Source: Plasmopara viticola (taxonomy: Eukaryota > Oomycota > Peronosporomycetes > Peronosporales > Peronosporaceae). From it: a stretch of 64,000 nt of DNA. The DNA is taken from assembly GCA_001695595.3 (NCBI GenBank), contig MBPM02000009.1:558001-622000 (forward strand). The letters run 5' to 3'. Both the position numbers and the translations under genes were made by a program. The notes beneath the pieces are model-generated. The model was not told the origin of the DNA. It made no database searches and was given only the letters and a program-made list of their open reading frames with translations. Shown here piece after piece: positions 1 through 64,000 of this stretch (its first letter is position 1; each line of letters starts with the position of its first letter).

Positions 1-1736
1 GCTTGCCGTCCATGTAAAAGCGACATTTTTGGAGAGCATCAGCAATCGTTCGCACTTGGCTCGGCTCCACAATCTGCTCTACTGCACTCAAGTCAAGGTC
101 TACCTGCAATTTATCACGAATGCTATAAATTTTTTGTCTTCTAGGTCTCAGCCCGAGCACTTACCTCGCCGTATTGAATTTTGTCAAGGCCGCGCGCAAC
201 TACCTTGCCGGTCACTTCAAATCCACGACTTAGAGGAATACGCGAGTTAAATTTACCAAATATAGCGTCCTGATGGATCAAACCATGCTCGCTCGCAATT
301 TTCTTGGCCTCAATAGTCACATCTCGCGGCTCGAAAGTGTCCATCATAATAACATTGTCAGCAACCGAAAAGTAGTCTCCCGCGCTACCAACAACCAGTA
401 TCGACGAGACGCCATGCTGTTTGTAAAGGGCCTGCACTTTTGAGATAAATGGTGTTATGGGCTCCTTATCTTTCGCCACCAGTTGCTGCATTTTCCAGTC
501 TCGGACCATAAAGTTTGTAGCGCAAGTGTCTTCATCAAATAATAACGTCGTTGCACCCATTTCCAAAGCTTCAATGATATTTGCTGCTTGTGAAGTACTT
601 CCTGAAGCGTCAGCAGTACAAAAGCAGGTGGTATCTTGTTTAAACGGTAAATTGTCGATAAACGCACTGATGTCCGTACAAACTACACTACGCGAATCTT
701 CCGAGCGAATTTTAGCAGCGTTTGGATCCATAACCACAAACTCTCGTCCATCCGATGGAATGTGGTTGTACACACCAACTTCAAGCGCCTTAAGCACCGT
801 ACTTTTACCGTGAAAGCCGCCACCGACAAACAACGTCACACCTCGAGGGATTCCCATCCCCATAACTGTTCCACAATTTGGAAGCGTAAATGTAGTGCTT
901 AGCGATTTCGGTGACGCAAAAGAAACGACTTTATCACTTCTTAACGGAAGGTCCGAAGCTCCAGATTGTCGAGGTAGGATCGCTCCGTCACGTATAAAGC
1001 CTACGAGACCTGCTCCCTTGAGCATCCCTCTTAGCGCCTCTTGGTCTTCGACCGAGTACAAATGCTTCCACAAATCGCTCACATCCAGACTTTGAAGCAT
1101 CACCGACTGCTCTACCAATGTCGGTAAAGTCTCGACTAAAACGGTGTACGCATAATCGCCACAAATAGAGCGACCACGGGCCGGCAAGTTGGTGTTAAAG
1201 CGGACCTCGACGTCTCCATTGTCCAGCACGTTAACACTTGAGCGTTCAATGACATGTTGGCCTGGCAAATCAATCGAGAGTTCGCCCCCCTTAGCGCCAT
1301 GCCAAGAATTGCTCCTTCTCTTGGCATCAGCCCCGCAATCACGAGCAGTGGCCGCAAAGATTCGAGTTAAATAGTCACACAGGGCCACATTGCGAGTCTT
1401 GTCCCGATACATTTCGGCTGGAAACGCAGCGGACATAGCGGAGACTGTCACGTGAGCTCGCGATGGGCTGGCATATGGATCGCTCTGAATGTGGTCAAAG
1501 TCGAGCGTAAAGTGTAATTTATTGTTGCGGAATTCAAACACGCATTCCAATTCATGATAAGCACCGTAGTTGCTGTTGTGGATCCTTTGCAATATATCGG
1601 CCAGTTGATCCCACGTCGCTGGGACTAGAGGCAGTGACACTCGTGCCGTGGGCTCTCCACTGTCTCTCCGGCCTCGGCCACGACCACCTCGATGGCCGCT
1701 TCCATACTTGTTGCGATAGTATTCCCCACGCCCCAT
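1..1736 (-). CDS. ABC-class ATPase, MRB1590/COG3044-like (C-terminus cut by window edge)
   Basis: Predicted cytosolic or organellar P-loop ATPase of the 'ATPase of the ABC class' family, related to trypanosome MRB1590, which binds RNA; its role in oomycetes is unknown. Exon 1 (165-1736, 524 codons) has an Arg/Gly-rich start (MGRGEYYRNKYG, then RGGRGRGRR), a Walker A GGGFHGKST, an ABC signature-like ASGSTSQAA and a Walker B LLFDEDTCATNFM. The frame would stop at 141, but a GTAAGT donor follows RGLDKIQYGE and a TTGCAG acceptor lies at 104-109. The 61-bp intron (104-164) joins to VDLDLSAVEQIVEPSQVRTI, the usual family C-terminal region, which runs off the window at base 1. I chose the ATG at 1736 because the longer frame to 1775 begins at TTG and because MGRGxYY is typical of the family start. 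The promoter side faces the 3' end of proline dehydrogenase 253 bp away. Confidence 0.85.
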
Positions 1737-1989
1737 CGCCGGCGCGGCGATGACCAACACTCTTCTGCTACACAAAAGTAATTAAATAGTGTACTTTTAA
1801 CGCTCTTTTGATGAGGTGGTCAGTAAAAGTGTCTACTTTAAATTTTTATTTTTATTGAATTAAATGGATGTGTGCAACTCCAATATAACGTCTCTACGAG
1901 GCTTAATCCACCATCATTTACGTTTCCTCTCGTCATCATGGCGAGCATGTAGATTACACGATGTGATCGTTCACTTAGTAACGAGGGCC

Positions 1990-3699
1990 TCATCCAAAGA
2001 TGCGGCGCTTAATCTCCGTCCTGAGCATCCGCATTTCCAGTTGAGCTCCGCTCAAGAGACTCGAGTTTTCCTGAGCACGACGAATGAGGTACGGCAGCAC
2101 CTTGCGGATGGGGCCATAAGGCACGTACTTGAACACTTTATAACCATTCGCACCAAGCGTGTACGACACGTGATCGCACATGCCAAGCAGCTGGCCAAAG
2201 TAGACACCACCAGCAGCCCGACTGATTCCAATCTCCTGCATCTGCTGTACTGTTTTCACCACGGATTTTTCATTGTGCGACGCCACCATAAAGCTCGCGA
2301 GGTGATTATGAGACAATAACTTTGATACCTGAGCATCGTAATTGATGTGGGTGTCCTCAATGGTATTGTGAATCGGATCAGTGTATCCCTTGTCGCGAGC
2401 ACGTTTGCGTTCTTGTACCATGTAGGCCCCACGCACCAGCTTGGCAGCAAAGCGAAACTTTTCCCGACGAGCTCGCATAAGATCAATGTCAATGCGATCG
2501 CTCGACATTTTCAAATAACACTGGAACGTGTTATAGATGACGTCACTACCGTCGCGGTTGTACTTGCGTTGCAAGTTGAGCGTAAGGTGGTCGATTGCCG
2601 GCTGCATGTAAGTCTGTTCAGCATCCACCATGAGCTTGACGCCACGTTCAGCGGCGTCGTTAGCGAGCGACTCGAGGCGTCGAATCATATTGCCCAGCTG
2701 GGTCTTTTCATGTTCTGACAGTGGCTCCTCCTCAATAAATTGCGTCAAAGGGCCCATGGTCAGGTCTATCGGGTCCAGAAAACTCACCCAGTCCACATAA
2801 TCAATCACGCCGTCACCAGACAAGTAATCGATCTCTTTGAAAAGCTTCTGAATTTCTTCTTCAGTGGCATCCACGCCTGCGTTGTGAAGGCCAGCGCTCA
2901 GCGTAGGGTAGTCAATCATACGCTCGAGGTAGCGCGACTTGGCACGCGACAGGTTAGGGCCATCAAGCATGTGAAACAGTAATTGTGCCTGCACGATGAT
3001 GGCCGACATGCGCATGAGTAGTTCCGGCTTGCCGAGCGCCGTGCACTTAATGGCCACAAAAGCGGGTTCGCCTGCGGACGCGGCCTCGCTGGCATCGATG
3101 ATAGCGTGGCGCGAGATGGCAGCATTCGCATTACAGGCCTCCTCACCGTCGTAGGCATACGTGCGGGCAGAGATCAAGTTCTGGTCAACGCCATTGAGAT
3201 CGCGCGGCTGCTCGACGTCTGCTTCAGCGGCAAAGTCAAGAATGGCCCCAATGCCGGCAGACTCGAGCTTTTGAATGACAGGACGAATTTCATTGACGTC
3301 TTCACCGGCGCAAAAGTGACCAAAGAAAGTCGCACGGAGCAGCGCATTCGTGCATGTGGCGCCTGGGAATTTGTACGAAAGCTCCAGGAGCTCGCTACTG
3401 TGCTGCACGAGAGGGCGAAGCTGAGATGCTAAAAAGACAACGTAGGCGCGCACGAGCTCCGACGTCGATTTCATGGCAAAAATACGTTCTGTGTTGGTAA
3501 ATTCTTTCGCCAGCGACGCCTTTTTGCTCTGCTTGAGCGATACGTCTTCAGCCAATCTCCCCGATGATACAACGGCAGTGGGCGTAGCAGGTCTCGGTGA
3601 GGGTGACGCTGAGAGCGCCGCGACAGTCGAGCGCTGCAAGCTGCAACGGGCCATGGAAGCAGCAGGTCTCAGCAGTCGCGCAGATGCATGGCGTAGCAT
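1990..3699 (-). CDS. PRODH: Proline dehydrogenase, mitochondrial
   Basis: FAD-dependent oxidation of proline to pyrroline-5-carboxylate in the mitochondrial inner membrane, the first step of proline catabolism. The 569-residue protein starts at ATG 3699 with an Arg/Ser-rich, acid-free leader (MLRHASARLLRPAASMARCS) that looks like a mitochondrial presequence; the frame upstream to 3738 begins at GTG. PRODH barrel motifs are clear in the C-terminal half: FAAKLVRGAYM, VASHNEKSV, and the substrate-binding end YVPYGPIRKVLPYLIRR. Around residues 278-310 an EF-hand-like segment (LFKEIDYLSGDGVIDYVDW) is inserted; its loop is degenerate, so calcium binding is uncertain. The gene is divergent from glycyl-tRNA synthetase with 210 bp between start codons. 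No intron is needed. Family assignment is secure. Confidence 0.95.
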   Translation of the reverse strand: MLRHASARLLRPAASMARCSLQRSTVAALSASPSPRPATPTAVVSSGRLAEDVSLKQSKKASLAKEFTNTERIFAMKSTSELVRAYVVFLASQLRPLVQHSSELLELSYKFPGATCTNALLRATFFGHFCAGEDVNEIRPVIQKLESAGIGAILDFAAEADVEQPRDLNGVDQNLISARTYAYDGEEACNANAAISRHAIIDASEAASAGEPAFVAIKCTALGKPELLMRMSAIIVQAQLLFHMLDGPNLSRAKSRYLERMIDYPTLSAGLHNAGVDATEEEIQKLFKEIDYLSGDGVIDYVDWVSFLDPIDLTMGPLTQFIEEEPLSEHEKTQLGNMIRRLESLANDAAERGVKLMVDAEQTYMQPAIDHLTLNLQRKYNRDGSDVIYNTFQCYLKMSSDRIDIDLMRARREKFRFAAKLVRGAYMVQERKRARDKGYTDPIHNTIEDTHINYDAQVSKLLSHNHLASFMVASHNEKSVVKTVQQMQEIGISRAAGGVYFGQLLGMCDHVSYTLGANGYKVFKYVPYGPIRKVLPYLIRRAQENSSLLSGAQLEMRMLRTEIKRRIFG

Positions 3700-3909
3700 T
3701 GCTGCCGTCGATGGGTGAATGACGGTTTCTCGGTCCACGCTGGGAGTTCCCTAAAATTCACGAAACTTCGGGTCCTGTATTCATGTTGTCCACGCTGCAA
3801 GTTCTTTCCGAAATTCGGACGTCAATAAGTTGTGTTGTCCACGCAATCTTCGGATGTCGTGCGTATCCTTCACTATAGAAAAGTCTAAATTTCAAGGAGA
3901 GGCCTCAAA
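3700..3909. promoter_or_regulatory. Shared divergent promoter, PRODH / glycyl-tRNA synthetase
   Basis: A 210-bp gap separates the two start codons, so both promoters must lie here or overlap the leaders. It contains two copies of GTCCACGCTG at 3734-3743 and 3789-3798, and a third GTCCACGC at 3837-3844. No clear TATA box or complete oomycete initiator is seen. Confidence 0.4.
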
Positions 3910-5958
3910 ATGTCGACCCCGATGGTAGCAGACTTGGACGCCATGCGCGCGGCCGTAGCGCGTCAGGGTGCGCAAGTGCGTGAGTTTAAGCAACAAGGTG
4001 CATCAGCTGAAGCAGTGAAGGCGGCGGTCGATGAGTTAAAAAAGCTCAAGCTTGAATTAGAGACGCAGACGGCGCTACAAGGCCCCGCTGAGGATGGCCT
4101 AAGCAAGAGCGACAAGAAGGCGCTGGACGACTTGCTGCTGCGCAAGATGTTTGTGGTACCGAGCTTTGAAATATATGGTGGCGTAGGCGGCTTCTATGAC
4201 TTTGGACCGCCTGCCTGTGCGCTCAAGAGCAACCTCTTGCAGTTTTGGCGCCGCCACTTTGTCTTTGCCGACAAGCTCTTGGAAGTTGAGTGTACCAACC
4301 TCATGCCTGAAGTAGTACTCAAGACATCAGGTCACGTGGATCGCTTTACGGACCTGATGGTCAAGTGCACTAAATCTGGGGAATGCTACCGAGCTGACAA
4401 GTTGCTCGAAGACCATGTCGAGAACTTTTTAACCAAAAACCCCGATCTGAGCCAAGAAGAGCGGGAGAAGCACGAAATGCACGCGACTTTGGCCGAGTCA
4501 TACTCACCTGACGAAATACATGCCGTGTTTCAGGAGTATGCAATCAAAGCCCCCGGCACGGGTGCCGACCTCAGCTTCCCTATCCCGTTTAACCTCATGT
4601 TTAAGTGTGCCATTGGTCCAGAAGGGGGATTGGTCGGCTACTTGCGCCCTGAAACCGCCCAGGGCATCTTTCTGAATTTCCGTCGCTTGCTCGAGTACAA
4701 TGCTGGCAAAGTTCCGTTTGGCTGTGCCCAGATTGGAAGCGCTTTTCGAAACGAGATCTCGCCGCGCGCCGGTCTTTTGCGCGTGCGCGAATTTCAACAG
4801 GCTGAAATCGAATTTTTTGTTAATCCTAGGGACAAAAGTCACGCGAAATTTTCGACCGTCGGGGACTTGGAGCTGCCATTATTGACCAAAACCAACCAGC
4901 TTACGCATGGCAAAGCTGTGCAAATGACGTGCGGCGCTGCTGTGAACCAGGGCATTATCGCTAATGAAAGCTTGGCGTACTACCTCGCGCGAACGTACAA
5001 GTTTTGCGAAGCCATTGGCATCGATATGAACCGCTTGCGTTTCCGTCAACATCTAAACACTGAGATGGCTCACTATGCTACGGACTGTTGGGATTTGGAA
5101 ATCAAGCTGAGTTCCGGCTGGGTTGAGTGCGCAGGCCACGCGGACCGCTCGTGCTATGACTTGTCGGTACATGCAAAGAAGAGTAAAGTCGAAATGGTTG
5201 GCACTCACAAATTCGACTCTCCTGAGAAGCGCCAGATCGTAGAGATTAAGCCCAACAAGGGCAAGATGGGACGCACCTTTAGGACTAATGTAGCCTCGAT
5301 CCTTGAGGCTCTTGAGGTACTGAAAGACGATGTGCCACGCGCGCAGGCATTTGAAAATGAGTTGGCTTCGAAGGGCGAAACCACGCTCGGCCCACTCTGC
5401 GATGGTGAACAGTATACCCTGCAGCGCGATATGGTGAGTATCAAGGTGGTGGAAAAGATGGTCAGTGAGGAAAAATTCGTCCCGTCGGTGATTGAGCCTT
5501 CGTTCGGCATTGGACGTCTATTGACGGCTGTGTTTGAGCACAACTTTTGGATTCGAGAAGGCGACGAAAAGCGCGGTGTGATGTCGTTTTCGCCTTTGAT
5601 TGCCCCAATTAAAGTGTCGGTCCTGCCCTTGAGCAATAACTCGGCATTCGAGTCGTTTGCAGTCGAGCTGGAAAACGTATTTGTGGAGGAAGGCTTGGAG
5701 TGCAAGGTCGATACCTCGAGCGTGGCCATTGGCCGTAAGTACGCTCGCGCAGACGAGCTAGGCATCCCGTTTGATGTTACAATTGACTTTGACACGGTCC
5801 AAGACCGTGCAGTGACGCTGCGCGAGCGCGACTCAACGGGGCAGGTGCGAATTTCCATACACGAAATTGGCGCTGTAGTGAACAAGCTTGTCAAGGGTGC
5901 GGCTACGTGGGAGCAAATACTTGAGCGTTACCCAAAAGTTACGGCCGCTGTCGAGTAG
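3910..5958 (+). CDS. GARS: Glycyl-tRNA synthetase (eukaryotic alpha2 type)
   Basis: Charges tRNA-Gly for cytosolic and possibly mitochondrial translation. The 682-residue length is close to the human cytosolic form. A WHEP-TRS helical domain occupies about residues 9-60 (AAVARQGAQVREFKQQGASA and following helix). The class II catalytic core follows: GGVGGFYDFGPPACALK near 90-106, LRPETAQGIF near 245-254, motif 2 FRNEISPRAGLLRVREF near 279-295, and motif 3 EPSFGIGRLLTAVFEHNF before the C-terminal anticodon-binding domain. Start ATG 3910 is the first in frame and sits after a short leader. Single exon. No obvious targeting leader is seen on this start; dual targeting by an upstream start cannot be judged. 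Confidence 0.97.
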   Translation: MSTPMVADLDAMRAAVARQGAQVREFKQQGASAEAVKAAVDELKKLKLELETQTALQGPAEDGLSKSDKKALDDLLLRKMFVVPSFEIYGGVGGFYDFGPPACALKSNLLQFWRRHFVFADKLLEVECTNLMPEVVLKTSGHVDRFTDLMVKCTKSGECYRADKLLEDHVENFLTKNPDLSQEEREKHEMHATLAESYSPDEIHAVFQEYAIKAPGTGADLSFPIPFNLMFKCAIGPEGGLVGYLRPETAQGIFLNFRRLLEYNAGKVPFGCAQIGSAFRNEISPRAGLLRVREFQQAEIEFFVNPRDKSHAKFSTVGDLELPLLTKTNQLTHGKAVQMTCGAAVNQGIIANESLAYYLARTYKFCEAIGIDMNRLRFRQHLNTEMAHYATDCWDLEIKLSSGWVECAGHADRSCYDLSVHAKKSKVEMVGTHKFDSPEKRQIVEIKPNKGKMGRTFRTNVASILEALEVLKDDVPRAQAFENELASKGETTLGPLCDGEQYTLQRDMVSIKVVEKMVSEEKFVPSVIEPSFGIGRLLTAVFEHNFWIREGDEKRGVMSFSPLIAPIKVSVLPLSNNSAFESFAVELENVFVEEGLECKVDTSSVAIGRKYARADELGIPFDVTIDFDTVQDRAVTLRERDSTGQVRISIHEIGAVVNKLVKGAATWEQILERYPKVTAAVE

Positions 5959-6984
5959 TTAGAAGAGATAATATTGGAACGCGGTTTGCGCAACCACCTA
6001 CCGTGAATTATGCTTTGCACTACTTACTTTCAACCCGGTTACCTTGGAGAGAGAGCCATGCACGGATACAAATTTTTCGATCGCCTGTTTTCCTAAATGC
6101 GGTGAAATGACTAGGAAAGAGTGACAATCGGTATATACCGGTTTGCAAACAGAGTATTTCAAGAATATTTGGAAGCTTAAATAATTTCAAAACAATTGAT
6201 CCTCAATATGCAACCATAAGACCAAAAATAGTAAATCGAAAAATCTCAAAACATCCTGCACGCCACATCTGGTTGCACTTAGTTAATTTTAATTCTTCAC
6301 CCAAACGCTGAACCTTGTGCGACTATTAGAACTTTCTTCCCTAATCTGTTCGATGTGCAATTCGCTTTGTTCGGATGACCATCTGACTTCTGTAAGCTTC
6401 AGGAGGCGGCTCCAATTGTAAATCTCCATGCTGTAAAGCAGCTAGAAGTCGTCGCAACGCTTAAGCTCTACAAGAGAAGCTTATAATTCTAGGATCAGTA
6501 AGCTTGGGCTTCAGTAGCTTTGTCGGTTGCATCTACAAGCCGGAGAAACGTAACGATTATATCTTCGGGGAAAAAATTATTGAAACCTTCTCTTTTGGTA
6601 CTAAAAAGGCCCTGGAAACAAACGAAGTAAAGCCTGGTCTAACTATGCTGGACAGTCACACGTAACGTCATCTAGCTTAAGTCCTTGTGCCCTGGGAGCC
6701 AATCAAAAGCAGCATAATTTCTGGTCAGATCTATGCTAAGCAATATTTATGCTTCGTTGCTGCAAGCAAGATCAACGCAAGCTTTGGATGTGCTATCAGA
6801 ATGAGAAATTTGACGGCCTCATTCACTAGCACGCCACTCTTCAACCAAACACGGCTACTGTTCTTGTGGGCGGCTTGAGGTAGTGCAGACAAGAACGATA
6901 AAACTTTTTTTTGAGATGCGAACAGCCAGAAACAGATCTCGTTTTTTAAATGCTGTGATTAGACAGTCTCTAGAAATAGGAATG

Positions 6985-7048
6985 GTTCTCGCGGGTCGGA
7001 TTTGCTTTAGTTTCTAAAAACTAAAAAGCAAATCCGACCCGCGAGAAC
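6985..7048. repeat. Near-perfect palindrome with 23+ bp GC-rich arms
   Basis: GTTCTCGCGGGTCGGATTTG and its exact complement CAAATCCGACCCGCGAGAAC face each other, continuing with GCTT/AAGC and TAGTTT/AACTA, across a loop of only a few bases. The arms are GC-rich in AT-rich surroundings, so this looks like a fold-back terminal relic of a transposon or MITE. No host gene is adjacent. Confidence 0.8.
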
Positions 7049-7414
7049 TATTAAGCAAAATTTATCCACTGCTTTGTTTATTAATCGAAAACACATTATA
7101 TGTGCGTTTTCGAAAGGCCAAAGAAAAACCATTCAATTTGCCCCATCGCTTTAATGGCTCAGAAGAGAATTAAAGCTGTTTACTGTTCAAAGTTAGCTAC
7201 CAGCTGATTAACCTCGATGGGCATGTAGTCTATATCTACCGTAAAAGTTTAGTGCCTGGCAGCTAGATCACGAAGGGGACCTAGCTGATGGCTATATACG
7301 CAGCTGTACAAGAAAAAAAGCGAGTTTACCTGCACCAAATAAACTCGCGCATCGTCGAGTCTTTGTGGGGTCCCGATAATTTTACCTGCAATTCAAAGAT
7401 GACAGCAATATCAG

Positions 7415-7624
7415 ACAGCGTAACGGGCCTAAGGCCCGTCATTGGCTTACACATTGCTCGAAGTAAGCAAATTCAACTCTGTTTCATCATATGCGGGAGG
7501 TGGAGACCTCCCGACCACTAATTCAAAGGATGGCTTGTGATTGGCTGGATATGGGCTGCGTCCCAAGCATAAGCCAATCAGAGAGCGGCACGTCGACGCG
7601 CGTTAAGGTGGTGACGCGCGTCAC
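7415..7624. repeat. Cluster of short palindromes, MITE-like
   Basis: Within about 210 bp there are ACGGGCCTAAGGCCCGT, CGGGAGGTGGAGACCTCCCG and GTGACGCGCGTCAC, plus an outward pair ATTGGCTTA / TAAGCCAAT. The phrase GGCTTGTGATTGGC also occurs in the terminal repeats of the MULE at 41 kb, which suggests a short non-autonomous element. No target duplication was found. Confidence 0.35.
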
Positions 7625-10327
7625 ATATTCTGCCTACACATGCAATAAATTTATGGATCCTAGCTACATAAGCAATATAGAGAGTGTGCGGGGACAACCC
7701 GCTACAGACAGTATGCTCAAAGGATAGTCTTTGATGTATCGAGAATAAAATCAAAGCTGGCTGTGAAGCACGAGACTTTGACAGCACCGATTCAATTCTT
7801 TTCGTGACCTGAGCAACTTTGAGGGGTATGCTTCAAATGTTCAAATCTACACCGCACAGCTTTGGCATGTCATATCAAGCAAACGGTCCTGGATGCCTTG
7901 GCAACTACAACCACGAAGTGAATTTAGAAAGATATGTAGGATCTGATATACTCACGCAGACAGACACGGAAATATATCTAAAATCTTTCCGAGCGGGTAC
8001 CAAACTTCGCTTGCAGCATCAGTTGCAGATGCGCTATCGATTGCTTTCCTATAGTAAGCAACATCGTTTTGCCGGTATGCCGTCAACTTTGGGCAGCAAA
8101 GATCCGCAAGAAGACAGCAAAGGTCAGCATGTCAAAATGAGGAACAAAGTTTCACGTGTAAGTGGCGATGTACCACCAAGGGCGAAAAAAATGTTGTGCT
8201 AGCATATGTAGAATCACAATACATACTGAGCGAAACTGGTCCATCAGCAGCAAATGTCCACAAAACGTGAATAACAGTGCTCAGCGAAATAGGGAAGCGA
8301 TACAAAATCGATTTTTGGGTACTATTAAAAATACCTTAACAACGATAATCGCCAGCATAGTACTGGTCGTATGGCAATTGGTACTATTCAGTTGGTAGAA
8401 CTTCCAGAAATAATAGATGTACTGAACCTGAGCGAGATAAAAAAGTGAGCATTTGACCAGAGACGGCTCCGAATAATGTAAAAACATTTATGCTGTGTTA
8501 ACGAAGATGCCGTAGGTTAACCTCACAGGCTTAGACTTGGATACATTCTTGATCAAAGAGCGTTGTGCAATGATCTAACTTTGAAATTTCCATTGAAGAG
8601 ATGGAAATGAACGAGTATTGACCTCGCGTCAGGCACAAATAACTTAATGGTTACTGTCACGAGGGTGTTACGAGCTCACTGATCGTCTATTCGCCCAAGG
8701 TCCAAAGTTGCATGGGTTGGATGTCTTCATTTCCGCCCTCATTCTTGGTTTCCTGTGCATACAATCGCACAAAAAATGGTGTTTCGATTATAATAACAAT
8801 GAGCTAGACATTTACAGAAACCTTAATTCAAAGAAGGACATTTTGCTTAGATATATGCCGGGTGTATGTTTTATAAATCACTGGAAATATAAGATGGCTG
8901 CTACTAAATCCGAATGAGGGAGTTCAACCTATCCTTCTCAACAATTTAAGCTTAGCTGTTCAATAGAATAACTAGTAATGACCTAGAATTAATCGCCTTG
9001 AAGACGTTTAACCTTTCAGCCTTACAATTGCTTGACCACTTCATGCTTTAAACTAATCATAGGTTATCGATAAAGTCAAAAATAGCCGCTTTAAAGAAGA
9101 AGAGTCGGTATTGGAGGTATGGCGAGTTGTTAGGGTCATTAGGATCTACAAGTTTTTTGACAGCATCGACGAATGTGTATTTGCGGCAGAGGAGAACAAT
9201 ACCTCGGTTGCCTTGAAGGCTGCAGTCATGCTTGTGCAGTCTCCGAGAAAGTGAGAGTCGTCTTGGCTTAGCATACACCACGCTCCCAAGAAAATCAAAA
9301 ATTTCTTAACTGACTGCATCGGTGAGATGCCATATTGCAAAATCGTTGTCTGACCTGGTTGCTATACGAACCATTTCGAAACCGGGTTCCGTACCCCTAA
9401 TGGCTCTTTCAGCCAGTGGGGCGTCCAGCCCATTTAGCTGTTGAATACCCGTTTAAAATGGCAATCACATTTTTAGTTGTAAGAATCCGTTCGCTTTAGT
9501 GACCTATCTCCGACTCATATGGTTACCAATCAGGCACCTCCCGGAATCGTCACCGCAGATAAGACAACATTTTCTCGCTAGAAATCGCGAATTTTGATCA
9601 CCACTGGTGGCTACAGCAATTGCGAACAATGGTCCTTCCTCAGCTACCGATTCTTGCCTTTCAAAAGTGTTAACGCTGGTGCGGCACCATGCGGAACTGT
9701 CACCCTACCAAAGAATTCGATATAGGATCATTTAACAATACAATTAGCTCAGCAGTACAGGAAATGAGTACTGTACATACTCGCGGTCACCGTGTGGGTT
9801 TTGTTGCACAGAGTTTCACACGGTGAAAGCCATTCCTATCTGAGCATGTTGCAGCATTACAAACCTCGCATGCAAAAAGAAAGTGCTACTAAACACAACA
9901 AGCGTGCCTGCCATCCACCAGCATCCCAATAACTGCATGCCTTTTACAACAATTCGTTTGCCTCTTACGAGGTGGGACACACGAGATTTGGCGTGACTAA
10001 AAGCAACCAAAGTATCCTCAAATGTGAAAAACTAAATTTGGAAGCAATAAAACTTTGTGTAATGTAATACATGGCGATTGCATCATTGTACAACAATGAC
10101 AAATAATGAGAATAAATGTCTGAGGAAATGGTGCTGGTAGGACGCGTATTGATCTACAGAGAAGGCGGTGGCTTAAAGCGAAGCTGTACTCTTTTTGGTC
10201 AGCATAGAGAGGGGGGTGTAGCTCTAGGCAGAGGGGGTGGGTGAGCTAGTCCATATTATTCTCCCGAAAATTCTTTAACAGAGGTAAAATGTGCGCTCAA
10301 ATTTTTAAAAATTCTATTCGCCCACAT

Positions 10328-10346
10328 TGTCATTCCGAACTTTGTC
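10328..10346 (+). promoter_or_regulatory. Oomycete initiator-like element of DAHP synthase
   Basis: TTGTCATTCCGAACTTTG lies 23-41 bp before the DAHP synthase ATG. It resembles the oomycete INR core TCATTCC followed by a flanking (FPR-like) CTTTG. Position and composition fit; this is a consensus match only. Confidence 0.4.
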
Positions 10347-10367
10347 TTCGCACCCATCCAGTCAATT

Positions 10368-11492
10368 ATGCCTAGCTCCCAGCCATCCCAAAGTGAGCAA
10401 AGTACCAAGCGCCAGCGCTTGCAGGACCGCAACGTCGTTGCAATCAAGCCCCTCGTGTCGCCTGCTTGCGTCCTAGAGGAGTTTCCCGTGACCCCCGCGG
10501 TGCACGAGCTGGTGGAGACCACGCGGGACGCCGTGGCGCGCATTCTGCACGGCCATGACGACCGCCTTGTCGTAATTGTCGGTCCTTGCTCGATCCACGA
10601 CGTCGAGGCTGCGATGGACTATGCGAGACGGCTGAAAACCTTAGCTGACAAGCTAAGTGGTGAACTCTTGGTCATCATGCGCACTTACTTTGAAAAACCC
10701 CGCACGACAGTGGGCTGGAAGGGTTTAATCAATGACCCAGACCTCGACCAGTCCTTTAAGATCAACAAGGGCATTCGCCTCGCTCGCAAACTCTTGTTGG
10801 ATGTCAATGCACTGGGTCTACCCGTTAGTTTGGAGTTCCTGGACACAATCTCGCCTCAATTTACCTCGGATCTCATTTCGTGGGGAGCGATTGGCGCACG
10901 TACGACTGAGTCACAACTTCACCGCGAACTCACGAGTGGACTGTCAATGCCTGTTGGATTCAAGAATGGCACGAGCGGCAACGCTAAAGTGGCAGTGGAC
11001 GCAGCAGTGGCTTCATCCCAGCCTCACAACTTTTTAGGGCTCAATGAGCACGGTCTCGCGTCAATTGTTCGCACAAAGGGGAACAAAAATTGCCACGTCA
11101 TTTTGCGCGGTGGTTCGGATGGCCCGAATTACGAGCAAAAGTTTATTGCCGAAGCTGCTGTCTTGTTAAAGAAAGCCAAGCAACCGTCCAAGATCATGGT
11201 CGATTGCTCGCACGGCAACTCTCGCAAAGTGCATGCGAATCAGCTAAAAGTTGTCAATTATTTGGCTAGCATTGTGGCGGAGGGCGACATGAACATTTTG
11301 GGTGTCATGATTGAGTCGAATATCGTAGAAGGGAATCAATCGCTTGGCGACGACCCGTCCGAGCTCGTTTATGGCCAAAGCATTACGGACGCGTGCATTC
11401 ATTGGGATGACACGGTCACGGCTCTTAAAAGTCTTGCGGATGCTGTCACGAAGCGGCGCAAACGTGATGGTGCGAACCCGTCCAACAATTAA
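10368..11492 (+). CDS. 3-deoxy-D-arabino-heptulosonate 7-phosphate synthase (class I)
   Basis: First committed step of the shikimate pathway: condenses phosphoenolpyruvate with erythrose 4-phosphate. The 374-residue protein is of the AroFGH / fungal Aro3-Aro4 type and of normal length. Motifs seen: VGPCSIHDVE near 71-80, the phosphate-binding GARTTESQ, GFKNGTSGN, HVILRGGSDGPNY, the metal-binding VDCSHGNSRK and MIESNIVEGNQ, and YGQSITDACIHWDDT near the end. Single exon, ATG 10368 preceded by an initiator-like motif. No organelle leader is evident, so cytosolic. Feedback specificity (Phe, Tyr or Trp) cannot be read safely from the sequence. Chorismate synthase, the last step of the pathway, lies about 10 kb downstream on the other strand. 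Confidence 0.96.
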   Translation: MPSSQPSQSEQSTKRQRLQDRNVVAIKPLVSPACVLEEFPVTPAVHELVETTRDAVARILHGHDDRLVVIVGPCSIHDVEAAMDYARRLKTLADKLSGELLVIMRTYFEKPRTTVGWKGLINDPDLDQSFKINKGIRLARKLLLDVNALGLPVSLEFLDTISPQFTSDLISWGAIGARTTESQLHRELTSGLSMPVGFKNGTSGNAKVAVDAAVASSQPHNFLGLNEHGLASIVRTKGNKNCHVILRGGSDGPNYEQKFIAEAAVLLKKAKQPSKIMVDCSHGNSRKVHANQLKVVNYLASIVAEGDMNILGVMIESNIVEGNQSLGDDPSELVYGQSITDACIHWDDTVTALKSLADAVTKRRKRDGANPSNN

Positions 11493-14400
11493 TATATATG
11501 TAAATACACACCGTCTGATCATTCTGGTCTACATATAATACATGGTTGTTCTTGTTGACGTACTATACGGTAGCGAGATGTATACACTCAAACTAGATAA
11601 TTTTTATCCTAAGGGCTTGTCTAAAACATTATTTGCCTTTGTAGCATTGATTAGTGGCTAAAATAATTTGGCACGCGGAGTTCGCAAGGTTTTAAGTCAT
11701 TTATTCGCCCGCTGCGCTAAAAGTACTATTTTAGCCTTTTCCGGTTGTTGATTTAACGACAATATGTAAATTGTGAAGTAATTTAAAGCAAATATCATCA
11801 TATAACGGCTGGAACAACCATCAACTTTATTGCCGCAATCCAGCTTCGATCGCTGTCGTGAAACCGAACTGGCTAAAGTCGAGTCGTTGAATGTGAATAC
11901 GTATCTACGGATGCACATGCAGACGACGGCGGCGATCACAATATTCGGTGAATAGTATATGCATAGATTGTTGTGCCTAATTTTTATCCTAGTCTAAAAG
12001 ATGTATAAATATTCAATTTAGTTTGGAGACAAAAAGGCTTATTATCCAACGAGAGAGGACCAGATCATACTTTTGAGCGAGCTACTTGCCTTTAGAAGTG
12101 TGAGTTCGTGGGTACAACCTTAGCTTTATATTAGTAACTAGTACATGTTGCTGATCGCGTTATCATGTGAATACATAAGCCTATACAAATATTACATTTT
12201 AGGACATGCAAATAAACTTATCCGTTGCGAAAAAATATCTTACAGCTACTGTTTAGCTCGGCAATAACTTTATGCATCCGATATTGGTCGTGCGGCTTAT
12301 ATAAGTTCTCACAACTGAGTACTGCCCTCTTGTTGATGTTGTAAACATCTTTAAATTTTTTTGCAGAAGGCGTTGATGTTAATATCCCACGTAGCTACAT
12401 ATGCAACCTAAACGTTCTTGTATAATCTTTGCCAAACCGATACCACCGCTGTGACTTGATCAATCCTCAGGGGTCACACAGTGCACCAGGCTCATTCGAT
12501 TAGATAAGACTTTTAAGTCGAATGAAACACTTACTTTTAGGTCGACTAACTTCGCATCAAGTGCATCGTCTGGGTACAGTATAAACAAGATTTTTTTGAG
12601 ACAAACCAATCTCGCAGTGTTCGAAGACCACGCGGTTAGCGTTTGTACCTGATCAGCCAAGGCTCATGATCAACAACCCGACAAGGGCGGGAGCGTGAGA
12701 AAGGTATGAAACTCGTTTGAATTTCTGCCTGACGAGCAGCTTTGGTCGCCCGAGCGGCTACGTCAATTACCGTGAGTTTGATAGTATTATAGTTTTAATG
12801 CTTAGAGTAAAGGCAAAGAGCCACATTGTGTATCCGCACGAATTTATGTAGACTTTTATCCTCCTATAGTGGCTGAAAAGAGCGACGGTTCGGTGATGCC
12901 GCTGTGAGTCGTACAGGTAAAACTCTCATGTCTTTAGCGTCTTAAAACGACAAAAACGTTTAAAAAGCGTTGGGTTTATAGGTATAGAAGAATCTACTCC
13001 TGGTTCACATTTCGCACTGTTTTGGCAAAATCAATGTGTGAATGGAGCATTTATTGTGGCTCGAGGATACAAGGCTCGAGGATACAAGGCTCGAGGATAC
13101 AAGGCTCGAGGTTCGTCGTCGACTCACCTGTGTTCCATAACGTAATACTCTCGCGAGCTCCGCGCCTTCAGGGACTCTGAAGTATGCTGTGCTTGTCGTT
13201 CCATTGTCCCCAACCTTGGTGGTGGGAAATGGAGTCGTGCCGACGATGTTTTGTTAAACCAGCAAAAGCTGCTGGGACGTCAGAACATACTTTTTAAAGA
13301 AAAGTCTAAAACTCTTCAAACTTTTTATATAAAAAAAACTGCTCCCATTTTTTGCAAGGTGCTAAATTTGATCCCGACGATGGCATCACACGAGAGTACG
13401 CTCTACAAATAGTACGACAAGCCTTATTTATTGAGAATAAGGGGAGAAAATAAATGTGATATTCAACTTCTCTGACGTAAGGAGCCACAACACGCGGTAA
13501 AGTCCTTGACCAGTACTGCCATACAGCAGCCTTGATTCCTCAAGATTTCGCAACGAGAAATTTTTGTCCAATTTTTTGGGCTCATCTTTCTGTCGGGTCT
13601 ATATCAGAGCTACACAAAGGTCATATATGCACGACACATTAAAATCACAGCTGTGATGTTAGCTGCCTCATAGTGCGACAACGCATCGAACAACATATGT
13701 TGCCCACATGATTTTGCATCATCTAAGAGTCATACTCCACTTGGTTATTCCCTACGAGACCTGGAAGGACTGGGTTGCAGTGCGTAGTTGCGTATTTTAT
13801 ATATAGACCACAAAATTGGCATATGGTCTAGTAGGTGAGCCTTAATTTGATAAGCGCATAGTTCATGTAAGTAGCAGATTGACCGGGACAGAACAGTCTC
13901 CTTAGCAGTCTCAGGCTGCTAATTTTGAGCGCGTTCACCTAATATCGCTATTTGCAGCAGTGTAGTGACGATAGCACAAACTGATGTTACACAGACGACA
14001 CTGAACAGCCACTTTCAAATTTGGCTAGGGCAGATTCGACGCCTGTGACAAGCTTTTTATGACTTTTTAAATCAAACCTGTTATGTATATATTTGAGAAT
14101 ATTTAAACAGTGGTCCAGCCACTTCTACGTAAATTGCACTAATATTGTGTACTTCCTCAAATCTTTCTTGTTCAGCGATCAAGATGCACTCAATTTCAGC
14201 GATATCTCCCCAAAGGTCGCGCTTTCCATACACGCACCGGAAAAAATATACGTTCCGCGTTGATGATGCACTCATTTGTATGATCATAAATCGTATTTGT
14301 GTGCGTGCACTCAAGCACTGTTTGTAAGCAAACATTGAAAATTCTGACTTCCGTCTTCCCGTGATCCGCTAAACAATGGACAAAAATATATCAAAGCATG

Positions 14401-15486
14401 TCTGTGCATACCCCTTAAGGATCCCAAACATTTGCGTCACTAGACGATGGTGTGTCAGCACGCTCTTTTAGTATGAAAAACCACCTCTAAAGCATGCCTT
14501 TCGGTGTGCTGATCACGGCCAAGGCACGTCACTATTTCAAATGACTTGTGTCCGATTCTTGAATTGCGTTCGCTAAGTCTTAAGCGGTGTACACTGTACA
14601 CACCGCCATTTCAATTTGCACCACAGCAATTTCTAGTTGTGCCAGAACGGTGACCGCATTACAGCTTATTTTAAGTGTGCGTGATGCGCCACATCCATTC
14701 GGCTTACAAATCTATATTCGAGCGTATATTGAAAGTAATAAGTTTTCTCAGCTATCTCTACCTCATTAAAAGACATTGCGCCAATGACGCCACATAACTT
14801 CTATGAAAAGGCTCCTACCGTTTAACGCAAACTATGAATCATGAATCTAAGCCGATTTCATGACCATCAGATCGTAGCGCCAAATGCGGGACTCGTGAGA
14901 CCACATGTTAGTATTTCATTCATCAAGGATTGGTTAAAAAATAAAGTTTTTTTATAGGAAGATCCACTTTTTTTGCTAAGTTCCGTCTAAATGTCTTACA
15001 AGCCCGCTTTTTCAGCAGTGCTGAGATGATGAACCCTTTCTTCATGTCGTATGACCACTTATCCGGTCATGTCGTTGTCCTTTAAGCTCTGGCATGGAGA
15101 TGTGGTTCAGCTCGAGCAAAATATTGGCGGGAGAATTATGATCCAGGCGAATGTTGTTTTTGACTGTGCCGACAGCGTAGCCATTCACTACCATCACTTC
15201 CACTTTGTTTACTCTATACCCTCCCCAATCAAACCAACACGCTTTGAATAGCTCAGTGAGCATCATGTGTTGCCGTCTTCACATTGACGAGGTTTATAGT
15301 CCTAAAATGATGTACCATGGTGTATGTGTCGCCTTGACGGGATCTTACTCTTCTACCTTGGTTGAAAGCCAATTACGCTGCTCACGGCATACGGTGCATA
15401 TAAGAGAGCAGAATTACGACAAAAAAAAGCGACGTGCGATGGAACGTTTGTGTAAGTCTTGGAAGACTTAGACGCTTTAAGGGAGC
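11493..15486. other. Gene-poor intergenic tract, 4 kb
   Basis: No coding frame longer than about 90 codons shows family motifs on either strand. One 15-bp minisatellite (13058-13111) is present. Frames such as 14081-14335 (minus) and 15042-15266 (both strands) are unassigned; the last could belong to the decayed gypsy element that follows. Confidence 0.55.
13058..13111. repeat. Minisatellite, 15-bp unit, 3.6 copies
   Basis: Three perfect head-to-tail copies of GGCTCGAGGATACAA followed by a partial fourth (GGCTCGAGG). Intergenic; identity between units indicates recent slippage or assembly collapse. Confidence 0.9.
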
Positions 15487-16090
15487 TTGCACACCAATAA
15501 GCTAATCACGACCCGCAAAAGCAAGATAATTCTCTGCCGCGGAGAAACAGTAACATCAGTAGACGGAAGGCGGCCTACTAAAGCTTGCTCAGACGCTGGG
15601 GTACATAGAGTGTCGACAAGGTTTAGGCCTAAAGAGCTAAGTGCTTTTTATCTAAGCTTTTTGTGGAGAATTTAAGTAAGCCATCAATTATTAAATCGAC
15701 TCCGGATCGTTGGCAACTCCTCTCGACACTGTGCTGCACATGCCGATCCGTCACGATGACGTTGTCACAAATGTTTGGCAGCAGAAACCCCACCAGGATC
15801 GATGTATTTAAAATTCCGGCAATTATATTTTGATTGCATCGAGCGCTGTTTGGTCCTGGGCTTAAGTGGGAGGTATAAAAACATTATGGGTTTGTCGTGG
15901 CTGAAGAATCACGAAATTTGGATTGAATGGAGTTTAAAGACAAAAGTCTTCTCGCTTCGCCTCTCGCAGAGCTTTAGAAAGCATAAAGCCACCCTTATTG
16001 GAAAGGTGGTGTGCTTAGGCGCGTACATATACCGAGTCAATCAGTGTGTGGAAGGAAATAGATACCATGATGCTAAGGATAAAAGTTGAG
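15487..16090 (+). mobile_element. Decayed Ty3/gypsy gag-pol scrap (protease region)
   Basis: The frame at 15775-16089 contains NIMGLSWLKNHEIWIEWS preceded by LYFDCIERCLVLGLSGRY, resembling the retropepsin-end signature of gypsy polyproteins (ILGMPWLxxHxPxIDW). Reverse transcriptase and LTRs are not found nearby, so this is a fragment. The assignment rests on this one motif. Confidence 0.5.
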
Positions 16091-16431
16091 AGGGTAGAGT
16101 AGCAATGAATTTTGCTTGTGGTATCAAACATTAGCTGCATGCTGTTAACGCCATGGTCAAGCTAAACATAGGCGGTAAATATGAGGCCATGTCAACGCGC
16201 TTGGAGCGGCACACATAGTACGGAGCAGAGCTCGCAATCGGATCAAAGCTCAATTTATTAAGTAGATGCCGGAATTGATGAAGTAAAAAGCGCCACGAAT
16301 ATTCTAGTGAAAACTCTGTATATACGTCGCAAAACTATTATCGTGATTTTCTTATGCGTCAAACGATGGTACTATCAACGCACTTAAAAAAATATTGTGC
16401 ATACCTTTCACGAGAACATATCCCTCGCAAA

Positions 16432-17477
16432 ATGTCGCGCTTCCTGGCTGAACCCCAAACAATTAAGACGTCGGAGAGCGTCTCTGCGAATGGTTTGTCA
16501 ATAGGCAAGTCGTGTATGCAGGGATGGCGTGATACTATGGAGGTAAAATGACGTACAAGTCTCAGGACCCTACTCACAGAGCTACATGGGTAGTTCATTA
16601 GCTTACTTTTTATGATCGTCAATTGCCAGGACGTGGACATTGTCAAGGTCCCAATGCATCCAGACGTACCAGACACTACTTGTGTAGCTGTATTCGACGG
16701 CCACGGTGGACCGGCTGTCTCGACGTTCATGTACGTGGAGTTTTGTCAGATTGAGCTTTTACGTACGAATTGAGACGTTGATTTACATTTTATAGTGCAG
16801 AAAAAATCGTTGCTGCTATAACAGCCACTGAGGCGTATAAGAAGGACCACAGGTCACCAGAGTCTCTGGCTGTGGCGTTATGTGAGGGCTTTATGGCGGT
16901 GGATGAAATGCTTAAGAAAGACCCCGAGTTCGCCACGTCCTGTGATGAAGTGGGTTCTACGGGACTGTTTGCTATCGTTACGCCAAAGGATATCATATGC
17001 GCAAATGTGGGTGATTCACGCTGCATCATGAGCAATTCTAAACTTCCAGAGGTGCTGCAGCTGTCCGTGGACCACAAACCAGACCTGGAATTCGAGAAGC
17101 AGCGCATCTTAGCAGCGGGTGGCACAGTCTTTCGGGGTCGTGTCTGCGGTGGTGTAGCCGTCTCACGAAGCTTTGGTGATTTGTGGTTTAAGCGCAATGG
17201 AGATTTAAAACCTCACCAACAGCTCGTGACGGCGGAACCTTCCGTGCGCGTGCAGCGTCGCGACCCGGCGGATGAATTTCTCGCCTTGTGCTGTGATGGT
17301 ATTTATGACGTGATGAGCAATGACCAGCTGCGTAAATTTATCCGTAACAAACTCAAAAACGGCGAGAAGAACCCTCAGTCCATTTCGGAAATGCTGCTAG
17401 ACGAGTGTCTAGCCAAAGGTAGTCGCGACAATATGAGTGCCATTATCGTGCTCTTTGAGGCTGCTTTGAAAAAGTAA
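16432..17477 (+). CDS. PP2C-family serine/threonine phosphatase
   Basis: Metal-dependent protein phosphatase (PPM/PP2C), 297 residues from three exons: 16432-16542, 16630-16730 and 16796-17477, with introns of 87 and 65 bp. Exon 1 gives the classic N-terminus LSIGKSCMQGWRDTME, joined to DVDIVKV; exon 2 carries the metal-binding VAVFDGHGG; exon 3 carries VGDSRCIM, GGVAVSRSFGD, LCCDGIYDVMSNDQ and KGSRDNMSAIIV. All four metal-coordinating Asp motifs are present, so it should be active. The first exon uses a GTAAAA donor. It is a minimal catalytic domain without targeting or regulatory additions. An upstream ATG at 16354 is in frame, but the sequence before MSRFLAEPQ is not PP2C-like, so I start at 16432. 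Convergent with the ankyrin-like gene, 104 bp away. Confidence 0.93.
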
Positions 17478-17581
17478 ACGACCAGCAGGTCGACTTTGGT
17501 ACCCAAGACGTGTTGACAGTCGACTTAAGTACCTCTATCTCAATGTTTCTAGCCGGCATGATGTAATGAGCAAGAAATGTA

Positions 17582-18256
17582 TTATCTGTGCATTTGTGGG
17601 TTCGTGACGTATTCATACACTAAACTGGATCGCAGAGCCTCCATGCGTTTCCTCAAAACGCCATCAATCGACTTATCCAGATCGTGCGTCCCATCGACGT
17701 GCACGAGTAGTAACGTCGGATACTGATATAAAAGTAGCATAAGCATAGGTCGATATGCTTCTGGGGCTGGAGCTTGAAAATCACTCCCTCGCTCCATTGC
17801 ATAGTAAAAGCAGCGCACCACATCCGTCTCCACAAGCAATCGAGGTATTAGTGACCTCTGCTGCTGAATTAAAACTTCTAGAGCTTCCAAAGCATTCTGT
17901 TCGACACAAACGACTGCTGCATAGGCTAGATACCGTAACGCAAAGCAGCACTCAAACCTTTGTCGTCGAGGAAAGTACTTTTCCCAGCGACACATGCCAT
18001 GCATTAATGAATCATGGGACGCTTTAGAAATGGTCTCGACTCTGTCGGTGGGAGGCTCGGGATCTAGTAGCAGCTCCATGACGTCGATTTGGTTGTGCGC
18101 TGCAGCACACGAGAATGCGTAGCCCAACAACTCTTGAAACGCCTCGGCTGCTACCTCAGATTGCCTCTCGAGATCCACGACGCAGATCCGACAGACGTCA
18201 ACATTTCCATCCTCACAAGCCTTCACAAACTTCTTCTCTAACTCCACTGGTACCAT
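17582..18256 (-). CDS. Ankyrin-like hypothetical protein
   Basis: 224-residue single-exon frame starting MVPVELEKKFVKACEDGNVD. The helical pattern FVKACEDGNVDVCRICV ... AFSCAAAHNQIDVMELLLD in the first 70 residues resembles two degenerate ankyrin repeats. The remainder (about 100-224) is helical, with Leu-rich stretches around residues 170-190 (MLMLLLYQYPTLLLVHVDG), which is not a convincing membrane span. I do not recognise a named orthologue. The frame stays open, has an ATG start and sits in the gene island between PP2C and glutaredoxin, so I treat it as a real gene. A protein-binding role is only an inference from the repeats. Confidence 0.6.
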   Translation of the reverse strand: MVPVELEKKFVKACEDGNVDVCRICVVDLERQSEVAAEAFQELLGYAFSCAAAHNQIDVMELLLDPEPPTDRVETISKASHDSLMHGMCRWEKYFPRRQRFECCFALRYLAYAAVVCVEQNALEALEVLIQQQRSLIPRLLVETDVVRCFYYAMERGSDFQAPAPEAYRPMLMLLLYQYPTLLLVHVDGTHDLDKSIDGVLRKRMEALRSSLVYEYVTNPQMHR

Positions 18257-18512
18257 TCGTCTCCTAGTACTAAGATTAAGTTTCTATAAGATATCAGCAA
18301 GAATTCGACCATGATCAATACAATAATGCCGGTACCATTCAAGACCGTAATTAAACTATTAAAAATACACATTTCGTTGAATGCAAGGCAACGTTGTTAT
18401 TGTTGTTTCAATCATACGTGTGTGTTGCATCTGCATAGATGACTTTTTATCTTTCAACCTTTCGTCGTGTCCGCGTCAACACGTAAGATCACGTTTGCTT
18501 TTTCTGTGCTAC

Positions 18513-19093
18513 CTACGCCTCCTTCTTCTTGACTGCCGCCAGCAATTCGGCTAGTTCACCCGACTTGCTCATGTCCGTGATGATATCGCAGCCGCCCACA
18601 AACTCGCCATTTACGTATAGCTGCGGGATTGTTGGCCATTCTCTACCGTCAACAAGAAACGAGTTAGCGCTCGCTATACTCTCAGTCATCTTTGACCAAG
18701 TACGTACGAATATTTTTTCACGCCTTCACGAATTTCAGGGTGGTCGAGCACATTGACACTATCGAAACTCACGCCCTGAGCGTGCAAAATACGCACCACC
18801 TGCATACTAAATCCACACTGCGGAGCAGAGGGTGTTCCCTTCATATACAGCATCACTGGGTAGGTTTTGACGTGGCTATCAATCATTTTAAAGATCTCGT
18901 CCATCTCCGACGACTTGGCGGCATGATACTGTGGCTGGAAATCCGAGTGCGAGTCATCACTATTTTTAGCGGAATAGAAGCGCGGCTGCTGCAATGATAG
19001 AAAAGTAGAAGTGTTGATGCGCTGCAGTGCAACGGACGCACGGTGCTTGCTGTGCACAGCCAAGCGGGTCGCTCGACGGACAAGTGTGATCAT
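18513..19093 (-). CDS. GLRX5: Monothiol glutaredoxin 5, mitochondrial
   Basis: Mitochondrial [2Fe-2S] cluster carrier of the iron-sulfur assembly pathway. Two exons, 18708-19093 and 18513-18642, with a 65-bp GTACGT...TAG intron, give 171 residues. The N-terminal 40 residues ([20 protein letters not shown]) form a basic, acid-poor presequence. The Grx domain follows: [20 protein letters not shown] contains the CGFS active site, then [20 protein letters not shown] across the splice junction, and [15 protein letters not shown], the glutathione-binding end. The codon for Ser of KYSEWP is split, and the joined protein is the family consensus, which proves the intron. The start is the ATG at 19093; the TTG just before it is not used. 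Confidence 0.95.
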
Positions 19094-19272
19094 CAATATA
19101 ACGAGGAATTAACTGTCCGTGTGCGGTAGTGGTGAAGTAAGCGTTGCGATTGGACAAAAAGAAAGCGTCACACATGATTTGGAATCAGTATAGGCACTAA
19201 AGTGAAGAATGAATGCTCTGAGCACAAAAGGCATTCCGCACTCAGACGAGAAAGAGGAAGCCCGTCGAGCTG

Positions 19273-21172
19273 ATGGCATCCAACCCTTCGCAAGACACTG
19301 GCTTTGTTGCCAAGCAAGCCGCCGCCGCGGCTGCTGCGCACTTTGCAGGGTACTCCTCCTTTTATGCTTCACCTTCAGTACCGCCCCCAGCGCAGACCCA
19401 ATTCCCCCACTCTGCAAGTGTTCCGCCGCCTCGCCCAAGCACGTTCAGCGGGCCTCGTGGCCCACCTCCCCCTCGTCCGCCATTTTTAGGGACCGGGTTT
19501 TCTCGTCCACCTCCTCCACCGCCGCAGCACGCACAAAATGGTCGAGGACCGCCGTTTATGCGTCCGCCACCTCGTCCTGCTTCGTCCGCGCCGCAGTGGC
19601 AATGGAGTAACGGCACGAAGGTTCAAACTCCCGCTTCAGGAAGTACAGTGGTCTCTGCGCCGCCTGTGAGGTTTAATATCAATCCACACGCACGTGGACC
19701 TCCTCCCCGAGGTCTTGGCCCGCCGCCTGGATTTTTCACAGCGCCAAAGCCTGCTGCTCCGGCTGCCGCTCCCGCTGCTTCACCTATGGGGGGCAATGTC
19801 AAGTGGCCAGATGCACTACATGATTATGTCAAGCGAGCATTTGTGCGCTGTAAGGGGGCAACAGACCAGACGATAACCCAAAACTGTTTGAAAGAGATGA
19901 TTACGAACGCTATTATGACTAATAGTCTTTGGACAAAGAACTGGGTTGCAGAACCCTTGCCAAAGCTTGTGGGCGACATTCCGGCAGTGGCTATGCAAAC
20001 CAATATGGGGATGAAAAAAGCGCCTGAAGTCGCAGCGACGAAAATTGCATCTAAGCTTGGTAGCAATAGTTTGCAGCCCATGCATACTTCTGAATTGCCT
20101 AAAGGGTCTTTAAGCAAGAAAAACAAGGGAAAGAAGCGCAAAAGCGATGGGTTTATGATCGAGAACGCTGATCTTCAGCGCAAGGATCAGAGACGGCTGC
20201 GCTTTCATGTTCCTCAGAAAGAATTAGATAGTATGGTGACTCCCGTCGTAGATACAAAGAAGTTGCAGGTTCTTACACTAGATGGCGATCTGGATTTGGC
20301 AGCTATGATTATCAAAGGTACTAGTCAGACGGTTGAAAAGGAATATTTGCGATTAACCTCTCCCCCGCATCCATCGACGGTGCGACCTGAGCCAGTGCTG
20401 CACAAGTCGTTGGAGCTTGTAAAGTCCAAGTGGAAACAGGGTGACGGAGATTATATATATGCCTGTAGTCAGCTCAAGTCTATTCGACAAGATTGTACGG
20501 TCCAGCACATAAAAAACGAGTTTACTGTATCTGTGTACGAAACCCATGCGCGAATTGCCCTCGAGTCGGGGGATATTAACGAGTTTAATCAGTGCCAGAC
20601 GCAACTGCATGAATTGTATGAAAATCTGATTCCAGGCGAGGTGATCGAGTTTCTTGCGTACCGCATCTTGTACTGTGTGTACGTGTCTCTGCAATCTAAA
20701 AAGGGCGACTCGAATGCAGGTCAGCTTGGCATGTACAATGTCCTTGCCATGGTCACTCCCAAGATGCGGACAGATCCCGCTATTGTTCACGCGCTGGGGG
20801 TGCGCCAGGCGGTAGCTTTGAATGATTATCATTGTTTTTTCAAACTCTATATAGGTGCTCCGAATATGGCAGGTTATTTGATGGACGTGATGGTCCTTGC
20901 GATCCGATTAAAAGCGCTTCGAGCTATGTGCAAATCGTACGTTCGTTCTGAAGGTGTCTCTGTATTGCATTTAATCATTCTCGAATATCTCTAGGTATCG
21001 CCCGACTCTTCCAGTACAGTATATTTGCAATGAACTCAAGCTTAAAGGCAAGGCAGGAAAAGCTTTTTTCCGTCAGTCAGGTCTTGCATATGTGAAAGGC
21101 GACAAGAAGCTTGTGGATACTAAAGCCTCGAACGTTGTGTGGGCGCTGGGTAGTGCGTCATCGCTTATTTAG
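19273..21172 (+). CDS. SAC3/GANP-domain protein, LENG8/Thp3-like
   Basis: Nuclear mRNA-processing factor with a PCI-type SAC3/GANP domain, most like human LENG8 and yeast Thp3. Exons 19273-20936 and 20995-21172 give 613 residues; the 58-bp intron uses GTACGT and CTCTAG. Residues 1-170 are Pro/Arg/Gly-rich and probably disordered (repeated PPPPRPP, RPPPPPPQ). A conserved helical segment follows (KWPDALHDYVKRAFVRCKG), then a basic linker (KKNKGKKRKSDG, a likely nuclear signal) and the SAC3 core from about residue 360: SLELVKSKWKQGDGDYIYAC, QDCTVQHIKNEFTVSVYETH, LIPGEVIEFLAYRILY. The second exon gives the conserved C-terminal YRPTLPVQYICNEL. Without splicing the frame ends early in the intron. 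It is divergent from glutaredoxin with 179 bp between starts. Confidence 0.9.
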
Positions 21173-21687
21173 ACTTGATTGTCGCACGTCATTGCCCAGA
21201 AATTCGACCGATTCGACGACAGTAGCTGAAAAAGGGCACCGAGGACATTGAGCAGTAACAATTGCTCGTGGTCACACAAGGTATTGGTAGCTGAATTATC
21301 TCTGCTTTAGAAGTCCTGTCCCCTTTTTTACTGCATAATTAGCGCCTTTGAGTGCGATGCAAGCCATCTTGCACTTATTGTAACTTGCCAGCGAGGTGTG
21401 GGGAAGTAATAGCGCTTTTTGAGGTGGCGAGAAATTATGGACAAGCACGAAGTCTAGACGCAGATGATGAGTCGGGTGTCAATTGAGAGCGTAGAGGCAA
21501 AAAAGGGATCTTTAACATTTTGGCTGCGCTATCAATTGAACGTTGCATGTTCTGTGCTGACGGCCACTTCTTGAATTCAGAAGTGCTGTTTTAGGCAGAA
21601 AAATAGGTCCTTACTTCGTAGATGCGATATAATGAAAAAGTTGCTCGGTCTATTTTTTCAAAGCGCTTAAGGAATTTTGCTCTCGGT
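21173..21687. other. 3'-3' intergenic gap
   Basis: 515 bp between the convergent ends of the SAC3-domain gene and chorismate synthase. No frame or repeat of note. Confidence 0.6.
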
Positions 21688-23058
21688 TCAAAGCTTGCGC
21701 TTCTTCTGTGCAGGTTGGTCTAGTTTGCTGCCATCGCGACCTAGCTGGATCATGGCAGCATCGGCAATGGCAAGTGCGGCCATAGCTTCCACGAGGGGCA
21801 CGACTCGTGGCAGTACGCAAGGATCATGACGGCCTTTGGCCTCTAACACGGTGTCCTTGCCGTCGTAGCCGACAGTCGGCTGGGCACGGCCAATGGTGGA
21901 AACGGGTTTGATGGCTACACGAAAGTAAATATCGGCACCGCTCGTAATACCACCTAAAACACCACCGGCATCGTTCTTCGTCACGTCCAGTTTCTCCGGC
22001 TGCTCTGCGTCCGAACCTGCGCAGAATGGATCGTTGTGCTCCGACCCACGCTTGGTGGTGCCCGAGAAGCCTGAGCCAATCTCAAAGCCCTTGGTAGCCG
22101 GAATGGACATCATTGCGTGCGCAAGCACAGCCTGCATCTTGTCGAAACACGGCTCACCCAGACCAACCGGCGCGTTGCGAATCACGCACGTGACGACGCC
22201 ACCGGTCGAGTCCTCGTCCACTTTCATGGTGCGCACAATCGTGGACATGGCACAAGCAGACGGCGGGTGTGGGCACCGCACGGGAATCAAGTCATTCGAC
22301 AGCCAAGCCTTCAAGTTTGCTGGAGCAGGTACAATGTCACCCTTGCGGTTATAAACGATCTTCTCTGTGTCAATGTACGCCGGCGTAGTAACATCATCCT
22401 TGGCTTGAACAAAGTCGACATCGTATGCTTTGTCATGCTCTAGCTGCTCGACAGCGTCGTCAACTCTTTTCCACTTGACAGGGTCACGCAAAATACGGAT
22501 TGAACCGATAGTATCCACTTCGTCACGGGTGAAAATGGCCTTTGTGGGGTCATTGAGCAAGGCGCGCGGCATCTCCACTGTGCCAATAGAGCTCACCCAG
22601 CACACAATGGTCGTACCAAACTTTTCCTTGAGCCACTTTTCAGCTACAGCCCCAGATGCTACGCGACCAATGGTCTCACGAGCACTGGCACGACCCCCGC
22701 CGCTACTAGCACGTGTGCCGTACTTCATCTGGTACGTGTAATCGGCGTGACCTGGGCGAGGCACCTGATCCATCTCCTTATAATCGTTCGGACGCACATT
22801 CTCGTTTGGCACGAAGAGTGCCAGTGGCGTACCAAGTGTCAATCCTTTTTCAGTACCACTCAAAATAGTCACCAAGTCCTTTTCGTCGCGAGGAGTTGTG
22901 AGCTTGCTCTGGCCGGGTCGGCGACGCGTAAGTTGTGGCTGAATGTCAGCCTCCGTCAGTGCAAGCGAAGGAGGTACGCCATCGACGATACAACCCACAC
23001 CCTTACAATGTGACTCACCAAAGGTTGTCACGCGAAAGAAGCGGCCGAAAGTGCTCAT
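21688..23058 (-). CDS. Chorismate synthase
   Basis: Last step of the shikimate pathway: converts 5-enolpyruvylshikimate 3-phosphate to chorismate with reduced FMN. 456 residues, single exon, ATG 23058. Family signatures are intact: GESHCKGVGCIVDGVPP near 14-30, RRRPGQSKLTTPRDE, RPGHADYTYQMKYGTR near 101-116, GGGRASARETIGRVASGA near 120-137, and the FMN-site GGVLGGITSGADIYFRVA. It is 60-90 residues longer than bacterial enzymes owing to an insertion in the middle (KAYDVDFVQAKDDVTTPAYI region) and a basic tail QPAQKKRKL. The fungal-type fused flavin reductase is absent, so it is monofunctional and needs an outside FMN reductase. tRNA-Arg lies 105 bp upstream, divergent. Confidence 0.97.
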   Translation of the reverse strand: MSTFGRFFRVTTFGESHCKGVGCIVDGVPPSLALTEADIQPQLTRRRPGQSKLTTPRDEKDLVTILSGTEKGLTLGTPLALFVPNENVRPNDYKEMDQVPRPGHADYTYQMKYGTRASSGGGRASARETIGRVASGAVAEKWLKEKFGTTIVCWVSSIGTVEMPRALLNDPTKAIFTRDEVDTIGSIRILRDPVKWKRVDDAVEQLEHDKAYDVDFVQAKDDVTTPAYIDTEKIVYNRKGDIVPAPANLKAWLSNDLIPVRCPHPPSACAMSTIVRTMKVDEDSTGGVVTCVIRNAPVGLGEPCFDKMQAVLAHAMMSIPATKGFEIGSGFSGTTKRGSEHNDPFCAGSDAEQPEKLDVTKNDAGGVLGGITSGADIYFRVAIKPVSTIGRAQPTVGYDGKDTVLEAKGRHDPCVLPRVVPLVEAMAALAIADAAMIQLGRDGSKLDQPAQKKRKL

Positions 23059-23163
23059 GTGGTACGACTACAAGAACTTTGCAATGGAGCTTGAAAACCA
23101 TAGAATAGTAACTTGACCAATATGCTCAAACTATATTATTTCCATATTTGTAATATTACATCT

Positions 23164-23236
23164 GCTCGCGTGGCCCAATGGATACGGCGCTGCCCTCCTA
23201 AGGCAGAGATTGCGGGTTCAAGTCCCGCCGTGAGTA
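23164..23236 (+). tRNA. tRNA-Arg (CCT)
   Basis: 73-nt cloverleaf: acceptor GCTCGCG pairs with CGTGAGT allowing two G-T pairs; A box TGGCCCAATGG; anticodon stem CTGCC/GGCAG with loop CTCCTAA, so anticodon CCT reads AGG; B box GGGTTCAAGTCCC; T stem GCGGG/CCCGC; discriminator A. No intron. Confidence 0.93.
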
Positions 23237-26200
23237 ATATGATTGGAAAGTCTCATAATTATTTATTTTATAACCTGCAAAATAAATTTACATTGTATAA
23301 TTCCAATGATGTGATAAAACCTTTCGAAAATCTGTCCATATCTACTTAGCCCGCGGCCTCTCAAGTTTCAAATAAACGAGTTGCGCTGGATTCGTCCGCC
23401 AGCTACGCAGTCTATTTTAAAAGTGTATGGGGTCTGAAGACGAGCATATGACGAGTTTCGGTGTGATAAGTGGTGATAAGTCATAAACGGAGACGTAAAT
23501 TGCCCATGACAACAAAGGTGACGACGATGTCGACTTTCTCCACGACTGAACCGGTCGGACTGGGGAGCACGATAAGATAGTATTACGGTGGTATTACGAT
23601 TATTAACATATTTGCAGGGCAATCGTGCTGACTATTGTGAATTTAAGAGCGTCCCAAAAAATGATGTTTCGTTGGCCAAAATGGGCATCAGTGTTACATA
23701 GAATGAGACGTGGACATTTCAGATTGACGGTCAAAAGTTCGTTCACACATATAAACATCTAGTATTTAATACATTTTTGAATTATGTAGTGGAGATTTGT
23801 GTTTGCAAACCACAAGCTGTCACCTGCCATTCAAGATCAGTATGCAGCTTCAAAACGTGAAGGTTGGATGAGGACTTTGACTCGGGCCTGCTGATTAAGC
23901 TTGTGGTACTCACGCCTCATTAAAAGACTGAGAATGGTAAAATGCGTTCTAGGCGACCATTACAAAAATGTTGCTCGCTGCTCACAACTCGCGATTGCTT
24001 GAGCAAAGTTGATGTGTGAGCTAAACGTTACATTCTATCCAAGTTCGCTCGATCAAATACTTGTCATCACCTGCTAGTGGTCTTGCACCCTATGGTCCGT
24101 AACACCATGCTGCCTTTAGCGCCACTTCCGTTGCGGTCGCCTGTTCGAAAGCGTATACAACGTCAAGGTAATAATGCCAAAAAAAGGTATAACTCTCGTG
24201 ATTGACACTGTGAGAATATTACCTCCGTTCATATAATGCTTGGTCTGATCATGGCGTATATAATATCCGCGACAGAGGCATTTTTTCATTATATCAAGAA
24301 AATAAAGTGGGGAGCTATATTCACTCGTCATGTGACGCATTATGTGCATCCGTTCTGATGTCGCTCGCGACTGATGTATGGCGGATACAACGCTGGAGCT
24401 GGCGAACATTAGCTTAAAAGAACTCTACACTGGGTGCAGCAGCTCCGTCATTGCTACGTCTAATCCGATGATAATTTAATTTTGAGTGCATAGTCACGTC
24501 GCCCCCACTTGACTCGCGCTTCTCAAAACACTTCGGGCTTAAAACCATATTCTTGTTTGACCGTTGGGTCGGACTTTGCACCGACTCTCCTGCGTTCACT
24601 AGATTTAGACTCTGCTACGGCTTAAGTAAGCTCACACAGAATGATGAGTAAACTCGCATCTTGTTATAATGTCGAGTCAACTCATCATCCTCTTTTTGCT
24701 GTAACTTTATGTAGAGCTGATCGGTTTAAGTTTAACTGTATGTTAATTTTATTGGCACTAAGTTTCTGGTTAAAAATCCAGCTTGCTGTTTTTTTGTCGT
24801 GGGTCCGCTCTTTTTTTCTGTAAATCTAAGATTGAGCCATACGTGTCGAAAGGCACAAGGCCAAAGTCTCAAACTTGTTTATGCATTGCCGGAAGCCTAA
24901 ATGAAGCTCACATTTTTTACCTTCCCACGCATAGAGCATGACGTGATTGACTTTTTGGATTGCAAGGGCCGTGAAACTATATACATTAACAGTGCATATG
25001 TTGTCGAGGCAGCAACACTGTTCAATGCATAATCAGCGTGTAAAGATATGTTTTCAACTCCGTCGCGTCTTTGCGCGCACTTTATTGGACAAATCTTCGA
25101 TGACGCGAATATCCCAAATTTTTGATCATTCATCTGCAGATAGTTCACTGTGGACACCCTTAACCACATTGAAGATGAGGTTTTGGAGTTCGTGAGCGTG
25201 GATCTCAATATTATAAGACGCTTAATTGCAGAAGTTCAAGCTCTCCAAATCATTGTCATAAAATTGAGCTGCTGATTCGACTTCGTCGACAGTGTATGGT
25301 ACGAACTCAGCCGGTCAGCAAAGACCTCATGATTTTTTGCGGTCAACCGAGTCCTTTGACAGGTCTAGCGCATTTTCATTAATATATACGACGAGCAACG
25401 TAAGAAAACCAGCAAGCTTAATAGTGGTACTACTGTGTTTGGCGAGTGTTCGACTCGCTGACCCGCTGACACACTTCACACGTGCGCATGTATGTACAGA
25501 CCCACTAACACAATCTAACTGGGTGCTAAGCAACCTAAATGTTCTTTCTCGACAGAGAAACTGCAAAGTGTTCTATCGTGACCCTTAATTATTTTATCTA
25601 TCGTCGCATGGGACCCCTCGACGTGATCATTCAAACTGTACTCCAAACACTAGGCTCCATCGAGAATTAGTTTAGCCTCGCACTCAGTCACACCAATAAA
25701 GTCTTATTTATGTTGTTAAGCTGAGTGTTCTCCGTATCAATGATAGAGATTAATAAGCGTTATTTTTAGAATACCGAGCACTTATTTAATTCAATACAGA
25801 TATGTTAACGACTATATCATGGTGTACCGCAATAACGCATTCAACAAAGCATCTGCTTTCCTGTCTTACATCTCTCCTCAACTTATTACTTTGTAGAGTA
25901 GCGAAAGTTAAGATGACTATATCGTAGTGCCTAGTAATGCATAATACATAATACACGAACTACTTGGGCGTAACAGTAAGCTCTGAATGCTACGAGAGCA
26001 TGTTTTATCATAAAAAGCATTTTGGGTGAAAAAAACGAAGCACTTTTAGAAAAGCACATGCCACCAGAGCCCGTACGCTAGGACAAAGTTTTTCAAGCTT
26101 GGGATACACCTTAATATCAAAATTCATCGGTGCTCAAGATACGCTTACACACATATACTCGAGAACGTTCACAGATGACCAATGCAGTTGTTCACGTCTC

Positions 26201-29200
26201 TTCTTACATCTTAGATGTAGCTCTTATTTTTATAGATGACCTACCCGTGTGCGCGTGAAACTACCAGCGCTTAAATGATAAAATGACATTCTGCAAACAG
26301 ATCGAAGAAAACTTGGCTAACCAAACATTTTGCCAGTATATTCCTTTTTTTCTCGGCTATGATTGAGCTCTTCAATTAACTCCTGCTAATTAACGCTAAA
26401 GTGAGGCTAAAAATTGCCAACTTTGAGTGCATTTAGTGACAAGTTATGCTTACGCTCCTTCGATAGCAAGTCCTAACTTAATCTGTTTAAAGACTTATCT
26501 CTGCCTCCCGGCAGAAGGTACTTCATTTTCACCATTGAGTGGTCGAGACTGAGTCTTTGCGCTAGGTTTTAATTGTAATTGTAATTAACAAAATATAATG
26601 TGCCAAAAAACAAGCAAAGTCCTGCGGCTCAAGCTTTAGTGATACTGACAGACTTCAACATTCATTGGAGGTAATCGGTGACATATGTTCTTCTGGTTTT
26701 ACCAAGCATGACATTTATAAAGAGGAATGGTGGTGATGCAGAAAATCATTCTGCCAGTGATGTGGTTCTCGGCCAGTGCCTGCCACATCCACGGGCGGGC
26801 TTTGATTATTATTATTATTTCCCCGGCTAATTTTGCAATTTTTCTGTTGTTTTGAATTGCTCACTAGTCTTTTCAGTCTTGGTGCTTTTTCCCTACTCCA
26901 AAAGGAGCATTGAGCCTTACGTATGATCAAAAGACTGCAACTTGCAAAGTGTTGTGGCAAAGAGAAATTTTCTGCATAGACCTCTATCTTGGGCACTTCC
27001 AGTAATTTGCGTGTCAGAACAAGCTATAGCATCTTAAAGAGCCCAGGTTCTGCAAAAATCTTGCCGGCCGTTTCGCTAGACAACTCTAGGTGTCAATCAG
27101 CTGATCGTATATGAACTCGGCGTACCCGCTCTCGGACGAAACTGTCCCGTCTTAAAGTCAAATGCGATTGGCTCAGGAATTTTGATCATGCTGAGCTGGT
27201 ACTTTGCAGCATATAGGGTTAATTGGCCTTCTCCATTTGTCGCCATATTGCTCTCCTCCAAGCTTGTAAGACCCCTGTGATGCCAGGACATTCACCTATT
27301 ATTCGAACAGTTTGATCTAAAGAGAATTCCAACCAACGCGGCGTTTCACGCTAAAATTTTGATACTTATAGAGCATAAATGCGAGTGTGGCTCGATTTGC
27401 AACTTGCTGTACAGGTACTAAACTCCAAATTTTGCTCTGTTTCATTTTGGAGCTCGAAAAGGCATTTCGCAATTGAAAAAATTGTAAGAGAAAAGTGTTT
27501 GCTGCCGGTCCACGCAAGAAACTTTGTAAATTCACTAGTTTGCACTTATTTCAAAAAACACAATTTTTGTGCCACTACGGCTGCTAAGTTCCCACACACT
27601 TCAAATTTTCTGTATGCGTATAAAAAGATTGTCATTTGATTTTCAGCCAACCTTTCTTGAAAATCGATACTAGGGCTCAAGGTTAAGATTTCGCCCTCGG
27701 CCACGTGTCTATGCGGCTCCAGTTTCTTGGTGTTCGATCTGGCTGCCAGCCGACATGTATCGTATACTATGAATTGACATTTGATTCGAAAAGAGTTCAA
27801 AGAACACCGAAAGCTCGACGCTCCAACTTTGTAGAGCAGTATCTTGGTCATGCTTTTTCATTAAAAACTAAATAATTGTTCAAAAAGCAACGAACGGTAT
27901 CTAGCGCTCCACAATATATAGTTTGTTCGCAATGTTATCGTTAAGTTGCCAACAACGAAGGCTACGTATTTATAAACCGCGATGACTCTAGCAATGCTAT
28001 AGTGGATTTCAGCCGGTCTGTGGAAGCGAGTGCTACGTACGGAATCCTATCTTCGCTTATGTACGAATCACAGTCTAATCTAGCTTAGCTCAAATTTTTC
28101 ATGGTAAGTCCTTTTTTAGCTTTGTGAAACGCCATAAAAGGAAAAGAACTGCGTTTGTGCCAGCCACAAGCTTTTCGGTTTGAGTTGTTTAAGACCAATT
28201 TCGTCTCTCAAAGTACCAAGCACGATAATTCGCGAGCTTAAGATATGGAAGAATTCCTGAACAAAGGAACGGCGAAGGTAGAGACTACCACAGATGAGCG
28301 CTTAACTGCCACACCGCTGTTGTACACCGAGTCACTTTCGATGGAACAAGTCTCACTGAAAGGACACTTGTTGCAACAGCTCGTGAACCCGATCGACCCG
28401 AGATCCTTGAATGGTAGCATTTAGTAGGCGATCCTTCGTCACGCGTGTGGATTGTCCACACTGATTCTCGAAATGGACAGAAATTTGATTTCTTAAGGAG
28501 CCATAAGTAGCTGGGTTGTGGCGTCTTTGCACATCAAATTTATCGAAAATAACCGGATTTTGGCTGTATACATCAGTGTTCATCTGTTGTGTTCGACTCT
28601 TAGCTTTGTGGCTTGCTTTGTACGACATCACCTTTAAAATATTAGCAGAATTTTGCTCTCGCTTGGTGCTAAAGCTCCATTTTTTCATGTCAGACGCGAG
28701 CCACCATCTTGATTATGTTGCAGCATCTTGTGTTGCAGAAGACGTCCGCCAACCGGGACTCGCTCGCCTGCCCTTGTGCTGTAATATTTGCATATTGAAT
28801 ATCTTCTTGTAAACAATTGATACTTTCCAGTCAACTCAGAATTTTAAAGTGCTCCACTGCGCGTGAGATAAATTTATATCTGATCAGAATTCGTCCACTT
28901 AGGCTGTGATCAATCGTAGCTTCCTCGCCACGTCAATTTGCCACTATGTTAATGGGCATAATTTCTCTTAACAACGACTTTCATCGTCTGGCTTTAAGCA
29001 CGGCAAACTCAGCAACATCAAGCAATGCGCCGCGTTTGACGGTAGAAATACTAGCGAGAATGTCCAGACGGACCTCCCTCTAACGTCACTAAAAGACGAA
29101 GTGTGGCTTTAAAGCGGAACACATTTTAGCATTTATAAAATCTGGCGGCGACGTCAGAATTTTCGTCGTCGAAACTTCCATTTACTAAGCAGCATAATTG

Positions 29201-29927
29201 CTGGTAGCACAATGCACAACAAAGTCCAACTGCGCTTTTAAATCAACATTAAGCTTGGTGATGCACGCACACACTCGATTGTCTTGACCTTCATACGTTT
29301 TTAGTTTAAATTAAATGAGCCACCATACAAATTCATAAAAGCTGTCAACCTCAAACTTAATATTTACTTTGAGGAGAGTGCTACACAAAATAGGTCAGCA
29401 GACACGCCCTAAAAAAGATTTTATAAGATAGGGATCGCTCGAAAGAAGTCACTGCCAACACGCATTTCTTGCACCTTGCAAACAATAATGACTCGACCTA
29501 CAGGATGACCCGCTTGTTGTCGGCCATTTAATCGTGCTCGGGTTTTTGCCGGAGAACTTGTTGAAGTCCTGGGCGGTCAGAGTCCAACAACTTTCCCAAT
29601 TTTGACTGTGCCATCCACATTCACTTCGTCTCCTCATGAACGCCCGCAGTGGCAGCTACACGAACAATTAAACCATCGTCTTCACTTAAGCCATCAAAGC
29701 TTCTTTCCTTTTAGCGGTGTATTTCCTCCATCGTGATTGATTTCTAAGCATGTCAATACCTTCTTCTTTGTCAGCATACAATTTGTCGCCTCAAAGTTCC
29801 CATCAATCAGACAAGACTTGCAAAAATATGCTGATATACCGAACGACGGAAAGCACAACTTTCTAAGCAGACCATCTCCTGATTCCCATTTTCTTATCGA
29901 TAGGTTTCACACACTTCACTTCACAAC
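23237..29927. other. Gene-poor intergenic tract, 6.7 kb
   Basis: AT-rich and without a recognisable gene on either strand. Weak traces: a plus-strand frame from about 24901 that stays readable with a few stops to about 25270, and minus-strand frames at 27546-27851 and 28353-28688. None shows a domain I can name, and none has a signal peptide followed by an RXLR or LFLAK motif. Likely decayed mobile or effector-region DNA. Confidence 0.55.
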
Positions 29928-32703
29928 TTATTCCTTCCCTTCTTGAATGACGATCAGCGAATGCAACTGATCCGATGACAACATGCTGGGATTCTTGGTA
30001 CAATAACCCACAAATTCGCGCAACTTCATCCTGCTCTCAGGTGGACAAGTCTTGATAGCGGTTTGTACCTTGGGATGCGTCAGAATTTTAGTCAACGCAG
30101 CCGCAAACTTGGGCGAAAAGGGCGGCGCGATGCGCTCAAACAGCATTGTGATAAAGTTGCGGAGCAGTGCCTGGTCTAGCTCCAGTGTGTTTGTATACAC
30201 AAACTCCAAAACCGGCAAGACGTAGCCAATGGTGATCATGTACACCATACACCGGAGTGTCTCTCGTTTGAGCTCCAGTGCCTTGACCGGGTTGATGTCA
30301 GGATGCAGTCGTAATGACGTCACCAGCACACGGAACGAGATTGGCCATTGAGCACCGTGAAGCTTGATAGCTGCCTTAAGGATCCGGAGTAGACTGGGAA
30401 AGCAGATGTGCAAGGGTGTGCTATCAAAAAATCCTGGGGATGTGAGGATGACCTCGAGCCAGTGTAGCACACCCATGGACACCACAGGGACGGACATGAC
30501 CGAGACGAGTTTATCCACCACTCCCGACTGGTTCATCTGACAATTACAGCGCGACAGGTTATTAAAAGGTAACATTTTGTCACGACACAGCGTGTGACTC
30601 ACATTGTAGCCAAGCGTATGATCGGATTTGCAAACCGCTGAAGCCTCAACCAGTGCGTTTTTGGTAGTGTCAATGCCGCTATTGTCAATCTGGACCTGCT
30701 TGGACGATCCTTGAACTCCTGTTTGCAACAAACTTCGTTCATCTTTCGTTGACGCCGCGTAAGCCAAAAGAAAGACGCAATTCTGTACAAATGCCGGCGT
30801 GATCGAGTCAGAGGGATCAAATAGTCGGTTCAACAGACTTGACAGGACCTAAGCACCACGTCGCCCGTCAGTATTCGTGCATTGTACATACTATTTTACC
30901 ATGGCTTGGAAATCGTACGATGGGATCTCGCAAATGAGCGACTGGAGGTGGATCCTTGGACATTTGGTACTCTTTTGCCAAAGCCTGAGCACTTAATTCT
31001 GAGCACTTTTTGGTCTTTATTATCGACAAGATTGCGTCACAAAACTCTGGATTTGCGTCGTATATATACCGACGGCGCAAGATGTGATACGGAACGATCT
31101 TTGCGCCAAATCGGTTACTAGCTGTCTCCTGAAGTTCACCGTGGACACGTTTGAGTTTCGAGCGTACCATGCGGATGTGTGCATACTCGCTGCTAGCGAC
31201 GTCCACATCTTTTTGCATCAAGTACAACTTGTCATCCATCGAGCAGAGCAGCTCCTGAGCGTAAACATACGAGTGAGAGGACTGACAGCACACTTTGTTG
31301 AGGGCTGCAAGGTCCTCTGCCACTTCTTCTTCGTTAGCGAATGGTATCTATTCGGATGATAAAAAGCAACAGCATGTCAGTAGCCAGCTTCATAGGCAGT
31401 AGCGACAATAAAGTGTAGCACACTGACTCGACTAAAGGCGTCCACCAAAACACCATTGAACACTGGAAAAAAAGCGTTGGCACTTGTAATTGACGCAATT
31501 TCCTTATGGTGCCCTGCCTCGGAGATCCGACGAATCGCATACTGCAGCAACGTGCACGACTGAACTCACACACACACCATCACAATACAATCAGCTGCAC
31601 TATCCTATCTAGCATCAATCACGCACTCATCGCCTTCAGACCTTGTGCGTTTCTGCCAGTTCAATGAGCATGAGTCGCCATTTTCGGTCGTTTAACATCT
31701 GAGTGAGCCATTGAGGCTCCACTGCTGATCCACTCAGTACATTCGACACGAGTTTTGGATCGTAATTTCCATGCACAATGTCCTTGATGTGCGTATACAA
31801 ATTCTCTTCTGCAGGATCCCACGATGCTCCTTTATTGGCAACCACAGCACCTTCAGCCACGTCAAACGTCATCTTGTTCTCAAGCGCAGTCGTTGAGACT
31901 GGCAGCATATCCAACCACGACGCCACGAGGCCAATCATCTGGGCATGTCCACGGTACGACGACGACAGTTTCTCAACCAGTATTTCCGGTCCATTCGATT
32001 CAGGATGAGCTCGTAAAAAGCCATTGATCACCGCCAAGACATTGGATTCCATAATGGCATCGGTCTGTGACAGTTGGTGCAGTAACTTTGTCGCTTCCTT
32101 GCCGTCTTCCGTATCCTTCTCTTCAATCTCTCGTGTCCCCTCCCGATCCTGCTCTTCGTCATCCCAGATGATCAAGCGCTTTTCATCCTGACGACGTCGT
32201 TTCACGAGACTCTCAACTGGCCCCGTTTCCACTTTTTCTCGTTTATGCTTCTTCTTCTTCTTCTTGGAGCCAAGTCCAGCCTCGTCCTTCTTCTTTGTGT
32301 GCTGAATCGAAGTCTTGGCTTCTAAAGTCTCATGCTGGGCCTGCGTCGCCGCGACGGCATCCGATTCGCTCTTCTCGTCCTTTTGCGTACCCTCCTCGCT
32401 CGTCTTACTCGTCTGGTGCTTGTGCTTCTCAACCGGTGCATTATACGGCTTGATCTCAACACTTTCCGGTCGTTCCCACTGGGTCTTGCGTGTTGCTCGA
32501 TTGTAGTAGTAAGCCCGTTCATTCTTGGGATCCCACAGTTCCTCCCATTCGGCCTTCTTAGCCGACGATGGCGCCGCTAACACATGACTCGGATCTTCCC
32601 CATCAAATTCAACAGGTTTTTCCCATGCACTCTGTTTCGTATTGCGATTGTAGTAGTACGTCCGTCCTTCCTTGGTCACGTGCGCGCTCCAGACGCTCGT
32701 CAT
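29928..32703 (-). CDS. WW-WW-NELF-C/D (TH1) fusion protein
   Basis: 847 residues from four exons: 31642-32703, 31428-31559, 30919-31347 and 29928-30848; introns of 82, 80 and 70 bp, all phase 0. Residues 1-33 and 51-82 are WW domains (WSAHVTKEGRTYYYNRNTKQ; WDPKNERAYYYNRATRKTQW), which bind proline-rich ligands. A Lys-rich stretch (GSKKKKKKHKREK, about 146-158) is a likely nuclear signal. From about residue 205 to the end it matches the NELF-C/D subunit of negative elongation factor, which pauses RNA polymerase II: WLTQMLNDRKWRLMLIELAE, RRISEAGHHKEIASI, SHSYVYAQELL, NCVFLLAYAAS, GYVLPVLEFVY and ERIAPPFSPKF. The first intron uses an atypical GTCTGA donor; reading through it gives a false 355-residue WW-only protein. 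Divergent from the Aha1-N gene, with 180 bp between starts. Confidence 0.85.
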
Positions 32704-32883
32704 ATTTGTGGTAAAGCACCAAACGGATACTCGTTGTGGATTGGTTGAAAATAGAGAGTAGACTATTGACGAATCGGAAGCAAGCTAATCCTTTTTTTGA
32801 AAAAATCGGTGAAACGTAGGAATATTGGAATATAGAGACCAGACGACATTCGAATATTCGAGCAAAGGAGTGCTTAGCGCATC

Positions 32884-33634
32884 ATGTCGGACGACGAGAA
32901 GCTACACAGTGGCTACTATGGGTGGATGAAAACGATCCCGAAAACGGATCAGGTAAGTAAACAATTGGCTACGTGAGGATGTGGTGGCGAAAAGGGATGA
33001 CGTGACGGTAAACATTGCGCTGGCAGGACTGCACCCCCGTGCGAATTGATAACGCGGCGGCAGTAGCGGCTTCTGGGACAAATAGCGACTCAGTGTGGAA
33101 TAGTGCAGGAACATGGTACGCTCTGTCATGATCTTCATTGTCTTGTTGTAGTGTGATTGAATCGACGTGCATTGGTGTTGAGTAGGGAGGAACGTGACAA
33201 GTCCGAGTGGGCGCGCGAGCGGCTGAAACACCACATTTTAACTTCGTTTTGTGTTGAGGACGAAGCGCAAGGACTGTGTATTAAGGCCACATCCTTTGTA
33301 CAATGTGAGGGCGAAGCTAAGGTAAGTATGGTGGTTCAGGTCGAGAAGGCAGAGCTGAAAAAATGCCTCGTTGTGTGGATAGGTTGTCTTTAGTCGCGGC
33401 AAGAAACGCTGTGGGTACGAATTATTGGTCAAATTTGCATGGGAAAGCGGCGACGTATCGGGTCATGTTGAGTTACAAGACTTTGACGATACGAGCGGAG
33501 ACGAGTACGAAGTGGTCGTCACGACCAATGGAAGCAAGGAGCGCGACCTTGCTGCGAAAAAGACGATGATTGAGAACGAGTCGGCATTGCGAATGCTACT
33601 TTCTCTTTGGAAAAAGGAGCTTTTGCAGCAATAA
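32884..33634 (+). CDS. Aha1 N-terminal-domain protein, Hch1-like Hsp90 cochaperone
   Basis: Likely stimulates Hsp90 ATPase. Four exons (32884-32952, 33027-33115, 33186-33321, 33383-33634) give 181 residues; introns are 74, 70 and 61 bp. After MSDDEKLHSGYYGWMKTIPK, the joined sequence NSAGTWEERDKSEWARERLK matches the conserved NxWHWxExD...W region of the Aha1 N-terminal domain (PF09229), followed by VQCEGEAKVVFSRGKKRCGY, the domain's ExxGEA...RKGK strand pair. The protein ends after this domain, without the C-terminal Bet v1-like AHSA1 domain, as in yeast Hch1. Exon phases agree at every junction. It ends 29 bp before the convergent coiled-coil gene. Confidence 0.82.
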
Positions 33635-33663
33635 ATGAAATGAATCTGCTCAAAGCTCAATGT

Positions 33664-36600
33664 CTATTGGGGACGTGACGTTGGCTTTTGCGACTCGTTT
33701 CGAATGTTCACGAGAGACTGTTCCATAAGACTTGATAGATCTGCCATGGCGTTCGATGCACGTCGCGAGTGAGGAAACATCATGCGATACGACGCATCCG
33801 AGTCGTCTTCCGTGCCAAGAGACGACGAGGACATGTGCAAGTTTTGAGCTTTTAATGAAATTCCAAGCCCACCATTCTTGATGGCTAACTTGGCCTTTCG
33901 CTTCCATTTGCTCGCCTGGATGACAAATGACATCATTGAGCAAATGAGATTGATGGCAGCAGTGCACAAAAAAGTCTACCGTTTCTCGAAGCTCGTCTGT
34001 CTCCTTGTCTACTTTGTGCTGAAGTTCCTTCAATTCTTCTTCAGTCCGCTCTAATGTCACTTTCTTTAAAGCAATTCAGTCGCGACAAGTGAGCCAAATA
34101 CCACGTAAACGTCACAACTTTGCTTACCAAGTCAATTACTTCGTTCTTGGCATTCCTTGTACTCCGTTGTTCCGCTTTGAGCATATCTCGCAATCGATTC
34201 ATTGCAGTCTGTACAAGTAAAGTCTGTAATCCTACCAAGCAAGAGAATCCCCACACAATAAACATACCTCATTGTCCTCTTGGTGCTTTAAAAGAGCTCG
34301 AGCATGACGTTGGTTCTGCTGCTTGATCCGCGCATCGTACTCGACTTGAATTTCTTGTAGCTCTTGAGCCTTGCGTTTCTCCATTGTCTGTCGTAAAAGC
34401 TCCATCTCTCGAACCACCGTGTCTTTTTCAAACCGAAGCAAATTGGTGGCCTCCACCCACTTTGAGTTGCGGTCTATTGCCACCTTCTTCTCCGCTTCTT
34501 TTGCTGCGACTTCCCGTTCTAGTGCACCCACCATTTGTTCATTCGTCTCTCTCTCTCTTTTAACCGTTCGAGCCGCACGAATATACCACGGAAGATGCCC
34601 ATCATATTCCCTATCGCTGCTACAAGGTAACGGTTCAGACCATAGAAACTCGAGTGTCTTCTTGGCAGTTTCCAGCTCGGACAAGAATGGAGTACTCACA
34701 TCTTCGTTTGAAGTGACAGTCACGTCGGCAATAGCTTTCTGAATCGCTTGCGTCTGAGCCTCTTGAAGACGCACTGCTAGCTGAGTCAGCTCAGCTGATA
34801 GTTGTCGTAAATCAAAATCAGAATTTTCATCTTCATCGTCCAAGTTCGCAATGTTTTCTGTGCAATTCACTCCACTCTGCTTCGCAAGCGCAACACAAAA
34901 CACGCGATAGTTTCTACACATCGCTCTCTGTGTCTTCAGCAGAGCATTCACTTGCTCCTTCTCTTTCCTTTCTACTTGTGTAGCCACCTGCGCAGCAGCC
35001 AAGCGCTCTTGCAATTGCGTCAGCTCCATCACTTTAGCTCTTTCGTCCTCTTCAGCCAAGTGCACGGTTCGTGCTAAGTCGGCATTCCGCTCAACTTGAG
35101 CCACGAGCCGTCTCTCCACCTCCTCTAGTTCTTGTGTCTTTCTCTCAAGTCGATCAATCACGTGGTCGTACTTGGTCTGGTCGGTCACGCGTTGACTTGC
35201 CAGTAACTCATCCAACTGCTTGTCTTTTTCAGCCAACCGCTGCTTCCATTCCTGTTTCTCCTGCTTTGCTTTCCGTCGCCACACTGCATCGGCCGCTAGT
35301 AGCACCTCATCCATCCGTTTCTTCCACTCTACACTTGCCAAAGCAACCTCCTTCTGCAGATATACCCACCCAACGTTCAATTCACTCGCAACACTCCTGC
35401 GCGCTTCGTGACACTCAGTTTCAAGCTGCCGTAAGCTGTTGACAAAAGCAATTACACACTTTTGTCGATCACCTTGCCCTCGCTCAGCGTGTTCTTTTGC
35501 TTTTAACGCTTCCCTTTCAACAGCAACACGCTGGCTTCGCTCGTTTTCCAGCGCTTCGCTAGCAGCTTCGAGGCGGCTATTCACCGATTCCGTAAGGTTC
35601 TTGTGCATGCGCGAAAGATCAGCAAAGTCCTTCTTCTGTTTTAGACTGGCAGCCTTCATCGTCTCCACTTTCGCCTCTAGCAACTTCTTTGCACGATCAA
35701 GATCATGGACGCACTTCTCCAATTCCTTGGCCTTTGTTTGCATTTCCGTATGTTCCAGTTGAGTCGTCTTGATGGTGGCTTCAAGTTGATGTATGTGCGT
35801 ATCATTCTGCAAAGTGACATGACGCAACTCACAAAAGTTTTTCTCTTCCATAGCAGTCATTTCGGTCTTAAACTGTTCTTCTCGAGCCTGTAGCTGATGC
35901 TCCATCACCGCAATTCGATCCAGCAACTCTTTTTTTGACTGCTCGCTTGATTCCACGGACGTGCCGAGCGAACTTTCGAGCTGCACAGCCGCTTCATTCA
36001 AACGTGTGAGCTGCTCACGGAGTTGTTCGTTTACATTGTGTTCACTTGCAAGCGCAGTCTGAGCCTCGCTTTCCTGATCAATTGCAGTCTTGTATTGCTC
36101 ACTCAGTGACGCACACTGAACTTGCAACTCCTGCACTACACTGCGAAGTCTACCAAGATTCTCGTTCGCTTCCTCTAGCCTCTGTACAATCAAATCCTTT
36201 GCATCCTTTACATCTTCATACTCATTCTTGAGACTCGCAAAGGCCTGCTGCTGGGTAAAGAGCTGCTCTTCCACTCGCTTCTTCTCGACTCGTGCTTCCT
36301 CTACTGCTACCTCGAGTTTGTGGATGCCCTTTCTTACATTCACCATTGCAGTTCGGAATTCCACTTCTTTTCGTTCTTTAAACTCCTGCATTAATCTCTG
36401 CACTCTTTCTTCCGCTTGCAACGCAGCTTGAGCTTCCTTGGTTTGCAGCTCGGCAATATGTTGTGCCAAAGGGATACTGGTACAACGTTCGCCTCTTTCC
36501 ACGTCCTCGTCTTCCGAAGAGCTCATGTTTAAGACGACAACACTCGGAGAAGTAGGAACAAGCGGAGGTGTTGCCGTTCGATTCGCGCCTTCAACTCGTC

Positions 36601-38479
36601 GATGCTCCTCGCGTATCTCTTTGTCGAGCAACGCTCTTTCCCGCTCCTTCAGACGTTGCTCGCGCTCGTCAAACTCTTGTTGCATGCGAGTTTGCGCTAA
36701 TAAAAGGGCTCGATGCTCTTCTTTGCGCTCCTTCTCATAAGCTGCGTCCTCGAAACGTCGACGTCGCTCACGCTTTTCCTCTTCGTTCTGCGCAAGCTTT
36801 GTGCTCTCCCACTTTGCGGCGGCGCTCTTGACCGTCTCCTCTGCCAGTTGCCGAGCTTGACGTAGCTCTGCCTGTTGCTTCTCCAAAGCACTATCGTATT
36901 TTTTCTTGAGCTCGTCAATCCGAGCGTCTTGTTTGGCAACAAATTCAGTCTGCCAGCGCGTACGAGCCTCTTGCTCCTTTTCAATCGCTTCCTGACGGGC
37001 CTGCCGAGTCATGGCGTCTCGAATGGACACAAGCTTGCGCTCGTACTTGTCTTTAGTATCAGCCAACATTTGTTGAAGACTGACACCTTTTTCCTGCTCT
37101 TTTTCTAAAGTAAGCCGCCATTGTTTCATCTCCTTTTCCAAGCTTGCAACAAGTTTGGAATGCTGCATCTTTGCCTCTCTTTCTTGCCCTTCTGCCACTC
37201 TTGCACACTCTTCCAACGACGTGATTTTCTTCTCCGCCTTGTCCAGTGCGTCTTGTCTCAACGATAGCAACTCCATCGCCCGTGCAATCTCCTCATCCTT
37301 TGCTTCCATTGCATCCTGAGCTTGCCGGCTCAGCGTATCCAGCTGCGTCTGCATTTCTTTCACCTTTTCGTCTCCTCTCACGACCAGCGCTGCCTTCTCC
37401 TCCGTCTGCTCTTTCATGTATTGCTCCACGTGGTCCCCAAACTCTTGGTACCTTCTCTTTAAATCCTCATGATCGTTTTCAACTCGTTTGGCCAATTCCT
37501 GCTGATGAGCCAGTTCTAACTCCACATGCGTTAGCTTGGTCGGATAATCGGCTTGTTGTAACTTTTGAAGAGCTTGAGCAAAGTCGCGCGCTTTCGACTC
37601 GGACAACATCAGCAAGTGCTTTAAATGAACCGCTTCCTGTTCACTCGTCTGCTTAATCAGCTTCAATTCCTACATTATCACACAGATTAACTAACACTCT
37701 CAACCAGCAACGTGTGCCTCCCAAGAACCACGCACATTCTTCACTTCTTGCACTTGCTTCCTACTCTGTTCCAACTCAGTACGCACAGCCAGTTGATCGT
37801 GCTGTTCTTGCTGAAGTCGCCGCGTCAACGCTTCCTTTTCCTGTAGCAGCGTCTCCATCGACAGCACGCTTTGCTTCAGCTCGTCAATCTCTCTTCTTGC
37901 TGCATCTCGCTCTTCCGTGACGGTTCTCCATCGAATCGCATAGTCTTGCTCTCTTGTCTTTTGCTCTTGTAACTCCTTGACTCGCTCCTTTAGTTGCTCA
38001 TGCAGTGCTTCAATCTCCCGTTGCGCCAGTCTCCAGTGTTTCTGAGCATCGCTCTCTTTTTTTTGCTTGATTCGTAGCTTCTGTTGCGCTTCACGTAAGT
38101 CACTGGCTTGCCACGCAATCTGGTCGCTCATTGCCTTGATATATTGCTCTCGATTTCCGTGAAAGCACTCGTGGACAATCTCGCCGAGCCTTGCACTCGC
38201 GTACTCGTGGGTCAACGCGTTCTCGCTCAGACAATGAATCGTCGCATCCTCATGCACTTGATTCACAGCATCCTGCATCCCTGCAGCAAGCATTTCAAGA
38301 CGCTGCTCATAAGCCTGTTGCAGCGAGGCGTAACGCAACCGAAACTTCTTTTCAAGAGACCGCTTGAGCTCTTTACGAGCCGACGGTCTCTTGAGAGTTT
38401 TGACCACTTTTACACGACTCGTGCACGTTTTAGCAGAGGACGAGCTGTAGACTGATGAAGAGGATACGGCAGGGTCCAT
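33664..38479 (-). CDS. Very long coiled-coil protein, 1520 residues
   Basis: Five exons: 37736-38479, 34268-37669, 34128-34208, 33980-34063 and 33664-33915, all phase-0 junctions with introns of about 60-66 bp. Residues about 40-1430 are almost continuous heptad-rich helix dominated by Glu, Lys, Gln, Arg and Leu. Only short breaks occur, such as an acidic Ser patch (NMSSSEDEDVERG) and a Pro/Thr stretch (RTATPPLVPTSPS). The N-terminus is Ser-rich and basic (MDPAVSSSSVYSSSS), and the C-terminal 83 residues are polar and Ser-rich. No motor, membrane span or zinc finger was seen; CLLCGD after exon 2 is intron read-through. Architecture resembles centrosomal, basal-body or Golgi-tether scaffolds, which fits a zoospore-forming organism, but I cannot name an orthologue. 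Splicing of 37669 to 37736 bridges an apparent TTG-start 1144-codon frame to its true 5' exon. Confidence 0.85.
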
Positions 38480-38717
38480 TGCTGCACGAAATAGCCGCAA
38501 AAGAATTCACTAGGAGCGCAGGAACAAGGCCATGCACGACTGCAAGTACCACTATTTAGTTTGCTTCTAAAAACTTCAAATTCGGGCAGAAAACTATCAC
38601 GAATTTGATTGGACAAAATAGCACCTTTCATTTAAACCAATGTCTACGCAGAACCATGTCCAGTAAGTAGAATGCCAGTATCTTGGCGTTCGTCAAGCAT
38701 GTATTGCTGCCTCTTTA

Positions 38718-40808
38718 TTAGTGATCCAACGCCTTAAGTACACGCTGGGCAGGACGATCAAATAGACTGGGGGCTTGACGGCCATCATAAAACTTCACGA
38801 GCTTGCGAGCCTCCTCAGCGACCGTGGTTGGATCGAAACCAAAGTGTTCCTTGAGCTGCGCAATCGTGGCCGACGCTCCAAACCGGTCCAGGCCAAAGTG
38901 CGCGTGCGAGTACGTTGCCCACCCATAGGTAGCAGCAGCTTCGACACTCATGACAGGAATGCTTTCGCCCAACACCTCCTTCTTGTACTCGATCGATTGC
39001 TCGTCAAACACGTCTCGGCACGGCATTGAGACAATGCGCGTGGTGTACCCGTCCAGCAGCTTGGCAGCCTCAATTGCAAGCGACACTTCCGAGCCAGATG
39101 CAACAAAAATCACATTTGGCGCGCCTTCGAGCGCTGCGACTTCCTTGCCCTGCGCAACGTTGGCGACAACGTAAGCTCCTTTCGCAACAGCTTCGGCCGT
39201 CGAGTTTGCCAAGTTCGGGAGCCCTTGACGCGTCAAGGCGAGCACTGACGTCTTGTGCTGATTCTCGACCGCAGCAATGTACGCACCCACCGTCTCGTTT
39301 CCGTCGGCCGGACGATACACATACATGTTGGGCATCGCACGCAACGACGCCGTCATTTCAATCGGTTGATGCGTCGGACCATCTTCGCCCAAGAAAATCG
39401 AGTCGTGCGTTGCAATGTAAATCACGCCAAAGCGCGACAAGGCACTTAGACGCACGGCACCTAACGCGTAGCCGATAAAGTTGTAAAACGTGGCACAGAA
39501 CGGACGGACCCCACCGTGGGCAAAGAGCCCGTTGGAGATCGCAGCCATGCCATGTTCACGGACGCCATAGCGAATATAACGGCCAATCGGCGTGTCCTTT
39601 TGAAAGTCACCCGACATGGAGAGATGGGTCAGGTTGGACGGAGTCAAGTCGGCCGAACCCCCAATGATTTCGGGAAGAGCCGTCGCAATGGCGTTCAGTG
39701 CAATCTCCGAGTACTGACGAGTGGCCTTCGTTGCATCTTGCGGAGTGTACGTGGGCAGGTTCTTCTTCCAATCAACGGGTAATTTGCCTTCCATACGACG
39801 CGTAAACTCTGCCGCTTCTTTCGGGTACTTGTTAGCGTACGTGGCAAACAGATCATTCCACTTCTTCTCGTACTCGGCACCCACGACGGTCTTGTCGTAA
39901 TATTGTCGAACCTGATCGGACACAGAGAAAGATTCCGAGCCATTAAACCCATACCGTTCCTTCACAGCCGCCAAATCATCGGGTTTCAAGGGTGCACCAT
40001 GAACAGAGTGGGTATTCTCGAGCTTTGAGCCAAGACCAATGGTCGTGTGGATCTTGATTAGCGAAGGCTTGTTCGTGACTCCTTTGGCCGTTTCTACAGC
40101 CTTAAGGATCGCAGCGTGGTCATAATTCCCGTCTTCAATGTACTGCACGTGCCAGCCGTACGCTTCATAGCGCTTCATCACGTCCTCGGTAAACGAAATG
40201 TCCGTATGACCGTCAATCGTGATCTTGTTGTCGTCGTACAGTACAATCAACTTGCCCAAGCCCAAGTGACCCGCCAACGACGACGTTTCCGACGACACAC
40301 CTTCCTGTAGACATCCGTCGCCACAAATGACGTACGTATAGTGGTCGACAATGTCCAGTCCATCCTTGTTAAACTCAGCAGCCAAGTGCTTTTCGGCAAT
40401 GGCAAGACCAACAGCGTTGGAAAACCCTTGGCCAAGTGGACCAGTAGATACTTCGACACCAGGCGTGCAAAAGTTTTCGGGGTGGCCAGGGGCTTTTGAG
40501 CCCCATTGGCGGAACTTCTTGAGCTCTTCCATGGGTAGATCGTAGCCTGTGAGGTGCAGCATGCTGTACTGAAGTGCGCAAGCGTGGCCGTTGGAGAGCA
40601 CAAAGCGGTCGCGGTTGCTCCACTTGGGGTTCTTTGGATTGAACTTCATGGTCTTGCCAAAGAGCACGTGAGCCATGGGCGCACACCCCATAGGAGCACC
40701 AGGGTGCCCCGACTTGCCGGCCGTTGGCTGGTCAGCGGATAGCATGCGAATCGTATTAATGCATAGCTCGTCGCCAATACGTGGCTTCTTGTCGACGTGG
40801 TCAGCCAT
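38718..40808 (-). CDS. Transketolase
   Basis: Thiamine-diphosphate enzyme of the non-oxidative pentose phosphate pathway, moving two-carbon units between sugar phosphates; it yields erythrose 4-phosphate, the DAHP synthase substrate. 696 residues, single exon, ATG 40808. Signatures: SGHPGAPMGCAPMAHVLF near 33-50, STGPLGQGFSNAVGLAIAEK near 121-140, the ThDP motif GDGCLQEGVSSE near 163-174, the pyrimidine-domain REHGMAAISNG, and DGPTHQPIE. The length is normal for the cytosolic enzyme. No targeting leader. The start codon is about 240 bp from the left end of the MULE relic at 41046. Confidence 0.97.
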   Translation of the reverse strand: MADHVDKKPRIGDELCINTIRMLSADQPTAGKSGHPGAPMGCAPMAHVLFGKTMKFNPKNPKWSNRDRFVLSNGHACALQYSMLHLTGYDLPMEELKKFRQWGSKAPGHPENFCTPGVEVSTGPLGQGFSNAVGLAIAEKHLAAEFNKDGLDIVDHYTYVICGDGCLQEGVSSETSSLAGHLGLGKLIVLYDDNKITIDGHTDISFTEDVMKRYEAYGWHVQYIEDGNYDHAAILKAVETAKGVTNKPSLIKIHTTIGLGSKLENTHSVHGAPLKPDDLAAVKERYGFNGSESFSVSDQVRQYYDKTVVGAEYEKKWNDLFATYANKYPKEAAEFTRRMEGKLPVDWKKNLPTYTPQDATKATRQYSEIALNAIATALPEIIGGSADLTPSNLTHLSMSGDFQKDTPIGRYIRYGVREHGMAAISNGLFAHGGVRPFCATFYNFIGYALGAVRLSALSRFGVIYIATHDSIFLGEDGPTHQPIEMTASLRAMPNMYVYRPADGNETVGAYIAAVENQHKTSVLALTRQGLPNLANSTAEAVAKGAYVVANVAQGKEVAALEGAPNVIFVASGSEVSLAIEAAKLLDGYTTRIVSMPCRDVFDEQSIEYKKEVLGESIPVMSVEAAATYGWATYSHAHFGLDRFGASATIAQLKEHFGFDPTTVAEEARKLVKFYDGRQAPSLFDRPAQRVLKALDH

Positions 40809-41045
40809 TGCTACAAGGACGGACGAAGTGGAAGAAAAGGATTGCGTGCGGTCCAGCGAAGAAATCCAAAAATGTCAGGTCTCCTAGTAAAGAATTTCAT
40901 TTATTGAACAATTAAGTTTATGACCAATCAAGTACCAGTTGACACTACTCAATTGCTTGGACCAAATTGGGAAGGACTCGTCGCGTCACACGTCTGTGGA
41001 AAGAAGCGAGTTATGGCTTTTTATGCTCATGGATCGCATAAAAAT

Positions 41046-41115
41046 GGGAAACATTTTCCATCCCTCCCCTTTTTGATACCCATCCCTCCCTAGCAAAAGG
41101 CTTTGATTGGCTAAG
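41046..41115 (+). repeat. MULE-1 left terminal inverted repeat
   Basis: Starts GGGAAACATTTTCC and ends near AAAGGCTTTGATTGGCTAA. Aligns with gaps to the reverse complement of 48118-48182. A second internal AAAGGCTTGTGATTGGCC follows at about 41180. Confidence 0.5.
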
Positions 41116-41269
41116 GGAGAATCGTTACCCATAAACGTCCCTCAAAAAAAGCATTGCCCTCTCACTCCCCCTAAACCCCCCGAAGAAAGGCTTGTGATTG
41201 GCCTGGGAAGCAACCAACACGTCGAAAAAAACTCATCATGATTTCCTGCCCAGTCTACATAGTAATTCT

Positions 41270-41505
41270 TGTTGAAGATACGACGTCTTGACTAGCAGTA
41301 ATGTACCGGTAAGCTACCGGTTCGATACCGGTCAAGCAACAGTGACGTCATGGAACGCAAGATGATTGCGCCCGGATGGTAAGTCGTTCTGATTGATTAA
41401 GTTTATTGGTTGGCTTAAAGGTAGCAAGTAGTTGCGAACTAAGGACCTTATAAATATATTCACTTTGCTTTCTATCATCTAGTGCTCGATTTGACCTTTA
41501 CATTA
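41270..41505 (+). repeat. Copia 5' LTR
   Basis: Begins TGTTGAAGATACGACG and ends CCTTTACATTA. Contains the palindromic TACCGGTAAGCTACCGG and a GGACCTTATAAATATATTC TATA-like region. A primer-binding-site-like GGTAATGAGCC follows directly. Confidence 0.85.
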
Positions 41506-41509
41506 GGTA

Positions 41510-42268
41510 ATGAGCCAAAGCCCTGCAACCACTGATCCCGACTACAACTCCGCCTTTCCAATGGACACCTCTGCCTCCTGTCGAATCAATAAATCCGACG
41601 GAGCCAACTTTCACACATGGAAGTTCAAGATGCAGATGGTGCTCGAGGAACGCGATCTGTGGGAGGTCGTTTCCGCGGAAGTCAAGCTTGAGCACTGCCT
41701 CACCACGCTGGACCAAGCCGCGTTTAAAAAAAAATCGCGCAAGGCCATGATAATCATCTGTCTCGCGATGGAAGATTCGCAACTGCATTTGGTCCGGTCG
41801 GCTGATGATGCGCATGATGCGTGGTCGCGTCTGACGTCGCATTTCGAGAAGAGGAGTTTGGCCAACAAGCTCTTTCTTCGTCGACGCTTCTTCACGACAA
41901 TGATGAGTGAAGGTGATGATGTGTTGGGGCACATTAACAAGATCAAGACGCTGACGGAACAGCTCGATGCGGTGGGCGCTCCGGTCAACGAAGACGACTT
42001 GGTCATCACGCTTCTGGCAAGTTTAAATGACTCGTTCGCGTTCCTAAATACGGCATTGGAGTCTCGATCAGATTCGCTAACTTGGGAGCTCGTAACGTCT
42101 CGACTACTGGACGAACACATGAAGCGCAAGGAACAAGGTGGTGACGTCGATGGAATGACGCACATGCAAGGTCAAGCGTTTATGTCAAGCGACAACGAAC
42201 GGCGTAAGGGTCGTCAACGCCCGATGAAGGTCAACAAAGCCTGTCATTGTTGCGGTGAAAGTGAGTAG
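41510..42268 (+). pseudogene. Copia gag (UBN2-type), truncated at the zinc knuckle
   Basis: 252 codons. It has the copia Gag start INKSDGANFHTWKFKMQMVL, the FEKRSLANKLFLRRRF segment and DDLVITLLASLNDSFAFL. It ends at a stop just after CHCCGESE, so the CX2CX4HX4C knuckle is cut after its second Cys and the polyprotein is broken. Confidence 0.85.
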
Positions 42269-42269
42269 T

Positions 42270-45200
42270 GGCCTGTAAGGATTCGTGAAAACGCGGAGCG
42301 ACAGCGACCGCAGCGTGTGAACATCGCGCAGCTTGGAAAAGACGCTGGCTGGTGGGTCGCCAAGGACAGCTGCGTGTGACTGGTTGACTCGGGTCCAATG
42401 CAGCACATGACGTACTTCAAATAGTACATACAGAACTACAAGGTTACTTTATCAGTGGATTGACGACGGTGTCATTCAAGCAGGTGGTGCGGGTGACATT
42501 GTCATGACCATGACAACCCCACGTGGGATGAAGAAAGATTTGCTTACGAACGTGTGGCTTATCCCCAAGCTTTCGCCCAATTTGTTTTCCGTCGGCCGTT
42601 TTACTAAGGATGTCAGCTTGGTAACGTTTGAAAGCGATGGATGCTACGCGCAAGCAAAGGGCTTTCGTTGAAAACTTGGCTCCCGAGAAGGCAAAAGACT
42701 GTTTAAGTTGTGCACGAGGCCAACTACTATGCACAAGGCAAACGTGACAGGTTCGTCGGGATGCCATGGGGACACCACTTCTGGCACCTTCGACTTGATC
42801 ACATTGGCCATGCTGGCCTAGATGTCATTATCAGAAAATGCTATGGCACGGGAATCGACCTGACCTCGGTGAGCAAGTGAGAGCTCTGCAACGGTTGCGC
42901 GCTCCGCAACCATACAAGGGTGAGCTTTATGAAGTCGTCTTCAAGTCGCGCAAAGAAGTGCTGGAAGTCATACACAGTGACGTTTGTGGGACGATGCAAA
43001 CACCAACAATCGGTGGAAAGGGCTATTTCGTCACGTTTATCGACTAAAAATCGCATTTTTGCGTTGTTTTTCTGCTGAAAAGCAAATCTGAGGTGGCCGA
43101 CAAGTTTGTCAAAATCGTTGCATTGGCCGAGACACAGATAACAAGCGTGTCAAGACACTTCGGTGTGACAATGGTCGCGAATATACTTCTGATGCAGTGA
43201 CTAAGTTCTGTGCGAGACGTGGAATTGTTCAAAAATTACGCCCCCGTACACACCTCAGCTGGATGGGGTAGCCAAACAGATAAACCGTACGCTTGTGGAA
43301 TGCGCCCGCTGCATGATGGAACATGCTGGCTTATTCAGGTCATACTAGGGCAAAGCAGTGATGACAGCTACATTTCTTCGAAATCGATGTCCAATGCGTG
43401 CTGTCAATCGCGACAAGTCCCTGCACCAAGTTTGGACAGGCAAGTAACCACTGCTAGCGAATCTCAAGGTATTCGGCTATCACGCGTACGTTCAGGTCCA
43501 AAGGAAAAGCGTTTAATATTGGACGCTCGATCAGTACGCTGTCAGGTTTTAGAGCATGTAAATGCGTACCGTTTTCAAGAAGTAGATAGCGGTCGTTTGT
43601 TGGTTTGCCGCGATGCACAATTTATGAAGGACGTCTTTGGTGGTGGAAGACAGAAGTCCAAGAGTGAAGTTGTCGTTCAAGATGATGAAGCATGTGATGA
43701 TTCTTCGCAGCTTGATGACACTTATTACGGAAACGAAGAGTTGACTTAAGAAAATGAGTTTGGGCCAGGTGGCAAGCGACATCAACGAACTCAGTAGCTA
43801 GAGCAAGCTGCAGACATTCCACGACCCAAGCGCTCCAGCCGGTACCAGTCGCTGGATGAGACATCTGTAATGGCACAAGACTTTGACGCTGCTTTCGTCG
43901 TTGATTCAGTGGGAGAAATGCCGACAACGTAAAGTCGGCGATGGAATCAGCGAAGCAGCCAAGTGGCAAGAAGTGTGTAGATCGGAGATGGAGTCGCTTC
44001 GCAAGAGCAATACCTGGATGCTTGTTTCGCTGCCTCAAGGACGCAAACCAATTGGCAGTAGATGGGTTTTTCGAGTCAAGACAGATCAGGTTGGCAACAT
44101 CGAGCGGTACAAGGCACGTCTGGTGGCAAAAGGATTTTCACAAAAGCATAGCATTGACTACGAGGAAACGTTGGCAGCGAGTCAAGACAGATCAGGTTGG
44201 CAACATCGAGCGGTACAAGGCACGTCTGGTACACAAAAGCATGGCATTGACTACGAGGAAACGTTCGCTCCCGTTTCTAAGTTTTCTTCGATCAGGATTC
44301 TGCTTACTTTGGCGGCCAAGTACAGTCTCAATGTTCATCAAATGGATGCGTGCTCGATGAAGACATCTACATTGTGCATCCGGATAATATCAACGCCATT
44401 TCCCCGGACTATGTGTGCAAGCTTCAGCGATCATTGTATAGGCTCAAGCAGTCGCCTCATATGTAGAACAAGACAATCGACGATTTCATGCTTGGACTGA
44501 ACTTCAAGAAGTGCGAGTCAGACCACTGCGTCTATATGAAGCGTGACAGTCAAGATATGATTTTTATTACGCTTTACATCGATGACTTGATTCTCGCAAG
44601 CAGCTGCGACAAGATATTCCAAGACACAAAGCGAGCGCTCAGCAAACTTTTCGAAATGACCGACATGGGCAAGCTCAGCTACTTTCTTGGAATGGAGATT
44701 ATGCAAGACACCAAAAGCTGGACAGTCATGATGCAACAACTCAAGTTTACGAACGACATCCTTCAGAAATGCAAGATGGGTAACAGCAAGCCCGCACGGA
44801 CGCCACAAGATATAGGCCTCAAGCTGACCACGTCAATGTGTGAAGGTGGTTGCAAACACGATGTGACAATAGCGGGTGTGCCGTACCGGAACAGTGTGGG
44901 CTGCCTCATGTATCTTATGGTCGGCATACGTCCGGACGTTGCAGCAGCATGGGGAGTGCTTAGCCAGTTTGCTGCAGACCCGTGCCCGACACGTTGGCAA
45001 GCTCTCAAAAGGGTCTTTCGCTACATCCGAGGCACAAAGGCGCACGGTATCGAATTTCGAGCAAGCTACGATAAAGGAATCAAGGATACTCGGATGCGGA
45101 CTGGGCCGGGGATACCGGATTAAGACGAAGTACAAGTGGCTATGCATTTATGATATGCGGAGGGTACATTAGCTGGAAGAGCAAGAAATAGCGGACGGTG

Positions 45201-45560
45201 GTGCTATCGTCGACAGATCTGAGTATATGGCGCTTTCGGGAGCAATCCAAGAGGCAGTATGGCTCAAAGTGTTGCTAAGTGAGCTTGGCGCGATGGTGGG
45301 AGAGGAAGCGGTAAAGATCTACAAGAACCAATGCATTGGCCAAAAATCCTATATTTCACAAGCGCACCAAGCATGTCGATATCCGCTACCACTTCGTGCG
45401 TAAGAAAGTAGAAGACGGTCAAGTAATAGTGCAGTATTGTCCGACGCACGACATGCTTGCTGACATCATGACCAAGACGATTACTGCTGTCCAGTTTAAA
45501 AACTTCGGAACAAGTTGGGCATCAAGTCTCCAACTGCTGTTGGTCGAGTGTGATTGTTAA
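42270..45560 (+). pseudogene. Copia pol remnants: protease, integrase, reverse transcriptase, RNase H
   Basis: Readable pieces in shifting frames: a GAG-pre-integrase and integrase start at 42760-43080, a reverse transcriptase with FITLYIDDLILASS at about 44560-44600 inside an open frame 44488-45123, and the RNase H end KRTKHVDIRYHFVRKKVEDG at about 45360-45420. In-frame stops and frameshifts occur between them. A 104-bp segment is duplicated in tandem at about 44079-44270. Confidence 0.85.
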
Positions 45561-45735
45561 AGATACGACGCCTTGACTAGTGCAGTATTGTCCGACGCAC
45601 GACATGCTTGCTGACATCATGACCAAGACGATTACTGCTGTCCAGTTTCAAAACTTCGGAACAAGTTGGGCATCAAGTCTCCAACTGCTGACGTGTCGAG
45701 TGTGATTGTTAAAGATACGACGCCTCGACTATGTA
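45431..45735 (+). repeat. Tandem duplication at the copia pol / 3' LTR boundary
   Basis: The pol end plus the first about 28 bases of the LTR (45431-45583) is repeated at 45586-45735 (both begin TGCAGTATTGTCCGACGCAC). The true 3' LTR continues only from the second copy. Confidence 0.85.
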
Positions 45736-45946
45736 CCGGTAAGCTACCGGCTCGATACCGGTCAACGTTGTCATGGAAAGGCGGGTGTACAGGCGCACGC
45801 AAGATGATTGCGCCCGGAAGGTAAGTCGTTCTAATGGGTTTAGATTAATGATTGGCTTAGAGGTAGCAAGTAGTTGCGAACTAAGGACCTTGTTGATATA
45901 TTCACTTTGCATTCTACCATCCAGTGCTCCATCGACCTTTACATTA
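45707..45946 (+). repeat. Copia 3' LTR
   Basis: Begins TGTTAAAGATACGACG and ends CCTTTACATTA, homologous to the 5' LTR along its length with small insertions and substitutions, so the insertion is not very recent. Confidence 0.85.
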
Positions 45947-45951
45947 ATTCT

Positions 45952-47950
45952 CTCTGTTCTGCAGAACTAATATGTCTTCTAGCTTCTGCTGCAGGGCAAG
46001 TTCTGATGTTGTGGCCATGCACTCCACAATTACGACATCTTTGCCGAGGCGGTGCAGCTGAATCTGTTGCATTTTGAACTTGTTTAAACTGCGAAGGCAT
46101 TCGTTGCGTCGATGCAGAGGGTCTGTATCCGCACAGGATCCAGGACAATAGACTCTAAAGCTGCAATAAAACGGCTCATTAATATTCTTTTGTGATGTTC
46201 TCCAGCTGTTTTATAGTCGCCAAAAGTCATCAGCGCTGCTTTAAGATTCAGCGAATTTTCAGCGATCCTACCAAGCCTTGGTGGCTGAACAAGCCAGCAA
46301 TTATAAATCAAGATTTTCAATCGACAAAGGTACCAAGGATACTCCATTCCGCCCAATTCAGAGAGCCCAATGACAAGGATGCCCCATTGTCGACATCACC
46401 AAACCTTTAGTTTTGATAGTTAAGATTGCAACAGCTCGCACCAAATTCGCGTCATCTTTGCGTCAATGATTAGGAGTTAAAAAGGTCCAATGTTTCTATT
46501 ATTACTCAGCCTTTGCAAGTATTCTTGGCGAACAGCGCGTTTTCCAGCGATTTGATCTTTTTCCCATCATGTCTCATTGCAAAAAGCTTAACCTCATGTG
46601 CCTATTGCGCATTGCCTGGTATTTTCCAGCGTGAGCACAGCAAGCTGATCTTCACAAGCCACCCGTGCAGCGAAATCCACCGTCAGTAAGTCACTTTAAA
46701 TAGTTTAAAGCGGAGTATATAAATTTTAGGTTATCGACAAAGCCGTATGACGTGGCACAAGACTTGCCTGTCGATAACGTGATCCATTATTTAGACAGCA
46801 TGCGCGCTTTCCGCACGCGATGTTGTCACATGGCTGTAGTGACGCTAGCCATGAAGATAAGCAGCCATAAATATTCCCTTGTAGTAGAGACAGATCTCCT
46901 CAACATACAGCATCACGCGCGGACGGAACATGACGCGCATTTGTGTGAGCTTTGTGTTGAAATCATCAATTCGGCTTATCGCAATTGAAGAATCCTATAG
47001 CATCATGAATTCTATCAATGATTCTTTCGAAGCAAAGGACCTTTGGTGGTTGCAAAGAATTTTTTTTGCTGACGTGCCATCGACACGAGAGGTGCTCTGC
47101 GTCAGGAAATTTCTGGCTCAGAGCAATCATCAACGCCATTTTCCTATTAGTACTAAAACACCCATCCTTACCGATTCCATACATTTCAAAACATTTTTAA
47201 GCTTTCCTATTGTCCACAGATAATATTCCTCCTCTCGCTATTCATAAGAGCGTAACCGAATGTGAAAGAATTGCTTGTTGCATTTACACCAACGATGTCT
47301 AGCAATGGCGATATTACTTGTTGGTCTAGTAAGTTGCATCAATGACCCATATGCGCGTGGCGCTAAACTTGCAACAAATTTATTTGGCCGAGGGAGGAAC
47401 AATGAATAAGCGTGTAAGTTGCTCATGCTCGTCAGGTTGCAAGTAGTGCAGGGTTGTTGCCGCGAGATGGTCCACCAAAGCGGAGAGCGGAGAGCGTCCA
47501 CCTAGAAGCCGGTCGCGTCCCAGGATCCATGAGTTGTGTATGTCTTGAGCTGTGCGCAAGACATCGTTGTTTTGCCGCAGGTCGGTAACAATGCGATCTG
47601 AGGTTACACCGGCACGGCCTAGTATTGAGACCGATTGCCAAGCTCTATCAGTCAGGACACGACCGTGAGGGTGTGCCGATAAATGAGCGAAAGGCTCGTG
47701 GCTATGGGTTCCCTTGATGACTTCAACTCGCCAAGAGAGCCCTTCCTAACGTCTGATGTTTGACTAAAAGGGACAAGCAGTGCTGCGTCTAGATTTGACC
47801 CGCACACTACTTCAAGCTGAGATGTTTTCTTGTTGCCAGAGGAACAATTGAGCTCCAGCATCTTCACATTACCATTCAACGCTGACCCAATCTCTTTGTT
47901 CTCATAATGGTGGTGCAATATACATGGGCTAATGCAAACGTCTCTTTCGC
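45952..47950 (-). pseudogene. MULE-1 transposase relic
   Basis: Minus-strand pieces in different frames keep MULE order: N-terminal part near 47450-47730 (ILGRAGVTSDRIVTDLRQNN, then DRLLGGRSPLSALVDHL), catalytic part near 46970-47330 (ALMIALSQKFPDAEHLSCRW, HVSKKN), and a C-terminal zinc knuckle CRNCGVHGHNIRTC at about 46010-46060 with intact C-x2-C-x4-H-x4-C spacing. Many stops and frameshifts; inactive. Confidence 0.7.
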
Positions 47951-48117
47951 GTTTTTTGCCGCATCAAGCGTCTTGTAATATAAATCAGCGGGTGGGGCAA
48001 GGGTGTTTTATGATTTAAATGAGGATGCTAAGAGTTTCGAAGGATGGGCGACGGAGAATGGATTTCAGAAGGATTCAAAGAGTAGTTGTCCCCATGTTTA
48101 AATTTATGAAGGCTGCT

Positions 48118-48182
48118 AATTAGCCGATCACAAGCCTTTACTAGAGGGATAGTTAACGAAAAACCGGGGGGATAACGTTTTC
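48118..48182 (-). repeat. MULE-1 right terminal inverted repeat
   Basis: Reads, on the minus strand, GAAAACGTTATCCCCCC then TATCCCTCTAG and AAAGGCTTGTGATCGGCTAA, matching the left end with small gaps. Confidence 0.5.
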
Positions 48183-50580
48183 TTTAAAATAGGATGAAGA
48201 GGTTACTATTCAAATCACTTACGTGTAAAAAGAGCGTACATTTGCAGGCGTTATAGAAGTTTGCTTTGTCAGGATGCTAAAGCATTTGCAAGTATTTGGT
48301 GGTACTATTAACAAAGGGTATCCCCATATTAAGTGCAAGCTATCGCGGTCTTTTAGCTCATAACGGCGCAGAGTGAAAACCTCAAGCGAGTATAAATACG
48401 GAGCCAAAAGCACGCGCACGGTCACCGTAAGGTCAGTACAGTCACAATGGCTTTTATGAGCTAACTCCCTTTGGTGCACGCCACACAAAGAACTGTATCT
48501 AGATAGATCTGGTAACGCGCGGAGCAACGCTCAAAGCTAAGATATGCATCGACTGATAGACATTGATCCGGTAGAGCCTCCTTTTTCTCGTCAGAAATGT
48601 TGTCTAGAATATTAGTGGACCCATTACACGACAAAGACTTGCACTGATACAAGGCGGTGAGCGCGTTGTACGGCCATCACCTACTGTGTTGGTGATTTCT
48701 CTTATTGAATCCGCCCGCTAATGCACCATGAGTTATTGTTCTTGAATTCACATTTTTTTCCTAATGGTACCCATACCTCAATGAGAGCATCGCGAATCGC
48801 GAAGTGGCCGCCATGGACTCTCCTGCCCTTTACAGGTATGGCCTTTCGCATAACCGATGAGTCAAGCACAAAGTGTTGAGCAAAAAAATACTTTGACAGT
48901 GTTGTCGCTTGCTTGGGGCCACTGCGAAGACTTAGCGGACAAAAAGCCAGAAGAGTGCCCGCCGAAGCGTCTACAACATATTCCTTCATGGGCCGAAATC
49001 GAAGGTGTTTCTGAGACACGAGCAAAAGAAAATGGTATTGACGCATTCCCTGGCTTAATGGAATTCGTGGCTCTTCCTTACCTGTTCTTGCTCGAGCTGC
49101 TCTTGAAGGCGACCTACTTTTGAGTTTCCGCCCACGATGCAGACGTATCCTTTGATGTAGACACAACCTTTGTAACAGAAGAAAACGCCGCTTTTGTTAA
49201 ACGGTGCCAAGGCAATCATCTTCAGAGTTCGTTAAAAGGTTCAATCTACTTCGCTGTCAGTCTGGTCACCGTTATGACCAAAATGATGTATTTATTGTCG
49301 AGGAAAGCTTGCTAAGAGATTTGAAGAGCTTGCTTCAAAGTCAGCTGTTTCCTTTCTAGTGCTCAAAACTGGTATGTCCGTGTAAGGTCAAGCACAAAGC
49401 ACCTCACTTGCATCAAGCTAATTGAGGACCTATAGACATAGGGTGTGAAACGAATACACACGTGCATAAGTTCGAAAGCAACACGCTTGACTAGGATAAT
49501 TGTAGATGCTAACAAGATATTCGTGTGTACAAGAGTTCAAAGAAGGTCGTTCATAACGCACAGACAGGAGGAGAAATTAGAAAATGCTTAACGTGATCGA
49601 AAGTTAACCTGATAGATTAGATGAGTTATTAATTTTTAGCAACTGATGAGACTAAAAGCCTATTATATATAAATTTTGTAGACAAGATTAATGGTTGGGT
49701 ATGTGCTATTATTGCTGGGACGCGTGGGTACGTACGCAGCTGAAGATCTGTGCGGTCGTTCTTTGCTAGTAGTAGGTATTGATGGTCAAAAATTTATTTT
49801 AATAACTTCCAGTATTACAAATGTACGATCGCAGAGCGCGTTGCGATCGGCAACGATACATCTGATTGGCTACGCAGCAAGCATTGCGTATTGAAACATT
49901 CATGACTTAAATACGCACTAGAAAATCTGCTGTCTATTTACGTATCAATTTCTACCAGTTGGTTCATTAGAGTATAAAATTCTGATCAAGTGGAAAATTA
50001 ACTTGATCCAGAGGATGTTACATATCGCACTTTTAGGTTTTCGGTCCACGCTGACTCCAAATCTCTCAATTTGCCTTCGACTGCGCATCCGCACAGTAAA
50101 AGGCCACACTTGCGATACCACACAAGTCCCGTTTGTCCGTTGTCCTTCGCTACAAGCCTCTCGCTTCAGTCTCAACTCTTTGCAGTCGTCTTCATTGCGT
50201 TCGCCTTGCCGCCCCCCGTCACCATCGCCTTCGTAGCTCAACGAGCCATCCGTCTTTAGTAACAAGCCGTCGTTGCTCTCGCTTTAACAACTTAAGCTGC
50301 TGCTGCGCCTCGACTTTTTCTCCCTTGTCGTTGTCCAATACATACTGCTTAAAGTGGGGCTTGTATTTTGTGAAGTTCTAAGTAGAGAAATGCAGTTGTA
50401 TCGGGCCGTATATTGAGGGATATCTCGCCTTACAAAACTTTCAGTAGAGGCTTTCTTTGCTTTGTGCGGACCCTAAATCTCATACAACAGACAGTCACCC
50501 GCGTAGATATTCATTAGACACAACTCGTTTGTAATTATGGTGATGTTGCGCCCTAAATCTCCCCGCTATGAGGTTCCTCA
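48183..50580. other. Intergenic tract, 2.4 kb, nothing recognised
   Basis: The longest frame is 48702-49166 (minus, 154 codons, TTG or other non-ATG start likely), with a basic N-terminus and no family motif. A Pro/Ser-rich plus-strand frame at 50003-50236 looks compositional. No RNA gene seen. Confidence 0.5.
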
Positions 50581-50599
50581 TCAGCCATAGGAGAATTAA

Positions 50600-52985
50600 T
50601 TGCCAGAGACTACTCGCTCTTCGAAATATTGACGCTTGCGTCTTAATGCACTAGAACTGGCTCCAACACCGGCTAGTGCAGCAGAATGTGAATTTCTTGT
50701 CCACAAGCTATTAAGCGTTAGCATCTTGCTGAGGTGCTCGATGAACCTGCAAAAGACGATCAGCCCCAGATTTGGATAGACACTTGCCAGGCTCGGCTCC
50801 TCCAAGACTGAAAGCTTAATTCGAACGCAGATATGCGGTTAACATGCTCAGCTTACGACACTGCGTCTAAGCTTAGCTTACTTAAGCTGAATGCGTTCGG
50901 TACCCAAATGGAATTCCATTTTTATGAAAACGGCTCTCGCTATTTCGTTGATCTGGTCCGTCTGACGAAGTAACGTATACCATTATTGTTGCTTGGTCTT
51001 CGGATCATATAGTGCCGCCTACGTGCATTTTTTTCCACAATCTTGCGGAACGGTCTTTCCTCGCGGGAATGTACTCTGTAATTTTTGTACAAGATCACGC
51101 GCCAGCTGTTTTAGTCCCATCCTTGAATTCTAACCTTCCGAAAATTTAAATGTTATCGCCTGTTGACGGCATGATTGATCTCTGATCTTTCTCTTCAACC
51201 ATAAAGTTGCAAGTTATAATCGGGTAACACAACCGTCAATTTGCATCCGACAGAAGAAAGCGGCTGCGCAAAAAGCGGCTTAATCATCTCCCAAAGAAAT
51301 ATTCGGCATTTTTTCATCCGACGGTAATTCCCAGTTGTCCCTTCTGGGATCACTTCGTCACTCCGCAAATCTGTTTGTAAGAATCTGGTGGACTCTTTTG
51401 TGGATTCTTCTATTGTCCATTAAGTGGTTACTGTAACGTTTCGAGAGAGCTTCCAATCCAAAAGCACTGTATGGTCGTTCGGGTGGTGAACCAGTTTAAC
51501 GCATTGGAAGGCGCAGCAAGTGATAATGACCCTTTTACATCGAATTACTATAGTCCACTATGGTATGAACATATGCACTAAGAAATCACTCAATGGCAGT
51601 ACGATCTCGAACTTCGCCGCGAGGACACTCACGAAGCATTTGAAACTACCCCCGTCGCTGCTGCCACACCAGCGTACATCCTCAGTTACTTTGCTTTAAA
51701 ACGTGAAGAAAAAGACTCGTCGAGAACTCTTTGAGCACGTCGACTCTCTGTATTTAAATTAGCGGATACCCTTCGCTTGAGTAATTGGCCACGGTTAAAG
51801 CTACCCCAAGACTCATGCTCCCAGCCAAGGCCTCTTCAGAACGCTTTGCTACATTGGCGCACTACCGCAGCACTTGTCGCCTTGTCGCCAATACTCGCCC
51901 TGGTACGAGTACGGCTAAATCATAATGCATCAGATTTCTTCGGACAGTGGACAAAGCAAAGAAAAAGCTCAAACTTTCTTCAGCCATAACCCGTACATTT
52001 TGGAGCAAACCAAGAAGACCCAGTTTGTTCTCTAAAGTTCAGTTATTATATGGCACCTACAACCTATCACGACCCACTAATATTCTTTATCTTAATCGAT
52101 AGAATCCTAATTTTCTTGTCAATTTGGCGATACTGCTACTTTTGGAAATTACATTTTGGCTGATGAGCTAACGCTCTTTTGCAAAAGACCTTTTGCAGTA
52201 CGAAGCAGTTGCCTGAATTGTTAAAGACTTTGGCCAAGCTTTGAATGCAGATGGATCTTCAATCCCTCGCCTTTAATTCTAGGCTGAAGGTGTGGGCCTT
52301 CAAGGCGGTTTCACTTAATGTGGATGAAATGAATAAGCAACGCATTCAATTCTATCAAGATCTCCTTTCAACTTACCAACTCATCGTTCTGCAAAAAACA
52401 AGCTCACAAGTCAGCAGTCGGTTGAGAATAACGACCACTTTCTCCATACTGTAGCCGCACATGCCGTTCATTTTGTCCCAATCACCCTTTACGTGCCCGC
52501 AATGGTGTAGCTCTATTATTTAATGGTGCTCACTTTTTTAAAAAATACGTGACAAAACAACCCTTATTGCTGACTCACCTGTATGGAGGCATCACTATTT
52601 GGCTGTGTCTGTCAACATGGGTGACATTCGTATCTATTTTAAGGTGGTACACGACCCGGTCCGCCCCAAAGTTTGACCATCTTTCTTCTCGGCTCTGTCG
52701 AGACATTTCATGATTCTGCTGTACGCCTGGTCTTGGGCAATTTTTATATGACTATGGATGCCGATATGGACTAAGCTACATCTGATATGACAACGGACGT
52801 GCTAGGCTTTTTGATTAAATCGTTCGTCTGATTTTTGGCGTCTTGAAAACTCGAATTTGCGCAAATTTACGAGCCCAAATTCTAAGAATTGGATTGATTA
52901 TCTCGAGGTAAAAACTCACTTCAGGATGCGGAACGAGGTTTATTATGTCTTTGGCGGTGCTGATCAGTCTGCTTAAATAAGCAAA
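50600..52985 (+). mobile_element. Decayed LINE (non-LTR retrotransposon), 5' part
   Basis: From about 52280 the plus strand reads, with stops and shifts, KVWAFKAVSLNVDEMNKQR ... YQLIVLQKT, the start of an AP-endonuclease (EEP) domain. SPVWRHHYLAVSVNMGDIRI, a degraded LVLGNF (GDFN-type) step and FTSPNSKNWIDYL follow. Upstream pieces (about 50890-51760; FHFYENGSRYFVDLV, VTVTFRESFQSKSTVWSFGW) resemble a LINE ORF1. The reverse transcriptase is absent; the copy is cut at about 52985, just before the NUDCD1-like gene promoter. Confidence 0.6.
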
Positions 52986-53259
52986 AATGATCTGCATAGA
53001 AAGATTACTACCATTCCTTTTACTATTGCAGTTCAGTTTGCGTTAAAAAAGAAAAAAGTATATCTTTTTTAACATAGGTTGTGAGCAATATCACTTATAC
53101 TTTTGTGGACTCTGTTCGAATGTTATTGCACTATTTCAGAATGATGTTGCCAAAAAATCAATATCAAGATATGCGAATCTTTCATTTACTGCCAATTTTT
53201 CAGATATTTCGTACTTAGCACCTGTCTTGCGACGGTAAAGTTACTTTCTCTCATATTCA

Positions 53260-53275
53260 CTCATTGCGCTTTGCC
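53260..53275 (+). promoter_or_regulatory. Oomycete initiator-like element of the NUDCD1-like gene
   Basis: CTCATTGCGCTTTGCC, 17-32 bp before the ATG at 53292, resembles the oomycete INR plus flanking region. Consensus match only. Confidence 0.35.
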
Positions 53276-53291
53276 ACCACACACAAAGATT

Positions 53292-54938
53292 ATGTCATCC
53301 ATGAAAGTAAATCGTTTGCTTATCGACAAGGATTTTGACCGCTACGTACTGGCAACTGATGGTGTCACAAAGCACGCCAACTCTCTGCCAGTGGCAGTAT
53401 TACCGCCACTCGAAGCAAATCAAAAATTACGCAAGGCGCAGTGGGAGTCACGTGTGTATTATAACGCACTCACGGCGGATCCGTTTTTAAGTGGGAGTTT
53501 TGCAGCCAACGTTGCGTATTACGTGGATGAAAAGTATACGCTTATGCAAATTATTGACTGCAAAAATGATGGCGTGAAGATTGAAAATATTTGCAATTTT
53601 CCTAAAATAACAACGAGACAACAAAATGTGTCGGTGCAAGTGGCAGGCAAAGGAGTGCTTGTGTATTGCGACGGACAAGGTATGCTGTATGTAATCATGG
53701 CTCAAAAGGATCAATTGGGAGCAAAGTGGAGTATCAGATCTGAGTGCGCACCATGTGGTGCTGTACCCCTTCTGGTACTGAGAGCATTTTATGACGGACA
53801 CAGGAAAGTAATTTATATCATTGTTGCGGAATTTCTTTCAAAAAACGAAATTGATGAAGCCTTTCAAATTTCAATGGTTGAAGTGTTTTTGAGTGCGAGT
53901 GTTGAGCTTGGTACAGAGATAAGTACTGCGGATGTAGGGCTACAACCTACTGTGACAGGGATTGCCATCGTGTCACAGTTGCCAACATGCGTCTCGATGA
54001 GCGACCATGACGTGGTCTTGCTTGTACACGGCTCCTATCGATTGCTTGGATCATCGAAAAAGTTGCAGACTCTTGGGAAAGTAGCAATTCCAGCGACAGG
54101 CACGACGCTACCGCATAAACGTCTTCACGACGAAGAGGCATTGGACGAGGACGAGATGGCTATGCTGTTGTCCAGATTTCCACGATCTGGCGTTGGATTT
54201 CACGGAGAAGTCTCAAAACCTAAAGATTGTAGTGAGTTGGCATCACTTGACTTTAACACACCGCTGAGTGCCCGTTTTCAAAAGTCAACCACACCGTTTT
54301 GCTCTGTCAATGTGCCTCCCCATAGTGTACCCGACATCTCGCCACGATATCATGAAGACAGCATCCGTAACCAACACGATCGACGTCTAGAGGTACCCAC
54401 AGCCGAATCCGTTCTAAATGGTTTTGAGGAGTGTGATAATGGAGATGTGAACGCAAAAGCATCTTTCTTGCTTTTGAACTTACCGGGAAAGATAATCCAA
54501 GATCAGCTGGACGTCAACTGTTCCAATTTTCAGTTTTTGTGTCCAAGTGCTCTTGTACACAGCTTTAGTGACACAAAAGTAACACTTTTATTCCGAAACG
54601 ATGTCCATGGCTTGATTTTTGAGCTAGATTCAGCACAAGCTCGACTGACGCCAAGGCACACTGCTACTATACCAGCATTTGGATTTGTCCAAGCCTCCAA
54701 GCAGGAGAAAAAATTCATGTCGTTTCATCCGACCGGATCACTTGCGTGCATTGGCGAATTTCATCGTCGTGTATTTCTGTACCAAGGGACCAGTTCCAAC
54801 GAGAGGCAAGAGTCGCACATACGCCCGCAATACATAATAGAATTGGGCGAAGAGCACCTATTAGGCTTGCACATTGTCGACACTGACACAATATTCGTGC
54901 TATGCTCGCACCACGTGTACTTACTAAAATTAACTTAA
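53292..54938 (+). CDS. NUDCD1-like protein without a recognisable CS domain
   Basis: 548 residues from ATG 53292 (the longer frame to 53271 begins at TTG). It resembles NudC domain-containing protein 1 at both ends: N-terminal MKVNRLLIDKDFDRYVLATD and SFAANVAYYVDEKYTLMQII, and C-terminal FGFVQASKQEKKFMSFHPTG, HRRVFLYQG and a final FVLCSHHVYLLKLT. These parts form the beta-propeller-like halves that surround a central CS/p23 (NudC) domain in the human protein. Here the centre (about residues 270-400) is instead an acidic then Ser/Pro-rich linker (LHDEEALDEDEMAMLLSRF and following), with no visible CS-domain tryptophan pattern. Human NUDCD1 is linked to Hsp90-type chaperone function; the role here is inferred. 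Single exon. Confidence 0.75.
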   Translation: MSSMKVNRLLIDKDFDRYVLATDGVTKHANSLPVAVLPPLEANQKLRKAQWESRVYYNALTADPFLSGSFAANVAYYVDEKYTLMQIIDCKNDGVKIENICNFPKITTRQQNVSVQVAGKGVLVYCDGQGMLYVIMAQKDQLGAKWSIRSECAPCGAVPLLVLRAFYDGHRKVIYIIVAEFLSKNEIDEAFQISMVEVFLSASVELGTEISTADVGLQPTVTGIAIVSQLPTCVSMSDHDVVLLVHGSYRLLGSSKKLQTLGKVAIPATGTTLPHKRLHDEEALDEDEMAMLLSRFPRSGVGFHGEVSKPKDCSELASLDFNTPLSARFQKSTTPFCSVNVPPHSVPDISPRYHEDSIRNQHDRRLEVPTAESVLNGFEECDNGDVNAKASFLLLNLPGKIIQDQLDVNCSNFQFLCPSALVHSFSDTKVTLLFRNDVHGLIFELDSAQARLTPRHTATIPAFGFVQASKQEKKFMSFHPTGSLACIGEFHRRVFLYQGTSSNERQESHIRPQYIIELGEEHLLGLHIVDTDTIFVLCSHHVYLLKLT

Positions 54939-55036
54939 TTTAATCATTTCGAATACCATGTAAATGTCGCCACGAGTGTCAGTGAAGCGAGGGAGTTGAC
55001 AGAGCGATTGTCGTCCAACAAAGGTCAACGCTTGCT

Positions 55037-56670
55037 ATGGTGCTCCTCTCAATGCGTCGGATGCAACCGACAGCGCGAGCAATAGCACGCTCCGCCACGC
55101 AAAAGTAACTCAACTACTTGCATCTATGCCTTCTTGTGCTCACGGCTGCCAACTTTCCGTTCTTCAATACCATAAATGGCGTACTGATGGACTGTTTCGT
55201 TTCGCTACCACTAGTTCTCGCGCCGTGCAACTCGTTTTGGCGAGCAATTCCAGTGGTCGGTTGTTTTCATCCAAGCCAGTGACTAGGTGCGATATGGTTG
55301 AAAGGATTTTGAGCAAATGTACGGGCTAAAGGCTTGAGAAACTAATCTATTTGCGTCATAGCTTGGTTGAGCACGACCGGATGGTTGCATTCTCGCCTTC
55401 AGAGGACGTGATGGACACTGCATTGCAGTCAGTGCAAGATACTACGAGTAAAATTGAGCATTTGAAAAGAGTTGAAGCAATGACGGTCTGATCGTATGGT
55501 GCATTGACGTTGCTATTTTCTAGGTGCAGTCGACTTTGCTTCCGTGTCTGACCTTGGTAAGAGAGGCACCATTGCAATAAAAAGAGTGGTGGTTAGGCAA
55601 AAGTATGCTCATTGTATGCTTGCATAAAGGTTACTCGTTGTCGGACTTGGCTATCCGTTCGCTTGATCTTATTCACTCGACAACAGGACTTCCGTGGTGG
55701 GCGACGATTATTGCCACGACAGTTGCTGTGCGTACAGCTTTTTTTCCAGTAGCTGTCGTTACGGTGAGTGTGGTCAAATTGCACTGGAAAGATCATTTTG
55801 AAGCGGGATTCGCTTATAGGCACTTGGTCTTTTGATATAGATGCGGAATGCGGCCAAGATGAAATTTCTTCAGCCCGATTTGGAAAAGCTCCGTGAGCAA
55901 ATGGACGCAAATCCGACAAAGGACCCACAAACGGCAAAAGAATTTCAAAAGAAGTACAAGGCCTTGATGAAAAAGCACGATGTGAACCCACTCAAAAGTG
56001 TGCTCACGCCTCTATCACAGGTAGGTTTCGTGTTCATTTTCCAGCAATTTGTGTGATCCGACTAAGCAATAATTGTACTAACATGCGGTAAAATTCAGAT
56101 TCCTGTTTTTCTTGGATTCTTTTGGGGTCTTCAGGACATTTCAAAGTATTTTCCAGAATACGCTCATGAGGGTGTAGGCTGGGTAACTGATCTCTCCGCT
56201 GCCGATCCAACAATGTCGTTACCCGTTATTTCCTCGGCTTTAATGGTGGCGTCCGTCGAGCTCGGTGGAGATGCAATGTCCGTCGAAACGGCAGACAAGA
56301 TGAAATTTGGCATGCGTTGCTTTGCACTGATGATGATTCCGCTCACGATGAATTTCCAATCGGTATTTTATAATTTATCTGCTGCATAATTCTTGGTTCC
56401 GGTTTAAAATGTGAGTTCGTATAATAGGGTATCTTCGTTTATTGGGTGACTTCAAACACATTTACGCTGGTGCAAACTGCGGTAATGCGGCTACACGTCG
56501 TAAAGCGGACTCTCAACATCCCCGTGACTGAAATACAGCGCCTCGAATCAAGTACAATTACGACAACATCACCTTTTGAGGCAGCTGTGGCCCGTGCGAA
56601 GCAAAATACGGTTGTAAAGACACATATGTACAAGCCGAGTAAGTCGATCAAACCACTTGGCAAGAATTAA
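55037..56670 (+). CDS. OXA1: Mitochondrial inner-membrane insertase Oxa1 (YidC/Oxa1 family)
   Basis: Inserts mitochondrially made and conservatively sorted proteins into the inner membrane. Eight exons: 55037-55104, 55215-55286, 55362-55447, 55524-55556, 55630-55763, 55841-56020, 56099-56362 and 56428-56670, totalling exactly 360 codons (359 residues). The leader MVLLSMRRMQPTARAIARSA and SGRLFSSKP is a typical presequence. The family core starts at STTGLPWWATIIATTVAVRT (TM1), then a basic matrix loop MRNAAKMKFLQPDLEKLREQ, QIPVFLGFFWGLQDI, PVISSALMVASVELGG, MKFGMRCFALMMIPLTMNFQ and GIFVYWVTSNTFTLVQTAVM. The C-terminal matrix tail is basic and moderately short. The exons upstream of 55630 rest on phase agreement and a sensible leader, so they are less certain than the last four. 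Confidence 0.9.
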
Positions 56671-56943
56671 CCGACCCGCTTTGCTCTTTCTAGACGAATC
56701 GCGCAGCAATGTAGACAGTTGCCTTAACGAAAGATGTTAAGTCATGTCTCTGCTGTCATGTAAAGTATCACACGCAGCCTCATGAATTCGGTCTTCTTAT
56801 ATAGCTGATGCAGCTTATTGTGTCTCTTTGCTTGCCTCATTACCGTTGAATTTGCCTTGGTTCACGACAGTATAGGTGTCCGGCGCATTCTACGTAGCAA
56901 GTGCACTTGCGTCAGTGAAGGCCACACTGATCTTTGCGACTAA

Positions 56944-58269
56944 TCATACCATAATCTCGGGACAAAGGGTAGAAGGTAAGTAGCGTGCATGTGTCGCACA
57001 GAAGGTACTGCGCACTTCAATCTCCTCTTGCTCCAAGACTGCAAGCTTAATTTTCGTCTCTTCAATCTGCAAGTCGTCCTGACAATTAGTCCATCAATCA
57101 AGGGCATGTCAAAGTGTGGACGACGTACATATTGCCGCACTTTCTCCTCGTATTGCTTGCGCCGTAGCATTTCAAGTCCAACAGACTGATACGATGCCAG
57201 GAATTGAAGATAAAAGTCTCGAAGACTATGAAGCTCGTCAAACAATAATTGCACATCGGCAAATATGATCTCGTAGCTTTGCGTAAAACAACAAGTGTCG
57301 ACATTAACAAGGATGAACGGGCCAATTCTTTTCATGACAATTTTCATGTAGCGTACTGCGGGTAGATATCGTTGATTGTTGAAAAGTACTGCAACAAGAA
57401 GCGGTCACATTGCTCCATGTCGACAAAAAAGCTGACCTATATGTAACATCCGAGCTTAGCCAAAGTTAAAATTCCGACTTGACCGTCATCAAAGATATGA
57501 CATACCGCCACAGTATAGAGCTCCTCAATCGATTGAGCTTCCTTGTCACTACACAAGCACCAAGATCGTTCAGACATCGACGCAAAAGGTTCCAATCGAG
57601 CTACATACGTGATCAATGAGAGGTTTCGATGCTCGCCGACTAAAGTTTTTACATCTGTGTCGTACATTTTGTCAAAAGTCAAGAAAAAATCGTAAATTGC
57701 TGCGATTCTTGTAATCGCGTGCCGGTGTGTTGCCAGGAGCTCTTCCACTCTGTAAAGGTAACCACAACATAGGACGTAAAGCAGCTGCAGACCTTTGTGC
57801 GTTTTAAAAAAAGCTCTCACTCTTTTGTTTGCTCAAATGTATCCTGCTGTAATGACCTGACGGTTTCAGCATCAATAAAATCAAACAGGGTCTTGTCTCG
57901 CTCGCCGCCTACCATCCGTGGGTCCACGAACGTCATCTGAAGCTGTTCAAATACACAATTCATCTCGTGTAGAAGCTGTACAGTGGACCAATTGATTAAA
58001 ACAACTTGCTGACAATCTAGAGCAAGTCACGATTCATTGTGACCATACAGGCTTTTGTGCGAACACCGAGTCGTGTGCAATTTGTTGGGCACTGTCCAGC
58101 TTCACGCGCGACGCCTTGAGCATTTTACCTAGTACCTAAGTTGAGTGGCAGTATACTCAATAAGGAGCACAAGTCGTGATGTATGAAGTAGACTTCGTAC
58201 CTGACATTTCTCGGAAATAGTCTTGGTCACCTCACGCGTCGCGACGGCAAAGTACTCAACAGGGCGCAT
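56944..58269 (-). CDS. Atg17-like autophagy scaffold (APG17 domain)
   Basis: 305 residues from seven exons: 58201-58269, 58049-58135, 57821-57975, 57506-57749, 57357-57436, 57129-57276 and 56944-57078; phases agree at all six junctions. Atg17/FIP200-type proteins scaffold the Atg1 kinase complex at the start of autophagy. Supporting segments: VFEQLQMTFVDPRMVGG followed by KTLFDFIDAETVRSLQ (the 'TLYDFVDE' step of Atg17), helical VEELLATHRHAITRIAAIYD, SLRDFYLQFLASYQSVGLEM with a basic RRKQYEEKVRQ after it, and the C-terminal FCATHARYLPSTLCPEI, like the 'YLPxDLxP' end of Atg17. It is mostly helical with no membrane span. It is shorter than fungal Atg17 (about 400-500). The start codon lies 64 bp from the target duplication of MULE-2, so its promoter has been displaced. 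Identity as Atg17 is motif-based. Confidence 0.68.
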
Positions 58270-58332
58270 ACGGTCTCAAATGCGTGATTCAACCGTCGTG
58301 TACTCACTAATTTTTATGCAATTTAACGGAGA

Positions 58333-58340
58333 TAAAAGAA
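58333..58340 (+). repeat. MULE-2 target-site duplication, left
   Basis: TAAAAGAA immediately before GGGAATCG; identical to 63874-63881. Confidence 0.85.
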
Positions 58341-58522
58341 GGGAATCGTTAAACTGCCGGTACCCTTTTGGTAAACTGCCGGTACCCCTTGATTTTAGCC
58401 AATAAGATTAGTTCATTTTACCAATGGGAGCAGCTTATCTTTGTTAATGAACACAGTGTTTTTTCAACTAATAAAAAGAGAAAGCAATACCCATCGGGTA
58501 CCCCTGTTTCGTAAACTGCCGG
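58341..58522 (+). repeat. MULE-2 left terminal inverted repeat
   Basis: Aligns to the reverse complement of 63693-63873 over its whole length with scattered substitutions (roughly 90% by eye). It contains the repeated phrase AAACTGCCGGTACCC at 58350, 58374 and, as GGTTCCC, at about 58512. Confidence 0.9.
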
Positions 58523-58736
58523 TTCCCCTTGTTTTGAGCCAATAATAAAACGGGCAATTCCGTCAAAGAGAGCAATATTTTTCTGGCAATGAAAGCAGCA
58601 CTGAACAAGTTATCGAAATGCGCCTTCCTCTACGTCGTCTTGCCTTTAAAAGTATACGCATTTGCATGACTCTTGGGTATATACATGTTTTGTTTTGAGC
58701 GACGTGATTTTATATAATATAACTAATATTCAAATA

Positions 58737-59250
58737 TCATTTACAGTATTGAAATCTGCCAAAGAAAAGTTCAAAAGAATAAGAAGTAAAAAGGTCAAGC
58801 GCATTACAAAATAATGTCTGCATACCGATAGCTGGCACAGTTGCTGGTGCTGTAAGTGGGGCTCGTTGCCGACATGTTCTGGCATTGTAACCAGTCCCTC
58901 TCCACACTCTGCACCAACGGAGCAAAGGCGCCTCTGCATTAGCAGCCATCTCTACATGCCCAAACTGCGAAGGTAGGCGTCGAGTTGATCCAGATGGTCG
59001 GCCACGCGATAGGGCAAGTGGGGGTTCCTCCACCGAAGTCACTGCCGTCCAGGCTCGCATGGGATCCAGCATTCGTCTCTTTCGATGTGCGAGGATTTCA
59101 TTATCGTAATCGCCGGCGTATTTCCGTAACATTTCACTCATTGAAGGTTCCGGAAAAGCCTCGTCTACAGCTACACGTATTGGAGATCGAAGCCACCGAT
59201 GCGTGTCGAAGTCTTCGAAAAGGAGAGGCTGATTCGCACGAAGTCGAAAG
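58737..59250 (-). pseudogene. MULE-2 transposase, C-terminal part
   Basis: Minus-strand frame SMSEMLRKYAGDYDNEILAH then CRVWRGTGYNARTC, a degenerate form of the C-x2-C-x4-H-x4-C knuckle intact in MULE-1: the second Cys is Trp and the His is Tyr. Upstream in the same frame LFEDFDTHRWL is readable up to the array edge at 59260. It is separated from the catalytic part by the tRNA array. Confidence 0.7.
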
Positions 59251-59259
59251 TCATGGGCG

Positions 59260-59412
59260 GACCATGATAAAATTTGAAGTATACCATTCGTCTAAAGTTA
59301 AATTGATAATTAACCCTTCCTTAGGCACCAGCCAAGCCAGCAAGATTGCACAGAAACAAAAATTGCAGAATGACATTTTCACTGAAATAGGGAGCTGCAA
59401 TAGGGCCTTGCC
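59260..59412 (-). repeat. Inverted partial A-type unit at array start
   Basis: GACCATGATAAAATTTGAAG through GCAATAGGGCCTTGCC is the reverse complement of the A spacer plus the last bases of a tRNA (compare about 59794-59945). It faces the forward array and meets it inside a tRNA sequence. Confidence 0.9.
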
Positions 59413-59448
59413 TGCGAGAGGTCCCGGATTCGATCTCCGGCAAGGCCC
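59404..59448 (+). pseudogene. tRNA-Pro pseudogene at fold-back junction
   Basis: Only the 3' half of the tRNA (from TGCGAGAGG, 59413) is present, joined to GGCCTTGCC belonging to the inverted unit. D arm and 5' anticodon stem are missing, so there is no A box and no cloverleaf. Confidence 0.9.
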
Positions 59449-59730
59449 TATTTCTGCTCCCTATTTTAATGGAAATTTCATTTTGCTAAATTTGTTTCTA
59501 AGCGCTTTGTGTAATCTTGCTGGCTTGGTAGATGCTTAAGGAAGGGTCAGCTATCAATTTCACTTTGTACGAACGGTATACTTCAAATTGTTTTATGGTC
59601 ATATCAGCAGCTCTATAAGGAGTGAAAGATCGGCATCGTCGTAGCATTAGTGCATCACGAAAACGAGCAAGCCCACGCTGATGATATTCTTTATAAATAA
59701 GAAGTTGGGTTTGCGATTTACCGGTTCGGT

Positions 59731-59802
59731 GGCCTTGTGGTCTAGTGGTATGATTCTCGCTTAGGGTGCGAGAGGTCCCGGATTCGATCTCCGGCAAGGC
59801 CC
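59731..59802 (+). tRNA. tRNA-Pro (AGG), array copy 1
   Basis: 72 nt. Acceptor GGCCTTG/CAAGGCC, A box TGGTCTAGTGG, anticodon stem CTCGC/GCGAG with loop TTAGGGT, T stem CCGGA/TCCGG, discriminator C. The body is very close to eukaryotic tRNA-Pro. A TTTT run lies about 21 nt downstream (type A spacer). Confidence 0.95.
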
Positions 59803-60075
59803 TATTGCAGCTCCCTATTTTAGTGAAAATGTCATTCTGCAATTTTTGTTTCTGTGCAATCTTGCTGGCTTGGTTGGTGCTTAAGGAAGGGTTAATTATC
59901 AATTTAACTTTAGACGAATGGTATACTTCAAATTTTATCATGGTCACATCAGCAGCTCTGTAAGGAGTGAAAGATTGGCATTGTTGTAGCATCAGCAGAT
60001 CAGAAATAAGATCAAGCCCACGCTGATGATATTCTTTATAAATAAGAAGTTGGGTTTGCGATTTACCGGTTCGGT

Positions 60076-60147
60076 GGCCTTGTGGTCTAGTGGTATGATT
60101 CTCGCTTAAGGTGCGAGAGGTCCCGGATTCGATCTCCGGCAAGGCCC
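60076..60147 (+). tRNA. tRNA-Pro body with AAG anticodon, array copy 2
   Basis: Identical to copy 1 except loop TTAAGGT: position 35 is A, so the anticodon is AAG (leucine codon CUU). Identity is uncertain: the body and discriminator C are proline-type, and the long variable arm of tRNA-Leu is missing. The downstream CTAATTTAATGG lacks the near TTTT; the first TTTT run is about 40 nt away. Confidence 0.9.
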
Positions 60148-60429
60148 TATTTCTGCTCCCTAATTTAATGGAAATTTCATTTTGCTAAATTTGTTTCTAA
60201 GCGCTTTGTGTAATCTTGCTGGCTTGGTAGATGCTTAAGGAAGGGTCAGCTATCAATTTCACTTTGTACGAACGGTATACTTCAAATTGTTTCATGGTCA
60301 TATCAGCAGCTCTGTAGGGAGTGAAAGGTCGGCATCGTCGTTGCATTAGTGCATCACGAAAACGAGCAAGCCCACGCTGATGATATTCTTTATAAATAAG
60401 ATATTGGGTTTGCGATATACCGGTTCGGT

Positions 60430-60501
60430 GGCCTTGTGGTCTAGTGGTATGATTCTCGCTTAGGGTGCGAGAGGTCCCGGATTCGATCTCCGGCAAGGCC
60501 C
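60430..60501 (+). tRNA. tRNA-Pro (AGG), array copy 3
   Basis: Full-length and same sequence as copy 1; intact A and B boxes; type A spacer follows (with GAGGC for GCAGC). Confidence 0.95.
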
Positions 60502-60775
60502 TATTGAGGCTCCCTATTTTAGTGAAAATGTCATTCTGCAATTTTTTGTTTCTGTGCAATCTTGCTGGCTTGGTTGGTGCTTAAGGAAGGATTAATTATC
60601 AATTTAACTTTAGACGAATGGTATACTTCAAATTTTATCATGGTCACATCAGCAGCTCTGTAAGGAGTGAAAGATTGGCATTGTTGTAGCATCAGCAGAT
60701 CAGAAATAAGATCAAGCCCACGCTGATGATATTGTTTATATCTAAGAAGTTGGGTTTGCGATATACCGGTTCGGT

Positions 60776-60847
60776 GGCCTTGAGGTCTAGTGGTATGATT
60801 CTCGCTTAGGGTGCGAGAGGTCCCGGATTCGATCTCCGGCAAGGCCC
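60776..60847 (+). tRNA. tRNA-Pro (AGG) with U8 to A change, array copy 4
   Basis: Full-length, anticodon AGG, but the base after the acceptor stem is A (GGCCTTGAGG). This removes the universally conserved U8 and the first T of the A box. Folding and transcription are probably impaired. Confidence 0.92.
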
Positions 60848-61129
60848 TATTTCTGCTCCCTATTTTAATGGAAATTTCATTTTGCTAAATTTGTTTCTAA
60901 GCGCTTTGTGTAATCTTGCTGGCTTGGTAGATGCTTAAGGAAGGGTCAGCTATCAATTTCACTTTGTACGAACGGTATACTTCAAATTGTTTCATGGTCA
61001 TACCAGCAGCTCTGTAGGGAGTGAAAGATCGGCATCGTCGTTGCATTAGTGCATCACGAAAACGAGCAAGCCCACGCTGATGATATTGTCTATAAATAAG
61101 AAGTTGGGTTTGCGATATACCGGTTCGGT

Positions 61130-61201
61130 GGCCTTGTGGTCTAGTGGTATGATTCTCGCTTAGGGTGCGAGAGGTCCCGGATTCGATCTCCGGCAAGGCC
61201 C
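61130..61201 (+). tRNA. tRNA-Pro (AGG), array copy 5
   Basis: Full-length and same sequence as copy 1; type A spacer with TTTT about 21 nt downstream. Confidence 0.95.
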
Positions 61202-61475
61202 TATTGCAGCTCCCTATTTTAGTGAAAATGTCATTCTGCAATTTTTTGTTTCTGTGCAATCTTGCTGGCTTGGTTGGTGCTTAAGGAAGGGTTAATTATC
61301 AATTTAACTTTAGACGAATGGTATACTTCAAATTTTATCATGGTCACATCAGCAGCTCTGTAAGGAGTGAAAGATTGGCATTGTTGTAGCATCAGCAGAT
61401 CAGAAATAAGATCAAGCCCACGCTGATGATATTCTTTATAAATAAGAAGTTGGGTTTGCGATTTACCGGTTCGGT

Positions 61476-61547
61476 GGCCTTGTGGTCTAGTGGTATGATT
61501 CTCGCTTAGGGTGCGAGAGGTCCCGGATTCGATCTCCGGCAAGGCCC
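61476..61547 (+). tRNA. tRNA-Pro (AGG), array copy 6
   Basis: Full-length and same sequence as copy 1; type B spacer with CTAATTTAATG as after copy 2, so the nearest TTTT terminator is further away. Confidence 0.95.
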
Positions 61548-61829
61548 TATTTCTGCTCCCTAATTTAATGAAAATTTCATTTTGCTAAATTTGTTTCTAA
61601 GCGCTTTGTGTAATCTTGCTGGCTTGGTAGATGCTTAAGGAAGGGTCAGCTATCAATTTCACTTTGTACGAACGGTATACTTCAAATTGTTTCATGGTCA
61701 TACCAGCAGCTCTGTAGGGAGTGAAAGATCGGCATCGTCGTTGCATTAGTGCATCACGAAAACGAGCAAGCCCACGCTGATGATATTGTCTATAAATAAG
61801 AAGTTGGGTTTGCGATATACCGGTTTGGT

Positions 61830-61892
61830 GGCCTTGTGGTCTAGTGGTATGATTCTCGCTTAGGGTGCGAGAGGTCCCGGATTCGATCTCCG
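61830..61892 (+). pseudogene. tRNA-Pro (AGG), 3'-truncated, array copy 7
   Basis: Matches copy 1 up to GATTCGATCTCCG, then changes to CATGGATGTCCC. The 3' T-stem end and acceptor strand are lost, so no functional tRNA; the internal promoter A box and most of the B box remain. Confidence 0.92.
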
Positions 61893-61999
61893 CATGGATG
61901 TCCCGTGGTTGATTTGAACAAACCGCGGCAGCCTTGCTGCTCAAGAACTATAATTGGATGGTAATTAAGTTTTGAGTAGCGGAACTGGGTCATACACCT

Positions 62000-63260
62000 A
62001 CTTCTGGGTCATTGTTGCGTATTTTGTACTGCCTATAGGCACCATTCATCGCGGCAAAAGAACTTTTTCCCGCAAGAGGGACAATAATTGGCCCATGCTA
62101 CATATCGGCAACGGCACTCTTGGGCGTAATGGTACTTGACCTTGGCCAGTCGATCGTCGCATACGAGCTTAATTGCTGTATTTATGGACAAAAGGTCGCC
62201 TCAAAGAAAAAATGGGTTTGGATTAGCACAGGGTACATATGCCTGGTCGCTTCGTCGAAATCGCTTTACCTGTGGAAACCCCAATCCATTTTTTGAGCGC
62301 GGAATGAGCGCTTTCTACTCGGGAAGTGACGGTGTTTCCAAAATGAAGTACATCCCGCAGCCATGCACTAGCGAATTCTTCCTTGTAGCATAGCCAAGTT
62401 ATATTAAGGTAGTATATGATGTGCGATGGCACCATTCCTCTCACTATCTCAAGACGCTCTTCATATTGGGCTTCAGCCTCTACGTGCATCAAAGAATTCC
62501 AAGTACTGTGGAATTCCTGAAACAATTCTTGCGTATCGAAGCTACGTCCTGTCTTTGCAAAGGCATTCTTGCTTATGTGCCACCTGCACAAGAGCGCCTT
62601 GCTTTCTGGGAAAAATTCGCCAGCGCAGTCATGAGAGCTAGCTCTCGATTGGTGACAAAGACGGACCTCAAAGGAATCTGGAACGTCAAAAATACATCTC
62701 TCAGTTTCGTTGAGGCCCAGCCATAATCGCGTCTTGTTTCTCCTCGCTTGAAATAGTAGCCTAGCGTGAAGGTTTGATTTGTGGCAGTCACACTAACCAC
62801 ATGCAGCAGGGGCAGTCCGTATCGGTTGGTTTTGTAAATGGAATCCAGCAACCACACTTTTCCTCGGCTAAACGTCGAACATATTTCTTCTGCGCCTCGT
62901 GAGACAATAAAAAGATGAGTCACTTTGTTGCTATAATCTTGCTGCGCAAAGTGTTTAAAGTCTGCCGAAAGACTTTCAAAAAGTTCCTGCATCGGAGTTC
63001 CTCCAGCAAGCATGGTCACCTTGTACGCACGACGGACATTATAGAGGTCCTGTGGAGTGGCGTTGATACTAGCGTTGCGCTGGCGTAACAGCGACTTGAA
63101 GTGACTCCAGGTTGTGTGAGGCCCACAACAGCCTGTTGCTCCGAGATTACAAGAGCGCGACCGCTTAAGTGAGCCGATGGATGGATAAAAGGCTCGTGAT
63201 TGTGTTCTCCCGACGTGACTTCAACCTTTAAAAGAATGGTGCAGAGTTCATGATCCAAAT
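62000..63260 (-). pseudogene. MULE-2 transposase, N-terminal and catalytic parts
   Basis: Minus-strand pieces: EVTSGEHNHEPFIHPSAHLS (FAR1-like/MULE N-terminal), then KVWLLDSIYKTNRYGLPLLH with the first catalytic Asp, VFVTNRELALMTALANF where the usual Asp of VTDRELAL is Asn, then after a frameshift near 62610 LCRWHISKNAF, and SRVESAHSALKKWIGVSTG. A further shift leads to AIKLVCDDRLAKVKYHYAQE near 62100. At least three frame breaks; inactive. Confidence 0.8.
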
Positions 63261-63692
63261 TGTAAACCTGTAATTACGGCTAGTTTTCTGACTATTTCGC
63301 AGGTGTTTACGGCCGCTAAATGCCTGAAAATAGACTCGCTTGCACTTGCAGTCATTTTTCTGGCTACTCCGTAAGCGTTTCCGGGAGTTAGAGGTAGAGA
63401 CTAGAACTTCACTGGCCTTTGTGCATCGTAAGACAAGGATTTTTGGGCTTCCTTCCTTTATTTTGCCTACTCGTTCCGTTCTAAAAACACAAAGCTCATA
63501 ACCTTTGGCTCATGCACGCGCGACGCGAGTGCATGAGAACCACCGACTTTGCTCTTCCAGAGGAGCTGTACGAGAGATCTCGAGGGGGTTGCATAAAGTT
63601 CATTGCGAGAAGAAGGGTGCGACAAGAGTGATGTTGGAAAGAGTGATATTGAAAAGAGGTGAGTAGGAGTTATTTCTTAAAAACACTGAGTG

Positions 63693-63873
63693 CCGGCAGT
63701 TGACAAAAAGGGGTACCGGATGGGTATTGCTTCCTCTTTTTATTGGTTGGAAAAACACCGTGTTCATTAACAAAGATAAACTGCTCCCATTATTAAAATG
63801 AACTAATTTGATTGGCTTAAATCGAAGGGTACCGGCACTTTACCAAAAGGGTACTGGCAGTTTAACGATTCCC
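63693..63873 (-). repeat. MULE-2 right terminal inverted repeat
   Basis: Mirror of the left repeat; ends ...GTTTAACGATTCCC at 63873. Shared inner landmarks include GTTCATTTTA, CAATGGGAGCAG-like and TTGTTAATGAACAC, read on the minus strand. Confidence 0.9.
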
Positions 63874-63881
63874 TAAAAGAA
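63874..63881 (+). repeat. MULE-2 target-site duplication, right
   Basis: TAAAAGAA immediately after CGATTCCC; identical to 58333-58340. MULEs usually make 8-11 bp duplications. Confidence 0.85.
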
Positions 63882-64000
63882 AGGAAAAAATATATCTCTT
63901 TCCGAATTGAATGGAAAAAATATATTAGAAAAAGTGTACATTTCAGTGGACAAGTACCAAAATGAAAAAAGTTTATCTACGAAGTAAAAAACTATTAAAA

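Follow-up and report, generated by a model that had tools for sequence, protein, structure and literature searches.

The window, a 64,000-nucleotide stretch of a Plasmopara viticola contig, contains a Mutator-like element (MULE) in which a tandem array of tRNA-Pro genes lies inside the transposase region (Table 1). The terminal inverted repeats (TIRs) of the element, with computed arms at 58340-58509 and 63705-63874, are 91% complementary over 170 nt and 88% when extended to approximately 195 bp, and the target site duplication (TSD), TAAAAGAA, is identical in all 8 positions on both sides. The insertion site of the MULE is AT-rich. The MULE transposase domain PF10551 was recognized on the minus strand at 62573-63220 (E 7.7e-13, 49.2 bits versus a curated cut-off of 27.6), with the adjoining transposase stretch, 62223-62792, in a different frame. 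The C-terminal part of the reading frame, on the other side of the array, contains a putative CCHC-like zinc knuckle, a motif given no score by Pfam. The sequence-only reading, which had proposed a MULE-type DNA transposon with TIRs of about 181 bp, a perfect 8-bp duplication, and transposase pieces around a tRNA-Pro array, was thus borne out as far as the architecture is concerned. The MULE domain is shared with the MULE groups described in Phytophthora, where TSDs of 8-11 bp are given for MULEs and a CCHC knuckle for one oomycete group (PMC6446971); in the available part of that description, TIRs are 40-81 bp long or absent, as against approximately 170-195 bp here, a comparison made by description.

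Table 1. Coordinates of the element and of its components in the window.
Feature	Coordinates	Strand	Details
Mutator-like element	58341-63873		5,533 bp; defined by TIRs, TSD, and MULE transposase pieces
TSD, left copy, TAAAAGAA	58333-58340	.	8/8 identical to 63874-63881
TSD, right copy, TAAAAGAA	63874-63881	.	8/8 identical to 58333-58340
Left TIR	58341-58535	+	versus right end: first ~170 bp 91%, ~195 bp 88%
Right TIR	63680-63873	-	pairs with left TIR
C-terminal part of MULE reading frame, presumed CCHC-like zinc knuckle	58737-59259	-	open reading frame
Insert piece 1, inverted type-A array unit fragment	59260-59412	-	part of spacer and tRNA 3' end
Insert piece 2, tandem tRNA array	59413-61890	+	seven units of 345-354 bp, order B A B A B A B
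Complete tRNA-Pro(AGG)	59731-59802	+	ARAGORN, Rfam
Complete tRNA-Pro body, anticodon AAG (called tRNA-Leu)	60076-60147	+	ARAGORN, Rfam
Complete tRNA-Pro(AGG)	60430-60501	+	ARAGORN, Rfam
Complete tRNA-Pro(AGG), one T-to-A change near A box	60776-60847	+	ARAGORN; absent from Rfam listing
Complete tRNA-Pro(AGG)	61130-61201	+	ARAGORN, Rfam
Complete tRNA-Pro(AGG)	61476-61547	+	ARAGORN, Rfam
3'-truncated tRNA-Pro	61829-61892	+	ends at right array/MULE junction, CG (2 bp) shared
MULE transposase region, body	61891-63273	-	PF10551 in 62573-63220; relatives elsewhere in genome

The insert amounts to approximately 2.63 kb and consists of 2 array pieces in opposite orientation. Tandem repeat detection delimited the longer one as 59413-61892, with a period of 354 and 7.1 copies. 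ARAGORN made 7 tRNA calls within the element, 6 of them complete genes; 2 further genes are truncated, one at its 5' end, beginning at 59413, and the other represented by the seventh call (61829-61903), which spans the array/MULE junction. The earlier count of at least 6 full-length tRNA-Pro genes therefore stands as to number, but only 5 carry the AGG anticodon, the sixth having an AAG anticodon in a tRNA-Pro body. Five of the 6 complete tRNAs pass the Rfam gathering score, the exception being the gene at 60776. The 40-base variant with the AAG anticodon (60076) has a single exact match in the whole genome, within the element.

The inverted fragment, 59260-59412, had not been described in the sequence-only reading. 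It is about 95-98% identical to type-A units (reversed) and only 82-84% identical to the adjoining type-B unit, which excludes a fold-back of its neighbor. A tRNA-derived SINE could likewise be excluded, the units being tandem spacer-plus-gene repeats that match the home array.

The genome (92.94 Mb in 358 contigs) contains 541 matches (77 + 464) to near-identical tRNA-Pro genes at up to 3 mismatches in a pattern search, so that the array, taken in the first reading on its own, exists in hundreds of genomic copies. Among the matches listed, those outside the window sit in 2 arrays, one at positions 202-33974 of the element's own contig (C9) and the other at the start of contig C47. These listed genes form long contig-end arrays of approximately 350-bp units, with the same 2 unit types as in the insert; both contigs start inside the arrays, and that of C9 extends to at least 42.2 kb and lies within about 575 kb of the element. 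The pattern search revealed these arrays. When the 701-bp dimer was used as a DNA query, this locus alone was matched, an outcome probably due to the omission of very common words by that type of search. The same-isotype, near-identical, many-copy units are those of oomycete tandem tRNA arrays. Giant arrays of this kind are reported from Phytophthora infestans, along with tRNA genes numbering in the thousands in some downy mildews, and as far as the available part of that account goes, the arrays resemble those found here in their hundreds of same-isotype genes and in tandem units that measure a few hundred bp (PMC9584435). The present case differs from them in that a 2.6-kb fragment has escaped into a transposon, its source consisting of tRNA-Pro(AGG) genes in 2 unit types.

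When each of the 7 units in the window is compared with its closest counterpart among 75 sampled array units, the substitutions number 0, 4, 7, 6, 5, 3, and 8, that is, 0-8 per approximately 350 bp (0-2.3%); in all, the 7 units carry 6 private alleles relative to these 75. The window array aligns about as well with pieces of the C47 array as with the C9 array, and judging from these alignments, the insert need not derive from the latter.

The joints of the insert are clean. At the left MULE/array joint and at the inner inversion (59412/59413) there is no overlap, and at the right joint 2 bp (CG) are shared; no MULE base was lost at insertion, the MULE sequence continuing at the very next base. 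With up to 3 mismatches allowed, neither of the 2 MULE/array junctions recurs elsewhere in the genome. That the junctions result from misassembly of array reads into a MULE is very improbable. Assembly of such arrays is difficult, both C9 and C47 have their starts within one, and our evidence is the assembled sequence; but the MULE picks up at the very next base after the insert, the insert holds the genome-unique AAG variant and 6 alleles absent from the 75 sampled units, and the published assembly is, according to the accessible part of its description, based on PacBio long reads (PMC6660063).

The first 25 bases of the left TIR have 186 matches in the genome (100 + 86) at up to 3 mismatches. 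In 6 of 6 informative sister loci (L008, L010, L011, L020, L031, and L033), both sides of the insertion site are contiguous and the array is absent. Two of these, L010 and L011, are 99.87% identical including their flanks and hence represent one insertion, so that the 6 loci correspond to 5 independent copies. An open frame of 204-211 aa crosses the insertion site in 3 of the 6 (L008, L010, and L011; 2 independent copies); in L020, L031, and L033 the frame is interrupted. When the 204-aa frame was used in a homology search, none of the 66 candidates reached E ≤ 0.001, and the C-terminal part therefore does not allow the transposase to be placed. One sister without tRNA genes, C4:982921-985812, measures 2,892 bp. 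Relatives of the MULE body over at least 800 bp are 83-89% identical (11 matches, with 40 of 101 candidates scored). Among 12 other paired copies tested for TSDs of 6-11 bp, with a shift of at most 3 bases permitted, 7-9-bp duplications having no more than 1 mismatch, some one base off register, were found on C95, C42, C20, C75, and twice on C1 (L071 and L069); of 2 copies on C27, one (L032) has a duplication that is ambiguous within a T-run and the other (L021) matches at 7/8, off register, and the copies on C36, C50, C34, and C4 showed no clear duplication within these lengths and shifts.

These comparisons bear on the stronger claim that the element belongs to a true lineage of tRNA-array-carrying transposons spreading tRNA genes, which the sequence-only reading had expected to appear as further insertions with their own TSDs. 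In favor of it, the element is structurally complete, with ends that the transposase of relatives could recognize in trans; nevertheless, ARAGORN detected tRNA genes in 1 of 35 TIR-bearing loci from the family with 186 ends, that one (L007) being the window itself, and no further insertion with an array was found among these 35. Together with the array-free state of all 6 sister loci and the uniqueness of both junctions, this largely refutes a special tRNA-carrying lineage in this assembly and renders it extremely unlikely. The situation that the earlier reading had named as its own refutation, namely array-free MULEs with the array at this one locus as a later insertion, largely corresponds to what we found.

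We consider it highly probable that the array entered one MULE copy by a recent, repair-type insertion, making the locus a single-copy Pack-MULE/Pack-TIR with a tRNA array as filler. A Mutator-like element of about 2.9 kb, from the family with many ends, would have landed in the AT-rich site with an 8-bp duplication; a break or stalled fork inside its transposase region may then have been filled with approximately 2.63 kb of tRNA-Pro array DNA in 2 opposite pieces, either through the end joining of fragments or through a template switch into an array, conceivably that of the same contig. Both the repair mechanism and the arrival of the array after the landing of the MULE at this site are inferred. 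Overlaps of 2 bp easily arise by chance, and the joints therefore do not discriminate between end joining, template switching, and a 2-bp target duplication.

It is unlikely, in our assessment, that the array was instead captured by an active MULE elsewhere and that the loaded element subsequently transposed here. Capture would have followed excision, through abortive gap repair of the kind proposed for Pack-MULEs in plants. The loaded element has good TIRs and is flanked by a perfect 8-bp TSD, and its C-terminal frame remains open up to both joints, all of which would fit such a history; however, each junction was found once, neither a donor nor a second copy is visible in the genome, and the MULE had none of its sequence replaced or removed, internal deletion being the usual trace of abortive gap repair. 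The MULE is also 11-17% divergent from its longest-matching relatives and the array piece 0-2.3% from its source, although array homogenization and MULE divergence are different clocks and the order of insertion and transposition cannot be dated from one copy. Entry as extrachromosomal circular DNA, for which tandem arrays are a usual source, or through an unknown factor producing a 2-bp target duplication, as the CG on both sides could be read, appears rather improbable: the opposite pieces, an inverted type A followed by a first direct unit of type B, are not obtainable from one circle, and the CG overlap is within chance.

Pack-TIRs formed by gap filling and giant tRNA arrays in oomycetes have each been published; the locus is an unusual cargo in a common transposon type, not a new kind of mobile element. 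Host DNA with a parental copy elsewhere lies between the TIRs, a filler-free sister exists, and the loaded element has one copy in this assembly. The loss of the transposase gene seen in the plant type does not apply here, and since transposase pieces are retained on both sides of the insert, the transposition-independent Pack-TIR type fits better. As far as the available part of the report extends, animal single-copy Pack-TIRs arise when gaps are filled independently of transposition, the process showing a same-chromosome bias and microhomology with a median of 2 bp (PMC8277862). The element shares with them the TIRs around non-TE DNA, the single copy, a possible same-contig source, breakpoints inside the element, and 2 bp of microhomology at one breakpoint, equal to that median; it differs in that its filler consists of complete tRNA genes arrayed in tandem, in 2 pieces of opposite orientation, that its host is an oomycete, and that it lacks none of its own sequence. 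In the open-access literature, insofar as it was accessible, we found no description of a tRNA array inside a DNA transposon; nearest to it are fungal mitochondrial plasmids, which likewise place tRNA genes on mobile DNA (PMC9925561). These are mitochondrial, with no tandem array mentioned in the available text, whereas the element here is a nuclear TIR transposon. The tRNA arrays of Entamoeba belong to an unrelated lineage, and the accessible portion of their description mentions no transposon (PMC2652664).

Giant tRNA array DNA can thus become transposon cargo that includes intact tRNA genes, most probably as filler in repair, and this provides one concrete, testable route by which tRNA genes could leave their arrays; the stronger claim is corrected in that this assembly gives no sign of a tRNA-carrying transposon family. 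Movement of tRNA dosage or insulators by the element, as suggested initially, is possible in principle, but a dosage effect of the insert is unlikely, given that 6 genes are added to more than 500. There is a slim chance that the loaded element can still be mobilized in trans by same-ended relatives and that such Pack-MULEs occasionally seed tRNA arrays at new sites; if so, this would partially explain the occurrence of same-isotype arrays across several scaffolds. The tRNA genes of the insert may well be transcribed, and the private AAG-anticodon copy offers a clean marker for transcription of the escaped array piece.

The sequence-only reading had described a MULE bounded by terminal inverted repeats (TIRs) and a target site duplication (TSD) and carrying an internal tRNA array, and the follow-up bore this out with small corrections. 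The ends of the element display 91% complementarity over 170 nt (88% over approximately 195 bp in a longer match), and TAAAAGAA flanks it on both the left and the right as the TSD. The Mutator-like transposase pieces are encoded on the minus strand (PF10551, E = 7.7e-13).

Features of the element and of the surrounding window (window positions)
Feature	Position	Remarks
MULE element	58341-63873	Ends are inverted repeats
Direct subterminal copy of the left TIR start	58507-58545	39 nt, 90%; likewise in several sister copies
Inverted array piece	59260-59412	
Tandem array (direct piece)	59413-61892	7.1 units, between transposase pieces
tRNA-Pro body with anticodon AAG	60076-60147	
Single tRNA-Arg(CCT)	23163-23237	No tandem array around it
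Frame, presumably retroelement gag-like	41510-42268	
Tandem duplication	45427-45731	151-bp unit, 96%; downstream of the gag-like frame

A genome search with the left TIR, in which 40 of 211 candidates were scored, yielded at least 53 matches. We examined 35 loci (L007-L036 and L067-L071), including the window's own ends (L007 and L017) and some cases in which two loci are the two ends of one element; the genome contains 186 ends of this MULE family, and the tRNA survey covers the 35 loci. Outside the window, both sides of the array position are present in six loci (L008, L010, L011, L020, L031, and L033), all of which are array-free, with element position 917-929 running directly to 3551-3553 (in L033, the two flanking matches overlap by approximately ten bases at this position). 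L010 and L011, on contigs C101 and C21, are 99.87% identical across the whole 3.16 kb, including the flanks, and therefore represent one insertion present twice, leaving five independent array-free copies; the two stretches are probably a second haplotype or a duplicate of one region within the assembly. The other examined loci stop short of the array position or have internal deletions. The empty state is thus seen in every informative copy. ARAGORN detected tRNA genes in only 1 of the 35 loci, L007, which is the window itself, so that further insertions with internal tRNA arrays, which would have supported the sequence-only reading, were not encountered among these TIR-bearing loci. The insertion site is crossed by an open frame of 204 aa in L010 and L011 and of 211 aa in L008; this frame is broken in L020, L031, and L033; in the window, the frame stays open as far as both joints. 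The array therefore interrupts an apparently coding part of the MULE. Three ends of the family on another contig (G000:C78:147613, 155979, and 164355) share the same orientation and a spacing of approximately 8.4 kb, perhaps reflecting tandem duplication of a larger segment.

Alignment of the joined window flanks with the sister copies revealed no loss of MULE bases and a 2-base overlap, CG. At the left joint, the MULE sequence ...GGGCG is followed by the inverted array piece (GACCATG...) with 0 bases in common; the inner joint between the inverted and direct pieces (59412/59413) likewise has 0 bases in common, and at the right joint CG is common to the array and the MULE. Each outer joint was found once in the genome, at the window (34- or 32-base pattern, up to 3 mismatches). 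A simple fold-back of the adjoining unit, which is of type B, as the origin of the inverted piece is ruled out, because the piece matches type-A units at approximately 95-98% and the adjoining type-B unit at only 82-84%.

The array of the element is ordinary sequence for its host genome. In 92,937,831 bases (358 contigs), the window tRNA-Pro gene has 541 matches with up to 3 mismatches (77 forward and 464 reverse), and the reversed control pattern gave 0 matches in the same search. The matches listed, all with 0 mismatches, fall at C9:202-33974 (minus strand), in the window (four), and at the start of C47 (ten). The window occupies 558001-622000 of contig 9, which starts within a tRNA-Pro array; this extends to at least approximately 42.2 kb in the fetched pieces (C9:1-42210; L037-L066, L072, and L081). 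Both unit types, A (approximately 345 bp) and B (approximately 354 bp), which are approximately 11-14% apart, are present in the home arrays, where they alternate imperfectly, whereas the window array keeps a strict B A B A B A B order. Arrays of other isotypes comprise tRNA-Lys(TTT), with units of approximately 550-580 bp, on C27, C140, and C147 (L077, L078, and L080), and a tRNA-Thr(TGT) array on C16 (L079), for the most part in alternation with a tRNA-like gene to which ARAGORN could assign no anticodon. The tRNA-Arg(CCT) of the window stands alone, in contrast to these array-borne isotypes. PMC9584435 reports giant tandem tRNA arrays in Phytophthora infestans; the tRNA gene totals it gives for other oomycetes lie between 380 in Plasmopara halstedii and 8,606 in Sclerospora graminicola.

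We compared 7 window units with 75 units from C9 and C47, keeping lengths of 300-370 bp and dropping others. The window units differ from the nearest sampled array unit by 0, 4, 7, 6, 5, 3, and 8 substitutions (0-2.3%), and array units from their nearest neighbor by a median of 1, a mean of 3.1, and a maximum of 27; the window units are slightly more distant than typical array units, still inside the range. The window has six private alleles, each confined to a single window unit, and their frequency (0.86 per unit) is not above the array-unit mean of 1.15. Among the best 40 of 101 candidates scored, the MULE body on the right side of the array is 83-89% identical to its relatives over stretches of at least 800 bp (11 rows, one insertion being counted twice) and 78-92% identical in shorter matches, plus one 31-base match at 97%; the left part matches the six sister loci at 85-90%. 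The array and MULE divergences do not run on one clock, since homogenisation acts on the home array; even so, they are consistent with an older MULE copy that received the array recently. The window array is probably a recent piece of home-type array.

The simplest account is break repair or fork restart within the MULE, with array DNA taken as filler; this could have entered via end joining of two fragments or via template switching, and the joints fit either. The contig that carries the element also bears an array of the source family, no more than approximately 575 kb away. For animal single-copy Pack-TIRs, excerpts of PMC8277862 describe a same-chromosome source bias, internal breakpoints, capture after transposition, and, in 67.6% of cases, microhomology of 1-36 bp (median 2 bp) at one breakpoint or both, a set of marks that the element resembles. 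We file it as a single-copy Pack-MULE with tRNA-array filler. Both tRNA arrays and this class of capture event are already known; among the literature titles and abstract openings listed, none described a tRNA array as MULE filler, which is a weak negative.

ARAGORN made seven tRNA calls in the array, the seventh being truncated and spanning the array/MULE joint. The proposed minimum of six full-length tRNA-Pro genes holds as to number, with six complete genes, one of which has the anticodon AAG. Four of the six have the standard sequence and one is changed near the A box; 5 of the 6 are above the Rfam gathering score. TTTT lies 16-19 bases 3' of the gene in four cases, and TAATTTAA occupies its place downstream of the genes at 60076 and 61476. 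The AAG body is the sole exact genome match to its 40-base pattern; it would decode a leucine codon, could serve as a natural marker for transcription out of the element, and, if charged with proline, may act as a mistranslating tRNA.

Elsewhere in the window, the transketolase shares 90% identity with its Plasmopara halstedii counterpart and 87% with the three that follow among the matches listed.
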